Shown here in pieces: positions 1-45,879 of a DNA stretch of 45,879 bases. Under the pieces are notes generated by a model. The model did no database searches. It saw only the letters and a program-made list of their open reading frames with translations, and was not told the origin of the DNA. Origin of the DNA: an uncultured Bacteroidia bacterium (lineage in GTDB: Bacteria > Bacteroidota > Bacteroidia > Bacteroidales > Prolixibacteraceae); contig CAIVMQ010000069.1 of assembly GCA_903907075.1 (NCBI GenBank), forward strand, positions 1-45,879, in the 5' to 3' direction. Each line of letters starts with the position of its first letter. Positions within the stretch are counted from its first letter, which is position 1. The translations under genes and the position numbers were made by a program.

Positions 1-199
1 GGCGAAAGGACGAGGGGACGAAAGGACGAGGGGACGAGGGGACGAGGGGACGAGGGGACGAGGGGACGAAAGGACGAGGGGACGAGGGGACGAAAGGACG
101 AGGGACGAAAGGACGAGGGGACGAAAGGACGAGGGGACGAGGGGACGAGGGCACGGAAGAACGAGGGGACGAAAGGACAAAGGAACGAGGGCACGGAAG
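1..199. repeat. 8-bp purine-rich tandem repeat tract
   Basis: The first 200 bases are a tandem array of the 8-bp unit GGACGAGG alternating with GGACGAAA, about two dozen copies. It has occasional one-base slips (a 7-bp unit near 103-110) and decays toward the right end (GGGCACGGAA, GGAACGAGG). The strand is almost pure purine plus one C per unit. It starts at the window edge, so its true length is unknown. Similar but degenerate purine-rich stretches lie beside the other copies of the dispersed repeat family (around 361-405, 1090-1160, and on the opposite strand near 22930-22995 and 31985-32030). The tract may therefore be an expanded module of that family. No coding potential is visible. Confidence 0.85.
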
Positions 200-264
200 G
201 AAGGATTCAAAACTGCCCCATCGGGGCTTCCTATAAATAACCCGGGGTAATCCGTCGGCAGACG

Positions 265-351
265 GAGCCACCCCGGGATAAAGAGACCCCAGCCTTAGTG
301 CGTCAGCGATCAAACCTTCGCAAATGCGCTGCTAAAGTTTCTGACGCAATG
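265..351 (+). repeat. 87-bp direct repeat, left copy, with 8-bp terminal stem
   Basis: This 87-bp block recurs at 1288-1374 with a single mismatch (C at 321 versus A at 1344). It starts in a CCCGGG half that pairs with the CCCGGGG just upstream at 241-247. It contains an inverted repeat, TGCGTCAG at 299-306 pairing with CTGACGCA at 341-348. Upstream, 210-227 carries a GCCCC-AT-CGGGGC hairpin. The modular order is GC hairpin, CCCGGG stem, TGCGTCAG stem, purine-rich spacer. A truncated further unit starts near 411 (GACCCCGTGGGGGC at 419-432). I interpret it as a REP-like dispersed palindromic element. Confidence 0.8.
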
Positions 352-478
352 GCTCCAAAGCGTGAAAGAGAGAGGGTGTGGACAAGAAATGAATAGAAAG
401 ATAAGTAATAATTCAAAATGACCCCGTGGGGGCTTTCCGTCAGCTCTTGTGGATTGCAAACCCGAACTAGACAGACAA

Positions 479-739
479 CTAATGGTAATGATATTTGCAC
501 GAGATAATCTCAATTGCAGTTTCAGATACGGTGTAGATCAAGCGATGTTGTTCTGTTATTCTGCGAGACCAGCAACCCTTGTATTGATGTTTTAAGAGCT
601 CAGGTTTTCCGATTCCTCGTTCAGGATCTCTTAAGGCTTCACGAATAAGGGTTGTAATTTTAAGGAATAATTTTTTGTCTGTTTCTAGCCAATTGAGATA
701 GTCAGAATAAGCTTCTTGAGTAAAGGTTATCTTTCTCAT
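479..739 (-). CDS. yoeB: Txe/YoeB family mRNA-interferase toxin
   Basis: An 86-residue protein of the YoeB branch of the RelE fold. These toxins cleave mRNA at the ribosomal A site and are neutralised by binding their antitoxin. The key YoeB residues appear in place: Glu47 in GKPELLK, Arg66 in HRLIY, and the C-terminal CKYHYH with His84 and Tyr85. E. coli YoeB is 84 residues, so the length is normal. It lies 10 bp downstream of its antitoxin gene in the usual antitoxin-first order on the minus strand. The pair sits between two copies of an 87-bp repeat, which suggests a mobile or recently acquired module. Function is inferred from family motifs; the identification is strong. Confidence 0.93.
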   Translation of the reverse strand: MRKITFTQEAYSDYLNWLETDKKLFLKITTLIREALRDPERGIGKPELLKHQYKGCWSRRITEQHRLIYTVSETAIEIISCKYHYH

Positions 740-749
740 CGCTAATGGG

Positions 750-998
750 CTATTTTATTTTTCTCAAAAGATCATTTGCATGTTTCTTGAATTCGGCATC
801 CGTAAAACTTATAAATGGTTCTTGAGCAATACCTTCAAGTAGATGTTTTTCATTTGCCGGTTTCATAGCAAGATAGGTTGTTTCATCAAAATCAGAAGTG
901 ATGGTAATGGTAATCTCGTTTTGACCAAACAACTTTTTGATTGCTGAAATCAGATTCTTATCGATCTCTGTTGCTTTTAGTTTATAAATGGCTTCCAT
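750..998 (-). CDS. antitoxin of the YoeB pair
   Basis: An 82-residue acidic/basic protein immediately upstream of the yoeB-like gene. I start it at the ATG at 998 (MEAIYKLKA), because the longer reading begins at a non-ATG codon. The N-terminal half alternates hydrophobic and charged residues, as in a small beta-strand/DNA-binding region (ATEID, NEITITI). The C-terminal half (FISFTDAEFKKHANDLLRKIK) looks like the extended, positively charged toxin-binding tail of RelB/YefM-like antitoxins. I do not recognise a named family from sequence alone, and assign the role from position. Such antitoxins normally autorepress their operon; I did not find a clear operator. Confidence 0.8.
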   Translation of the reverse strand: MEAIYKLKATEIDKNLISAIKKLFGQNEITITITSDFDETTYLAMKPANEKHLLEGIAQEPFISFTDAEFKKHANDLLRKIK

Positions 999-1441
999 GA
1001 TTTTTAATTCTATTGTTCCAAACAAATATACACCTGAAAAGAAATAAATACAAATGAGATAGATGTGACACCATTACCCGAATGCACGATAGGAAAAAGG
1101 GAGAGAGAGACGGAGTTGACAAAGCGCCAAAGAAGAGGGTGTTGGCAAGACAGGAAGAGATAATTGAAAAAGTTAAAATCAAAAGTCAAAATTGCCCCGT
1201 CGAGGCGCTCCCTCAGTTGACGGATCAATAGCCCGGGGTGAGCAATGCGGAGCAGTATCAAGTTGAGCATTAAAATTTACTGGCATTGAGCCACCCCGGG
1301 ATAAAGAGACCCCAGCCTTAGTGCGTCAGCGATCAAACCTTCGAAAATGCGCTGCTAAAGTTTCTGACGCAATGACACCAACGCTTGATAGATAGCGTTA
1401 CGTTCGCTTAACGGCAGCATAAATTCAAAAAATCGTTTTTT
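999..1441. other. intergenic region built of dispersed-repeat modules
   Basis: No gene is supported here. Reading left to right, it holds a putative promoter zone for the antitoxin, a purine-rich segment (1090-1160), the GC hairpin and CCCGGG modules, and the right 87-bp repeat. The short open frames across this stretch (for example 1010-1270 on the minus strand) have no recognisable domain, follow the repeat, and I regard them as spurious. Confidence 0.7.
1288..1374 (+). repeat. 87-bp direct repeat, right copy
   Basis: The second copy of the block at 265-351, same orientation, 86 of 87 bases identical. Its CCCGGG at 1295-1300 pairs with the upstream CCCGGGG near 1222-1228 across a longer spacer than in the left copy. 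Upstream, around 1190-1207, is the hairpin TTGCCCCGTCGAGGCG, here imperfect. The near identity, set against much weaker similarity outside the block, suggests recent duplication or gene conversion between the two copies. Confidence 0.8.
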
Positions 1442-2704
1442 TTATTGCGATTTTACTTCAGCGGCATCGACAAGTTTATAGATCTTGTCTGATCGGCGGA
1501 GCTTTTGGGCAATAGGAATCGAGCATAGTTCACCCTTCGAAACAAGATCAACAGGTTGTAATTCAACCCGTATCTCTTCGATCGTGGCGTAGATAACTCC
1601 TGTATTCGGTCCGTTGATCACGATTTTATCGCCGGGCTTTAAGGTGCCTGTCTCGAGTTTGACCTCTGCCACTCCCAGGTTTGAGAAGTAGTTGGTCACC
1701 TTGCCGGCATAGATCTTTTTCTGTGTGGCCAACGATCCATAGTTACTACTCCACTCTCCAAGACGTTGTCCAAGATAATAGCCATCCCAGAATCCGCGGT
1801 TAAAGACAGTTGCCAGTTTCGCATTCCAGCCTTCTATTTGCGGCTCGTCAAAAGTGCCGGTACAATAGGCATCGACAGCATCGTGGTAACATTCGACGAC
1901 TGTTTTGACATATTCGGGGCTGCGGGCTCGTCCTTCGATTTTGAGCACCGTGACTCCGGCGTCGAGTATTTTATTTAAAAAGTGTATGGTCTTAAGGTCT
2001 TTAGGCGACATGATGTATTCATTGTCGAGCTCCAGTTCGCGACCACTTTCCTTGTCGGTGACGATGTAGGCGCGTCGGCAACTTTGGTTGCAAGCCCCAC
2101 GATTGGCAGAGTTTAGGGTGTCGTGCAGCGAGAGGTAACACTTTCCTGAGGTAGCCATGCAGAGAGCACCATGAACGAAAATTTCAATCTTGACCAACTT
2201 GCCGGATGGTCCACAGAGGTTATTTTCTTTTATTTTTGATGTAATTGCAGCGATCTTATCGAGGTCCATCTCGCGTGCCAGCACCATCACATCAGCAAAT
2301 TGAGCATAGAATTTCACCGCTTCGTAATTGGTGATATTTACCTGTGTGGAGATGTGTACTTCGATTCCTAACTCTCTACAGTGCTGAATAACAGAGACGT
2401 CAGCAGCAATAATAGCTGTTATTCCGGCGTCACGCGCTGCGATTAAGACGTTTGCTAAAGTTGTAAACTCCTCGTCAAATATCTCTACGTTCACGGTAAG
2501 GTAGCTCTTTACAGCTGCTTCGTTACATCGGCGGCAGATCTCCTTGAGGTCTTCGAGGGTAAAGTTATTGGCTGAGCGTGCTCGCATGTTGAGGTGTTCA
2601 ACACCGAAATAGACAGATCCGGCACCGGCATCAATGGCGGCCATTAATGCTTCGTATGAGCCAATGGGTGCCATTATCTCAATTTCGTCTCGTCTCATTG
2701 TCAT
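1442..2704 (-). CDS. peptidase U32 family protein
   Basis: About 420 residues of the U32 (collagenase-like, YegQ/RlhA/TrhP) family. The N-terminal TIM-barrel region has IMAPIGSYEALMAAIDAGAGSVYFG. The U32 signature follows as EIFVHGALCMATSGKCYLS, with cysteines for a probable iron-sulfur site, and a second Cys pair lies in GACNQSCRRAY. A C-terminal beta-barrel follows (GDKIVINGPNTG). Characterised relatives (RlhA, TrhP) take part in hydroxylating C2501 of 23S rRNA or U34 of tRNA rather than in proteolysis, so an RNA-modification role is plausible but not decided here. I chose ATG 2704 because a TAnnTTTG promoter element at 2717-2724 lies over the upstream TTG alternative at 2719; ATG 2698 is also possible. 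Confidence 0.9.
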   Translation of the reverse strand: MTMRRDEIEIMAPIGSYEALMAAIDAGAGSVYFGVEHLNMRARSANNFTLEDLKEICRRCNEAAVKSYLTVNVEIFDEEFTTLANVLIAARDAGITAIIAADVSVIQHCRELGIEVHISTQVNITNYEAVKFYAQFADVMVLAREMDLDKIAAITSKIKENNLCGPSGKLVKIEIFVHGALCMATSGKCYLSLHDTLNSANRGACNQSCRRAYIVTDKESGRELELDNEYIMSPKDLKTIHFLNKILDAGVTVLKIEGRARSPEYVKTVVECYHDAVDAYCTGTFDEPQIEGWNAKLATVFNRGFWDGYYLGQRLGEWSSNYGSLATQKKIYAGKVTNYFSNLGVAEVKLETGTLKPGDKIVINGPNTGVIYATIEEIRVELQPVDLVSKGELCSIPIAQKLRRSDKIYKLVDAAEVKSQ

Positions 2705-2716
2705 CGTATATAGCCA

Positions 2717-2724
2717 CAAAGGTA
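2717..2724 (-). promoter_or_regulatory. -7 element of the U32 gene
   Basis: TACCTTTG on the minus strand matches the Bacteroidota TAnnTTTG consensus. It ends 12 bp before the ATG at 2704, so the leader would be very short. It decides against the upstream start at 2719. Confidence 0.6.
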
Positions 2725-2764
2725 AGATTATGCCGGTGTGTTACAAGAACTCAATTAGATTATG

Positions 2765-2772
2765 TATATTTG
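2765..2772 (+). promoter_or_regulatory. -7 element of the GH32 gene
   Basis: TATATTTG matches the TAnnTTTG consensus, 44 bp before the ATG at 2817. It is divergent from the U32 promoter about 40 bp away. No clear -33 TTTG was found. Confidence 0.55.
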
Positions 2773-2816
2773 GCATCACCTAAGTTTTACAGCGTTAAAT
2801 GCATAATCGCCTCAAT

Positions 2817-4262
2817 ATGAGATATCTGTTTTTATTTTTTTGGATCATTAGCAGTTTAATTGGTAATGGCTCTTCAAAACCTGACAAAAAGTATTATCAA
2901 GAGAAATACCGTCCTCAATACCATTTCACGCCCGAAAAAAACTGGATGAACGATCCCAATGGACTTGTATATTATGGGGGTGAGTATCATCTTTTTTATC
3001 AATATAATCCTAACGGGACGGAGCGGGGCTTTATGCATTGGGGACATGCGATAAGCAAGGATCTTGTTCATTGGGAACACCTCCCCATAGCGATCACTCC
3101 CGACGATAATTCAACAGATAAGAGTCGTTGTACCGCTTATTCGGGTTGTGCAATTGTGGATGAGAATAATACTGCGGGATTGCAGCAGGGGTCAGAAAAG
3201 ACCTTATTGATTTATTATACCAGTTGGGAGTGTGGTCAGCGTTTGGCTTATAGTACTGATAAAGGGAGGACCTGGAATAAGTATGCCAAAAATCCTCTTA
3301 TCCCGGCTGCAAATGATGATGCCCGTGATCCTAAAGTATTCTATCATAAGCCATCAGGGAACTGGATTATGGTTCTATACCGTAAGCCGGATAACGTGGA
3401 TGCCAATCAGGGGATTTCGATATTTACGTCTAAGGATTTAGTTACCTGGGAGCTACAGAGTCATGTGGTGGGATTTTTCGAATGTCCTGATCTTATTCAA
3501 TTACCGCTCGATGGGGATAAAGGGAAACAGAAATGGGTGCTGCTAGCAGGGAGTGGCGAATATAAAGTGGGGAGCTTTGATGGAAAAGTTTTTACCCCTG
3601 AATCGGCATTGAAAGTTCTTGATCATGGGAAGAATTTTTATGCAACACAAACCTGGTCGAACCATCCTGCAGGTAAAGTTGTTCAGTTGGCATGGATGCG
3701 AGGAGGCGAATATCCTGAAATGCCTTTTAATGGGCAGATGACTTTTCCGTGCGAACTTAGTTTGCGCACCACTAAATCGGGAATTACCTTATGTAAAAAG
3801 CCTATCGAAGCGCTGTCGCTGCTGCACGAAAAAGGAGTTGTGAAGAAGAAAAAAAATATTATCCCCGGATTAAAAGGGAATATCCTGAGTGGTGTTTCGG
3901 GTGGCTCAATCCATATTAAGGCGAAAATAAACCCGAGCTCATCCGACGGTTTTGGTTTTTTAATTCGCAATGGTAAAAAAGAGATTGGCACAGAGATTCG
4001 GTATGATACTGCAAAGAAGATGCTTGAGATCATGGGTAGCCGTGCTTTGGTAGAGCCCAAAGAGGGCATTCTCGAACTTGAGATATTAATTGACCGCTCA
4101 TCGATAGAGATCTTTGCCAACGGTGGTGAGGTGGTATTCAGTACGTGCTTTACCCCTGTTGAAAATGATGAGGAGTTGACATTTTGGACTCAGGGTGGTG
4201 AGGTGATGGTTGAGGAGATGGAGGCTTATGAGTTAAACTCTGCCTGGGGGGGTAAAAAATAA
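2817..4262 (+). CDS. secreted glycoside hydrolase family 32 (levanase/inulinase/invertase type)
   Basis: A 481-residue protein (from ATG 2817; an in-frame ATG at 2799 is less likely) with a hydrophobic signal peptide ending near NGSS. All three GH32 signature blocks are present. Numbered from ATG 2799 they are WMNDPNG with nucleophile Asp52, RDP at 176-178, and ECP at 228-230 with acid/base Glu228. A C-terminal beta-sandwich domain contains IDRSSIEIFANGG. The enzyme removes terminal fructose from levan, inulin or sucrose. There is no lipobox, so export to periplasm or outside by signal peptidase I is likely. No SusC/SusD pair, fructokinase or hybrid sensor lies next to it, which is unusual for Bacteroidota fructan utilisation. 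Exact substrate cannot be told. Confidence 0.94.
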   Translation: MRYLFLFFWIISSLIGNGSSKPDKKYYQEKYRPQYHFTPEKNWMNDPNGLVYYGGEYHLFYQYNPNGTERGFMHWGHAISKDLVHWEHLPIAITPDDNSTDKSRCTAYSGCAIVDENNTAGLQQGSEKTLLIYYTSWECGQRLAYSTDKGRTWNKYAKNPLIPAANDDARDPKVFYHKPSGNWIMVLYRKPDNVDANQGISIFTSKDLVTWELQSHVVGFFECPDLIQLPLDGDKGKQKWVLLAGSGEYKVGSFDGKVFTPESALKVLDHGKNFYATQTWSNHPAGKVVQLAWMRGGEYPEMPFNGQMTFPCELSLRTTKSGITLCKKPIEALSLLHEKGVVKKKKNIIPGLKGNILSGVSGGSIHIKAKINPSSSDGFGFLIRNGKKEIGTEIRYDTAKKMLEIMGSRALVEPKEGILELEILIDRSSIEIFANGGEVVFSTCFTPVENDEELTFWTQGGEVMVEEMEAYELNSAWGGKK

Positions 4263-4369
4263 GTTTTAGCTATTGTATTGATCGTCACGAGCTTTTAAAT
4301 TCGAATAGCCGAATGAGCACGGCTTAGTGTTTAATCCATCCTGAAAATAATCAGCTTAACTTTTATCCC

Positions 4370-4377
4370 TACATTTG
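4370..4377 (+). promoter_or_regulatory. -7 element upstream of dxs
   Basis: TACATTTG matches TAnnTTTG and lies 37 bp before the dxs ATG at 4415. I see no convincing -33 TTTG at the expected distance. Confidence 0.55.
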
Positions 4378-4414
4378 CATTTAAATAGCATATTCGAATA
4401 ATTTGAATCCGCCA

Positions 4415-6334
4415 ATGGCTGAAAAGAAAGATAATTTACTCAACCATATTGATCTTCCTGTTGATCTTAGAAAACTTAAGGAGGGTGAACTTGCGCAGGT
4501 CTGTGCTGAGCTCAGGGAGTTTATTATTCGGGAGGCTGCTACAAATCCGGGCCATTTAGGTGCGAATCTTGGTGTAGTAGATCTCACGGTTGCCTTACAT
4601 TATTGTTACAATACGCCTTATGATAAGTTGATCTGGGATGTGGGTCACCAGGCCTATAGTCATAAAATCCTTACGGGACGTAGAGCTGTTTTTGCTACCA
4701 ATAGACTATACAAAGGGATCAGTGGATTTCCTAAGATGTCGGAGAGTGAGTATGATGCTTTTGGTGTTGGCCACTCCTCTACCTCCATTTCCGCTGCTTT
4801 GGGCATTGCTGTAGCGTCGGGTTTAAATGGAGAGACGGATCGTAAAGTTATCGCCGTTATTGGCGATGGATCGATGACCGGTGGTATGGCATTTGAGGGG
4901 CTGAATAATGCGGGAGCTTCACAGGCCGACGTGTTGGTTATCCTCAATTACAATAATATGTCTATTGATCCCAATGTTGGAGGGATCAGCAAATATTTTG
5001 TTCAGATGCAGGCCTCGCCGGTCTACAACTCACTGAAAACAAAGATATGGAAGGCCTTGGGTAAGGTTGCCTGGATTGGTCCTTGGGCACGAAGGGTGGT
5101 TCAGAAGCAAAATCAAGCGCTTAAATCGGTGGTATTTCGTAAAAGCAACCTTTTTGAGTCATTTGGATTTCGCTATTTTGGTCCTGTCGATGGCCACGAT
5201 GTGGTTGGCTTGGTCCGAATTTTACATGATCTGAAGGCGATACCTGGACCTAAGGTTTTACATGTGATTACTAAAAAGGGTAAAGGGTTTATCCCCGCAG
5301 AGAATGATGCAACTAAATGGCATGCGGCTCCCGGGAAATTTAATATTCATACGGGTGAAGTATTTTCTACTACTTCAGATGTTCCTGAGTCGCCAAAATA
5401 CCAGTATGTTTTTGGCAAAACAATCATTGAATTAGCCGAGCAGAACGATAAGATTGTAGGGATTACCCCTGCGATGCCATCGGGGTGTTCGTTAAATATG
5501 ATGATGAAGGTATTTCCTGATCGCACCTTTGATGTGGGTATTGCTGAGCCTCATGCGGTTACCTTTGCGGCAGGACTGGCAGTGGGTGGATTGGTTCCAT
5601 TTGTAAATATCTACTCTTCGTTTATGCAACGGTCTTATGATCAGATTATTCATGATGTTGCCCTGCAAAAACTCAATGTGGTCTTTTGTCTCGACAGGGG
5701 TGGTCTTGTGGGTGCTGACGGCCCGACGCATCATGGGGTTTTCGATCTTGCTTATATGCGTAATATTCCCAATATGATCGTCTCGGCTCCGATGGATCAG
5801 GTAGAGCTGCGTAATATGATGTTTACGGCTCAGCTTCCCGATAAGGGGCCATTTAGTATCCGTTATCCGCGCGGCAATGGACCATTGGTAGCCTGGAAAG
5901 AGGAGTTTTGCGAGATTCCTGTTGGAATGGGGAGGTGCATTAGTGAGGGCGACGATCTGGCGATACTCACCATTGGACATGCGGGTAACTTTGCTGCTCA
6001 GGCGGTGAAGCTGCTTCAGCAAGAAGGGATCACCTGCGCCCATTATGATATGCGTTTTATAGCTCCACTCGATATGGAGATCTTAAATGAGGTTAACAAC
6101 CGTTTTGATACTGTAATTACCGTTGAGGATGGGATTATAGAAGGTGGTTTTGGAAGTGCTGTTGCCGAGATTTATTCCTCTTCAGAGAAAAAGATCAGGG
6201 TTGTCCGGCTCGGGGTTCCTGTCCGATTTATAGAACATGGCTCGCAAGAGGAGCTGTATCGTGAATGTGGATTTGATGCCGTTGGAATCGCAAATACTGT
6301 GCGTAAATTAATTAAGCAACCTAAAGATAATTAA
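4415..6334 (+). CDS. dxs: 1-deoxy-D-xylulose-5-phosphate synthase
   Basis: 639 residues, normal length. It condenses pyruvate and glyceraldehyde-3-phosphate to DXP with thiamine diphosphate, the first step of the MEP isoprenoid pathway. The sequence shows the transketolase-like N-terminal domain (HLGANLGVVDLTVALHY, WDVGHQAYSHKILTGR). The ThDP/Mg motif begins at GDGSMTGG and ends in NYNNMSI. The pyrimidine-binding domain (GIAEPHAVTFAAGLA, DRGGLVGADGPTHHG) and the C-terminal transketolase domain (TVEDGIIEGGFGSAV) follow. I start at ATG 4415 (MAEKKDN) because the longer frame opens with TTG at 4403 inside the likely leader. A polyprenyl synthase that uses the pathway product is 1.7 kb downstream; the two genes are not in one operon. 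Confidence 0.97.
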   Translation: MAEKKDNLLNHIDLPVDLRKLKEGELAQVCAELREFIIREAATNPGHLGANLGVVDLTVALHYCYNTPYDKLIWDVGHQAYSHKILTGRRAVFATNRLYKGISGFPKMSESEYDAFGVGHSSTSISAALGIAVASGLNGETDRKVIAVIGDGSMTGGMAFEGLNNAGASQADVLVILNYNNMSIDPNVGGISKYFVQMQASPVYNSLKTKIWKALGKVAWIGPWARRVVQKQNQALKSVVFRKSNLFESFGFRYFGPVDGHDVVGLVRILHDLKAIPGPKVLHVITKKGKGFIPAENDATKWHAAPGKFNIHTGEVFSTTSDVPESPKYQYVFGKTIIELAEQNDKIVGITPAMPSGCSLNMMMKVFPDRTFDVGIAEPHAVTFAAGLAVGGLVPFVNIYSSFMQRSYDQIIHDVALQKLNVVFCLDRGGLVGADGPTHHGVFDLAYMRNIPNMIVSAPMDQVELRNMMFTAQLPDKGPFSIRYPRGNGPLVAWKEEFCEIPVGMGRCISEGDDLAILTIGHAGNFAAQAVKLLQQEGITCAHYDMRFIAPLDMEILNEVNNRFDTVITVEDGIIEGGFGSAVAEIYSSSEKKIRVVRLGVPVRFIEHGSQEELYRECGFDAVGIANTVRKLIKQPKDN

Positions 6335-6526
6335 GGAATTAATTAATTTTTCCGTCCTTGATGGAAGTTCGTAAAATCGACAAAGATGAATTTGATTGTT
6401 TCGTAAAAAGGGTAAAAATCGTGATCGTTAGTACCTGGTTAATAGTGCCTATTCCCTGCTGATTCGTGGATCTTTTGGAACTCTGAAACTACGAAGCGTT
6501 ATTACCTGATTTGACAAGAAAATATT

Positions 6527-6558
6527 ATTGTGATATATTGTAATTTTTTATATTTTTG
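6527..6558 (+). promoter_or_regulatory. promoter of the yceD-rpmF operon
   Basis: TATTTTTG at 6551-6558 fits TAnnTTTG. An ATTG at 6527-6530 lies 20 bp upstream, close to the -33 TTTG position. The start codon at 6584 follows after 25 bp. The rest of the 249-bp gap after dxs shows nothing further. Confidence 0.6.
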
Positions 6559-6583
6559 CAAGTCTTAAAATGAGTGGGACGTA

Positions 6584-7117
6584 ATGAATTACCTTTCAGA
6601 TTATACAATTGCGTTTTCAGCTCTTAAGGAGGGTGGTCACCAGTTTGATTTTGCTGTTGACGAGCGCTTTTTTGAAGAGTTTGAACAGAGTGAGATTAAG
6701 AAGGGAAATGTTAAGGTTCAGGTTAAACTGGAGAAGCGTTCTACTTATTTAAGGTTGACATTTGTTATTGCAGGAGAAGTTGAATTAATTTGCGACCGAT
6801 GCCTCGATAACTATTTGCAACCGATAAAGAGCAGTTACCCGATGTTGGTGAAGTTTAGCGAAACGGAAACTGATGATGGTGATGAAGTGATTTATATCCA
6901 TCCCGGAGCACACGAAGTAAAAGTTGCCGGTTTGATTTATGAATTTATTGTTTTAAGTATTCCGATAAGGCATATTCATCCTGAAGGAAAGAACGCAAAA
7001 GTAACCTGCAATCCTGAGATGATTAGTAAGTTATCTCAATACAAAGCAACGGAAATTGACGAGGGTACTCTGATAGATCCACGATGGAACGATTTAAAAA
7101 ATATTATTGATAAATAA
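6584..7117 (+). CDS. yceD: DUF177 / YceD family protein
   Basis: 177 residues of the YceD (DUF177) family. It is recognised by the central CDRCLDNY motif after a beta-rich stretch (TYLRLTFVIAGEVELICDRC) and by position directly before rpmF, the conserved arrangement in most bacteria. The family is linked to 23S rRNA accumulation and large-subunit assembly, best shown in E. coli and plants; the biochemical mechanism is unclear. The C-terminal Cys of the usual second pair is represented only by KVTCNPEM, so a full zinc site is not certain. Co-transcribed with rpmF, 17 bp gap. Confidence 0.9.
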   Translation: MNYLSDYTIAFSALKEGGHQFDFAVDERFFEEFEQSEIKKGNVKVQVKLEKRSTYLRLTFVIAGEVELICDRCLDNYLQPIKSSYPMLVKFSETETDDGDEVIYIHPGAHEVKVAGLIYEFIVLSIPIRHIHPEGKNAKVTCNPEMISKLSQYKATEIDEGTLIDPRWNDLKNIIDK

Positions 7118-7134
7118 AGTAAAGATTATTAAAA

Positions 7135-7320
7135 ATGGCACATCCTAAGCACAAACATTCGAAATCAAGAAGAGATAAACGTAGAACGCACGATAAGGCG
7201 ATACCTGCAACGTTGGCAACTTGTTCAAATTGCGGTTCAACGGTTAAGTTTCACACCGTTTGTCAAGACTGCGGATATTACAGAGGAAAACTCGCAATCG
7301 AAAAAATGGCGACCGCTTAA
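7135..7320 (+). CDS. rpmF: 50S ribosomal protein L32
   Basis: 61 residues, highly basic N-terminus (HPKHKHSKSRRDKRRTHDKA). It is followed by a zinc-ribbon with CSNCG and CQDCGYY, four cysteines, so this is the zinc-binding (C+) form of L32. It is a component of the large ribosomal subunit near the peptidyl-transferase region. It is translated from the same message as yceD. There is no strong terminator after it; the 141 bp to the bactofilin gene are AT-rich. Confidence 0.98.
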   Translation: MAHPKHKHSKSRRDKRRTHDKAIPATLATCSNCGSTVKFHTVCQDCGYYRGKLAIEKMATA

Positions 7321-7461
7321 ATTTGCATCTCAGGTTTATTACTGAAAAATTCTCTATTTTAGGTATTTAATAAGTATTTAATCTGAAATATGCATTTTAG
7401 CTGCCTTTATTGATTTTTGTATTTATTCCGATCAAACTTTGGTTTTATTTAGATTCCATAT

Positions 7462-7857
7462 ATGGCAAAGCCAACTTATAATGAGGTTAATGCGCTAAGT
7501 TCTATAGCACATGACACAACGATTACAGGCGATATACAATCAGATGGAGATTTTCGTTTAGATGGTGTATTGAATGGCAATTTATTTTGTAAAGGACGTG
7601 TCGTACTTGGTCCTGAGTCGAAGATTATTGGAGAGATACATTCAAATTCAGCCGAGATAGGTGGTAATGTTCTTGGCGAGATAACTATTAACGATCTCCT
7701 GTCACTAAAATCAACTGCTGTTATTACAGGCGATCTGATAATGGGGCGTTTTTCTGTTGAACCAGGAGCCCGTTTTACCGGAGTATGCAAGATGAATCGC
7801 GAGGAGAAACCCATTTTAGATTACGATAGTGTGGGTAATAATACTGAAAACGCATAG
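7462..7857 (+). CDS. bactofilin, polymer-forming cytoskeletal protein
   Basis: 131 residues of the bactofilin family (DUF583). A short disordered N-terminus (MAKPTYNEVNALSSIAHDTTI) precedes a right-handed beta-helix with repeated turns. The turns are visible as GDIQSDGDFRLDGVLNGNLFCKGRVVLG, IIGEIHSNSAEIGGNVLGEI and AVITGDLIMGRFSVEPGARFTG. The C-terminal tail is unstructured and acidic. Bactofilins self-assemble into filaments without nucleotide and scaffold envelope enzymes. In many Bacteroidota the gene is near an M23 peptidase; here none is adjacent. A strong terminator follows. Confidence 0.93.
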   Translation: MAKPTYNEVNALSSIAHDTTITGDIQSDGDFRLDGVLNGNLFCKGRVVLGPESKIIGEIHSNSAEIGGNVLGEITINDLLSLKSTAVITGDLIMGRFSVEPGARFTGVCKMNREEKPILDYDSVGNNTENA

Positions 7858-7878
7858 TCATTGACCGTATAAGAAACA

Positions 7879-7915
7879 AGAGCCGGAAGGAAATATGACC
7901 CTTCCGGCTCTTTTT
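7879..7915 (+). terminator. intrinsic terminator after the bactofilin gene
   Basis: A perfect 12-bp stem, AGAGCCGGAAGG at 7879-7890 pairing with CCTTCCGGCTCT at 7900-7911, with a 9-nt loop and a run of T. It closes the yceD-rpmF-bactofilin block. Confidence 0.93.
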
Positions 7916-8053
7916 ATGATACAGCGTAACTGTATTAGTGTTATTTTCGTTGGAGTAGTATTATTGGTAATTATTTGCAAGCCGGATTTAGTTCATAAAT
8001 CCCGGTAATGGAAAGTCAGATATGTTTGTTGTCGTATATTTAATTTATTTTAT

Positions 8054-9037
8054 ATGAACAGTTTAGATAGTTCTGTTGCCTATTTTGAATCAGCATTCCA
8101 AGAAGAGATTCAAAAGATCATAACCACCGAACCTCATAAACTTTATGAGCCGGTAGGTTATTCGCTTATGATTGGAGGAAAACGGCTTAGGCCAGCTCTG
8201 ATGCTTCATGCCGCATCCTTATTTACCGATTCACTTAATCATGTGTTGCCTGCCGCGATGGCCATTGAGATCTTTCATAATTTCACGCTACTCCATGACG
8301 ATATTATGGATCATGCTGATCTTCGACGCGGATTACCAACAGTACACAAAAAATACAGTGAAAACGTGGCTATCCTTAGCGGTGATGCTATGTCTATCCT
8401 GGCCTTTAAATATCTCTCTCAAGGGGAAACGCCAAATCTTAAGGAGTTGCTCTCACTGTTTTCTGTTACCTCTCTCGAGGTTTGTGAAGGGCAACAGATG
8501 GATATGGATTTTGAGATCAGTGCTGAGGTTACCATAGAACACTATATCGAGATGATTCGTTTGAAAACTGCGGTTCTGATCGCTTGCAGTCTTAAGATAG
8601 GTGCTTTAATGGCCAATGCCACTGCCGAAGCGGCGGAACTACTCTACGATTATGGGATTAATGTAGGATTAGCATTTCAACTGCAGGACGACTGGCTTGA
8701 TGTTTATGGTGATCCTAAGGTATTTGGTAAAAAGCAAGGGGGCGATATCTGTGCCAATAAGAAGACCTATTTATTGCTTAAGGCAGCTGCGTCGTGTGAT
8801 CCGGAGATGTTACTCGAGTTAAATCTGTGGCTTGCCAAGGAAGACTTTGATCCTGCACAGAAAGTTGCTGTTATCACTGCGATCTATGAAAAAACTGGTG
8901 TAAGTGCTTCTGCGCGTGATCTGATGCGGCATTATCACGATAAAGCTTTGGCCGCTCTATCTAAATTAAATATTCCGGACGCTCAGAAACAGGTATTAAT
9001 AGCTTTTGCCGGTGAGGCCATGGTTCGGATAAAATAA
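8054..9037 (+). CDS. trans-polyprenyl diphosphate synthase
   Basis: 327 residues of the trans-isoprenyl diphosphate synthase family. It adds isopentenyl diphosphate units to an allylic primer. The first aspartate-rich motif is DDIMD at 82-86 followed by RRG; the second is DDWLD at 212-216, and GGKRLRP at 41-47 binds diphosphate. The bulky Phe77 and Thr78 before the first motif would limit product length somewhat, but I cannot say whether it makes FPP, GGPP or a longer quinone side chain. Substrates come from the MEP pathway started by Dxs in this window. No neighbouring quinone genes. Confidence 0.92.
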   Translation: MNSLDSSVAYFESAFQEEIQKIITTEPHKLYEPVGYSLMIGGKRLRPALMLHAASLFTDSLNHVLPAAMAIEIFHNFTLLHDDIMDHADLRRGLPTVHKKYSENVAILSGDAMSILAFKYLSQGETPNLKELLSLFSVTSLEVCEGQQMDMDFEISAEVTIEHYIEMIRLKTAVLIACSLKIGALMANATAEAAELLYDYGINVGLAFQLQDDWLDVYGDPKVFGKKQGGDICANKKTYLLLKAAASCDPEMLLELNLWLAKEDFDPAQKVAVITAIYEKTGVSASARDLMRHYHDKALAALSKLNIPDAQKQVLIAFAGEAMVRIK

Positions 9038-9040
9038 CCC

Positions 9041-9048
9041 TATCTTTG
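9041..9048 (+). promoter_or_regulatory. -7 element upstream of metF
   Basis: TATCTTTG immediately after the stop of the polyprenyl synthase, fitting TAnnTTTG. It implies an approximately 105-nt leader before metF, which contains competing hairpins (see findings). Confidence 0.55.
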
Positions 9049-9156
9049 TGTTCCAATTTTAGATTGGGTTGAATTGTTAGTCGGATATATAAACTATTTT
9101 TTTCACAGAATAATTGATGTTGGGTTTTGTGAAATATTCTGAAAATAAATAAGTCA

Positions 9157-10110
9157 ATGAAAGTTATCGATATTATTCAGCAATCGGGAAAAACGGTATT
9201 TTCCTTTGAGTTATTGCCTCCGCTGAAAGGGCAGATGGCAGATAAACTATACCGCACAATCGATGAGCTGATAGAGTTTAATCCGCAGTATATCAATATA
9301 ACAACTCATCGTGATGAAGTAGAATTACGCGAGTTGCCGGGTGGTTTGCTCGAGAAAAAAACAGTACGTAAGCGCCCTGGTACTGTAGCCATTGCCGCTG
9401 CGATACAACATGCCTACAAAATCCCTGTCATTCCTCATGTGGTGTGTGGTGGCTTTACCTGTGAGGAGACCGAAAATATGCTGCTGGATCTCAATTTTCT
9501 TGGGATCAAGAATGTCCTTGCACTACGTGGCGACGGACTAAAATCTCAAAGTACATTTGTCCCTGAAGCAGAAGGTCATGCACATGCAAAAGATCTCGTT
9601 ACCCAAATAGTGAATCTTAAACAGGGTAAATACCTCGATCCCGAGATGAAAAACAATGCACCCCTGGATTTCTGTATTGGTGTTGCCGGTTATCCGGAGA
9701 AGCATTTTGAGGCCTCCAATATGGATATTGATTTGCTTCACCTTAAAGAGAAGGTCGATGCAGGTGCTGATTATATAGTTACTCAGATGTTTTTTGATAA
9801 TCAGAAATACTACGATTTTGTTGATCGCTGCCGAGCAATGGGTATTACGGTACCAATTATTCCAGGTATTAAGCCACTAGCGTTGATGAACCAGATCACC
9901 GTATTGCCTAAGCTCTTTAGCATTGATATCCCTGAGGCTTTTGCGCGCGAAATACGGAAATGTAAATCCAATGACCAGGCAAGGGCTGTGGGTACTGAAT
10001 GGGCCATCGAGCAATCACGCGATTTGATCGCTCATAAGGTTCCTTGTCTCCATATTTACACCTATGGTATTTCGGATAATACGCGTCAAATTGCCAAAGC
10101 GGTGATTTAG
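9157..10110 (+). CDS. metF: methylenetetrahydrofolate reductase [NAD(P)H]
   Basis: 317 residues, complete MTHFR TIM barrel. It reduces 5,10-methylene-THF to 5-methyl-THF with FAD, supplying methyl groups for methionine. Recognisable blocks are FSFELLPPLKG at the N-terminus with the catalytic Glu, ITTHRD, GGFTCEETENMLLDL, NVLALRGDG, IGVAGYPEKHFEA, DAGADYIVTQMFFDNQKYYDF and PIIPGIKPL. The length is that of the bacterial catalytic-domain-only form; there is no regulatory domain. It stands alone, with its own promoter and leader. Confidence 0.97.
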   Translation: MKVIDIIQQSGKTVFSFELLPPLKGQMADKLYRTIDELIEFNPQYINITTHRDEVELRELPGGLLEKKTVRKRPGTVAIAAAIQHAYKIPVIPHVVCGGFTCEETENMLLDLNFLGIKNVLALRGDGLKSQSTFVPEAEGHAHAKDLVTQIVNLKQGKYLDPEMKNNAPLDFCIGVAGYPEKHFEASNMDIDLLHLKEKVDAGADYIVTQMFFDNQKYYDFVDRCRAMGITVPIIPGIKPLALMNQITVLPKLFSIDIPEAFAREIRKCKSNDQARAVGTEWAIEQSRDLIAHKVPCLHIYTYGISDNTRQIAKAVI

Positions 10111-10146
10111 TATCGGAGGGTAAATAAATTTCAAGTAAACCTTATC

Positions 10147-11205
10147 ATGAATGTAAAAATAGGCGACACAGTTAGATTTCTCAATGATGTGGGTGGCGGT
10201 CGTATCACCTCAATCATCAGTAATGACGTTGTTAACGTACAGACAGAGGATGGATTTGAAGTTCCAACACGGATAAATAACTTAGTTGTCGTTAACCGCC
10301 CGGACCATTACGAGGGTGGTAAGAGCGGTGGCTCGGTTGCTCAGGCCAAGCCGCAGCCGGTTGCAGCGAAGAGGGTGACACCTCCTGAAGAGCCTTGGTT
10401 TTCGGATAAGAACCAGGTTGCCGGAAAAGATCAGGCCGAGCTTCTTTTTATCCTGGTACCTGAACAGGCATCAAACCCCACTGCCGGAAACTTGTCGATG
10501 TACCTAATCAATAATTGCAACCATACGCTACTTTTTCGTTTTGCACAAAAGACAACGTATACTTACGAGACTATGGTTTCGGGATCTGCAAGTCCAAATT
10601 CAAAGGTGTATCTTGGATTGATAAAGTCGGATATGCTCAATGATTTGCCTGTTTATTATTTTCAATGGCTTCATTTTCAAAAACGATCTAAAGAACTGGA
10701 GCCTTTTCAGCAAAAGGAGATAGCCATCTCGGCTGTGAAATTTTATAAATCCAATACATTTGTAGCTACTAAATTTTTCAAAGTTCCGGTTTTAGTTCTT
10801 CAGCTTCATGAGAACCCTCTTAAAGCAGAACTTGAAAAACTCTCAATGCATGATTTCCAGAAGGCTATTGCACAAAAAGAGCCCCAAAAGCAAGAGGTTG
10901 AGTTAATCTTGCCAAATACTGATTTAGTAGAAATAGACCTTCATATCCAGGAACTGCTCGATAATTATTCGAATCTTACCAATACGGAGATGCTCACTGT
11001 TCAGATGGATAAATTTAGGGAGGAGATGGCTAAGGCTATTCGCATAGGAATTAAGAAGATTGTATTTATCCATGGTGTGGGAAATGGAACCTTGAAAACT
11101 GAACTGAGGCGCGAGTTAGAGCGGAAATATTCCAAATACTCTACCCAGGATGCCTCGTTTCGGGAGTATGGATATGGCGCTACGATGGTGATAATCAATA
11201 AATAA
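10147..11205 (+). CDS. DUF2027 domain protein with C-terminal Smr domain
   Basis: 352 residues. The N-terminus (VKIGDTVRFLNDVGGGRITSI...VQTEDGFEVPTRINNLVV) is a MutS2/KOW-like small barrel, followed by a low-complexity linker (about 55-80). A central DUF2027 beta domain comes next. The C-terminal Smr domain carries the DLHI motif (VEIDLHIQEL) and HGVGNGTL, the hallmark of Smr endonuclease domains found in MutS2. In Smr proteins DxH and HGxGxG are linked to nicking or RNA cleavage, often in ribosome rescue. This domain pairing is typical of Bacteroidota; its task has not been established to my knowledge. It starts 36 bp after metF and may be co-transcribed. Confidence 0.9.
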   Translation: MNVKIGDTVRFLNDVGGGRITSIISNDVVNVQTEDGFEVPTRINNLVVVNRPDHYEGGKSGGSVAQAKPQPVAAKRVTPPEEPWFSDKNQVAGKDQAELLFILVPEQASNPTAGNLSMYLINNCNHTLLFRFAQKTTYTYETMVSGSASPNSKVYLGLIKSDMLNDLPVYYFQWLHFQKRSKELEPFQQKEIAISAVKFYKSNTFVATKFFKVPVLVLQLHENPLKAELEKLSMHDFQKAIAQKEPQKQEVELILPNTDLVEIDLHIQELLDNYSNLTNTEMLTVQMDKFREEMAKAIRIGIKKIVFIHGVGNGTLKTELRRELERKYSKYSTQDASFREYGYGATMVIINK

Positions 11206-11211
11206 TCTTGA

Positions 11212-11565
11212 TCACCCTCCGGCGCGCTTGGCCTTGTATCCTGCTGCACTAAGCAACTCCAGAATTCGATCGCGGAAATCACCCTGTATCAGAATCTCCT
11301 CCTCTTTGACAGAACCGCCAACACCACATTTTGATTTTAGCAGTTTCCCCAGCTCTTTAAGATCTTCTTCCAATCCGATAAATCCTGTTATTAAGGTCAC
11401 CTGCTTGCCGGCGCGCTGCTTCTTGTCAAGCATCACCTTAAGGTTTTGACGTGCTGGGGCTAGTGTCTCCTGGCTTTGATCTGCATCGTTGTATTCATAG
11501 GCAAAATCATTGGAGGTAGAATATACGATGCCCTCGCGCGACTTTCTGTTTTGTTGATTCGACAT
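11212..11565 (-). CDS. yciH: SUI1/eIF1-family translation factor (YciH-like)
   Basis: 117 residues. The SUI1 domain occupies the C-terminal two thirds: [49 protein letters not shown] is split here only by my description, with the typical SUI1 core Lys-Cys-Gly-Val-Gly-Gly-Ser-Val. Bacterial homologues such as E. coli YciH influence start-codon fidelity in vitro. The N-terminal 40 residues are polar and probably disordered. It converges on the DUF2027 gene with only 6 bp between stop codons, and I see no terminator there. Confidence 0.9.
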
Positions 11566-11897
11566 ATTCTAATTTATTGAATTCTAAGTGTAATCCTATC
11601 CATCTGTTAGTTTCCTATACAACATTAGAAACTATTCAGAGCTACCTTGATTCGGAGTCTAAAATTAGCCATTTTGTTTTAGATCTACAATCCCCTGAAA
11701 GGGTATAATAAGCTAACTTAAAATGGTTCTAATTTAGCTTTGTGATTGATTTTGATCCATTTATTTTTGCAATTTTGCAATTAGATATTTGAAACTTTCC
11801 GTGATCGTCAGTTCTAAACAGTTGGGCTTAAAGAGCCATAATTCTTTAAATGCCATTTTGAAATTGACGGTTTTTAATCAGAAAACCTGTTGTGGCT
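11566..11897. other. intergenic region with NfnA promoter
   Basis: The divergent gap between yciH and the NfnA gene. It contains the clear promoter at 11739-11769 and an approximately 120-nt leader with a short GGCT/AGCC hairpin near 11824-11836. No gene is supported. Confidence 0.7.
11739..11769 (+). promoter_or_regulatory. textbook Bacteroidota promoter of the nfnA operon
   Basis: TTTG at 11739-11742, 19-bp spacer, then TATTTTTG at 11762-11769. This is an exact match to the -33 TTTG / -7 TAnnTTTG consensus with correct spacing. The start codon is at 11898, leaving a leader of about 120 nt. Confidence 0.8.
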
Positions 11898-12722
11898 ATG
11901 AATGAAATTCTCAGTAAGACATATTTTTCTGACAAGGTGGTTCAGTTGGTTGTAGAAAATCGATTGATAGCTAAATCACGCAAGCCTGGCAACTTCGTTA
12001 TGATCCGTATAGGTGAAGATGGTGAGCGTTTCCCATTAACCATATCAGATGCCGATCCTGTCAAAGGGACGATAACCCTTGTCGTTCAGATTATGGGTGT
12101 GAGCTCCTCAAAGCTGGTTGCTTTGGAACCCGGTGATTCAATCACCGATTTGGTAGGTCCCTTGGGCAAGCCAACCCATATTGCACGCGTTGGGACACTC
12201 TTAGCGGCAGGTGGTGGTGTGGGTGTTGCACCTCTGTTACCTATTGTAGAGGCTTACAAAAAGGCGGGAAATCGCGTGATCACCGTTATCGCTGCTCGTA
12301 ACAAAGACCTGATCATTCTGGAAGATGAGATTTCAAAGTGGTCGGATGAATTAATTATTATGACCGATGATGGTTCGTATGGTCGTCAAGGATTAGTGAC
12401 CGCCGGGATGGAAGAGATTATCTTACGCGAAAAAATTGATGAATGTATTGTAATCGGCCCTGCAATAATGATGAAGTTTGCCTCAATCCTTACCCGTAAA
12501 TATGCTATTCCTACCCAGGCAAGTTTAAACTCCATTATGGTTGATGGGACAGGGATGTGCGGTGCTTGCCGTGTTTCGGTTGGGGGTAAGACGAAATTTA
12601 CGTGTGTCGATGGCCCTGAATTTGATGCCCATCAGGTTGATTTTGATGAGATGCTAATGCGTCTTGGCGGGTATGTCCAGGAAGAGCGCAAAGCAGCAGA
12701 GATTTATTCACAAAAGCTTTAA
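11898..12722 (+). CDS. nfnA: NfnA-like FAD/[2Fe-2S] subunit of ferredoxin:NADP+ oxidoreductase
   Basis: 274 residues from ATG 11898; a GTG two codons upstream is possible. It has the ferredoxin-reductase fold: FAD region RFPLTISDAD, and nucleotide-binding AAGGGVGVAPLLPIVEAY. A C-terminal iron-sulfur site has Cys221, Cys224 and Cys236 plus Asp216 in VDGTGMCGAC. An Asp plus three Cys is the ligand set described for Thermotoga NfnA, and differs from the four-Cys site of PyrK, so I prefer NfnA. With NfnB it would couple NADH and reduced ferredoxin oxidation to NADP+ reduction (electron-bifurcating transhydrogenase). 11 bp separate it from nfnB. Confidence 0.88.
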   Translation: MNEILSKTYFSDKVVQLVVENRLIAKSRKPGNFVMIRIGEDGERFPLTISDADPVKGTITLVVQIMGVSSSKLVALEPGDSITDLVGPLGKPTHIARVGTLLAAGGGVGVAPLLPIVEAYKKAGNRVITVIAARNKDLIILEDEISKWSDELIIMTDDGSYGRQGLVTAGMEEIILREKIDECIVIGPAIMMKFASILTRKYAIPTQASLNSIMVDGTGMCGACRVSVGGKTKFTCVDGPEFDAHQVDFDEMLMRLGGYVQEERKAAEIYSQKL

Positions 12723-12733
12723 TTCCATTTTAC

Positions 12734-14233
12734 ATGTCATTAAATCCCGAACATCTTAAGGAGGAGAGGAGTCAGCTCTGGAGAGCTGAATTACGCTCAA
12801 AAATTAAAAATAAAGAGCGCATGTTTATTCCTCGTGTTAAGATGCCTGAGTTAGCGCCTGCCTTAAGGGTTAAACATCAGGATAAAGAGGTTAATATGGG
12901 ACTGTTACTTGATCAGGCACTTACTGAAGCTTCGCGTTGCATGGATTGTGTGAATCCTACGTGTATTGAAGGGTGCCCGGTAAATATTAATATCCCTAAG
13001 TTTATTAAATATATCGAGCAGGGTGATATCCTTCAGGCAGCTGCAACGTTAAAAGAGACCAATGCACTTCCTGCTGTTTGTGGCCGTGTTTGTCCACAGG
13101 AGAAACAATGTGAAGCGCGCTGTTTTTATGTAGATAAGACAGATAAGCCAGCTGTTGCTATTGGTCATCTGGAACGTTTTGCTGCCGATTATGAGCGAAA
13201 TTCAGGTAAAACGAATATTCCTTTCACGGCAAAGTCAAACGGCATAAAAGTCGCTACTGTCGGTTCCGGTCCTGCTGCCCTCTCTTTTGCCGGTGATATG
13301 GTTAAAGCGGGTTATGATGTTACCGTTTTTGAGGCATTGCATGAAATAGGGGGCGTATTAAAATATGGGATACCCGAGTTCAGACTTCCAAATTCGGTTG
13401 TCGATTTTGAGCTCGATATCCTCAAGAGGATGGGTGTGAAATTTGAAACGAATTATATCGTTGGCAGAACAGCCACATTTGATGATCTTCGCGAGGAGGG
13501 ATACCAGGGCTTTTTTATTGCCAGTGGCGCCGGTCTGCCCCGGTTTATGGAGATCCCCGGAGAGAATTATAATGGAATACTCTCCTCGAACGAATATCTT
13601 ACACGCGTTAACCTCATGGGTGCTGCTTCTGATGCCATGGATACCCCCATCTTCAAGGGGAAATATGTTGCCGTTATTGGGGGTGGTAATACAGCAATGG
13701 ATTCGGTAAGGACAGCATTGCGCCTTGGAGCTCATCGCGCAATGATCATTTACCGCCGTTCAGAGGCTGAAATGCCAGCACGTATCGAAGAGGTAAAACA
13801 TGCCAAAGAGGAGGGTGTTGAATTTATGACACTCTGCAATCCACTGGAGTATTTTGCCGACGAGAAGGGGCATGTTAATGGGATGCGTCTTAACAGGATG
13901 GGACTCGGTGAGCCCGATGCCTCGGGACGCCGTCGCCCAATGCCTATCGATGGTTCTGAATTCGAACTCGATGTCGACCTCGTTGTTGTTGCTGTTGGCG
14001 TATCACCAAATCCATTAGTTCCCTCGTGTCTTCCTGATCTTAAAGTTACCACGTGGGGAACCATTGTCGTAGATGAGGATAAGATGCAGTCCTCCATTTC
14101 GGAGATGTTTGCCGGTGGTGATATTGTTCGCGGGGGCGCAACCGTAATTCTTGCCATGGGAGACGGCAGAAAAGCAGCAGAGAATATGGATCTCTATTTA
14201 CAGAATAAGCTATCATCACTAACTCAAAAATAG
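12734..14233 (+). CDS. nfnB: NfnB-like / NADPH-dependent glutamate-synthase-type oxidoreductase
   Basis: 499 residues. An N-terminal alpha-helical ferredoxin domain holds two [4Fe-4S] motifs: Cys69, 72, 77, 81 and Cys116, 120, 126, 130. Two Rossmann folds follow: FAD-binding VATVGSGPAALSFAGDM and NADPH-binding VAVIGGGNTAMDSVRTALRLG. The C-terminal FAD block is EMFAGGDIVRGGATVILAMGDG. The same architecture is annotated as homotetrameric GltA in many genomes, but the adjacent NfnA argues for the NfnAB transhydrogenase. No gltB large subunit is present. It is cytoplasmic. Confidence 0.88.
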   Translation: MSLNPEHLKEERSQLWRAELRSKIKNKERMFIPRVKMPELAPALRVKHQDKEVNMGLLLDQALTEASRCMDCVNPTCIEGCPVNINIPKFIKYIEQGDILQAAATLKETNALPAVCGRVCPQEKQCEARCFYVDKTDKPAVAIGHLERFAADYERNSGKTNIPFTAKSNGIKVATVGSGPAALSFAGDMVKAGYDVTVFEALHEIGGVLKYGIPEFRLPNSVVDFELDILKRMGVKFETNYIVGRTATFDDLREEGYQGFFIASGAGLPRFMEIPGENYNGILSSNEYLTRVNLMGAASDAMDTPIFKGKYVAVIGGGNTAMDSVRTALRLGAHRAMIIYRRSEAEMPARIEEVKHAKEEGVEFMTLCNPLEYFADEKGHVNGMRLNRMGLGEPDASGRRRPMPIDGSEFELDVDLVVVAVGVSPNPLVPSCLPDLKVTTWGTIVVDEDKMQSSISEMFAGGDIVRGGATVILAMGDGRKAAENMDLYLQNKLSSLTQK

Positions 14234-14238
14234 GAACG

Positions 14239-15225
14239 ATGACCAATCTTAATGTCACTTATTTAGGGCTTAATTTAAAGAATCCGATTATCGCAGGGAG
14301 CAGCGGACTAACCAATTCACTACAAAACCTAAAAGCTATAGAGGAAGCTGGTGCCGGTGCTGTAATCTTAAAATCTATTTTCGAGGAGGAGATCTATCTT
14401 GAATTTGCCTCTGAGTTTCGTAAACTCGGTCCAATGGATAACAACCTCGAATTTTTAGACTATTACGACTATCAGATTAAAAAGGATAATCTAAAAAATT
14501 ACCTCAATCTGATCGAGGAGGCTAAAAAGGAACTTCAAATCCCCGTTATTGCGAGTATTAATTGCATCAGTGCCAATGAATGGGCCTTCTTTGCCAAAAA
14601 AGTTGAAGATGCAGGTGCTGATGCTATTGAGTTGAATGTCTTTATTTTGCCTACAAATCTTTCGCAGACAGGGGAGGAGAATGAGAGTATGTATTTCGAT
14701 ATCATCTCTCGCGTTTGTTCTAAAATATCTATCCCGGTATCGATAAAAATCAGTCCCTACTTCTCAAATCTGGGTGCCGTAATCAGGGATCTCTCCTTTT
14801 CTGAGATAAGAGGTCTCGTCTTGTTTAATAAATTTTATAGTCCCGATGTGGATATCCACGAGCAGAAAATTAGTGGTTCCGACGTGCTTAGTCAGCCTAC
14901 CGATTATAAGCTTTCGCTGCGTTGGATCGCGATGATGGCCAATCGGGTCAATAGTGATCTTTCGGCCTCTACAGGTATTCAAAATTGGGAGACTGTGGTA
15001 AAGATGTTACTCGTGGGTGCTACCACCGTTCAGATTGTTTCGTTGCTTTATAAAGATGGCTTTTCTGTTTTGCCTAAGATGATACAGGAGATCAGTTCTT
15101 GGATGGAACAAAATGGATATCAGACTATTGATGATTTCAGGGGGAAGCTAAGTATGGAAAACACAACAAATTTAGCGGAGTTCGAACGGGTGCAATTTAT
15201 GCGTAACTTTGGCGAGCATAAGTAA
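14239..15225 (+). CDS. dihydroorotate dehydrogenase-like flavoprotein lacking the catalytic cysteine motif
   Basis: 328 residues with a class-1 DHOD TIM barrel: LGLNLKNPIIAGSSGLT, GAGAVILKSIFEEE, DAGADAIELNV, ISIPVSIKISPYFSNL, and C-terminal phosphate-binding STGIQNWETVVKMLLVGATTVQ. The loop that holds the catalytic Cys in true class-1 enzymes (NxSCPN) is replaced at 131-140 by ELNVFILPTN, so the usual proton abstraction is unlikely. It begins 5 bp after nfnB and is surely co-transcribed. The FMN site seems intact; the substrate is unknown. It could act on another dihydropyrimidine or an ene compound, with electrons exchanged with NfnAB. It is not the canonical PyrD. Confidence 0.85.
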   Translation: MTNLNVTYLGLNLKNPIIAGSSGLTNSLQNLKAIEEAGAGAVILKSIFEEEIYLEFASEFRKLGPMDNNLEFLDYYDYQIKKDNLKNYLNLIEEAKKELQIPVIASINCISANEWAFFAKKVEDAGADAIELNVFILPTNLSQTGEENESMYFDIISRVCSKISIPVSIKISPYFSNLGAVIRDLSFSEIRGLVLFNKFYSPDVDIHEQKISGSDVLSQPTDYKLSLRWIAMMANRVNSDLSASTGIQNWETVVKMLLVGATTVQIVSLLYKDGFSVLPKMIQEISSWMEQNGYQTIDDFRGKLSMENTTNLAEFERVQFMRNFGEHK

Positions 15226-15235
15226 ACACGTTGAT

Positions 15236-17077
15236 ATGTTTTCGTACTCTTTTAGATTTCGGGCCACCAGGATCCTTAGGGCTCTTTTTTTTCTTCTTAT
15301 CTTGAATTTAACCCTTGTTGCTCGAGAGAATCAAGGTAGTGAGAATGCCGATGTTAAGGATAAGAAATTTGCATTTTATACGGTCATCAAGGGAGATACT
15401 CCCTATTCGATAGCACGTAAGTTTAGCCTCACCACTGACGATTTGTATAGCTTTAATCCACAGGCCAAACATGGCATTCGTGAAGGTGATGAACTCAAGA
15501 TCCCTACCGAGTTCATGATTCATTTGGATGATAAAACAACCAATGGAATTAAATATGTTACTTATATCGTAGGACGAAAAGAGACACTTTATTCTATCTC
15601 ACGTATTTTTAATACCACACAGGAAGAGATTTTAAAAGCAAATTCTTCTCTTAAGGGCGTTTTAGAGAGTGGTACTATTTTAAAGATTCCTTTATCATCT
15701 AATGCAAGTGATGTTGCTCCAACACCAGTGCCGAAGCCCATTTCTGCGGAGGAGTACACCCTGGTAAGCGGAGATAATTATTACCAGCTTAAACAGCGTC
15801 TAGGCTACTCTCAATCGGATCTCGAGGAATTAAATCCTATTCTTAAGGAGGGTTTTAAGGCTGGATTAGTGATTCGTTTGCCGACCAAGAGATCTGTCGA
15901 GCCGGTTAGAGAAAAGGAGATTGCCATTCAGCCTGACAAGAAAGAGGATTTGGTAACCCCATTGCCCCTTGTGAATTCTGAGCCGTTCATGAGTAAAACA
16001 TCCACGAATTTTAATGTAGGTGTATTTCTGCCTTATTGCCAAAATCAGAGTGACTCTATCCGCACCGTTCAACATTCTACTAATTTTCTGGAGTTTTATT
16101 CTGGTATTCTCTTGGCTGATGAAAAATTGACTGCATCAGGGATGAAAATTAAGCTTCATGTTTACGATACGTGTCTTGATTCGATGATATTGAACGAAAT
16201 CGTTAAGCGTGCTGAATTTTATTCGCTCGACCTGGTTATTGGTCCTGTATATCCATCTGAACAAACCAGTATTGCCCCCTTATGTTTTAAAAACCATATT
16301 CCTATGGTTTCTCCACTTTCGTCAGATAGTCGTTTTGTATCAAGCACTCCGGGTTACTATCAGATAAATCCTGGAAAAAAACTTCGTCTTACAACAACAG
16401 CAGACTATATTTCCACGAATTTTTCAGATCAGAACATCATTATGATCCGGCATGCCGATGGCTCAGGGGATGATAAGTTTCTCTTTGATAGGCTGATCTC
16501 TAAATTGGGGTCGGCAAAAGTACATCAGAGCATCATTGCCACAGAAGACGGTGCAGCCCTTGAGGCACGATTAAAGGATGATGTTGATAATATCTTTGTA
16601 TTGGCAGAGGTTAATGAAGCCGATGTTAGTGTAGCCATGACACGGCTAAATACACTATCAAAAACCCATCGGATTAAAGTAATTGGGCTTCAGGAGTATA
16701 TTAAAATGCAAAGCATCGATATTGAATATTTTCACAATACGAACCTACATTATCTCGCTGCTTCATTTATAGATTTTGAGAATACCAGTGTTATCCGTTT
16801 TATTGGGAAATACAGATCTGAATATGGTGCTGAGCCGAGTCAGTATAGTTTTCAGGGGTATGATATCGCATTGCATTTTATCGGATCGCTGGGGAAACCG
16901 GCAATAAAGTTTTTAACTTCTGATACCGATTCGGAACTTTTACAAACTACTTATCGCTTTGAGAAACCTGCTGCAATAGGTGGTTTTATAAATCGGTCGC
17001 TTTATGTTATTGAATATACTCCTGGTTTTGAAGTTCGGAATATTGCTGAGCTCGAAGGTGTTGTAGGGTCAGATTAG
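15236..17077 (+). CDS. LysM-repeat protein with periplasmic-binding-protein-like domain
   Basis: 613 residues from ATG 15236, 10 bp after the previous stop; the longer frame begins with TTG inside that gene. A hydrophobic signal segment (ILRALFFLLILNLTLVA) is followed by three LysM modules: about YTVIKGDTPYSIARKF, TYIVGRKETLYSISRIF and YTLVSGDNYYQLKQRL. Each ends in an IP/LP motif. After a linker comes a type-1 periplasmic-binding fold (VGVFLPYC, YSGILLADEKL, LDLVIGPVYPSEQ, IPMVSPLSSDS, FQGYDIALHFIG). LysM binds peptidoglycan; the second domain resembles LpoA-like or ABC receptor folds. A role as an envelope-anchored activator of wall synthesis is an inference. Confidence 0.88.
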   Translation: MFSYSFRFRATRILRALFFLLILNLTLVARENQGSENADVKDKKFAFYTVIKGDTPYSIARKFSLTTDDLYSFNPQAKHGIREGDELKIPTEFMIHLDDKTTNGIKYVTYIVGRKETLYSISRIFNTTQEEILKANSSLKGVLESGTILKIPLSSNASDVAPTPVPKPISAEEYTLVSGDNYYQLKQRLGYSQSDLEELNPILKEGFKAGLVIRLPTKRSVEPVREKEIAIQPDKKEDLVTPLPLVNSEPFMSKTSTNFNVGVFLPYCQNQSDSIRTVQHSTNFLEFYSGILLADEKLTASGMKIKLHVYDTCLDSMILNEIVKRAEFYSLDLVIGPVYPSEQTSIAPLCFKNHIPMVSPLSSDSRFVSSTPGYYQINPGKKLRLTTTADYISTNFSDQNIIMIRHADGSGDDKFLFDRLISKLGSAKVHQSIIATEDGAALEARLKDDVDNIFVLAEVNEADVSVAMTRLNTLSKTHRIKVIGLQEYIKMQSIDIEYFHNTNLHYLAASFIDFENTSVIRFIGKYRSEYGAEPSQYSFQGYDIALHFIGSLGKPAIKFLTSDTDSELLQTTYRFEKPAAIGGFINRSLYVIEYTPGFEVRNIAELEGVVGSD

Positions 17078-17141
17078 TCAAAGACACTTAAAGTGGGTGA
17101 ATAGCTACAGAAATATAATCTGCTCCTCTTACAGAGTCTAA

Positions 17142-17177
17142 AAAATGCCCCACTGGTTAAAACCAATGGGGCATTTT
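17142..17177. terminator. bidirectional terminator between convergent genes
   Basis: AAAATGCCCC at 17142-17151 pairs with GGGGCATTTT at 17168-17177, and TGGTT/AACCA extends the stem after one mismatch. T-rich flanks occur on both strands. It serves the LysM gene (plus) and the lipoprotein gene (minus). Confidence 0.9.
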
Positions 17178-17206
17178 AGTCTCTTTTACCTAAGACTAAG
17201 ATTCAC

Positions 17207-18316
17207 TTATTGCTTTTTAAAGTAGATATCCCAGGCAATATAATCAACGATGGCTTTTCCAAAATTGGCTTCACGCAAGGAAGCAAACAGAGAGCCAATA
17301 TCGGTAATTACGGTTCCTGTGAGTTCAGTCAATGTTTTAGTTGTTCCATCATCGAAGGTGATCTTAAGCTCTTTTTTGTGATTGGTAATGCAGTTGTCAG
17401 CTTTATCTCCTGTAGGATCATTTGTATTATCTACAATCTCAACTTTGGATTTTAGTTGTAAAACTCCTGCTACATATACCTTTGCACTGTCAAGACTAGC
17501 TTGCTTATGACCTAATTGACGCACGATCACTACATCCCCAATAGTAAGTGAGAACTCTTTTTCACGATGTTTATTTAATGAATCTGTTCTTATAGCTGTA
17601 TATTTCTCTTCATAGAGGGTTTTTGAATCCTTGCTGATTGCATAAGTTGATACGGCAGTATCTCCTGGAGTGTAAGAGCATTTGGTGATATATCCATTCA
17701 GGAAATCATACTCAGAGGCAAGATTATAGCCATTCTGTCTGCTTTTCGACGATTGGATCTTATATTGACCCGCATCAACATTACTAATTTTGATAGCCGA
17801 TGTCATTTGATAGGTTGTTCCGTTTTGATGACTTAAATTCAACTGGTAGTCAGAAACGGTGATCTGATAATTATTAGTCAACGCTGAGTCCCCCGCAGCA
17901 TAATTCAATAGTTTTTTAGATCCTTTTACTTTCTCTTCAGGTAAACGGACAACCATTAGCGTGCTATCTTTTATTTTATTGAAAAACCTCATCATCGGCA
18001 TATGTCCTCTCTTGAATGTGGTAGCCTTGTACTCATATACTCCGGCAATATCAGCCAGTGCAATACTGTGACTTACGGTATCCCATAAAGATATGGATGC
18101 ACTCTTTGTTAAAAGATCTGCCGGACCTTTTACAACCTGTGAACCTTTAGAGGTTGAGATTGCAGTCATTGCAGTAGATAAATTCTGAATTCCTTGTGTT
18201 AAGGCAGATTTTAATGATACGGTGTTTGATGCTGCTGAGCCCATCTCATTGGTTTTGCTGCAACCAATAGCGAGCATCCCAAGAACCAAAGTAATGCAAT
18301 AAATAAGTGTTTTCAT
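17207..18316 (-). CDS. uncharacterised lipoprotein
   Basis: 369 residues. The signal peptide MKTLIYCITLVLGMLAIGC ends in a lipobox (LAIGC, lipidation at Cys19) and is followed by a polar linker. The mature part is beta-rich, with alternating strand and turn pattern (for example YQITVSDYQLNLSHQNGTTYQMTSAIKIS, and KELKITFDDGTTKTLTELTG). The closest feel is of Bacteroidota surface or periplasmic lipoproteins of unknown function. I do not recognise a named domain. A TATATTTG -7 element lies on the minus strand at 18393-18400. It is monocistronic with a terminator behind it. Confidence 0.85.
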   Translation of the reverse strand: MKTLIYCITLVLGMLAIGCSKTNEMGSAASNTVSLKSALTQGIQNLSTAMTAISTSKGSQVVKGPADLLTKSASISLWDTVSHSIALADIAGVYEYKATTFKRGHMPMMRFFNKIKDSTLMVVRLPEEKVKGSKKLLNYAAGDSALTNNYQITVSDYQLNLSHQNGTTYQMTSAIKISNVDAGQYKIQSSKSRQNGYNLASEYDFLNGYITKCSYTPGDTAVSTYAISKDSKTLYEEKYTAIRTDSLNKHREKEFSLTIGDVVIVRQLGHKQASLDSAKVYVAGVLQLKSKVEIVDNTNDPTGDKADNCITNHKKELKITFDDGTTKTLTELTGTVITDIGSLFASLREANFGKAIVDYIAWDIYFKKQ

Positions 18317-18784
18317 AATTTATATTTTTTCAGATTTAACGTGTGTATCCTAACAGTACGAATCTCTTTAATCCTTAATTCGTTCTATGCTTCAAATATA
18401 GATATATAATTGGCAATAAAAATAGCCTAGATGTTAAATTTTTAGTGCTTGATTTCTTGCCGGTTGTAACTTTTCTGATCCTTTTTTTGCTACTGAAATC
18501 TCTTCTAAATGTTTCGTTTAATGTTAATTTTCATATCAAATCTTATGCCAAATAAAGCCGTATTATCACTGCGTTTATTTTAGCGGACAACTTGTTTTAT
18601 GACATTGGATATTAGCTATTTGTTGTTTTTTTAGTGTTGATTTTGGTGGGATGTAGAATTTGGTAAAAATTGAGGTTATTCAAATGCACCGATTTTCGGG
18701 TCGTGCCAAGAGACGATTTAGTTTTATTTTATCAGGTAATACCTTTGTTGGATTAGTAGTAAAATCGTAATGATTGGCAGGAAA
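18317..18784. other. 468-bp intergenic region
   Basis: AT-rich. Apart from a -7-like element for the lipoprotein gene (minus strand, CAAATATA at 18393-18400 on the plus strand) I see no gene, RNA or repeat. A single TTGTAAC at about 18464 has no partner at 11 or 22 bp, so it is not a Pho site. Confidence 0.6.
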
Positions 18785-19999
18785 TCAGATAAAATTTGTC
18801 ATCGAAAGCTGGATTAAATTTATGGCTTCGTGCATTTGTTCATTGGTGATGATTAGTGGAGGAGTAAACCGAATTGTATGTTGATGAGTCGGTTTTGCTA
18901 ATATGCCATATTCCTTCATTTTTAAACACAAGTCCCATGCCGTTTTTCCATTTATTGGATTTATCTCAATGGCATTTAGTAAACCTTTTCCTCGCACCTG
19001 GGCAATAAGGGGAGAGTTAAATCGCCTCATTTCTTCTCTAAATAGTTCTCCCATCAAGGTTGCATTATCAGCTAATTTTTCCTCGATAAGTATTTCAAGA
19101 GCTGCCATTGCCACTTTTGCTGCAATAGGATTGCCGCCATAAGTTGATCCATGTTCTCCGGGTTTTATGGTAAGCATAATTTCATCGTCTGCTAGTACAC
19201 ATGATATGGGGAGCATTCCACCCGAGATCGCTTTGCCGAGAACTACTATATCGGGTCTTACGGCCTCATGATCACAGGCTAGCATCCTGCCGGTTCTACA
19301 TAATCCGGTCTGCACCTCATCGGCAATTAGCAATACATTATATTTTCGGCATAGGGCTGCAGCCTTTTGCAGATAACCCTTGTCAGGAAGATAAACTCCA
19401 GCTTCCGCCTGAATGGGTTCCACTAAAAATCCAGCTGTATTGGGGTTGATTAACTCTCGCTCTAAAGCCTCGATATCGTTATAGGGGATGTTGATAAAAC
19501 CTGGGGTAAAGGGTCCATAGTCGCTGTACGAATCAGGATCGGATGACATTGAGACAATGGTAATTGTTCGGCCATGAAAGTTGCCGTTACAAACGATAAT
19601 CCGTGCCATGTTTTGCGGAATTCCCTTCACCTTATAACCCCATTTGCGGGTTAACTTAAGGGCTGTTTCATCGGCCTCGGCACCTGAGTTCATGGGTAAC
19701 ATCTTGTGATAACCAAACTGTTTGGTTATCTGTTCCTCCCATTCCCCTAAGAGGTTATTGTAAAAAGCTCTTGACGTTAGTGCAAGGCGGCCTGCCTGAT
19801 CGGTCAAGGCCTTAACTAGTTTTGGATGACAATGGCCCTGATTAACAGCTGAATATGCTGCAAGAAAATCAAAATACCTGTTCCCTTCTATATCCCATAC
19901 CATTATTCCTTCACCTCTTTCTAACACAACGGGTAAGGGGTGATAATTGTGCGCACCATAACGGTTCTCCCTCTCGATATAATCCATTGAATGCATCAT
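18785..19999 (-). CDS. rocD: ornithine--oxo-acid transaminase
   Basis: 404 residues of the class-III PLP aminotransferase family, closest in pattern to ornithine aminotransferase, which converts ornithine and 2-oxoglutarate to glutamate semialdehyde and glutamate. Supporting sequence: [19 protein letters not shown] at the N-terminus, [45 protein letters not shown] and PLP-binding Lys256 in VLGKAISGG. Three closely spaced ATGs occur at 19999, 19996 and 19987; any could be used. No arginase or proline genes are nearby. It likely has its own promoter in the 100-bp gap before the TonB receptor's end. Confidence 0.95.
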
Positions 20000-20101
20000 A
20001 CTGTAGTGTCTTTAGTTGAAATTTAGCATCTAATTAATAGGACCAAACTAGACTAATTCAGCGGTATGAACTATGATATTTGTGGGTATTTCGCAGTTTT
20101 T

Positions 20102-22543
20102 TTAGAAACGCAGCGCAAATTTAAGATTCAGACGGCGTCCGGTGAGGTAATTTGGAACTGCATGCATTTGGTTTTTAATATCAGAAAACCAATAATAAGA
20201 GATCGTATTCCGAATATCAAAAAGATTAAATAGTTCAAATCCTATGGATGCCTCCTTAATCCGACTGTTTTTGTATGCGTTGTTTTGCTTTATATTGATC
20301 AAGTTTTTAGAGAATCCAATGTCAACACGTTGGTATGGGGGCATTCTGAATACATCCATATACCGAGCTCCATTGGGTGGACCAAAAGGTAAACGGCTTC
20401 CATAAAAAAGTGTCATACTCATTTTTACCGATGGATACCGCGGGAAATAATCCTGAATAAATAAACTGAAATTGATCAACTGATCGGTTGGTCTGGGGAT
20501 GTATCCAGGAAATATTTTTGTACTTCCTCCCGTAGCGAGATTTTTTAAATAAAAATCTCCATTGATATCTTCCGCCGTTTTCATCAGCGAGAGGGAAGCC
20601 CATGATTGTGCCCCCGAGGCGAGCTCCCCATTAACTTTAAAATCAAGCCCGGTGGCATAACCCTTGGCTGTTTGGCCTGGCAGGTATTGGATATTTAAAT
20701 TGTCAATTTGATAAGGAATTAGGTGACTTAATGCTTTATACCATGCCTCGACGGTGAATCGGATTGGTCGTTCATAGGTTGAAATAATTTTATCATATCC
20801 TACTAAGTAATGTACAGATCTTTGAGCTTTTATTCCATCTATTAACTCCGCTTTTTGATTGATTAACTCTTTGAAAAATGGCATCTGATTATAGATCCCC
20901 CATGCCGCCCTGAATGTTCGTGATTGTCCTTCTCCTGTTTTCCAGCTTGCTGAAAAGCGCGGACTTATAATGGTTTGATGGTTGTAGTCCCAATTTTGAA
21001 ACCTTATCCCTGCGGTGATCCCTAAAACTCCACGTTCTACATCCTTTAACCAGTTATCCTGAATAAAACCAGAGAAACGGTTGGATGATATCTTATTATT
21101 ACCATTAATTGAATGGTAAAGTGTTAATCCATTTTGGATCCTAGGAATAGAATATCCTGCAGAATCGCGCATCTCCCATTCATTGATGCGATAAGAGATT
21201 GACTCATGCTGGTATTTTACTCCCCACTGCAGTTGGTGATGATCGGAAGAGTAGGTTCCACGTTGCTCAAATACACGTACATTGGCATTGAGTAGATTCC
21301 GGCTGTGAATTAAATTTGATCCTATGCCATTTACCGTGGTGCTGTCATTATTTAACCCGTTATCACCATTTTTATTGATGTCACTAAGATAATACTGACC
21401 AAGAATATCACTCGATTCTTTTTCAAAGGAGTAGAATGAGCTAGCCTGTAGTTTTAGTGACAAGCGTGAATTAGGGTTGTAGTTTGCCGTTAAAGCACCT
21501 AGCGAATTTTCAAAAAGGTCTTTTTCACGACCATCAAAATAGACCAAGAATTGATACGGGTTTGTAAGTGTGCCAAATTTAGTTAGCTGGGTTTGCGGGA
21601 TAAACTGAAATGTATTTGATGCGAAATTGGCAAGAAAACCAATGTTTAACTTTGTAGTTAGTCGATAATTAAGATAAGTTTGAAGATCGGTAAAGGATGG
21701 GTTATATTCCCCTTTTCGATCTAAGGTACCCAATAAATAGGAAGTGTTTTTATATCGGATGCCTGTCAGGTGCATGAACCTTCCGTTTTTACTTGTCCCT
21801 TCTAATAGTGCAGAGCCTCCCAAAGCTCCAATTTCAGCACGTACACCACTTCTTTCAGGTTTTCTGTAGGAGATATCAAGAACGGAGGACATCTTATCCC
21901 CAAATGATGCGTCAAAGCCACCTGCCGAAAATCCAATAGATGCAACCATCTCGCTATTGATAAAACTTAAACCCTCCTGTTCTCCTGATTTTACTAGAAA
22001 AGGACGGATGATCTCCACTCCGTTTACATAAATTAAATTTTCATCAAAGTTTCCACCACGCACAGAATATTGTGAGCTTAACTCGTTATTGCTGCTGACC
22101 CCGGGAAGCGTCTTTATTAAGGTCTCAACACCTCCGCCGATCGATGGAAGCTTATCGGTAAGGCTGGGCTGAATTGTCAATAGATTGCTGTTATTCGTTC
22201 TTTTGGATACAATAATCTCCTTGATATCTTTTAGTTGAGTTGGTAATATTTGGAGTAGTGGCTCCGGTGATGGAAGTAAGATCTCCCGTGATTTAGTCTC
22301 ATAGCCAATGGCTGAAAATAGGAGTATCACATTTCGTCCTTCGATTTTTGGAATTAAAAACTCCCCTTTGTCGTTTGTCGTCGTCCCAATTTTTGTCCCA
22401 TGGATCAGAATGTTAATCTTCTCGAGCGGATGATGATCTGTATCAACAACAATCCCTTTTAATTCTGAATATCTTTGTTGCCCAGCTAGTTGAAGAGTCG
22501 AGCACCAAAAAAGGGATAGAATAAGGAGGGTGATTTTTTGCAT
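20102..22543 (-). CDS. TonB-dependent outer-membrane receptor
   Basis: 813 residues. Signal peptide (MQKITLLILSLFWCSTLQLAGQ), then a carboxypeptidase-regulatory-like domain (ELKGIVVDTDHHPLEKINILIHGTKIGTTTNDKGEF). The plug follows (LPSIGGGVETLIKTLPGVSSNNELSSQYSVRGGNFDENLIYVNGVEI is represented by the RGGNFDENL block), then a beta-barrel ending in aromatic Phe (LKFALRF). At this length and without a neighbouring SusD it is of the CirA/FecA type rather than SusC. Ligand unknown; siderophore, vitamin or peptide are all possible. No Fur-like box was found in the 5' region. TonB energises transport from the inner membrane. Confidence 0.93.
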   Translation of the reverse strand: MQKITLLILSLFWCSTLQLAGQQRYSELKGIVVDTDHHPLEKINILIHGTKIGTTTNDKGEFLIPKIEGRNVILLFSAIGYETKSREILLPSPEPLLQILPTQLKDIKEIIVSKRTNNSNLLTIQPSLTDKLPSIGGGVETLIKTLPGVSSNNELSSQYSVRGGNFDENLIYVNGVEIIRPFLVKSGEQEGLSFINSEMVASIGFSAGGFDASFGDKMSSVLDISYRKPERSGVRAEIGALGGSALLEGTSKNGRFMHLTGIRYKNTSYLLGTLDRKGEYNPSFTDLQTYLNYRLTTKLNIGFLANFASNTFQFIPQTQLTKFGTLTNPYQFLVYFDGREKDLFENSLGALTANYNPNSRLSLKLQASSFYSFEKESSDILGQYYLSDINKNGDNGLNNDSTTVNGIGSNLIHSRNLLNANVRVFEQRGTYSSDHHQLQWGVKYQHESISYRINEWEMRDSAGYSIPRIQNGLTLYHSINGNNKISSNRFSGFIQDNWLKDVERGVLGITAGIRFQNWDYNHQTIISPRFSASWKTGEGQSRTFRAAWGIYNQMPFFKELINQKAELIDGIKAQRSVHYLVGYDKIISTYERPIRFTVEAWYKALSHLIPYQIDNLNIQYLPGQTAKGYATGLDFKVNGELASGAQSWASLSLMKTAEDINGDFYLKNLATGGSTKIFPGYIPRPTDQLINFSLFIQDYFPRYPSVKMSMTLFYGSRLPFGPPNGARYMDVFRMPPYQRVDIGFSKNLINIKQNNAYKNSRIKEASIGFELFNLFDIRNTISYYWFSDIKNQMHAVPNYLTGRRLNLKFALRF

Positions 22544-22694
22544 TTATGCAATTGCTAACTGTTATATTCAACAGCAAGTAAAAGTACCTATTTTTCTTTT
22601 ATACCCACAAAGGAACTGATCAGAAATAATTTTAGACTCGTTTCATCTTCTTTAAGTCTACCTTTTGTTTTTTGTCTTTTTATTGCCTCTGATT

Positions 22695-22995
22695 TATCGC
22701 GTCAGGTTGGTGAGCAATTTGCTTAAGATGTTTGGATCGCTCACGGTGTATGGTTGGGGTTGCTGATCCTTGGTTTACACAAATGCGATAGTGTTACTAA
22801 TTAACGTATTCTGGCTCCTCATTGCATTCCCCGGGTTACAAGTGTGTCAGCTTTGGGATAACCCTGCCGGGGCAATTTTGATTTTTGCTTTTAAATCTCC
22901 TCTTTGGTCTTTTATCTCCCCTTTCCCCCTCAGAGTGTTGACGAAGTGTAACTCCCTCGTGTAGTCGTGCAGTAGTCTCTTCATCTCCTTTTTTC
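22695..22995 (-). repeat. diverged member of the dispersed palindromic repeat family
   Basis: Read on the minus strand, it repeats the module order of the unit near 1090-1374: purine-rich spacer, AAAATTGCCCC hairpin, CCCGGG element, and a terminal CCTGACGC. Similarity is by short blocks only, so boundaries are approximate. Confidence 0.5.
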
Positions 22996-23045
22996 TCGCT
23001 CCCCATCATACAGTGCTCGAAATAGATCATGTACGATGACTTATA

Positions 23046-23254
23046 CGTGTAAATATTTTTTCTTTTTACTTAATCTGTATTTTTTCTTACGGTTTAATTC
23101 TTGAACATGCTTTAATCGTGTAAATATAATTTACGTTTATTGTATTAGATAAAACATTGATAATTAAGTTATAGGCATGTATTTTACATTGTGAAAACTG
23201 CATTTTATTTATTTTAATAAAGAAATCATACAACGTAAAAATATATTTTACGTT
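23046..23254. promoter_or_regulatory. three related AT-rich palindromic motifs
   Basis: Motif 1 begins at 23046 (CGTGTAAATATTTTT). Motif 2 at 23117-23135 (CGTGTAAATATAATTTACG) is near palindromic. Motif 3 at 23232-23254 is a perfect 9-bp inverted repeat, AACGTAAAA and TTTTACGTT around ATATA. They lie upstream of the CAP-domain gene and could be operator sites for one regulator, though no regulator gene is adjacent. Confidence 0.4.
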
Positions 23255-23341
23255 TTGCTTGTTTTGGCATTTGTTTTTACATATCTTTGATTGTCCTAAA
23301 TATATAAAGAGCCTGTAGGTTAGTTGATTATAATATATCTT

Positions 23342-23962
23342 ATGAAAATAATATCGTTATCGATTCTTGCGTTTCTGCTTTTTACCTTTGTAAATTGTAA
23401 GCCATCGTTGGATACAGAAACGACCCCCGAGATTTCGCAGGATGTGACATCTTTTCAGAAGATGATGTTGGATGAGATCAATTTTGCGCGCACTAATCCT
23501 TCTGAATATGCAGAATTACGCTTGAAAAGTTCGATGAGTGATTCGCTGGACAATGGCAGTTATTTATATATGAAGACAAAAACATTTCTTTTACCGTTGT
23601 CCTTTAATTATGCGCTTAATCTTTCTGCTTCAAATTATGCCCTCTACCTTGCGCAGAATGACTTAATGGGGCATAATCAGAATGGGACCCCGATGAAGCG
23701 GGCTATTACAGTTGGATTTATAGGCTCTTCGGTAGGCGAAAATATCGCTGCTTCAACGAGTGATTATTATAATTCGATTGTGGATCCTCAGGCTGCTGCT
23801 ATCAATTTTGTCCGGATTATGATTATTGATGCCGGCGTTGAGGATTTAGGTCATCGAAAGACGATGCTTAACCCTATTTACACCACCATTGGAATTGGAT
23901 ATTTCAGAAATCCGGCAAGCACATTTATAAATTATAATGTGCAGGATTTTGGAAACCTTTAA
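23342..23962 (+). CDS. CAP-domain (SCP/PR1) lipoprotein
   Basis: 206 residues from ATG 23342; a start 18 bp upstream is less likely. The signal peptide ends in FVNC, a plausible lipobox, so it should be lipid anchored. The CAP/SCP/PR1 fold is shown by MMLDEINFARTNPSEYAEL, LNLSASNYALYLAQNDLMGHNQNG with one metal-site His, SVGENIAA, and GHRKTMLNPIYTTIGIGY with the second His. CAP proteins in bacteria are secreted and of uncertain activity, with wall, lipid or protease roles proposed. It stands alone, behind an unusual palindrome-rich leader. Confidence 0.9.
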   Translation: MKIISLSILAFLLFTFVNCKPSLDTETTPEISQDVTSFQKMMLDEINFARTNPSEYAELRLKSSMSDSLDNGSYLYMKTKTFLLPLSFNYALNLSASNYALYLAQNDLMGHNQNGTPMKRAITVGFIGSSVGENIAASTSDYYNSIVDPQAAAINFVRIMIIDAGVEDLGHRKTMLNPIYTTIGIGYFRNPASTFINYNVQDFGNL

Positions 23963-24054
23963 GTTGTTGTGCTAACATTGGGAGTCACTTAAACCTTTTT
24001 CTCGTGGGTTTTTGATTTAAACGGGTATTTTCACTTATTACCCTTTCATTAATT

Positions 24055-24077
24055 TACAAGAGGATCATCCTCTTGTA
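24055..24077. promoter_or_regulatory. perfect 11-bp inverted repeat
   Basis: TACAAGAGGAT at 24055-24065 and ATCCTCTTGTA at 24067-24077 around a single C. No T-run follows on either strand, so a dimeric-repressor operator or a mRNA cruciform is as likely as a terminator. It lies in the 270-bp gap between the CAP and YiiX-like genes, which is otherwise AT-rich and featureless. Confidence 0.5.
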
Positions 24078-24232
24078 TTAGTACCATTCTCTACTCATCT
24101 TATCCATTTGCTCGACTGCTGAATTAATTTACAATCGATATAGTTGGGTTGTTAACTCAAAAAATCTTTTATTTGGTAAAGTTTTTGTTGACGTTATCTT
24201 TCTTTATTATTCTCAGTTAAATTTATGCAGTA

Positions 24233-24892
24233 TTGAAACATCTGTTTTTTCTTTTGATACTTCTTCGCAGTTCTATCTTCTTAGTTTGCGGACAGGGAAA
24301 TACTGGACCATCCACTGTAACTCTTCGAACGGGTGATCTTTTATTTTGTGGGGCTACTTCAACAGCTCTCTCCCAAGCCATCGATGTGTCAACTCAGACT
24401 CAAAATAAAACCCATTTTGATCATATGGGTATTGTTGAATTTTCGGGCGATAGTTGCTTTGTAATGCATGCCGCTCCTCAAAAAGGGGTTTGCCGTGAAC
24501 GGTTACCACTTTTTCTCGTTTCTGATTCTATTAAAAAGGAGTTTGTAGTCTATCGGCTTAAGGACCAGTTTGCTAAATCAATCCCGTTGGCTTTAATAAT
24601 TGCTCATCAGAAAATTGGGGCGAGTTATAATTATTCCTATCGGATGAATACGAATGGATATTATTGCTCCGAATTTATTTATGAACTTTTTGTTGCTGAT
24701 TCTGTTTTTACCCTAAACCCGATGACTTTTAAAGATCCTTTCACCGGGCAATTTTTACCTGGATGGATCGATCACTATGCAAAATTGGGCATTCCGATTC
24801 CGGAGGGTGAACCTGGATGTAATCCGAATGGTCTGGCTGCTTCTGAGAAGCTTGTTTTGGTTGGTCTTTTAAGAAATACAACCGTCGAATAG
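24233..24892 (+). CDS. YiiX/YebB-like NlpC/P60-superfamily cysteine hydrolase
   Basis: 219 residues, secreted. The start is TTG at 24233, which directly opens a good signal peptide (KHLFFLLILLRSSIFLVCGQ). The nearest upstream ATG (24225) runs into a stop after three codons. The permuted papain-like fold of the YiiX family shows LRTGDLLFCG, FDHMGIVEF with the catalytic His region, FVMHAAPQKGV, and the catalytic Cys in YYCSEFIYELF. The last segment matches the YiiX signature. Members hydrolyse amide or ester bonds; substrates in the periplasm are not known. A Cys in LVCGQ gives a possible lipobox, but it is weak. Confidence 0.88.
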   Translation: MKHLFFLLILLRSSIFLVCGQGNTGPSTVTLRTGDLLFCGATSTALSQAIDVSTQTQNKTHFDHMGIVEFSGDSCFVMHAAPQKGVCRERLPLFLVSDSIKKEFVVYRLKDQFAKSIPLALIIAHQKIGASYNYSYRMNTNGYYCSEFIYELFVADSVFTLNPMTFKDPFTGQFLPGWIDHYAKLGIPIPEGEPGCNPNGLAASEKLVLVGLLRNTTVE

Positions 24893-25065
24893 AGTCTTTG
24901 ATTTATAAATTCTGTTTTTGTACTTTTGTGAATTACAGCTGTGGTATATCAATTTTAAACTGGTATTATTGAGTGTATTAACTGATTATAGCGCATGTTT
25001 TGGGATGTTTCAATTTGGATCGTTTTATTTCAAAAAAAATGATGTCCCTATTTGTTGAAAAAATG

Positions 25066-25073
25066 TATCTTTG
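25066..25073 (+). promoter_or_regulatory. -7 element almost touching the bamD start
   Basis: TATCTTTG, exact TAnnTTTG match, ends 4 bp before the ATG at 25078. If used, the transcript would begin at or near the start codon (leaderless). It also argues that the upstream in-frame codon at 25000 is not the start. Confidence 0.6.
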
Positions 25074-25077
25074 CACC

Positions 25078-25902
25078 ATGTTTAGAAAAGTGAAAAATAT
25101 TCTTTTGATTGCTCTATTTTTTTTGATTTTCTCCTGTGGGGAATATCAGAAGATAGTCAAAAGTACCGACTATGAGTTTAAGCTGAAAAAGGCAAAAGAG
25201 TATTATGATCATAAGGAGTATAGCCGTTCTGCTCAACTTTATCAGGAACTGGTTAATATCTATCGTGGTACGAGCCGTGCCGATCAGATCTACTATTATC
25301 TGGCAAAGAGTTTTTACGGGCAACGGGATTATGTCCTTTCGAGTCATTATTTTCGTCAGATGTTGAAGGAATTTCCGCGTAGCTCTTTTAACGAAGAGGC
25401 TCAGTATTTAATTGGTTATTGTTATTACCTCGATTCTCCTACCGCAAGGCTGGACCAAAAAACATCACAGGATGCTATCGATGCGTTGCAGCTGTTTATT
25501 AATATTTTCCCAGGTAGTGCTCGCGTTGCTGATGCAAATAAGCTTATTGATGAGTTAAGGGAGAAATTGGTCTATAAGTCGTATTTGTCTGGTAGGTTAT
25601 ACTATGATTTAATGGATTATAGGGCTGCGGTAATCTCGTTATCGGATTGCATTAAAGAGTATCCTGACTCGAAATACCGCGAAGAGCTAATGTATTATCT
25701 GTTAAAGGCTAAATATTTATTGGGAGAAAATAGCATTGAAGATAAGAAACGGGAGCGATTAAATAATGCGCTGGATGAATATTTCACCTTTACCGATGAG
25801 TTTCCCGAGAGTAAATATAGAAAAGAGGCAGATCGTTTCTTTGCCAGCACGAAGAAATTGATGAATTTAAGTGATGAAGAGATAAATAAAATACAAAAAT
25901 AA
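25078..25902 (+). CDS. bamD: outer-membrane assembly lipoprotein BamD
   Basis: 274 residues from ATG 25078. Signal peptide MFRKVKNILLIALFFLIFSC with lipidated Cys20. Then come TPR-like helical repeats (YEFKLKKAKEYYDHKEYSRSAQLYQELV; IYYYLAKSFYGQRDYVLSSHYFRQMLKEFPRSSF is summarised by the YxxAxxxYxxxxY pattern; PGSARVADANKLIDELREKL). It is part of the BAM machine that folds beta-barrels such as the porin and TonB receptor of this window. It heads the conserved order bamD-rpoZ-coaBC-DUF4835-recN, with a 3-bp gap to rpoZ. A longer start at 25000 would bury the signal peptide. Confidence 0.95.
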   Translation: MFRKVKNILLIALFFLIFSCGEYQKIVKSTDYEFKLKKAKEYYDHKEYSRSAQLYQELVNIYRGTSRADQIYYYLAKSFYGQRDYVLSSHYFRQMLKEFPRSSFNEEAQYLIGYCYYLDSPTARLDQKTSQDAIDALQLFINIFPGSARVADANKLIDELREKLVYKSYLSGRLYYDLMDYRAAVISLSDCIKEYPDSKYREELMYYLLKAKYLLGENSIEDKKRERLNNALDEYFTFTDEFPESKYRKEADRFFASTKKLMNLSDEEINKIQK

Positions 25903-25905
25903 GAG

Positions 25906-26232
25906 ATGGACTATAAAAAGACAAAAGCTCCTGTAAGTACTGTACCCAGGGATCTGAATGAATTGGAAGCATTCACAGGTAACATCTATGAATCTTTAAT
26001 GGTTATTGCCAAACGTGCCAATCAGATTAATGCTGAACTCAAGGAGGAATTAAATACCAAACTTCAGGAGTTTGCCTCGTTTACCGATAATCTAGAAGAG
26101 GTTTTTGAAAATCGCGAACAGATTGAGATCTCTCGTTTTTACGAAAAGTTGCCAAAACCAACTTTGATAGCGTATGAAGAGTTTAAAGAGGGTCAGATCT
26201 ATTACCGTAATCCAACTAAAGAGAAGAAATAA
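25906..26232 (+). CDS. rpoZ: RNA polymerase omega subunit (Rpb6/RpoZ family)
   Basis: 108 residues. The Bacteroidota omega/Rpb6-like protein is recognised by YESLMVIAKRANQINAELKEELN, equivalent to the omega core helix that clamps the beta-prime C-terminus, and by its place between bamD and coaBC. The C-terminal half (RFYEKLPKPTLIAYEEFKEGQIYYRNP) is a lineage-specific extension. Coupled to bamD (3-bp gap). Confidence 0.93.
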   Translation: MDYKKTKAPVSTVPRDLNELEAFTGNIYESLMVIAKRANQINAELKEELNTKLQEFASFTDNLEEVFENREQIEISRFYEKLPKPTLIAYEEFKEGQIYYRNPTKEKK

Positions 26233-26309
26233 CTCTCTTTGATTGGCTCGTGAATGATTTCTATCGTAAATAGCATTCATTTGTAAACCGATAAAACACT
26301 TCTGAACAG

Positions 26310-26873
26310 ATGCAACTTGCGGGGAGAAAAATTATTCTGTGTGTCACCGGAAGTATTGCGGCCTATAAGGCTGCTTATTTGTTAAGGGGCCTTATTAAAC
26401 TTGATGCTCATGTGCAAGTTATAATGTCGCCTTATGCCAAGGAGTTTATATCCCCATTAACGCTTTCTACCCTTTCTTGCAGGCCAGTCTTAAGTGATTT
26501 TTTTTCCCCTTCTGATGGTTCATGGAATAGTCATGTTGATCTGGGCTTATGGGCTGATTTGATTGTTGTAGCTCCTGCTACTGCCAATACAATGGGGAAG
26601 ATGGCCTTGGGATTATGTGATAACTTATTGTTGGCAACATATTTATCTGCAAAATGTCCTGTTATGATTGCTCCGGCAATGGATTTGGATATGTTTGAGC
26701 ACCCTTCAACACAGCGTAATATCGAGCTGTTAAAGTCCTATGGAAATATAATTATTGATCCGGTATCTGGCGAGCTTGCCAGTGGTCTTGTGGGGCAAGG
26801 CCGGATGGAAGAACCTGATGTTATACTTGCGAAAATCGTTACGTTTTTTGCTCAAAAAAAAACGTCTGAATAA
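26310..26873 (+). CDS. coaBC: CoaC part of phosphopantothenoylcysteine decarboxylase/synthase (frame broken)
   Basis: 187 residues: the N-terminal flavoprotein decarboxylase half of CoaBC. Motifs are LCVTGSIAAYKAAYLLRGL, SHVDLGLWADLIVVAPATANT (His and PATANT), CPVMIAPAMDLDMFEHP, and SGELASGLVGQGRMEEP. It makes 4'-phosphopantetheine from phosphopantothenoylcysteine in CoA synthesis. The frame ends at TAA 26871-26873, just after an A9 run at 26854-26862. Deleting one A joins it to the CoaB half in the next frame, giving an ordinary full-length CoaBC. So this is either an assembly or sequencing indel, or a slippage-controlled fusion. CoaBC is essential in most bacteria, so simple loss is unlikely. 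Confidence 0.9.
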   Translation: MQLAGRKIILCVTGSIAAYKAAYLLRGLIKLDAHVQVIMSPYAKEFISPLTLSTLSCRPVLSDFFSPSDGSWNSHVDLGLWADLIVVAPATANTMGKMALGLCDNLLLATYLSAKCPVMIAPAMDLDMFEHPSTQRNIELLKSYGNIIIDPVSGELASGLVGQGRMEEPDVILAKIVTFFAQKKTSE

Positions 26874-27528
26874 GACCTACCTCGTAACTGCCGGACCCAC
26901 GCATGAAAAGATCGATCCGGTTCGCTATATCGGCAATTATTCGTCGGGTAAGATGGGGTTTGCTATTGCCGAACAACTTGCTTCTCGGGGTGCGAAAGTA
27001 ATCTTAATAGCAGGTCCGGTAGCTTTAACGATTAACCATCCTAATATTACGCGCATTGATGTGATCTCTGCCGCCGAGATGTACGATCAGTGCCTTCTCT
27101 ATTTTTCGAACTGTAATGGTGCGGTGATGGTTGCTGCAGTGGCCGATTTTGCCCCTGTAGTGATCAATAGCCAAAAGATTAAACGTACAACAGAGAATTT
27201 TATCCTTGAACTAAAGGCCAATCCAGATATAGCCGCTTCGTTGGGTGCAATAAAACGCAAGGATCAGATAGTTGTTGGATTTGCGCTCGAGACCAGTAGT
27301 GATGAAGAGAAGGCTCTCGCTAAACTTCGCGTTAAAAACCTGGATCTTATTATCCTGAATTCTTTGAACGATAAAGATTCTGGATTTGTTACCGATACAA
27401 ATTCGATAAAAATTCTCAATTCAGAGGGGGTGATTTTTACTTCCGGATTAAAGTTAAAAACAGATATTGCTGTTGACATTGTAAATAAAATAATAGAGAC
27501 AGAAGATTTTATCTTATCATTAGCGTGA
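26818..27528 (+). CDS. coaBC: CoaB part of CoaBC (phosphopantothenate-cysteine ligase), shifted frame
   Basis: The C-terminal ligase half, in frame +1 relative to CoaC. The core starts at KTYLVTAGPTHEKIDPVRYIGNYSSGKMGFAIAE (summarised by TAGPTHEKIDPVR, NYSSGKMG). It continues with AAVADFAP, KIKR, LELKANPDI, VVGFALE and LILNSLNDKDSGF. These are the expected CTP-binding and Cys-ligase motifs, including the SGKMG dimer-interface block. The only nearby ATG in this frame is 26818, with a purine-rich GGAAG before it, so independent translation overlapping coaC is conceivable, but a fused protein is the normal form. See the coaC entry for the A9 run that separates them. Confidence 0.85.
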   Translation: MLYLRKSLRFLLKKKRLNKTYLVTAGPTHEKIDPVRYIGNYSSGKMGFAIAEQLASRGAKVILIAGPVALTINHPNITRIDVISAAEMYDQCLLYFSNCNGAVMVAAVADFAPVVINSQKIKRTTENFILELKANPDIAASLGAIKRKDQIVVGFALETSSDEEKALAKLRVKNLDLIILNSLNDKDSGFVTDTNSIKILNSEGVIFTSGLKLKTDIAVDIVNKIIETEDFILSLA

Positions 27529-27541
27529 TTTTTGTATTTTT

Positions 27542-28468
27542 ATGGGAAATATACCCGTTTTTATGATTAGAATTTTTTTCCTGCTCTCCCTACTACTTCT
27601 CTCTAAAGTTGGCTTTAGTCAGGAATTCAGGTGCAATGTGAGTGTCTCAAGCTCTAGAGTCGAAGGGACAAACAAACAGGTTTTTGAGTCGATGCGAACC
27701 GATATTTACGAATTTATGAATAATCGTAAATGGTCTGATAATGTTTTTACCACCGATGAGCGTATCGAATGTACCGTATTTATTCAGATTACTCAGCAGC
27801 TTTCATCCGATGAATTTAGCGGAACGCTGCAGGTTCAGTTGAACAGACCAATATTTAACTCCTCCTATAACTCCCCGTTACTCAATATTAAAGATAACGA
27901 TATACAGTTCAGATATGTTGAGTTCCAGCCCATGGAATTTGATGAAACAGGGAATTCTAATCCGTTAACCAATCTACTTGCCTATTATGCCAATGTAATT
28001 CTAGGTTTTGATTACGACTCGTATTCACCCCTTGGAGGTACCCCATATTTTCAAAAGGCACGTGATATTGTAAACAGATCACAAAATGCACGCGAGAAAG
28101 GATGGAGGGCTTTTGAAGGGAATTTCAATCGCTTTTGGTTGATCGAAAACATGACTAATAAGGCGTATGGTCCTTTCAGAGAGTTGCTGTATCGCTATCA
28201 TCGGTTAGGATTAGATGTCCTCTCTGAAAAACCTGACCTTGGACGTTCTGAGATTGCTGATGCCTTGAAAAACATCGAACGTGTTTATCGGTCAAAACCT
28301 GATACCTACGTAAATAGACTCTTCTTCGATGCTAAGTCAGATGAGCTTGTCAATGTATTTTCTAAAGGGAGTACTGATGAAAAGGGTAGGGTCATGACCA
28401 TTCTTACCGAATGTGATCCGTCAAATTCGGGAAAATATCAAAAGATTTTGGAGCAGAAAATATTTTAA
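27542..28468 (+). CDS. porD: DUF4835 protein, PorD-type
   Basis: 308 residues with a signal peptide (IRIFFLLSLLLLSKVGFSQ). The family hallmark is EFRCNVSVSSSRVEGTNKQVF, then DIYEFMNNRKWSDNVF, LQVQLNRPIFNSSYNSPLLN, YYANVILGFDYDSYSPLGGTPYFQKA and EKGWRAFE. DUF4835 corresponds to PorD, described in Porphyromonas as needed for type IX secretion, although its exact mechanism is unclear. The position between coaBC and recN is conserved in Bacteroidota. An alternative start at 27563 keeps the same signal peptide. I found no T9SS C-terminal domain on secreted proteins in this window. Confidence 0.9.
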   Translation: MGNIPVFMIRIFFLLSLLLLSKVGFSQEFRCNVSVSSSRVEGTNKQVFESMRTDIYEFMNNRKWSDNVFTTDERIECTVFIQITQQLSSDEFSGTLQVQLNRPIFNSSYNSPLLNIKDNDIQFRYVEFQPMEFDETGNSNPLTNLLAYYANVILGFDYDSYSPLGGTPYFQKARDIVNRSQNAREKGWRAFEGNFNRFWLIENMTNKAYGPFRELLYRYHRLGLDVLSEKPDLGRSEIADALKNIERVYRSKPDTYVNRLFFDAKSDELVNVFSKGSTDEKGRVMTILTECDPSNSGKYQKILEQKIF

Positions 28469-28484
28469 TGTTTATTTTAGCCGA

Positions 28485-30137
28485 ATGCTAACACGCTTAA
28501 AAATTCAGAATTATGCACTAATCCGCGAGCTTGATGTTGAATTGAGTCCCGGTTTCTCTATAATCACCGGTGAGACAGGGGCTGGAAAATCAATTTTATT
28601 AGGCGCTCTGGGTTTAATTCTTGGTCAGAGAGCCGATTCTGCAGTGCTCAATGACAAGAATGCCAAGTGTGTTGTGGAGGCTAATTTTCGTGTTGATGGA
28701 TTAGGATTAGAGGAGCTTTTTAGTGCAAATGATCTCGATTATGAGCAGTATGCTATATTTCGCAGGGAGATAAATCCTGCCGGTAAATCGCGTGCTTTTA
28801 TTAACGACTCCCCGGTGATGCTTAAAGTGATGCAGGATATCGGCATCCGGCTTATTGATATTCACTCTCAGAACCAAAATCCTGAGATTAACGAACAGAC
28901 GTTTCAGATGATGGTCGTCGATATTTGTGCCGGGAATCAAACTAATCTTCTGATTTATAAGGAGAGTTTTAACCAATATCGAAAGTTAACTCTAGCGCAT
29001 GATCAAATGGAGCTTGCTATTGAAAAATCGAAAGCTGATTTTGATTATTTTCAATTTCAGTTCGATCAACTCGATAAGGCAAATCTGGTTGAAGATGAAC
29101 AACTTGAGCTCGAGAAGGAACTCGAGCTGCTTACCCATGCCGAGGAGATTAAGTCTGGTCTTTCAATGGTTACGGAGCTTTTAAATGGTGATGAGGGGTC
29201 TGCTTTAAATCAGACCAAGTCGGCAATCACGGCAATTATCAGAATGAACAGTTTTCTCCCCGAGGCAATACCTCTCTCACAGCGGCTCGAGAGTTTTTAC
29301 CTCGAACTCAAAGATATTGCACACGAGGCTGCCTTGATTGCCGATAAGGTGGAGTTTGATCCCAATAGGATCAGGATTATAAATGAGCGGCTTGACTTAA
29401 TCTATTCGTTGCAACAAAAACATCATGTGCAATCGTGTAGTGAGCTTATAGAATTGCGTAATGGTTTCGAAATACAGGTAAATGCGGTATCCTCAAACGA
29501 GGAGGAGCTGTTTCTGTTACTGAAATTAAAGGAGGAGAAATATGGTGAAGTGGAGGCTATGGCGCGTCAATTATCAGTAAAGAGGAGTCAGATAGCTGAG
29601 CAGATTGAAGCACGCGTTTTAGGTCAGCTTATCTTTTTGGGGATGCCTAATTCGAAATTTAAGGTTGAGATAACTCCGCTTCTTACCCCTACCGTAAATG
29701 GGATGGATAGTGTGAATTTTCTCTTTACCGCTAATAAAAATGGGCTTCTGAGTGAAATTTCGAAGGTGGCCTCAGGAGGGGAGATGTCTCGACTCATGCT
29801 GTCGATAAAGGCTTTGATCTCTAAGTCGAAAGCATTGCCAACGATCGTATTTGACGAGATTGATGCCGGTGTATCGGGAGAGATAGCCGATAGGATGGGA
29901 TCGATATTAAAGGAGATCTCTGCCGATATGCAGGTTATTAATATTACCCATCTTCCACAGATTGCCGCCAGAGGTGATCATCATTTTTTGGTGTATAAAG
30001 AGGATACAGCCCATGAGACAATTACTCGTTTGAGACAACTCTCCAAGGCTGAGCGGATCGAGGAATTGGCAAAAATGCTCAGTGGCGAGAATATTAGCGC
30101 CGCTGCCATACTGAATGCCGGTGAATTATTAAGGTAG
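28485..30137 (+). CDS. recN: DNA repair protein RecN
   Basis: 550 residues from ATG 28485, 16 bp after porD; the longer frame starts inside porD and adds 24 unrelated residues. SMC-like ATPase: Walker A GETGAGKSI, IDIHSQNQ, long central coiled coil (about 150-340), signature VASGGEMSRLMLSIKAL, and Walker B PTIVFDEIDAGVSGEIADRMG. QVINITHLPQIAARGDHHFLVYK completes it. It acts in double-strand break repair with RecA. The last gene of the conserved bamD block. Confidence 0.96.
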   Translation: MLTRLKIQNYALIRELDVELSPGFSIITGETGAGKSILLGALGLILGQRADSAVLNDKNAKCVVEANFRVDGLGLEELFSANDLDYEQYAIFRREINPAGKSRAFINDSPVMLKVMQDIGIRLIDIHSQNQNPEINEQTFQMMVVDICAGNQTNLLIYKESFNQYRKLTLAHDQMELAIEKSKADFDYFQFQFDQLDKANLVEDEQLELEKELELLTHAEEIKSGLSMVTELLNGDEGSALNQTKSAITAIIRMNSFLPEAIPLSQRLESFYLELKDIAHEAALIADKVEFDPNRIRIINERLDLIYSLQQKHHVQSCSELIELRNGFEIQVNAVSSNEEELFLLLKLKEEKYGEVEAMARQLSVKRSQIAEQIEARVLGQLIFLGMPNSKFKVEITPLLTPTVNGMDSVNFLFTANKNGLLSEISKVASGGEMSRLMLSIKALISKSKALPTIVFDEIDAGVSGEIADRMGSILKEISADMQVINITHLPQIAARGDHHFLVYKEDTAHETITRLRQLSKAERIEELAKMLSGENISAAAILNAGELLR

Positions 30138-30201
30138 TAATTGGCTGATTGGAAAACATTTCACGTTGTTTTTGGTTATATGAGATAGTAGTTTTTAGAG
30201 A

Positions 30202-30232
30202 ATTGGAGTTTAACAAATCAACACTATATTTG
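30202..30232 (+). promoter_or_regulatory. fabI promoter
   Basis: ATTG at 30202-30205, 19-bp spacer, TATATTTG at 30225-30232. It matches the Bacteroidota consensus apart from one -33 base. The start codon is at 30284. Confidence 0.7.
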
Positions 30233-30283
30233 TGCTTTATTTTATTAATTGAGAACTGTGAGGTTTTCAGAAATCGTTACTAG

Positions 30284-31126
30284 ATGGCTTATAATTTATT
30301 GAAAGGAAAAAGAGGGATAATTTTCGGTGCACTTAACGAAAGTTCTATTGCATGGAAAGTTGCTGAAAGGGCGCATGAGGAAGGTGCAATCTTCACTTTG
30401 TCTAATGCTCCGATAGCTCTTCGGATGGGCGAGATTCAAGTTCTTGCTGATAAATGCAATAGTACGGTGATCTCTGCAGATGCTACTAGCGTTGCCGATC
30501 TTGAAGCGTTGATCAGCAAATCAACAGAAATCTTAGGTGGAAAACTGGATTTCATTCTCCACTCGATTGGGATGTCTCCGAATGTAAGAAAAGGGAGACA
30601 TTACAGTGATTTGGATTACGATTTACTAACTAAAACACTTGATGTTTCTGCGGTGTCGTTCCATAAGGTATTGCAAACAGCTAGAAAACTCGATGCAATC
30701 AATGAGTGGGGATCTGTGGTCGCCTTATCCTATGTTGCTGCTCAACGTACCTTCTATGGTTATAATGATATGGCTGATGCAAAATCGCTGCTTGAGTCAA
30801 TTGCCAGAAGCTTTGGATATATCTATGGTAATGAACGTAAAGTACGTATCAATACGATCTCTCAGTCACCAACACCAACAACAGCAGGTAATGGATTGAA
30901 GATGTTCTCTAATCTACTTGATTTCTCTGAACGTTTATCTCCACTTGGTAACGCTTCTGCTGATGAATGTGCTGATTTTTGCGTGGTGATGTTCTCTGAC
31001 CTAACCAAAAAGGTGACCATGCAAAATCTTTTCCACGACGGAGGTTTCTCTTCGATGGGTATGAGTGTAAGTGCAATGGAACAATATAATAAAGGTTTCG
31101 AAGAAGAAGGTCATAAATTTGACTAA
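30284..31126 (+). CDS. fabI: enoyl-[acyl-carrier-protein] reductase FabI
   Basis: 280 residues of the short-chain dehydrogenase superfamily. It reduces enoyl-ACP with NAD(P)H in the last step of fatty-acid elongation. Active-site spacing is exact for FabI: Tyr150, Tyr160 and Lys167. Other motifs are GKRGIIFGALNESSIAWKVAE, LDFILHSIGMSPN, INTISQSPTPTTAG and NLFHDGGFSSMGMS. In E. coli this enzyme is the triclosan target. It is monocistronic, with its own promoter and a strong terminator. Confidence 0.96.
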   Translation: MAYNLLKGKRGIIFGALNESSIAWKVAERAHEEGAIFTLSNAPIALRMGEIQVLADKCNSTVISADATSVADLEALISKSTEILGGKLDFILHSIGMSPNVRKGRHYSDLDYDLLTKTLDVSAVSFHKVLQTARKLDAINEWGSVVALSYVAAQRTFYGYNDMADAKSLLESIARSFGYIYGNERKVRINTISQSPTPTTAGNGLKMFSNLLDFSERLSPLGNASADECADFCVVMFSDLTKKVTMQNLFHDGGFSSMGMSVSAMEQYNKGFEEEGHKFD

Positions 31127-31140
31127 TCTTAAAATCCTTG

Positions 31141-31182
31141 AACATAAAAAAAGCGCTTAAAGAAAAGCGCTTTTTTTATGTT
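31141..31182. terminator. bidirectional terminator between fabI and cysH
   Basis: A perfect 18-bp inverted repeat (31141-31158 with 31165-31182) with GC core AAGCGCTT, a 6-nt loop, and A/T runs at both ends. It ends exactly at the cysH stop codon and works for both convergent genes. Confidence 0.93.
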
Positions 31183-31884
31183 TTATCTTTTGTGTAATCC
31201 GCACTCTTTGGTGTCGGGATTCTCCCACCACCAGCGTCCTGCCCTGATATCCTCATCAGGGAGTATCGCGCGGGTACAGGGTTGGCATCCAATACTTGGG
31301 AAGCCTTTGTCATGCAGCGGATTATATGGTATTCCATTCGATTTAATAAATTCCAGAACATCGCTCTCGCTCCAGTCTATCAACGGATTTAGTTTGATCA
31401 ATCCGTTGGCCTCATCCCATTCAATACGTTGCATATTTTGACGCGTAACTGACTGGTCACGACGAAGGCCACAGATCCATACTTCCAGCCCTTCGAAGGC
31501 GCGCTTTAATGGTCCGAGTTTTCTGATTTTACAACATAGTTTTCGGTTCTCAACACTTTCGAAGAATAGGTTAATGCCTTTAGAGCCAACCATTTGCTCT
31601 ACCTGTATAGAGTCTGGAAAATAGATAGTTAGCTTTATGCCGTATTTGCTATTTGTACGGTGTATCAATTCATAAGTCTCAGGAAATAACCTCCCAGTAT
31701 CGAGGGTAAATATTTTTGTGCTTGTGTCAATCTTTGTTACCAGATGTGTTAGTACTTGATCTTCGGTGCCAAGACTACTGGATAACGCTATTTTACCATT
31801 GTATTCGCTGAGAAAAAACTCCAATAGTTCCTCAGCTGTTGCATTCTTATATTTTTGATTTAGTGCTTCAATTTGTTCCTTCAT
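31183..31884 (-). CDS. cysH: adenylyl-sulfate (APS)-type reductase of the CysH family
   Basis: 233 residues. The PAPS/APS reductase fold shows SSSLGTEDQVLTHLV, FTLDTGRLFPETYEL, and CGLRRDQS with the PP-loop-like binding arginines. Cys117-Cys118 (KLCCKIRKLGPL) and Cys200-x2-Cys203 (GCQPCTRA) mark a [4Fe-4S]-containing APS reductase rather than the cluster-free PAPS form. The catalytic Cys228 is in ECGLH near the C-terminus. It reduces activated sulfate to sulfite with thioredoxin. No ATP sulfurylase, CysI/J or sulfate transporter is adjacent. A TACTTTTG -7 element lies on the minus strand at 31908-31915. Confidence 0.92.
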   Translation of the reverse strand: MKEQIEALNQKYKNATAEELLEFFLSEYNGKIALSSSLGTEDQVLTHLVTKIDTSTKIFTLDTGRLFPETYELIHRTNSKYGIKLTIYFPDSIQVEQMVGSKGINLFFESVENRKLCCKIRKLGPLKRAFEGLEVWICGLRRDQSVTRQNMQRIEWDEANGLIKLNPLIDWSESDVLEFIKSNGIPYNPLHDKGFPSIGCQPCTRAILPDEDIRAGRWWWENPDTKECGLHKR

Positions 31885-32209
31885 TTTGAAATAGATTTAC
31901 TTTATGTCAAAAGTAATTTAAAATATGGTAACAGAATAGGTTCAAATCTATAGATCCATAGGTTTTTTACGTTGAGCTCGTCTGCTCTAGCTCCTTATTT
32001 CTCGCTCTAATTTCTTTGTCCTTTCCCTCAGCTGGTGCGGATATGTAATCCTGGAACGGCTAAATTTAACGCCTTTTTGAGGCTTGGTACTATTGCGTCA
32101 GTGACGGATTACTTCGACGGGGCATTATTTGATTTTGATCACGTCTTCGCCCTATCCTAGCACTGAGCGAATTTTTAGGAGTGTAGCTGAGGTGACTTTC
32201 TGACTTGCC
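31885..32209. repeat. intergenic region holding an inverted, diverged dispersed repeat
   Basis: After the cysH promoter (31908-31915) the gap carries a pyrimidine-rich tract (31985-32030) and then ATTGCGTCAGTGACGG at 32093-32108 and CGACGGGGCATT at 32115-32126. On the minus strand these are the AATGCCCCGTCG hairpin arm and the TGCGTCA stem of the family seen at 1190-1374. No gene is supported. Confidence 0.5.
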
Positions 32210-33985
32210 TTACCGAGGTAGTGAAAAAAGGAATTCGAGGCCACCCTCTTTCAGTTTTCGGGCTGAAATTTCCCCCTTGAAACTAAGAATGGCATTTTTT
32301 ACAATTGCCAGTCCTAAACCAGTTCCCCCTTCCTTGCGTGATCGACCTGAATCGACTCTATAGAATCGCTCAAAAAGTCTCGCAAGATGTTCATCATCTA
32401 CACCGGGACCATTATCTGAGAACGAAAAATAGTGAAAAGAGTTGTCTTCGTGATATTTATTTATTGTAATGGTGATATTGTCACCTGCGTAGTTCACCGA
32501 ATTCTCCATGAGGTTTCTGAATACGGAGAAAATTAACGAATGATTGGCTTTAATAATCAGGTTCTCTTCGATGGAACATTCAACTTGAATATTTTTTAGT
32601 TTAATCTGATCACTAAAACTTTCAATAGCCTCATTGATCACTTTTTTCACTGGAACCTCTTCGCGGACATACAATTCAGAGTACTCCTCAATCTTATTTA
32701 ATAGCGATATGTCATTTACTAGTTGGGTTAGTCTCTCCGATTGATTATAGGCCTTTTCAATAAAATAGTGTTGTTTACTGATTTCAAGGTCTGGATTGTT
32801 TAATACAGTCTCTAAATACCCTTTAACAGACGATATTGGTGTCTTAAGCTCATGCGAAATATTAGAAGTGATTTGTTGTTTCATAATACTCCTGCGCATT
32901 AGCTGGGTCTGATCTGCGATTAGTATTTCAAAACTCTTATCCGGAAAGACAATGCATTGTATGTTAAAGTGAAACTTATCTTTTTGTATGGAGTATTCAA
33001 TACGAGGCAATTCATTGAGTTGGTAGGTTGTATCATCAGCAATGATCTGATTAATAAATTCGTTGATCTCGTAAAACTCTTCAGCAAGGAAGATGTTTTC
33101 AATCGCTGTTGTTGTCTCCTCTGAAATAATATTAATAAAGAAAATAAAATGGCTGTTGTTTAGAATTGTTTTTTTATCTGCAGAGAAAAATCCAATTCCC
33201 TCGTTTAATACAAAGAGATGACTGATGAGTTTCTCTTTTTCGAGGACGAGTTCTGTTTTTGTCTTACCTAATTGCTGATATAGTTGAATGATCTCACGGC
33301 TTATAAATCCAAGCTCGTCATTTGAAAATCGGGTGTCCTCATAAATGTTTATGGCCTCATTTCGTCTTATTTTGACGGCAAAATCTTTGAGTTTTGCTAT
33401 TGAGTCACCGATATGGTTGGCAATATAACTGAGTAGAAATCCGAATATGATGAATAAAAAGATGAAAAATGGGATGAAAACCCTGTCGGCTCTGAGAAAT
33501 GCCTTTAATTGAGTATCGTAAATAACGGCTGTTCGAATAACATAATGGTTATACGCCTTGGCATAATAGATGTAATTCTGATTGGTTGTTGAAGAATGTC
33601 GGATATTTTCTCCGAATTCATTTTGGAGAGCTTTTTGAATTTCTGGTCGTCCAATGTGATTTTCCATCGTCGCATATTCTTGTATTGTATTGTCATACAG
33701 TACTTTTCCAGATCTGTCAATCACTGTTATTCTGGCTTTGTCGGGAGGGATGAGTGATTTTAAACTGTCCAGGGTTGAAAAGTCACCCTTGGCATAGAGC
33801 GAATTATGGTCGATATATCGATTGGTTAGGTCTGCATATTCATTTAAGGTTGTCTCAAGCTGACCAATTCTAAAATGTTTTTCACGTTGGCTTTGGAATA
33901 GAATGATCGAAAGGGTGAAGATTCCGAAAAGAAGCAGGAAATAAATAAATAATTTCCACCTGATTGTTTTATTCTTAAATAGCAT
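32210..33985 (-). CDS. phoR: phosphate-regulon sensor histidine kinase
   Basis: 591 residues. TM1 (about 12-31), periplasmic sensor region (about 32-167, containing a PDC-like stretch KARITVIDRSGKVLYDN), TM2 (168-189), a HAMP-like linker, a PAS-like domain (255-360), HisKA with phospho-acceptor His378 in NISHELKTP, and HATPase with N-box NLMENSVNYA, DNGPGVD and GGTGLGLA. It phosphorylates the response regulator encoded 17 bp upstream. Inferred to sense phosphate status with the Pst transporter and PhoU, since it ends the pst-pho operon; periplasmic sensing makes it closer to Bacillus-type PhoR than to E. coli PhoR. Confidence 0.92.
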   Translation of the reverse strand: MLFKNKTIRWKLFIYFLLLFGIFTLSIILFQSQREKHFRIGQLETTLNEYADLTNRYIDHNSLYAKGDFSTLDSLKSLIPPDKARITVIDRSGKVLYDNTIQEYATMENHIGRPEIQKALQNEFGENIRHSSTTNQNYIYYAKAYNHYVIRTAVIYDTQLKAFLRADRVFIPFFIFLFIIFGFLLSYIANHIGDSIAKLKDFAVKIRRNEAINIYEDTRFSNDELGFISREIIQLYQQLGKTKTELVLEKEKLISHLFVLNEGIGFFSADKKTILNNSHFIFFINIISEETTTAIENIFLAEEFYEINEFINQIIADDTTYQLNELPRIEYSIQKDKFHFNIQCIVFPDKSFEILIADQTQLMRRSIMKQQITSNISHELKTPISSVKGYLETVLNNPDLEISKQHYFIEKAYNQSERLTQLVNDISLLNKIEEYSELYVREEVPVKKVINEAIESFSDQIKLKNIQVECSIEENLIIKANHSLIFSVFRNLMENSVNYAGDNITITINKYHEDNSFHYFSFSDNGPGVDDEHLARLFERFYRVDSGRSRKEGGTGLGLAIVKNAILSFKGEISARKLKEGGLEFLFSLPR

Positions 33986-34002
33986 AGTTGGTTATGAGTA
34001 TA

Positions 34003-34689
34003 TCAGATTTCAAAATAGTAGCCAAATCCGGGCTTGTTGCGGATATAGCTACCATATTCTTCCATCTTTCTTCTTAATCGGGTCATATTGACATCTACTG
34101 TCCGGTCGGAAACAATTACATCACTCTCCCAGACTCTACGTAAGATCTCTTCACGAGAGAATATTCTTCCGGGTGTTTTTACAAGTAAGTAGATAATCTC
34201 ATATTCTTTACGGGTCAGGTCGATTTTCTTATCTCCCAGAACTAACCGTTTTGTCTCAAGGTCAATGGCTAGATTGCCCATGCTGAGCACTGTTGAGGCA
34301 ACTTCAGCTGGGGATACCTTTGCCCGCTTTAGGACTGCCTTAACACGCGCTTGAAGCTCCTTTATAGAGAATGGCTTGATGATATAGTCATCGGCACCGA
34401 GATTAAATCCGGTGAGCATATCGTTTTCGGCATCTCGTGCAGTGAGAAAGATGATTGGCACATCAAGAAGCATCTCTTTTCTGATCCGTTGGGCCAGACC
34501 AAACCCCGATATTTTTCCCATCATCACATCCAATATCATTAGATGATATCCGGTAAGGTCTCGTTTTAATGCCTCCTCTGCCGAAAAGGAAGTATCGACA
34601 TGATAACCCTCACTTTCAAGATTAAATTGTAGAATTTCATTGAGATCCTCCTCGTCTTCAACAACGAGAACCCGAAATTTCTCACTCAT
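34003..34689 (-). CDS. phoB: OmpR-family response regulator (PhoB-type)
   Basis: 228 residues. Receiver domain with acidic pair in VVEDEEDLN, phospho-acceptor Asp54 (MILDVMMG) and Lys in IIKPFSIKEL; the C-terminal OmpR winged helix has DLTRKEYEIIYLLVKTPGRIFSREEIL and RTVDVNMTRLRRKM. The genomic place next to PhoR and the Pst system identifies it as the PhoB/PhoP-like regulator that should bind the GTAAC boxes at 40936-40974 and 42598-42637. Phosphorylated by the downstream kinase. Confidence 0.93.
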   Translation of the reverse strand: MSEKFRVLVVEDEEDLNEILQFNLESEGYHVDTSFSAEEALKRDLTGYHLMILDVMMGKISGFGLAQRIRKEMLLDVPIIFLTARDAENDMLTGFNLGADDYIIKPFSIKELQARVKAVLKRAKVSPAEVASTVLSMGNLAIDLETKRLVLGDKKIDLTRKEYEIIYLLVKTPGRIFSREEILRRVWESDVIVSDRTVDVNMTRLRRKMEEYGSYIRNKPGFGYYFEI

Positions 34690-34834
34690 AGTTTCTCTTA
34701 CTTAGTGTAATAATTCTAGTGGATTATAAGACATTCCGTTATTTTTTAGAATCCACAAATGGGTAAAAATTTACTAATTCGAATTTCTATTCTCCAATTA
34801 CGAACGCGGTGACTATATTGTTTATGCAAGAATC

Positions 34835-35509
34835 TTAGTTGTTCTCGATATGTTTTTTGTGCTTTACAATTTCGCCATTCACAACAAAAATAATTGATTC
34901 TGCTATGTTGGTCGAATAGGATGCCACACGTTCGAATAGATTAATGATGATTAAGATATTGGCTGCAACAACGACCACTTCCGACTGGTGCATCATCTCG
35001 CTGAGTATTGATGAACCTATTTGTTCACACTCATCTTTTATAAGTTCAGCTTTGTTCATAACCTGATTAGCAAATTTCAGATCGTGAGTGTTTACCAATT
35101 CAACAACGTCGCCAAAAAGGTCTGTTGTTTTTAATCCTATTGAATCAATTTTAAGATCCTCGACAAGTTGTTGGTAATCCTGAAGTGGCTCAATCCGTTT
35201 TGCGATGTTGCAGGCATGATCACCAATCCGCTCAAGGTCATTGTTGATCTTTAAAGCAGAGATAATATACCTTAAATCGGAGGCCACAGGTTGCTGAAGG
35301 GCAAATATTTTCTGACATAACTTATCGATTTTGACATCCAGATTATTAATTGCATGGTCATTTTTAACCACTGCATTTGCCAAAATTAGATCTCCCTTCT
35401 TCAGGGCAATCACCACATCGATTAATTGCTGGTTTACCTGTGTGCACATCTGTTTTACTTTGTGCGCCAGCTTATCAAGTTCTGAATCAAATATTCTATA
35501 GTTTTCCAT
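34835..35509 (-). CDS. phoU: phosphate-transport accessory regulator PhoU
   Basis: 224 residues, all-helical. Two PhoU repeats with E/D-rich motifs: LDKLAHKVKQMCTQVNQQLIDVVIALKKGD and, in the second half, HDLKFANQVMNKAELIKDECEQIGSSILSEM. PALINDLERIGDHACNIAKRI gives the metal-binding signature (DLERIGDHA). PhoU links the Pst transporter with PhoR and keeps the kinase quiet when phosphate is sufficient. Located between pstB and phoB; 145 bp before phoB hold no obvious promoter box. Confidence 0.95.
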   Translation of the reverse strand: MENYRIFDSELDKLAHKVKQMCTQVNQQLIDVVIALKKGDLILANAVVKNDHAINNLDVKIDKLCQKIFALQQPVASDLRYIISALKINNDLERIGDHACNIAKRIEPLQDYQQLVEDLKIDSIGLKTTDLFGDVVELVNTHDLKFANQVMNKAELIKDECEQIGSSILSEMMHQSEVVVVAANILIIINLFERVASYSTNIAESIIFVVNGEIVKHKKHIENN

Positions 35510-35536
35510 GTTCTAAATGTATAGATTTATTTAGTA

Positions 35537-36295
35537 TCAACCAAAACGTCCGGTAATGTAGTCCTCTGTTTGTTTTCGTTCCGGATTGGTAAATATTTTC
35601 TTTGTCTTGTCATATTCAATGAGTTCCCCCAGATAAAAAAATGCTGTATTATCACTAATACGTGCCGCTTGTTGCATATTGTGTGTGACAATTACGATCG
35701 TATATTTTTCTTTGAGTTGTACGATAAGCTCCTCTATTTTTGCTGTTGACAAGGGGTCTAGGGCACTTGCAGGCTCATCCATGAGGACTATTTCAGGATT
35801 TACAGCTAATGTGCGGGCGATACACAGTCGTTGTTGTTGACCTCCTGATAGACCAAGTGCCGAATCACCAAGACGATCTTTTACTTCATCCCAGATCGCC
35901 GCATTTTTGAGTGCTGTCTCAACGATTTCGTCGAGCTGATTTTTATTGTTTATCCCATTTATTTTAGGACCATAGGCTATATTCTCATAGATTGATTTTG
36001 CAAACGGGTTTGATTTCTGAAATACCATCCCCACCTTTTTTCTCAGGTTGACTACATCAATATTTTTATCGTAGATGTTAATCGCGTCAATCATCACTTT
36101 ACCTTCAATCTTAACACCATCAATCAGATCATTCATCCGGTTCAGACTCCTAAGAAAAGTCGATTTTCCGCATCCTGATGGACCAATAAAAGCAGTTACC
36201 TTCTTTTCGGGTATCTGAATGGAGATGTCCTTAAGGGCCATTTTGCCGCTGTAATAAAGGTACATGTTTTCTGTATGGATCTTTTCAAGTATCAT
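35537..36295 (-). CDS. pstB: phosphate ABC transporter ATPase PstB
   Basis: 252 residues from ATG 36295, 2 bp after the pstA stop; an overlapping TTG at 36301 is the alternative. Walker [11 protein letters not shown]-loop in [14 protein letters not shown] signature LSGGQQQR, Walker [14 protein letters not shown], and switch His in [10 protein letters not shown]. The typical PstB C-terminal half ends EDYITGRFG. It drives high-affinity phosphate import with PstA and PstC. Confidence 0.97.
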
Positions 36296-36297
36296 AA

Positions 36298-37203
36298 TCA
36301 ACTATTTTTCTTTTTTCTTATTCGATATCTTAATATGACGGCCGACATGTTTAGGGTGAATGTCAGTAAAAGTAGTACACACGTGGTACCAAATTGGATA
36401 GGTAAGGTTTGATCGACATTGGCCGATTGAGTAGTCAGCACATAAATATGATATCCTAACACCATAAACTGATCACCAAGTCCGGGTAAGGTAGCCAGGT
36501 AATATGCCGCTCCTGTAAATAGGATCGGGGCCACTTCGCCTGCTCCACGGCTTACCGCCAGGATTGTGCCCGTCATAATTCCTGATAATGATCCGGGAAG
36601 GACAACCTTCCATATCGTCTGCCATTTTGTGGCTCCTAATGCCAGACTCGCAGCCCTTAGTTCCTGCGGAACAGTCTTTAGTGCCTCTTCCACAGAAACT
36701 ATAACTACCGGCAAAGTCAATAAAGCCATGGTAAGACTTGCCCATAGCAGATTGGGTTGTCCCCATTTTAATTCACCACCGAAGAATGCTCCGTCGATAT
36801 GTGTACCCACAAATTTTATAAAGAAACCTAATCCGAAGAGCCCATAAATAATTGAAGGGATAACAGCTAATGTGCGCACTGCAAATCGGATCGTTTTGGC
36901 TATTATGGAGTTCTCTTTTGCATATTCGGTCAAATAGATGGCAGTGATCGTTCCAAAGGGTACAGCAGCTATCGACATGATAATTACCAGCAAGGCAGTT
37001 CCGTAAAGAGCAGGAAAAATCCCCCCTTTGGTCATCCCATCAGTAGGGAAACTTGTGAGGAATTCCCAGGATAATTGATCCTTTCCACCTATGAAAATCA
37101 CGGTTAACATAACCACGACAATAGTGACAATCAATATCGCCGAGAATAAGGTAATTCCCTCAATGACAATTCCCTTAATATTTTTACGTAGGCTATTTAT
37201 CAT
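36298..37203 (-). CDS. pstA: phosphate ABC transporter permease PstA
   Basis: 301 residues, six predicted membrane helices. The permease EAA loop is present ([33 protein letters not shown], summarised by [12 protein letters not shown]). Its ATG overlaps the pstC stop as ATGA. The product binds PstB through that loop and forms the channel with PstC. Confidence 0.96.
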
Positions 37204-38453
37204 TTTCCCTGTATTCTTTTCATGAGTTTTCCTTTGACATAAAATTCAGCGATTGCATTTATGACGAAGGTGAAAATAAATAACATTGATCCGATAAGAA
37301 ATAAGACATTATAGTGGGTGTCGCCGAAGACAACCTCAGCCATCTCTGCTCCGATGGTGGCAGCCAGGGTACGCACCGAATCAAATGGATTAAGGGTCAT
37401 TAAAGCGGCATTTCCTGTGGCCATAAGGGCAATCATCGTTTCTCCGAAGACCCTGCCGATACCGAGTAGGATTGCGGCAAATATCCCAGGCGTTGCAGCT
37501 GGCAAAATAACGAAAAATGCAGTTTGCCATTTCGAGGCTCCCAGGGCAAGACTAGCCTCGTAGAACGATTTTGGCACTGCTGTTAATGCATCTTCTGTAA
37601 TGGTGAAAATAATAGGTATGGCCGCAATGCCCATTGCGATTCCCCCCACAAACGAATTTAATCTGGTTTCGTAATGAAAGAAATTCTGCAGAAATGTTGC
37701 CAGTACCATCAAAGCGAAAAATCCGATTACTACAGATGGGAAACCGGCTAATAGCTCAATGGTAGGTTTGATAATCTCTTTCATCTTCTTGGTTGCAAAA
37801 ACGGCAGTGTATAGTGCAGCCAAAATAGCCAGTGGAGCCGCAAAAAGCATCGAGATTAACGTAATTTTAAAGGTCCCGATTATCAAAGCCAGAATGCCAT
37901 ACCTTGGTTTGTCTGATACAGGTACCCAATCCTTGGTAATTAATGTTTTTATTGCGCTGCGATTATCATCAGTTCCGCTGCCTGCATTTACGGTATACGT
38001 AGATTTTGAAGCTGAAATAGTATCCTGATCCTGGGAGGTCTGAACACCATATTGTTCCTGAACCTGCTGCTTATCTGTTACTTCACCGTAGGTTTCCTGA
38101 ACACCCTCTTTCGCAGAAGTATCAACTACTGACCCATAGGTTTCCTGAGTCTGGGCAACAGGAGTCTGATCTGTTACACTACCGTAAGTCTCCTGACTAT
38201 CCTTAACCGTTTGTACAGCAGCCTCCTTTTTTTCTCCGTTAGAGCTATTAAAAATTGGGAAGGCTTCTCTAAAGACAAAAGTAAAGATCAGCACGATAAT
38301 GGTAATCGATAGGAAGGCCACTCCTTTGATAACTTTTTCGGCCACATAATCACCGAGTCTAAATTTTTTACGGGTAATGTCAATCAAGCCGGAATCGTGG
38401 CTCTCACTGTCAGAATAGTTGGATGACTTACCTTTGTTTTTTTTTCTTCCCAT
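37200..38453 (-). CDS. pstC: phosphate ABC transporter permease PstC with repeat-bearing periplasmic insert
   Basis: 417 residues from ATG 38453 (an upstream TTG at 38474 is unlikely). TM1 is at about 44-62. It is followed by an approximately 120-residue hydrophilic insert before TM2 that contains four copies of a QETYG(S/E)V-type repeat. The rest is a normal permease core: AAPLAILAALYTAVFA, TIELLAGFPSVVIGFFALMVL, the EAA loop EDALTAVPKSFYEASLALGASKW, and GRVFGETMIALMATGNA. It forms the inner-membrane phosphate channel with PstA. The insert is the odd feature; see findings. Confidence 0.95.
   Translation of the reverse strand: MGRKKNKGKSSNYSDSESHDSGLIDITRKKFRLGDYVAEKVIKGVAFLSITIIVLIFTFVFREAFPIFNSSNGEKKEAAVQTVKDSQETYGSVTDQTPVAQTQETYGSVVDTSAKEGVQETYGEVTDKQQVQEQYGVQTSQDQDTISASKSTYTVNAGSGTDDNRSAIKTLITKDWVPVSDKPRYGILALIIGTFKITLISMLFAAPLAILAALYTAVFATKKMKEIIKPTIELLAGFPSVVIGFFALMVLATFLQNFFHYETRLNSFVGGIAMGIAAIPIIFTITEDALTAVPKSFYEASLALGASKWQTAFFVILPAATPGIFAAILLGIGRVFGETMIALMATGNAALMTLNPFDSVRTLAATIGAEMAEVVFGDTHYNVLFLIGSMLFIFTFVINAIAEFYVKGKLMKRIQGK
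38022..38195 (-). repeat. QETYG repeats within pstC
   Basis: Four degenerate copies of about 13-16 residues: QETYGSVTDQTPVA, QETYGSVVDTSAKEGV, QETYGEVTDKQQV, QEQYGVQTSQD. They sit in the periplasmic loop between TM1 and TM2 of PstC. At DNA level the repeated segment reads TAGGTTTCCTGA or TAAGTCTCCTGA on the plus strand. Confidence 0.85.
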
Positions 38454-38498
38454 TGTAGTTTGATCTATTGGCAATTTTTAGGAGATTTAAAACGAAGG

Positions 38499-38532
38499 AA
38501 GCGAATAACTTCTGTGAAGAAATTATTCGCTT
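38499..38532 (-). promoter_or_regulatory. stem-loop between pstS and pstC
   Basis: A 10-bp stem, AAGCGAATAA at 38499-38508 with TTATTCGCTT at 38523-38532, extended inside by CTTC/GAAG. In the mRNA it lies 45 nt behind the pstS stop with no T-run. It fits a partial terminator or RNA-stabilising hairpin that keeps the binding-protein message more abundant than the permease message. Confidence 0.55.
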
Positions 38533-38577
38533 TTGAATCGTTTGTATAAGATTTGTTTTCACTCCATTCTTGTTTAT

Positions 38578-39417
38578 TTATTTAACTGGGAAATAACCCA
38601 TGTCGACAACTAGTTTTTGTCCTTCTGCACTTAGAATCCAGTCGATATATTTCTTTGTTTCGCCTGTAGGTCTATTTCGTAAGTACATATAAAGGTAACG
38701 TGTAATTGGGTAATCACCAGTTTTGATCGATTCAGCAGTTGGAATAAATGCCGGGCTGTTGTCATCTTTCTTTACTTTGCAAAGAATTATTCCTTCTGCA
38801 TAGGCAGCGCCTCCATAACCAATACCATACGTATCTTTTTTAACTGCATTTACAACAGCTGCTGTTCCGGGTAATGTTTGACAGCTTGTAGCATAGTCAC
38901 CCTTCACAACATTCTCCTGGAAGAATACATAGGTTCCTGAACTGTTCTCTCTACCATAAAGTTTGATTGACTGATCATCACCGCCAACTTCTTTCCAGTT
39001 TGTAATTTCGCCTCTAAAGATTTTTCCTAGCTGTGCAATCGATAATTCTGTCACTTTGCTTGCTGTATTTAGATAAATTGTAATACCATCTTTCGCACAA
39101 GCAACTTCAACACCAAGTGTATTGTATCTGGCTTTCAGTTTCTCTTTTTCGGTTTGTTTCATTTTACGACTAGCATTGGCAATATCAGTTGCACCGTTAA
39201 TCAATGCCGATATACCTACTCCTGAACCACCACCTGTAACCTGAATAGATACATTCGAAGTGGTTTTCATATATTCTTCAGCCCATTTCTGCGCCAGGAT
39301 TACCAAAGTATCTGAGCCCTTAACTGTGATCCGTTCTGGCGCTGCAGTAAAAGCAAAGCATATAACACCAAGCATAACTGCAAGGATCATAGATTTTAAT
39401 AAGTTGAATCTTTTCAT
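38578..39417 (-). CDS. pstS: phosphate-binding protein PstS
   Basis: 279 residues with a signal peptide (MKRFNLLKSMILAVMLGVICFAFTAA). The phosphate-binding segments are KGSDTLV, TGGGSGVGISALINGATDIANASRKM, RENSSGTYVFF, and GIGYGGAAY. No lipobox; a soluble periplasmic protein. It delivers phosphate to PstCAB. No Pho box lies in the 94-bp gap upstream, so its transcription probably comes from the porin promoter. Confidence 0.96.
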   Translation of the reverse strand: MKRFNLLKSMILAVMLGVICFAFTAAPERITVKGSDTLVILAQKWAEEYMKTTSNVSIQVTGGGSGVGISALINGATDIANASRKMKQTEKEKLKARYNTLGVEVACAKDGITIYLNTASKVTELSIAQLGKIFRGEITNWKEVGGDDQSIKLYGRENSSGTYVFFQENVVKGDYATSCQTLPGTAAVVNAVKKDTYGIGYGGAAYAEGIILCKVKKDDNSPAFIPTAESIKTGDYPITRYLYMYLRNRPTGETKKYIDWILSAEGQKLVVDMGYFPVK

Positions 39418-39511
39418 CGTTGTTTAATTTTATCTGTTTATTTTAACCTTTAAAAGTTTGTCAATTTACTACTTTTACCAGATCTTTTATCGTGGTATTA
39501 AAGTTTTTTGA

Positions 39512-40888
39512 CTAGAATTTTGCTTGAATTCTTAGCGTGAAAACATTGGCAGGAACTACTTTACTATAATCCAATCCTTTTGCTACTTTTTGTCCGTTAG
39601 CCTGAACGTAGTCTTCCGTTAATAGACCAGCGGTAGCTACTTTTTCATTTTGAACAATTTCATAGCATGCAGTAATTCTGATGTTATCATCAAAGTAGTG
39701 ATGTAAAGCGAATCCAAAAGTTGATGTTGCAAGGTCTCCCTTACCACTCATTTTGCTTGCAAGGGTAACAGCATCGGAGGTTGTAAATCCTTTAACCTTT
39801 ACCTGAGCTCCTTTAATATCTGTGTTTGGATCGTAAGTGTCGTAACGGAATGCAAATTGATTTTTCTTTCCTAAATTTTTAATCAGGTAAAGGTATCCTC
39901 CGGCAAAATTATTCTGGAAGTTAGCCATTCCTGGGATTGCAGCTGCTGATCCTGCTGCTGCAACAGGTGAATAACCGATCGTGGCATTTTTACCTGCAAG
40001 GTATTCTCCCTTTATTGAAAGGCCACCAAGTACATCGGCAAATAATTGGAATTCACCACCAAGCCAATTCCGTGAAACGCGATCTCCAAACTTAATATCA
40101 CTTATAGTTGTATAGTCACCGCTTAAAGTTTTTAGAGCATTTGATTTTGCAGCTCCGAAATAACCATGTGCACCAAAATCAAGTCCTCCGAAGTTTCCTA
40201 ATGGGAGATTATAGGTCACACGAGCCATAATATCTTTGAAATTATCGTAGTCAATATTATCGGTTGCATTTACGTTTGTTCCAGCATTGTTTGAGATCGT
40301 CAAACCATCATTTCCATTAAAAATTGCTAATTGCATGTGTATTGGCGTGCTTTGTGGATTAAACTCAAGTTTCGCTCCAATAGCACGTTCACCCGGATAA
40401 AGGGTTCTTATAACTAAAGATCGTTCTGTTAACTCACGTTGGCTAGATGAGTACTCAACTTCATAGTTTGTACGGTTAAATTTTCCGACATAAAGACTAA
40501 AAGTTTTTGTCCAACGATCGTTTAACATAGCATAAGCATCTTTGATACTGAAATTTCCAGCTTGTAAGTCTGGTTGCAAAACAAATTTAATCCCATCAGT
40601 AGTCTCATAGGCAAATTTTAACCTAACTCTACGTAAAGAAAAATAATTTTGTGATTTCGATAGTACAGATGGACTCTCGAAATTCTGATACTGAGCCTGA
40701 ATATACCCCGAAACTTTAATCTTAGCTAGTTTTTGTAAATCGGCCTCATCTGTAGATACTCGTTCAAGTAAACCGTTTACTTTGTCATTCACTTCAGACA
40801 ATTTTTCGGTTACCGATTGTTCCTGGGCACTTAGGTTCAATGCCAAGACTGTAACGAAGAATAATAAAATTGATTGTAGCTTTTTCAT
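39512..40888 (-). CDS. phosphate-selective porin (OprP/OprO-like)
   Basis: 458 residues. Signal peptide MKKLQSILLFFVTVLALNLSAQ, then a short coiled-coil (VTEKLSEVNDKVNGLLERV) and a 16-strand-type barrel ending in Phe (FTLRIQAKF). The OprP-like strands IKVSGYIQAQYQNFE, YFSLRRVRLKFAYETTDGIKFVLQPDLQ and SIKDAYAMLNDRWTKTFSLYVGKF are typical of the phosphate-selective porin O/P family. It brings phosphate across the outer membrane. First gene of the Pho operon, with the box cluster in front. Confidence 0.92.
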   Translation of the reverse strand: MKKLQSILLFFVTVLALNLSAQEQSVTEKLSEVNDKVNGLLERVSTDEADLQKLAKIKVSGYIQAQYQNFESPSVLSKSQNYFSLRRVRLKFAYETTDGIKFVLQPDLQAGNFSIKDAYAMLNDRWTKTFSLYVGKFNRTNYEVEYSSSQRELTERSLVIRTLYPGERAIGAKLEFNPQSTPIHMQLAIFNGNDGLTISNNAGTNVNATDNIDYDNFKDIMARVTYNLPLGNFGGLDFGAHGYFGAAKSNALKTLSGDYTTISDIKFGDRVSRNWLGGEFQLFADVLGGLSIKGEYLAGKNATIGYSPVAAAGSAAAIPGMANFQNNFAGGYLYLIKNLGKKNQFAFRYDTYDPNTDIKGAQVKVKGFTTSDAVTLASKMSGKGDLATSTFGFALHHYFDDNIRITACYEIVQNEKVATAGLLTEDYVQANGQKVAKGLDYSKVVPANVFTLRIQAKF

Positions 40889-40917
40889 TTTTTTAAATTA
40901 TTTGATTTTCAACGTTA

Positions 40918-40974
40918 CAAAGATTCCATATCGATGTTACATTTCTGTTACAGAACAATTAAATGATGTTACAA
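40918..40974 (-). promoter_or_regulatory. PhoB box cluster and promoter of the porin-pst-pho operon
   Basis: On the minus strand: TTGTAAC (40974-40968), CTGTAAC (40953-40947) and ATGTAAC (40942-40936), with start distances 21 and 11 bp. After a 10-bp gap comes AATCTTTG (40925-40918), one base off TAnnTTTG. The porin ATG is 29 bp downstream. Direct repeats with an 11-bp period immediately upstream of the -10 region are the hallmark of Pho boxes. A fourth GTTACAA at 40914-40920 overlaps the -7 and is probably fortuitous. Confidence 0.8.
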
Positions 40975-41086
40975 CTTTATGACATTATTATTTCATTTTT
41001 AAATAAATCTTCTTTTAACGTGTTCGTTTTTAATAGCTCCAAATGGGTCATTGTGATGAAGGGTATTATTCCATCATTTTAAATAA

Positions 41087-41094
41087 TACTTTTG
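41087..41094 (+). promoter_or_regulatory. -7 element of the GH1 gene
   Basis: TACTTTTG matches TAnnTTTG and lies 28 bp before the ATG at 41123. It therefore argues against the TTG at 41099 as start. Divergent to the porin promoter about 110 bp away. Confidence 0.6.
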
Positions 41095-41122
41095 GCACTT
41101 GAAAATTTTCGAATACTACAGG

Positions 41123-42541
41123 ATGCTAAAAGTTAAATTTTTAAATTATCTATCCTCATCCTCGTTTGTGAAGCAGACCCCAAAAGGTGTCTATACCTCT
41201 ATTCCGAATGAGTTGATTTTAGATAAAGATGATTTTGGAACTGATTTTCAGTGGGGTGTGGCTACAGCTGCCTATCAGATTGAGGGAGCATGGGATCATC
41301 ACGGGAAAGGGGAATCGGTATGGGATCGTTTTACCGCCAATCCGGGTAATGTTAAGGACAAAACCCATGGCAGGGAGGCTACCGATTTTTATAACAATTA
41401 CACCTCAGACTTAGAGCTGTTAAAGGAACTTAACTTTAAGAATTTCCGCTTCTCATTCTCTTGGCCCCGAATTCTTCCTGATGGGATTGGTACTGTTAAT
41501 GAAGCGGGTATTGACTATTACAATAGGCTTATTGATAAATGTCTTGAACTTGGTATAGAACCTTGGGCAATGCTTTATCATTGGGATTTGCCTCAGAAAT
41601 TAGAAGACCAGGGTGGATGGGCGAACCGAGATATCATAAATTGGTTCTCTGAATATACCGAGTTGGTAACTAAAAGATTTGGCGATCGCATTCACCATTG
41701 GATGGTATTAAATGAACCTGCCAGCTTTACTACGCTGGGTTATCTCTCGGGTATGCACGCTCCTCAACAAAGTAGTCTCGATAAATTTCTTGCCTCAGTA
41801 CATCATGCTTCACTGTGTCAGTCGGCTGGAGGAAGAATTATCCGGGCCAATGTTTCTAATAGCCATATTGGAACCTCTTTCTCCTGTGCCCCGGTGAAAC
41901 CACATAAGGGGTCAAAAATCCATCTTCGGGCGGCTCAACGCCTTGATGTGATGCTTAATCGGCTGTTTATAGAACCCTCTCTGGGCATGGGTTATCCCTG
42001 CAAGGAGCTCCCCTTTCTGCGTAAGATAGATAAGTTTATCCTGCCTGAAGATCATGCGAATTTAAAATTCGATTTTGATTTCATTGGAATACAGAACTAT
42101 TTTAAGGTTGTAAGTAAACCCTCATTAATCCCTTTTATCTGGGCTAACCGAATCAAGCCGGCTCGCAATGCGGAGTTAACAGAGATGGGCTGGGAGGTCT
42201 CCCCTGAGGGGATTTACGAGATCTTGATGCAATTTTCAAAATACAATATCAAGGAGTTGATCGTAAGCGAAAATGGTGCCGCATTCCCCGATCAGCTTAG
42301 TGACGGTCGCGTACATGATCAGCAGCGGATAAGCTTTTTTCAACGTTACCTTAGCCAGATCTTGCGTGCCAAAAAAGATGGCGCTAATGTAACCGGGTAT
42401 TTTGTATGGACCTTCGTCGATAATTTTGAATGGAATGAAGGTGTCCGTCCCAGATTCGGTATTGTCTACAACGATTTTGCTACACAGAAACGGACAATCA
42501 AAGATTCCGGATTCTGGTTTAAAGAGCTTCTTGAGAAATAA
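41123..42541 (+). CDS. glycoside hydrolase family 1 beta-glycosidase
   Basis: 472 residues from ATG 41123, no signal peptide, so cytoplasmic. Motifs: FQWGVATAAYQIEGAWDHHGKGESVWDRF, acid/base Glu198 in LNEPASF, nucleophile Glu383 in LIVSENGAAF, and VWTFVDNFEWNEGVRPRFGIVYNDF with the aglycone/sugar-binding tryptophans. It hydrolyses beta-gluco/galacto/fucosides. A 45-residue extension precedes the barrel. It stands between two Pho-boxed promoters, but its own promoter carries no box at the usual position. Confidence 0.94.
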   Translation: MLKVKFLNYLSSSSFVKQTPKGVYTSIPNELILDKDDFGTDFQWGVATAAYQIEGAWDHHGKGESVWDRFTANPGNVKDKTHGREATDFYNNYTSDLELLKELNFKNFRFSFSWPRILPDGIGTVNEAGIDYYNRLIDKCLELGIEPWAMLYHWDLPQKLEDQGGWANRDIINWFSEYTELVTKRFGDRIHHWMVLNEPASFTTLGYLSGMHAPQQSSLDKFLASVHHASLCQSAGGRIIRANVSNSHIGTSFSCAPVKPHKGSKIHLRAAQRLDVMLNRLFIEPSLGMGYPCKELPFLRKIDKFILPEDHANLKFDFDFIGIQNYFKVVSKPSLIPFIWANRIKPARNAELTEMGWEVSPEGIYEILMQFSKYNIKELIVSENGAAFPDQLSDGRVHDQQRISFFQRYLSQILRAKKDGANVTGYFVWTFVDNFEWNEGVRPRFGIVYNDFATQKRTIKDSGFWFKELLEK

Positions 42542-42597
42542 CACCTTCAACTCGAAACTTGTTGAATATCAATTTGTATTGACTAACTATCTTTAAA

Positions 42598-42655
42598 TTG
42601 TAACAGATATTTAATTGTTTTGTAACACTCCCGTAACTTCTTCATGGTTATTTAG
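42598..42655 (+). promoter_or_regulatory. PhoB box cluster upstream of the metallophosphoesterase gene
   Basis: TTGTAAC at 42598-42604 and 42620-42626, CCGTAAC at 42631-42637, with start distances 22 and 11 bp. A 10-bp gap leads to TTATTTAG at 42648-42655, a weak -7 element with two mismatches to TAnnTTTG. The intervening block TTTAATTGTT is shared with the porin promoter. The arrangement matches that promoter almost base for base, and the ATG follows at 42677. Confidence 0.72.
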
Positions 42656-42676
42656 TGCCTATTAATTTATTCGTTA

Positions 42677-43522
42677 ATGGAGAATAAGAGAGTCGTTGAA
42701 CTGGTGGTTATTTCTGATGTCCATCTCGGAACAAAGGGATCTCAGGCAACTGAGTTATTGAAATATCTAAAGAGTATCAAGCCTAAAACATTGATATTAA
42801 ACGGTGATATCATCGATATCTGGCAATTCAAAAAACGATACTTTCCCAAGAGTCATTTAAAAGTCGTTAAACATCTGATCGGTCTTGCCTCTGATCGCTG
42901 TCAGGTCTATTATATCACCGGAAATCATGACGAGATGTTCAGAAGGTTTAGCGGTATGAAGATCGGTAAACTGCGCATTCTTAATGATCTCAAGCTCACC
43001 CTTGATGGTAAGAAAGTCTGGATCTTCCATGGAGATGTTTTCGATGTGGTGATGCAATATTCCAAATGGCTCTCTAAACTAGGAGCAATTGGTTACGATT
43101 CCTTAATCTGGTTGAATACTCAAGTTAACCGTTTTGCAAGATTTTTTAAGTTGGAGCCTGTCTCATTTTCAAAAAAAATAAAAGAATCAGTCAAGGGTGC
43201 CGTAAAGTTTATTAATGCTTTCGAGGATACAGTGGCTTCAGTTGCCGTTCGGAAAGGTTTCGATACTGTTGTTTGTGGTCATATTCATAAGCCAGAAATT
43301 AGAGAAATCAAAGTTGATGCGAATACTGTAACCTATCTTAATTCTGGCGACTGGATCGAAAATCTTTCTGCTTTGGAATATAATGAAGGTGAATGGCGGA
43401 TATTTAATTTCAGAACTGATTTTATTGATCATTCGGAGAATGGTGAAGCTGAACATGAAGCAATGGTGGATGTGGAGGTAAAGGATTTATTTAATGATAT
43501 GCTTGTCGATTTCCACAATTAG
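42677..43522 (+). CDS. PlcP/LpxH-like metallophosphoesterase
   Basis: 281 residues of the calcineurin-like phosphoesterase family (COG2908). All metal motifs are present: SDVHLGT with Asp14 and His16, NGDIID with Asp44, GNHDE with Asn83 and His84, FHGDVFD with His118, and CGHIHKP with His202 and His204. The pattern SDVHLGTKG, NGDIID, GNHDE, HGDVFDVV, NRFAR and GHIHKPEIRE resembles PlcP of Sinorhizobium (phospholipase-C-like, degrades phospholipids to diacylglycerol under phosphate limitation), and also UDP-2,3-diacylglucosamine hydrolase LpxH. The Pho box and the adjacent glycosyltransferase favour PlcP. Soluble or membrane associated; no TM helix. Confidence 0.85.
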   Translation: MENKRVVELVVISDVHLGTKGSQATELLKYLKSIKPKTLILNGDIIDIWQFKKRYFPKSHLKVVKHLIGLASDRCQVYYITGNHDEMFRRFSGMKIGKLRILNDLKLTLDGKKVWIFHGDVFDVVMQYSKWLSKLGAIGYDSLIWLNTQVNRFARFFKLEPVSFSKKIKESVKGAVKFINAFEDTVASVAVRKGFDTVVCGHIHKPEIREIKVDANTVTYLNSGDWIENLSALEYNEGEWRIFNFRTDFIDHSENGEAEHEAMVDVEVKDLFNDMLVDFHN

Positions 43523-43579
43523 GTTTTTTAGTGATAAACAGATTAAACAACAATTTAACGATCAATAAAATACGCGTAT

Positions 43580-44647
43580 ATGAAGATTCTATATGCAATT
43601 CAAGGTACAGGAAACGGTCATATTAGCCGTGCACGTGAGATTATTCCTTATCTGCAGGAATATTGTCAGTGTGATATCTTAGTCAGTGGTACACAATGTG
43701 ATGTAGAGCTTGATGTTCCTGTAAAATACCGTTTTAAAGGGTTGAGTTTTTGGTTTGGGAAGAATGGTGGTATAGATATGTGGAATACCTCTATTAATGC
43801 TAACTTACCGAACCTGAGACGCGAAATAGCAGAATTAAATGTGGAAGATTACGATTTTGTAATCAACGATTTCGAGCCTGTCTCGGCATGGGCCTGCTAC
43901 AAGAAAAAAGTTCCATGCATTAGCTTGAGCCATCAAGGATCGTTACTCAGCAAGCAAACTCCTATACCTCTTGAAAAAGACTATTTTGGCCAATTTATTC
44001 TGCGTAACTATGCGCCTGCAATGATGCACTTTGGTTTTCATTTTCAGCCCTATGATAAAAACATTTTCACTCCTGTTATTCGGAAGCAGGTTCGGGAGAG
44101 TGAGATAGAAGAACTTGATTATTATACGGTCTATTTGCCCTCTTTTGATGACAAAAAACTGATAAAGAAATTATCCTATTTTACGAATTCCAATTGGCAC
44201 GTATTTTCAAAAAGGGCAAAGGAGGAGATTCAGATTGGCAATATTCTGATTCGTCCTATCACCAATGATGCCTTCGTAGCAGATATGGCAAAATCAAAAG
44301 GGGTGTTTTGTGGCGCCGGATTTGAAACTCCTGCAGAGGCATTATTCCTGGGCAAGAAGCTAATGGTCATCCCTATGAAAGGTCAGTATGAGCAGCAATG
44401 TAATGCTTTCGCACTGGAGAAAATGGGTGTTCCTGTCATTAAAAGCCTTAAGCGCCGTCACTTTCCAAAGATTGCTCAGTGGTTAGATTCTGAAGTGAAA
44501 GTTGAGGTGTATTATCCGGATATCACACGAATAATTATTCGGAAACTCTTCGAAGTTAATGTGCAGCGAGTACTGAAAAATAATAATTGGGATGAAGCAT
44601 ATGAACTAACACTGAAGCCACCTGATCTTCAGAAAATTGGGGTGTAG
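43580..44647 (+). CDS. MurG/MGDG-synthase-like glycosyltransferase (MJ1255/VC2487-type)
   Basis: 355 residues, GT-B fold. N-terminal glycine loop IQGTGNGHISRAREIIPYL (GxGxGHxxRA). The C-terminal donor-binding region has CGAGFETPAEALFLGKKLMVIPMKGQYEQQCNAFALEKMG, with the conserved E-T-x-AEA and GQYEQ pattern of MurG and diacylglycerol glycosyltransferases. It starts 57 bp after the metallophosphoesterase gene with no promoter between, so it should be Pho-controlled. Inferred product: glycosyl-diacylglycerol. Related MJ1255-type proteins have no settled substrate. Confidence 0.82.
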   Translation: MKILYAIQGTGNGHISRAREIIPYLQEYCQCDILVSGTQCDVELDVPVKYRFKGLSFWFGKNGGIDMWNTSINANLPNLRREIAELNVEDYDFVINDFEPVSAWACYKKKVPCISLSHQGSLLSKQTPIPLEKDYFGQFILRNYAPAMMHFGFHFQPYDKNIFTPVIRKQVRESEIEELDYYTVYLPSFDDKKLIKKLSYFTNSNWHVFSKRAKEEIQIGNILIRPITNDAFVADMAKSKGVFCGAGFETPAEALFLGKKLMVIPMKGQYEQQCNAFALEKMGVPVIKSLKRRHFPKIAQWLDSEVKVEVYYPDITRIIIRKLFEVNVQRVLKNNNWDEAYELTLKPPDLQKIGV

Positions 44648-44648
44648 A

Positions 44649-45029
44649 TTAGGTTCTGCGTCTTTTTATTAAATGGCTGATGATAAAAAGAGTGCCAATT
44701 ATAATAAATGGCATATTTATCAATAGAATCACCATTAAGCTTGCTCCGACTGAGTGATTTCTACTGTAATTCAGGGAATAAATAAATGGGGCTGTGACTA
44801 ATCCGATTGATCCAATAATAATACCACCTAAGAACTCCCTTTTCCAGGCAATTATTAGCGCCGCTATTAATACAAAAGAGGGGATGTTATGCATCAAAAA
44901 GGCTAGAATTTGTTGACCAAAAGGTACGCCAGACTCGAAAACATCCAGCGAGAACATACTGATAAACAAAATGGCCAGGATACAGAGATCCCGCGGAATC
45001 CACAGCAGAATTTTTTCCAGAGTTGTCAT
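44649..45029 (-). CDS. small multi-spanning membrane protein, DUF7670-like
   Basis: 126 residues with four predicted TM helices (LCILAILFISMFSL, IPSFVLIAALIIAW, LGGIIIGSIGLVTAPFIYSL, LMVILLINMPFIIIGTLFIISHLI). The helix pattern resembles a small Bacteroidota membrane family, which I recall as DUF7670 without certainty. It converges on the glycosyltransferase gene, 1 bp between stops. No function can be assigned. Confidence 0.75.
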   Translation of the reverse strand: MTTLEKILLWIPRDLCILAILFISMFSLDVFESGVPFGQQILAFLMHNIPSFVLIAALIIAWKREFLGGIIIGSIGLVTAPFIYSLNYSRNHSVGASLMVILLINMPFIIIGTLFIISHLIKRRRT

Positions 45030-45173
45030 TGTGAGTAGGAGTTAAATGAATATCAAACGAACAGAGATGTACGAACTTTGAATAGCTAATTATCTAACTT
45101 TTTACAAATTTAAGTTATTTGGAAATAAAATACAAAACTGATTATTAGTGCCACGGGTTTTGGAAAAATATCC

Positions 45174-45181
45174 TACTTTTG
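45174..45181 (+). promoter_or_regulatory. -7 element of the tRNA gene
   Basis: TACTTTTG ends 17 bp before the tRNA 5' end, matching TAnnTTTG. Confidence 0.6.
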
Positions 45182-45198
45182 CTATTTATAAATCCTAC

Positions 45199-45271
45199 GC
45201 GGAAATAGCTCAGTTGGTAGAGCATCAGCTTCCCAAGCTGAGGGTCGCGAGTTCGAGTCTCGTTTTCCGCT
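45199..45271 (+). tRNA. tRNA-Gly (anticodon CCC)
   Basis: 73 nt without encoded CCA. Acceptor stem GCGGAAA/TTTCCGC, D-loop AGCTCAGTTGGTAGAGC, anticodon stem TCAGC/GCTGA around the loop TTCCCAA, T-loop GTTCGAG. Loop positions 34-36 are CCC, reading GGG glycine codons. Discriminator U. No CCA encoded, as usual for many Bacteroidota tRNAs. Confidence 0.95.
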
Positions 45272-45767
45272 CAGAAAATCAGTTAGTTGCATCTTTAGGC
45301 GATTAGCTGATTTTTTGTTTTTAGGGGGTTTGTGGTCGGGCATGTAACCCAGGGCGTAAACCAGTATTTTTGTATGAGTTCCTCTATTTCAGTAGTTTGC
45401 TTTAAATCAAAGACACCCCTTACTCTAAGTTTTTAAAGAATAGGTTTCAGACTAAGATTGGTATTCGATTTTTTTTAATGTCTAATCAACAACAACCTAA
45501 TGCCAGTAAAGCACTCCACTAAAATTTAACGGCATATATGCTCCTCCATTATACTTGTTTTTATAAGCAAAGTATTAGCCTTAATAGTTTCAATTTGGTC
45601 TCAAGACATATTGGGTATGCTGGCTAAGTTGATCTTTCGATCCTATTTTCAAACGATATGTCTGCATAGCTCAATCCGTTTTATTCCAGTCAGTATAAAT
45701 AGCGAATGATTACTTGTATAATAAATGTAAATAGTTATCATTGTAATTCACTAACTAATTATATATT
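45272..45767. other. 496-bp intergenic region
   Basis: Besides the terminator at its left end I see nothing: AT-rich, no convincing short gene. The last 50 bases presumably carry the promoter and leader of the following gene. Confidence 0.6.
45275..45316 (+). terminator. terminator after tRNA-Gly
   Basis: AAAATCAG at 45275-45282 pairs with CTGATTTT at 45307-45314, followed by more T. The loop is 24 nt, so moderately strong. Confidence 0.6.
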
Positions 45768-45879
45768 ATGAAAAGTTTATTGACATTGGTATTGGTTTTA
45801 TTAATCAGTTTTGGAGTTAAATCGCAGGAAAAAAATGGCGCTGTTTATATTAAGCATCCCGCAATTGATAACACCAAAA
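45768..45879 (+). CDS. start of a secreted protein gene, cut by the window end
   Basis: The first 37 codons only: MKSLLTLVLVLLISFGVKSQ is a clear signal peptide, followed by EKNGAVYIKHPAIDNTK. The reading frame is open to the last base. There is too little to name a family. Confidence 0.7.
   Translation, partial: MKSLLTLVLVLLISFGVKSQEKNGAVYIKHPAIDNTK

Follow-up and report, generated by a model that had tools for sequence, protein, structure and literature searches.

In Alphaproteobacteria, the phosphoesterase PlcP cleaves phospholipids when phosphate is low and an adjacent glycosyltransferase, Agt, makes glycolipids from the resulting diacylglycerol. For the corresponding pair in Pseudomonas aeruginosa, PlcP (PA3219) and Agt1, there is support from mutants and lipidomics, and the accessible part of that study reports that characterised PlcP enzymes supply diacylglycerol (PMC8528852). 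Among the Bacteroidota, the PlcP protein Fjoh_4577 and the glycosyltransferase Fjoh_0541 of Flavobacterium johnsoniae are phosphate-induced and listed under lipid remodelling in the excerpted text of PMC8115612, with values of 8.59 and 5.42 under phosphate depletion that we read as log2 fold changes. In the flavobacterium Dokdonia, plcP is induced by phosphorus starvation and aminolipids are formed, and marine isolates carry plcP upstream of various glycosyltransferases, according to sections of PMC4796936. Since parts of such a module have been published for other Bacteroidota (PMC8115612, PMC4796936), we regard the kind of module described here as already known.

The stretch of DNA that we analysed (the window; 45,879 nucleotides) makes up contig C69 in an assembly of 3.59 Mb and 133 contigs that is 92% complete. 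Near its right end lies a gene for a metallophosphoesterase (MPE; 42677..43522, + strand; 281 aa; PF12850/PF00149), a predicted phospholipase C that would release diacylglycerol. A glycosyltransferase gene follows (GT; 43580..44647, + strand; 355 aa; PF13528), the product of which is a predicted lipid glycosyltransferase. The first-pass annotation had described these two genes as a candidate phosphate-starvation module. On re-reading the sequence, its observation stands where it was placed, including the start of the GT 57 bp past the MPE stop. The annotation had not included a third gene that often accompanies the pair, a GH1 beta-glycosidase-like gene upstream on the same strand (41099..42541, with an alternative ATG start at 41123; PF00232 and TIGR03356). 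Divergent from these genes is a unit that begins with a phosphate-selective porin (Porin_O_P, PF07396; 39512..40888, - strand) and continues into a pstS, pstC, pstA, pstB, phoU, phoB, phoR cluster (32210..39417, - strand; named by reading translated ORFs). Its ORF order is shared with the congener stretches L272, L273, L274 and L280, as far as these extend. In the PstC-like ORF (37200-38474), QETYG-like motifs recur within a long N-terminal stretch. A DUF7670 protein (44649-45029), convergent to the GT, recurs at that place in several congeners.

The locus shares with the PlcP-Agt systems of Alphaproteobacteria and Pseudomonas a PlcP-type MPE, an adjacent GT, a Pho box and a phosphate-starvation context. 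It differs from them in its PF13528/MJ1255-like GT without detectable Agt similarity, its GH1 partner and its Bacteroidota host. F. johnsoniae, also of the Bacteroidota, likewise has a PlcP and a GT tied to lipid remodelling, but there Fjoh_4577 is an orphan gene and Fjoh_0541 a pf04101 protein in the phoBR cluster, a distinction drawn from the description in the excerpted paper (PMC8115612). We consider it probable that the window holds a PhoB-controlled module of the PlcP kind, in which the MPE-GT pair would turn phospholipids into glycosyl-diacylglycerols and the GH1 enzyme would act on the product. What the analysis shows is the family placement, a fold prediction, the gene linkage, and the promoter motif and its conservation; PhoB binding, the enzymatic activities, the acceptor, the sugar, the anomer and the role of GH1 are inferred.

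The first question for such a model is whether the phosphoesterase is PlcP or LpxH. The MPE carries the motifs SDVHLG, NGDIID, GNHD, FHGD and GHIH, and is 41% identical to P. aeruginosa PlcP, 36% to its Sinorhizobium homologue and 23% to Escherichia coli LpxH, with pairwise scores of 185, 154 and 45 bits, respectively. By comparison, the separate LpxH-type protein encoded in the same genome scores 77 bits against E. coli LpxH and 53 against PlcP. The phylogeny of COG2908-type proteins that the first-pass annotation had called for (47 rows) split 37 PlcP-side rows, which include the MPE, P. aeruginosa PlcP and the Sinorhizobium homologue, from 10 LpxH-side rows, which include E. coli LpxH and the genome's own LpxH-type protein, with support of 100/99. 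The program warned of long branches in this tree, and the pairwise scores agree with it. The PlcP reference rows were themselves identified indirectly: L167 was taken as the P. aeruginosa PlcP-Agt1 pair because of its plcP-agt1 layout, and L165 as Sinorhizobium PlcP because L165 and L167 are 46.6% identical and the accessible text of PMC8528852 gives 46%. Against two LpxH equivalog models the MPE scored 66.1 bits (NF003743, cut-off 134) and 55.1 bits (cut-off 190.35). Since the genome's own LpxH-type protein also fell short of both cut-offs, with 98.9 and 89.6 bits, the LpxH bit score alone is a weak criterion and the tree decides. The tree, the bit scores and the presence of a separate LpxH-type protein rule out that the MPE is LpxH; the annotation had held that grouping with LpxH in a genome with no other LpxH would overturn its reading, and we found the opposite on both counts. 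Judged from its sequence, the MPE is almost certainly a PlcP-type enzyme, and its predicted activity is the cleavage of phospholipids to diacylglycerol.

A broader version of the LpxH idea would make the pair an additional unit of LpxH-LpxB type, serving lipid A or some other envelope glycolipid derived from UDP-diacylglucosamine. LpxH and PlcP are distantly related and are annotated alike in records, and LpxB and MurG share the GT-B fold. The placement of the MPE with PlcP, its scores of 185 bits to PlcP and 45 to E. coli LpxH, the phosphate-type promoter described below and the presence of both a separate LpxH-type protein and a separate LpxB in the genome all speak against this idea, and we rate it as highly improbable. 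The genome's own LpxB likewise rules out that the GT is LpxB-like.

The predicted model of the GT adopts a GT-B fold and matches MurG and UGT structures in fold searches. Among the known enzymes close to it, MurG and MGDG synthase (GT28) and UGTs (GT1), MurG shares only 14% identity with the GT, whose PF04101 score of 18.3 bits lies below the cut-off of 22. MGDG synthase was absent among the 50 matches listed in each of the two fold searches, an absence that does not count against kinship with that enzyme, and PF06925 had no match in the window GT (in the GT of L122, a second type of pair, it scored 20.2 bits, below the cut-off of 25). The assignment to the MJ1255/VC2487 type in the first-pass annotation holds in part. 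The GT is clearly related to TIGR00661 (157.9 bits, E 3.6e-46), but by the curated cut-off of 195.9 bits it is not a member. The companion statement that the GT is not Agt-like was borne out, as comparison with the Agt-type GTs of L166 and L167 gave E values of 1.5 and 7.4, that is, no detectable similarity; orthology to Agt is thereby ruled out. The GT of F. johnsoniae is probably of another type than the window GT. The closest named relatives of the window GT among the best 80 of 583 confirmed GT loci come from a Bacteroidia bin without further classification (84%) and from a bin of Mariniphaga (Prolixibacteraceae; 78%), so the source is probably a Prolixibacteraceae-like organism. Synthesis of a glycolipid by the window GT is likely; the aminolipids, rather than glycolipids, that Dokdonia forms in the available sections of PMC4796936 count against this reading.

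The MPE promoter has features of phosphate control. Upstream of the MPE, GTAAC boxes start at 42600, 42622 and 42633, with spacings of 22 and 11 bp, and TTATTTAG (42648..42655, + strand) begins 10 bp past the last of them. The Bacteroidota -7 consensus is TAnnTTTG. TTATTTAG, read in the sequence and aligned in position in congeners, fits it only loosely. TTAAT at 42611 occupies the 22-bp gap, so that the array really consists of four 11-bp units (42600..42637, + strand; starts 42600, 42611, 42622 and 42633). A matching Pho-box-like array lies in the divergent porin-pst promoter (40936..40972, - strand), with GTAAC 5' ends at 40972, 40951 and 40940, spacings of 21 and 11 bp, and the block TTTAATTGTT in common with the MPE promoter. 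The three boxes with their -7-like element and the mirrored arrangement at porin-pst had both been reported in the first-pass annotation, and both are present in the sequence as described. The MPE promoter carries PhoB-type 11-bp direct repeats in common with pst, a feature of Pho regulon members.

We asked how often such arrays occur by chance. In the window, KTAAY-N6-KTAAY-N6-GTAAY with at most one mismatch has three matches, two of them overlapping, each of them exact and located in one of these two promoters; shuffled sequences gave a mean of 0.28, and 0 of 100 shuffles reached 3. Across the 3.59-Mb assembly the strict pattern TTAAT-N6-GTAAY-N6-GTAAY has only two exact copies, at the MPE and porin-pst promoters. 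With up to one mismatch there are four matches, and since a backwards control has three, matches at one mismatch do not by themselves exceed background. One of these (L257:1501-1527) lies about 310 bp 5' of a Na/Pi cotransporter-like ORF (1837-3027; named from sequence); beside the other (L258) no such neighbour was recognised.

The array is kept in relatives. Among 17 loci of the genus and family, the window's own included, the box is exact in 14 and within one mismatch in 15, a result that 0.3% of shuffles reach. Information content was 1.83 bits in the core against 0.98 for the spacers, and 0.41 and 0.80 in the 5' and 3' flanks, respectively; the rows were aligned by the motif itself, a choice that favours the core, and one genome contributes two identical copies to the 17. 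In longer stretches from 14 relatives, the relaxed pattern was found 5' of the MPE in every one (12 exact, 2 with one mismatch). Five of the 14 share the divergent porin-pst neighbour, and in each of them the porin-pst side also has an exact box; seven have no porin or pst genes among the neighbours examined and keep the MPE box all the same; in the remaining two, contig ends lie too near to judge. The array is therefore conserved also where pst does not adjoin. In L019, of the same family, the MPE promoter has no clear box. As a side observation, exact Pho-box-like repeats also stand in L282:8797-10000, 5' of a 124-aa protein that looks secreted and of a porin-like ORF (named by eye).

Outside the genus, we examined 46 MPE-GT operons, which remain of the best 80 of 583 loci after removal of 30 (23 without MPE, 6 non-adjacent, 1 with a short upstream region) and of 4 genus loci. 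The relaxed pattern occurred with at most two mismatches in 27 of the 46 (1.9 expected) and with at most one in 9 (0.1 expected), and the strict pattern with at most two in 16 (0.26 expected); 19 of these 46 operons have no box at two mismatches or fewer. Of 27 class loci, 8 come within two mismatches of the strict pattern, against 0.4% of shuffles. Solitary GT genes have a box at this level in 7 of 15 cases (0.7 expected). Control promoters gave 0 of 9 for unlinked GH1 genes and 1 of 8 for LpxH-type genes. Taken together, these motif data make phosphate control of the MPE-GT pair very likely.

The pairing of MPE and GT extends through the class. We searched a sample of 247 Bacteroidia genomes, our own included, counting a GT as close at 38% identity or more and an MPE at 48% or more. 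Among the 246 other genomes, 82 have a close GT, 104 a close MPE and 76 both (odds ratio 62, uncorrected for kinship), and in 72 of the 76 the MPE lies directly upstream of the GT, with gaps of -19 to 178 nt by match coordinates. A close MPE without a close GT occurs in 28 of the 104, and a GT without an MPE in 6 of the 82. These counts exclude genomes whose sole match was weak, 16 for the GT and 22 for the MPE; in 11 of the latter 22 a GT-type gene adjoins the MPE. Within the genus, the adjacent pair is present in 14 of 17 congeners and both genes are missing in the other 3. At 15 loci with no GT beside the MPE (12 fetched for this purpose plus L117, L124 and L132), no immediate neighbour matched the GTs tested. 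The L117 genome has a GT some 50 kb from its MPE, and L124, L267 and L268 have a gene weakly similar to Agt farther from the MPE. Fixed neighbours beyond GH1 can be dismissed: in 40 long loci, no gene cluster other than GT (36 loci), MPE (32) and GH1 (19) was present in more than 6, and PhoB-like regulators made up the largest of the rest. A response-regulator-like gene lies directly 3' of the GT in L128:11546-12262 and in L161, which represent one lineage.

Other arrangements were also found. L115:9670-13256 combines a PlcP homologue with a different, PF04101-type GT, which matches the window GT only distantly (E about 1e-4), beside phoR- and phoB-like genes. This layout resembles that reported for F. 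johnsoniae, with its pf04101 GT and PhoBR operon, in the excerpts of PMC8115612. L152, from a distant genome, has the same divergent arrangement of porin-pst and MPE-GT as the window, with a small ORF between porin and MPE, and with GH1 downstream. In L190 the porin-pst genes are convergent, 3' of MPE-GT-GH1, and two ORFs separate them. The bin L180, which bears the title Bifidobacterium breve, contains a Bacteroidota-type MPE-GT-GH1 set and is probably mislabelled or contaminated.

A second, more distant type of MPE-GT pair (L122:9168-12045) is followed by a diacylglycerol-kinase-like gene (PF00781), and we count it in favour of diacylglycerol as the acceptor. The competing acceptor is ceramide, from which the module would make phosphorus-free glycosphingolipids at the expense of the ceramide phospholipids that some Bacteroidota make. 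Such lipids are produced by some Bacteroides, Porphyromonas and Prevotella species, and phosphate-starved Caulobacter forms a novel glycosphingolipid by PhoB-regulated glycosyltransferases, as described in the available part of PMC6445935. Set against this, besides the L122 gene order, is the diacylglycerol reportedly supplied by characterised PlcP enzymes in the accessible text of PMC8528852. We consider a ceramide acceptor quite unlikely.

The GH1 gene is the third element of the locus. Its product scores 452.8 bits against PF00232 and 516 bits against TIGR03356 (cut-off 478.5), and the residues that we take to matter, both catalytic glutamates and those of subsite -1, are identical in 45 of 45 aligned GH1 proteins. 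An inverting GT-B enzyme would give beta-glycosides, which are substrates of GH1 enzymes. Among the best 80 of 583 GT loci, which are the named ones, GH1 lies directly downstream of the GT in 44 and upstream within 2.5 kb in 7, with the MPE between in 4 of these 7, as in the window. GH1 is thus a neighbour of the GT or of the pair in 51 of these 80 loci; the MPE also adjoins the GT in 51, and 37 loci have the three genes together. In the class sample, GH1 is directly 3' of the GT in 22 of 82 GT genomes, with gaps of 31-283 nt by match coordinates. In the window genus it lies upstream of MPE-GT at 10 of 14 congener loci.

These linked GH1 proteins are of more than one kind. In a tree of 52 sequences, the downstream-linked type, together with three Flavobacterium GH1s, is separated (SH-aLRT 99) from a second group that comprises the window genus, as one clade (100), and nine unlinked GH1s, which are a biased choice, having been taken as the class-sample sequences closest to the window GH1. 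Because the tree splits the linked sequences in this way, two separate GH1 groups adjoin the same genes. The N-termini of the nine unlinked proteins are hydrophobic and signal-like, with a best 11-residue hydropathy of 1.5 to 2.6. Of the 29 downstream-linked proteins, 26 have values of 0.3 or less and the other 3 of 1.0 to 1.4, and the window GH1 lies between the two types at 0.9. The notion that one GH1 type is always the downstream one is complicated by the congener L281, where a GH1 with a signal-like N-terminus that groups with the unlinked proteins lies downstream of the GT, with one ORF between. As judged from the trees, the simpler reading is that GH1 joined the locus separately more than once; a single joining followed by later losses may also be compatible with them.

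Whether this recurrent neighbour acts on lipids can be argued both ways. GH1 could be a frequent neighbour and nothing more, a general beta-glucosidase outside lipid metabolism. On that account one would point to the 31 of 72 class genomes with GH1 (our own excluded) that lack the GT, the 19 of 41 with both that keep them apart, the 4 of 14 congener loci where the upstream GH1 is missing and the 29 of the best 80 named loci without an adjoining one. In addition, the box in the window genus lies between GH1 and the MPE, so that GH1 need not share their transcript and is perhaps transcribed separately. The close 3' placement in the class sample, the adjacency in 51 of the best 80 named loci and the linkage of two separate GH1 groups argue against mere neighbourhood, which we hold to be rather unlikely, and we lean towards a role for GH1 in the lipid pathway. 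A known enzyme with which to compare it is plant SFR2, a galactolipid:galactolipid galactosyltransferase that belongs to GH1 and remodels glycolipids, according to the available text of PMC4011751. Unlike the window GH1, SFR2 works in the chloroplast, and together with a homologue from rice it forms a distinct GH1 lineage, a comparison made by description from part of PMC1781453. By analogy, GH1 enzymes could work in an SFR2-like manner throughout the class, moving sugar between the glycolipids made by PlcP and GT to give di- or oligoglycosyl lipids with no additional nucleotide sugar consumed, and with different GH1 groups recruited repeatedly. We offer this as a speculative and doubtful suggestion.

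Collectively, the model would run as follows. When phosphate becomes scarce, PhoB would bind the 11-bp repeats and switch on the MPE-GT pair together with porin-pst. The PlcP enzyme would strip the phosphate-bearing head group from membrane phospholipids and leave diacylglycerol, onto which the GT-B enzyme, in place of Agt, would transfer the sugar of a nucleotide sugar to form a phosphorus-free glycolipid. GH1 would then trim, recycle or extend the resulting beta-glycolipid. Novelty appears to lie in the GT family and its tight linkage throughout the class, in the GH1 partner and in the box: a literature search in which few subscription journals were covered turned up no paper that we recognised on this GT family in remodelling, on the GH1 link or on the box. 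If the model is correct, a large part of the class Bacteroidia would save phosphate by means of glycolipids, using an enzyme family not known for that role under a definable Pho box. Cultivable strains would be available in which to hunt for the lipid, since cultivated relatives such as Maribacter spongiicola (L212) and Zobellia uliginosa (L186) carry the three genes, and GH1 would be an unsuspected partner in bacterial membrane remodelling.
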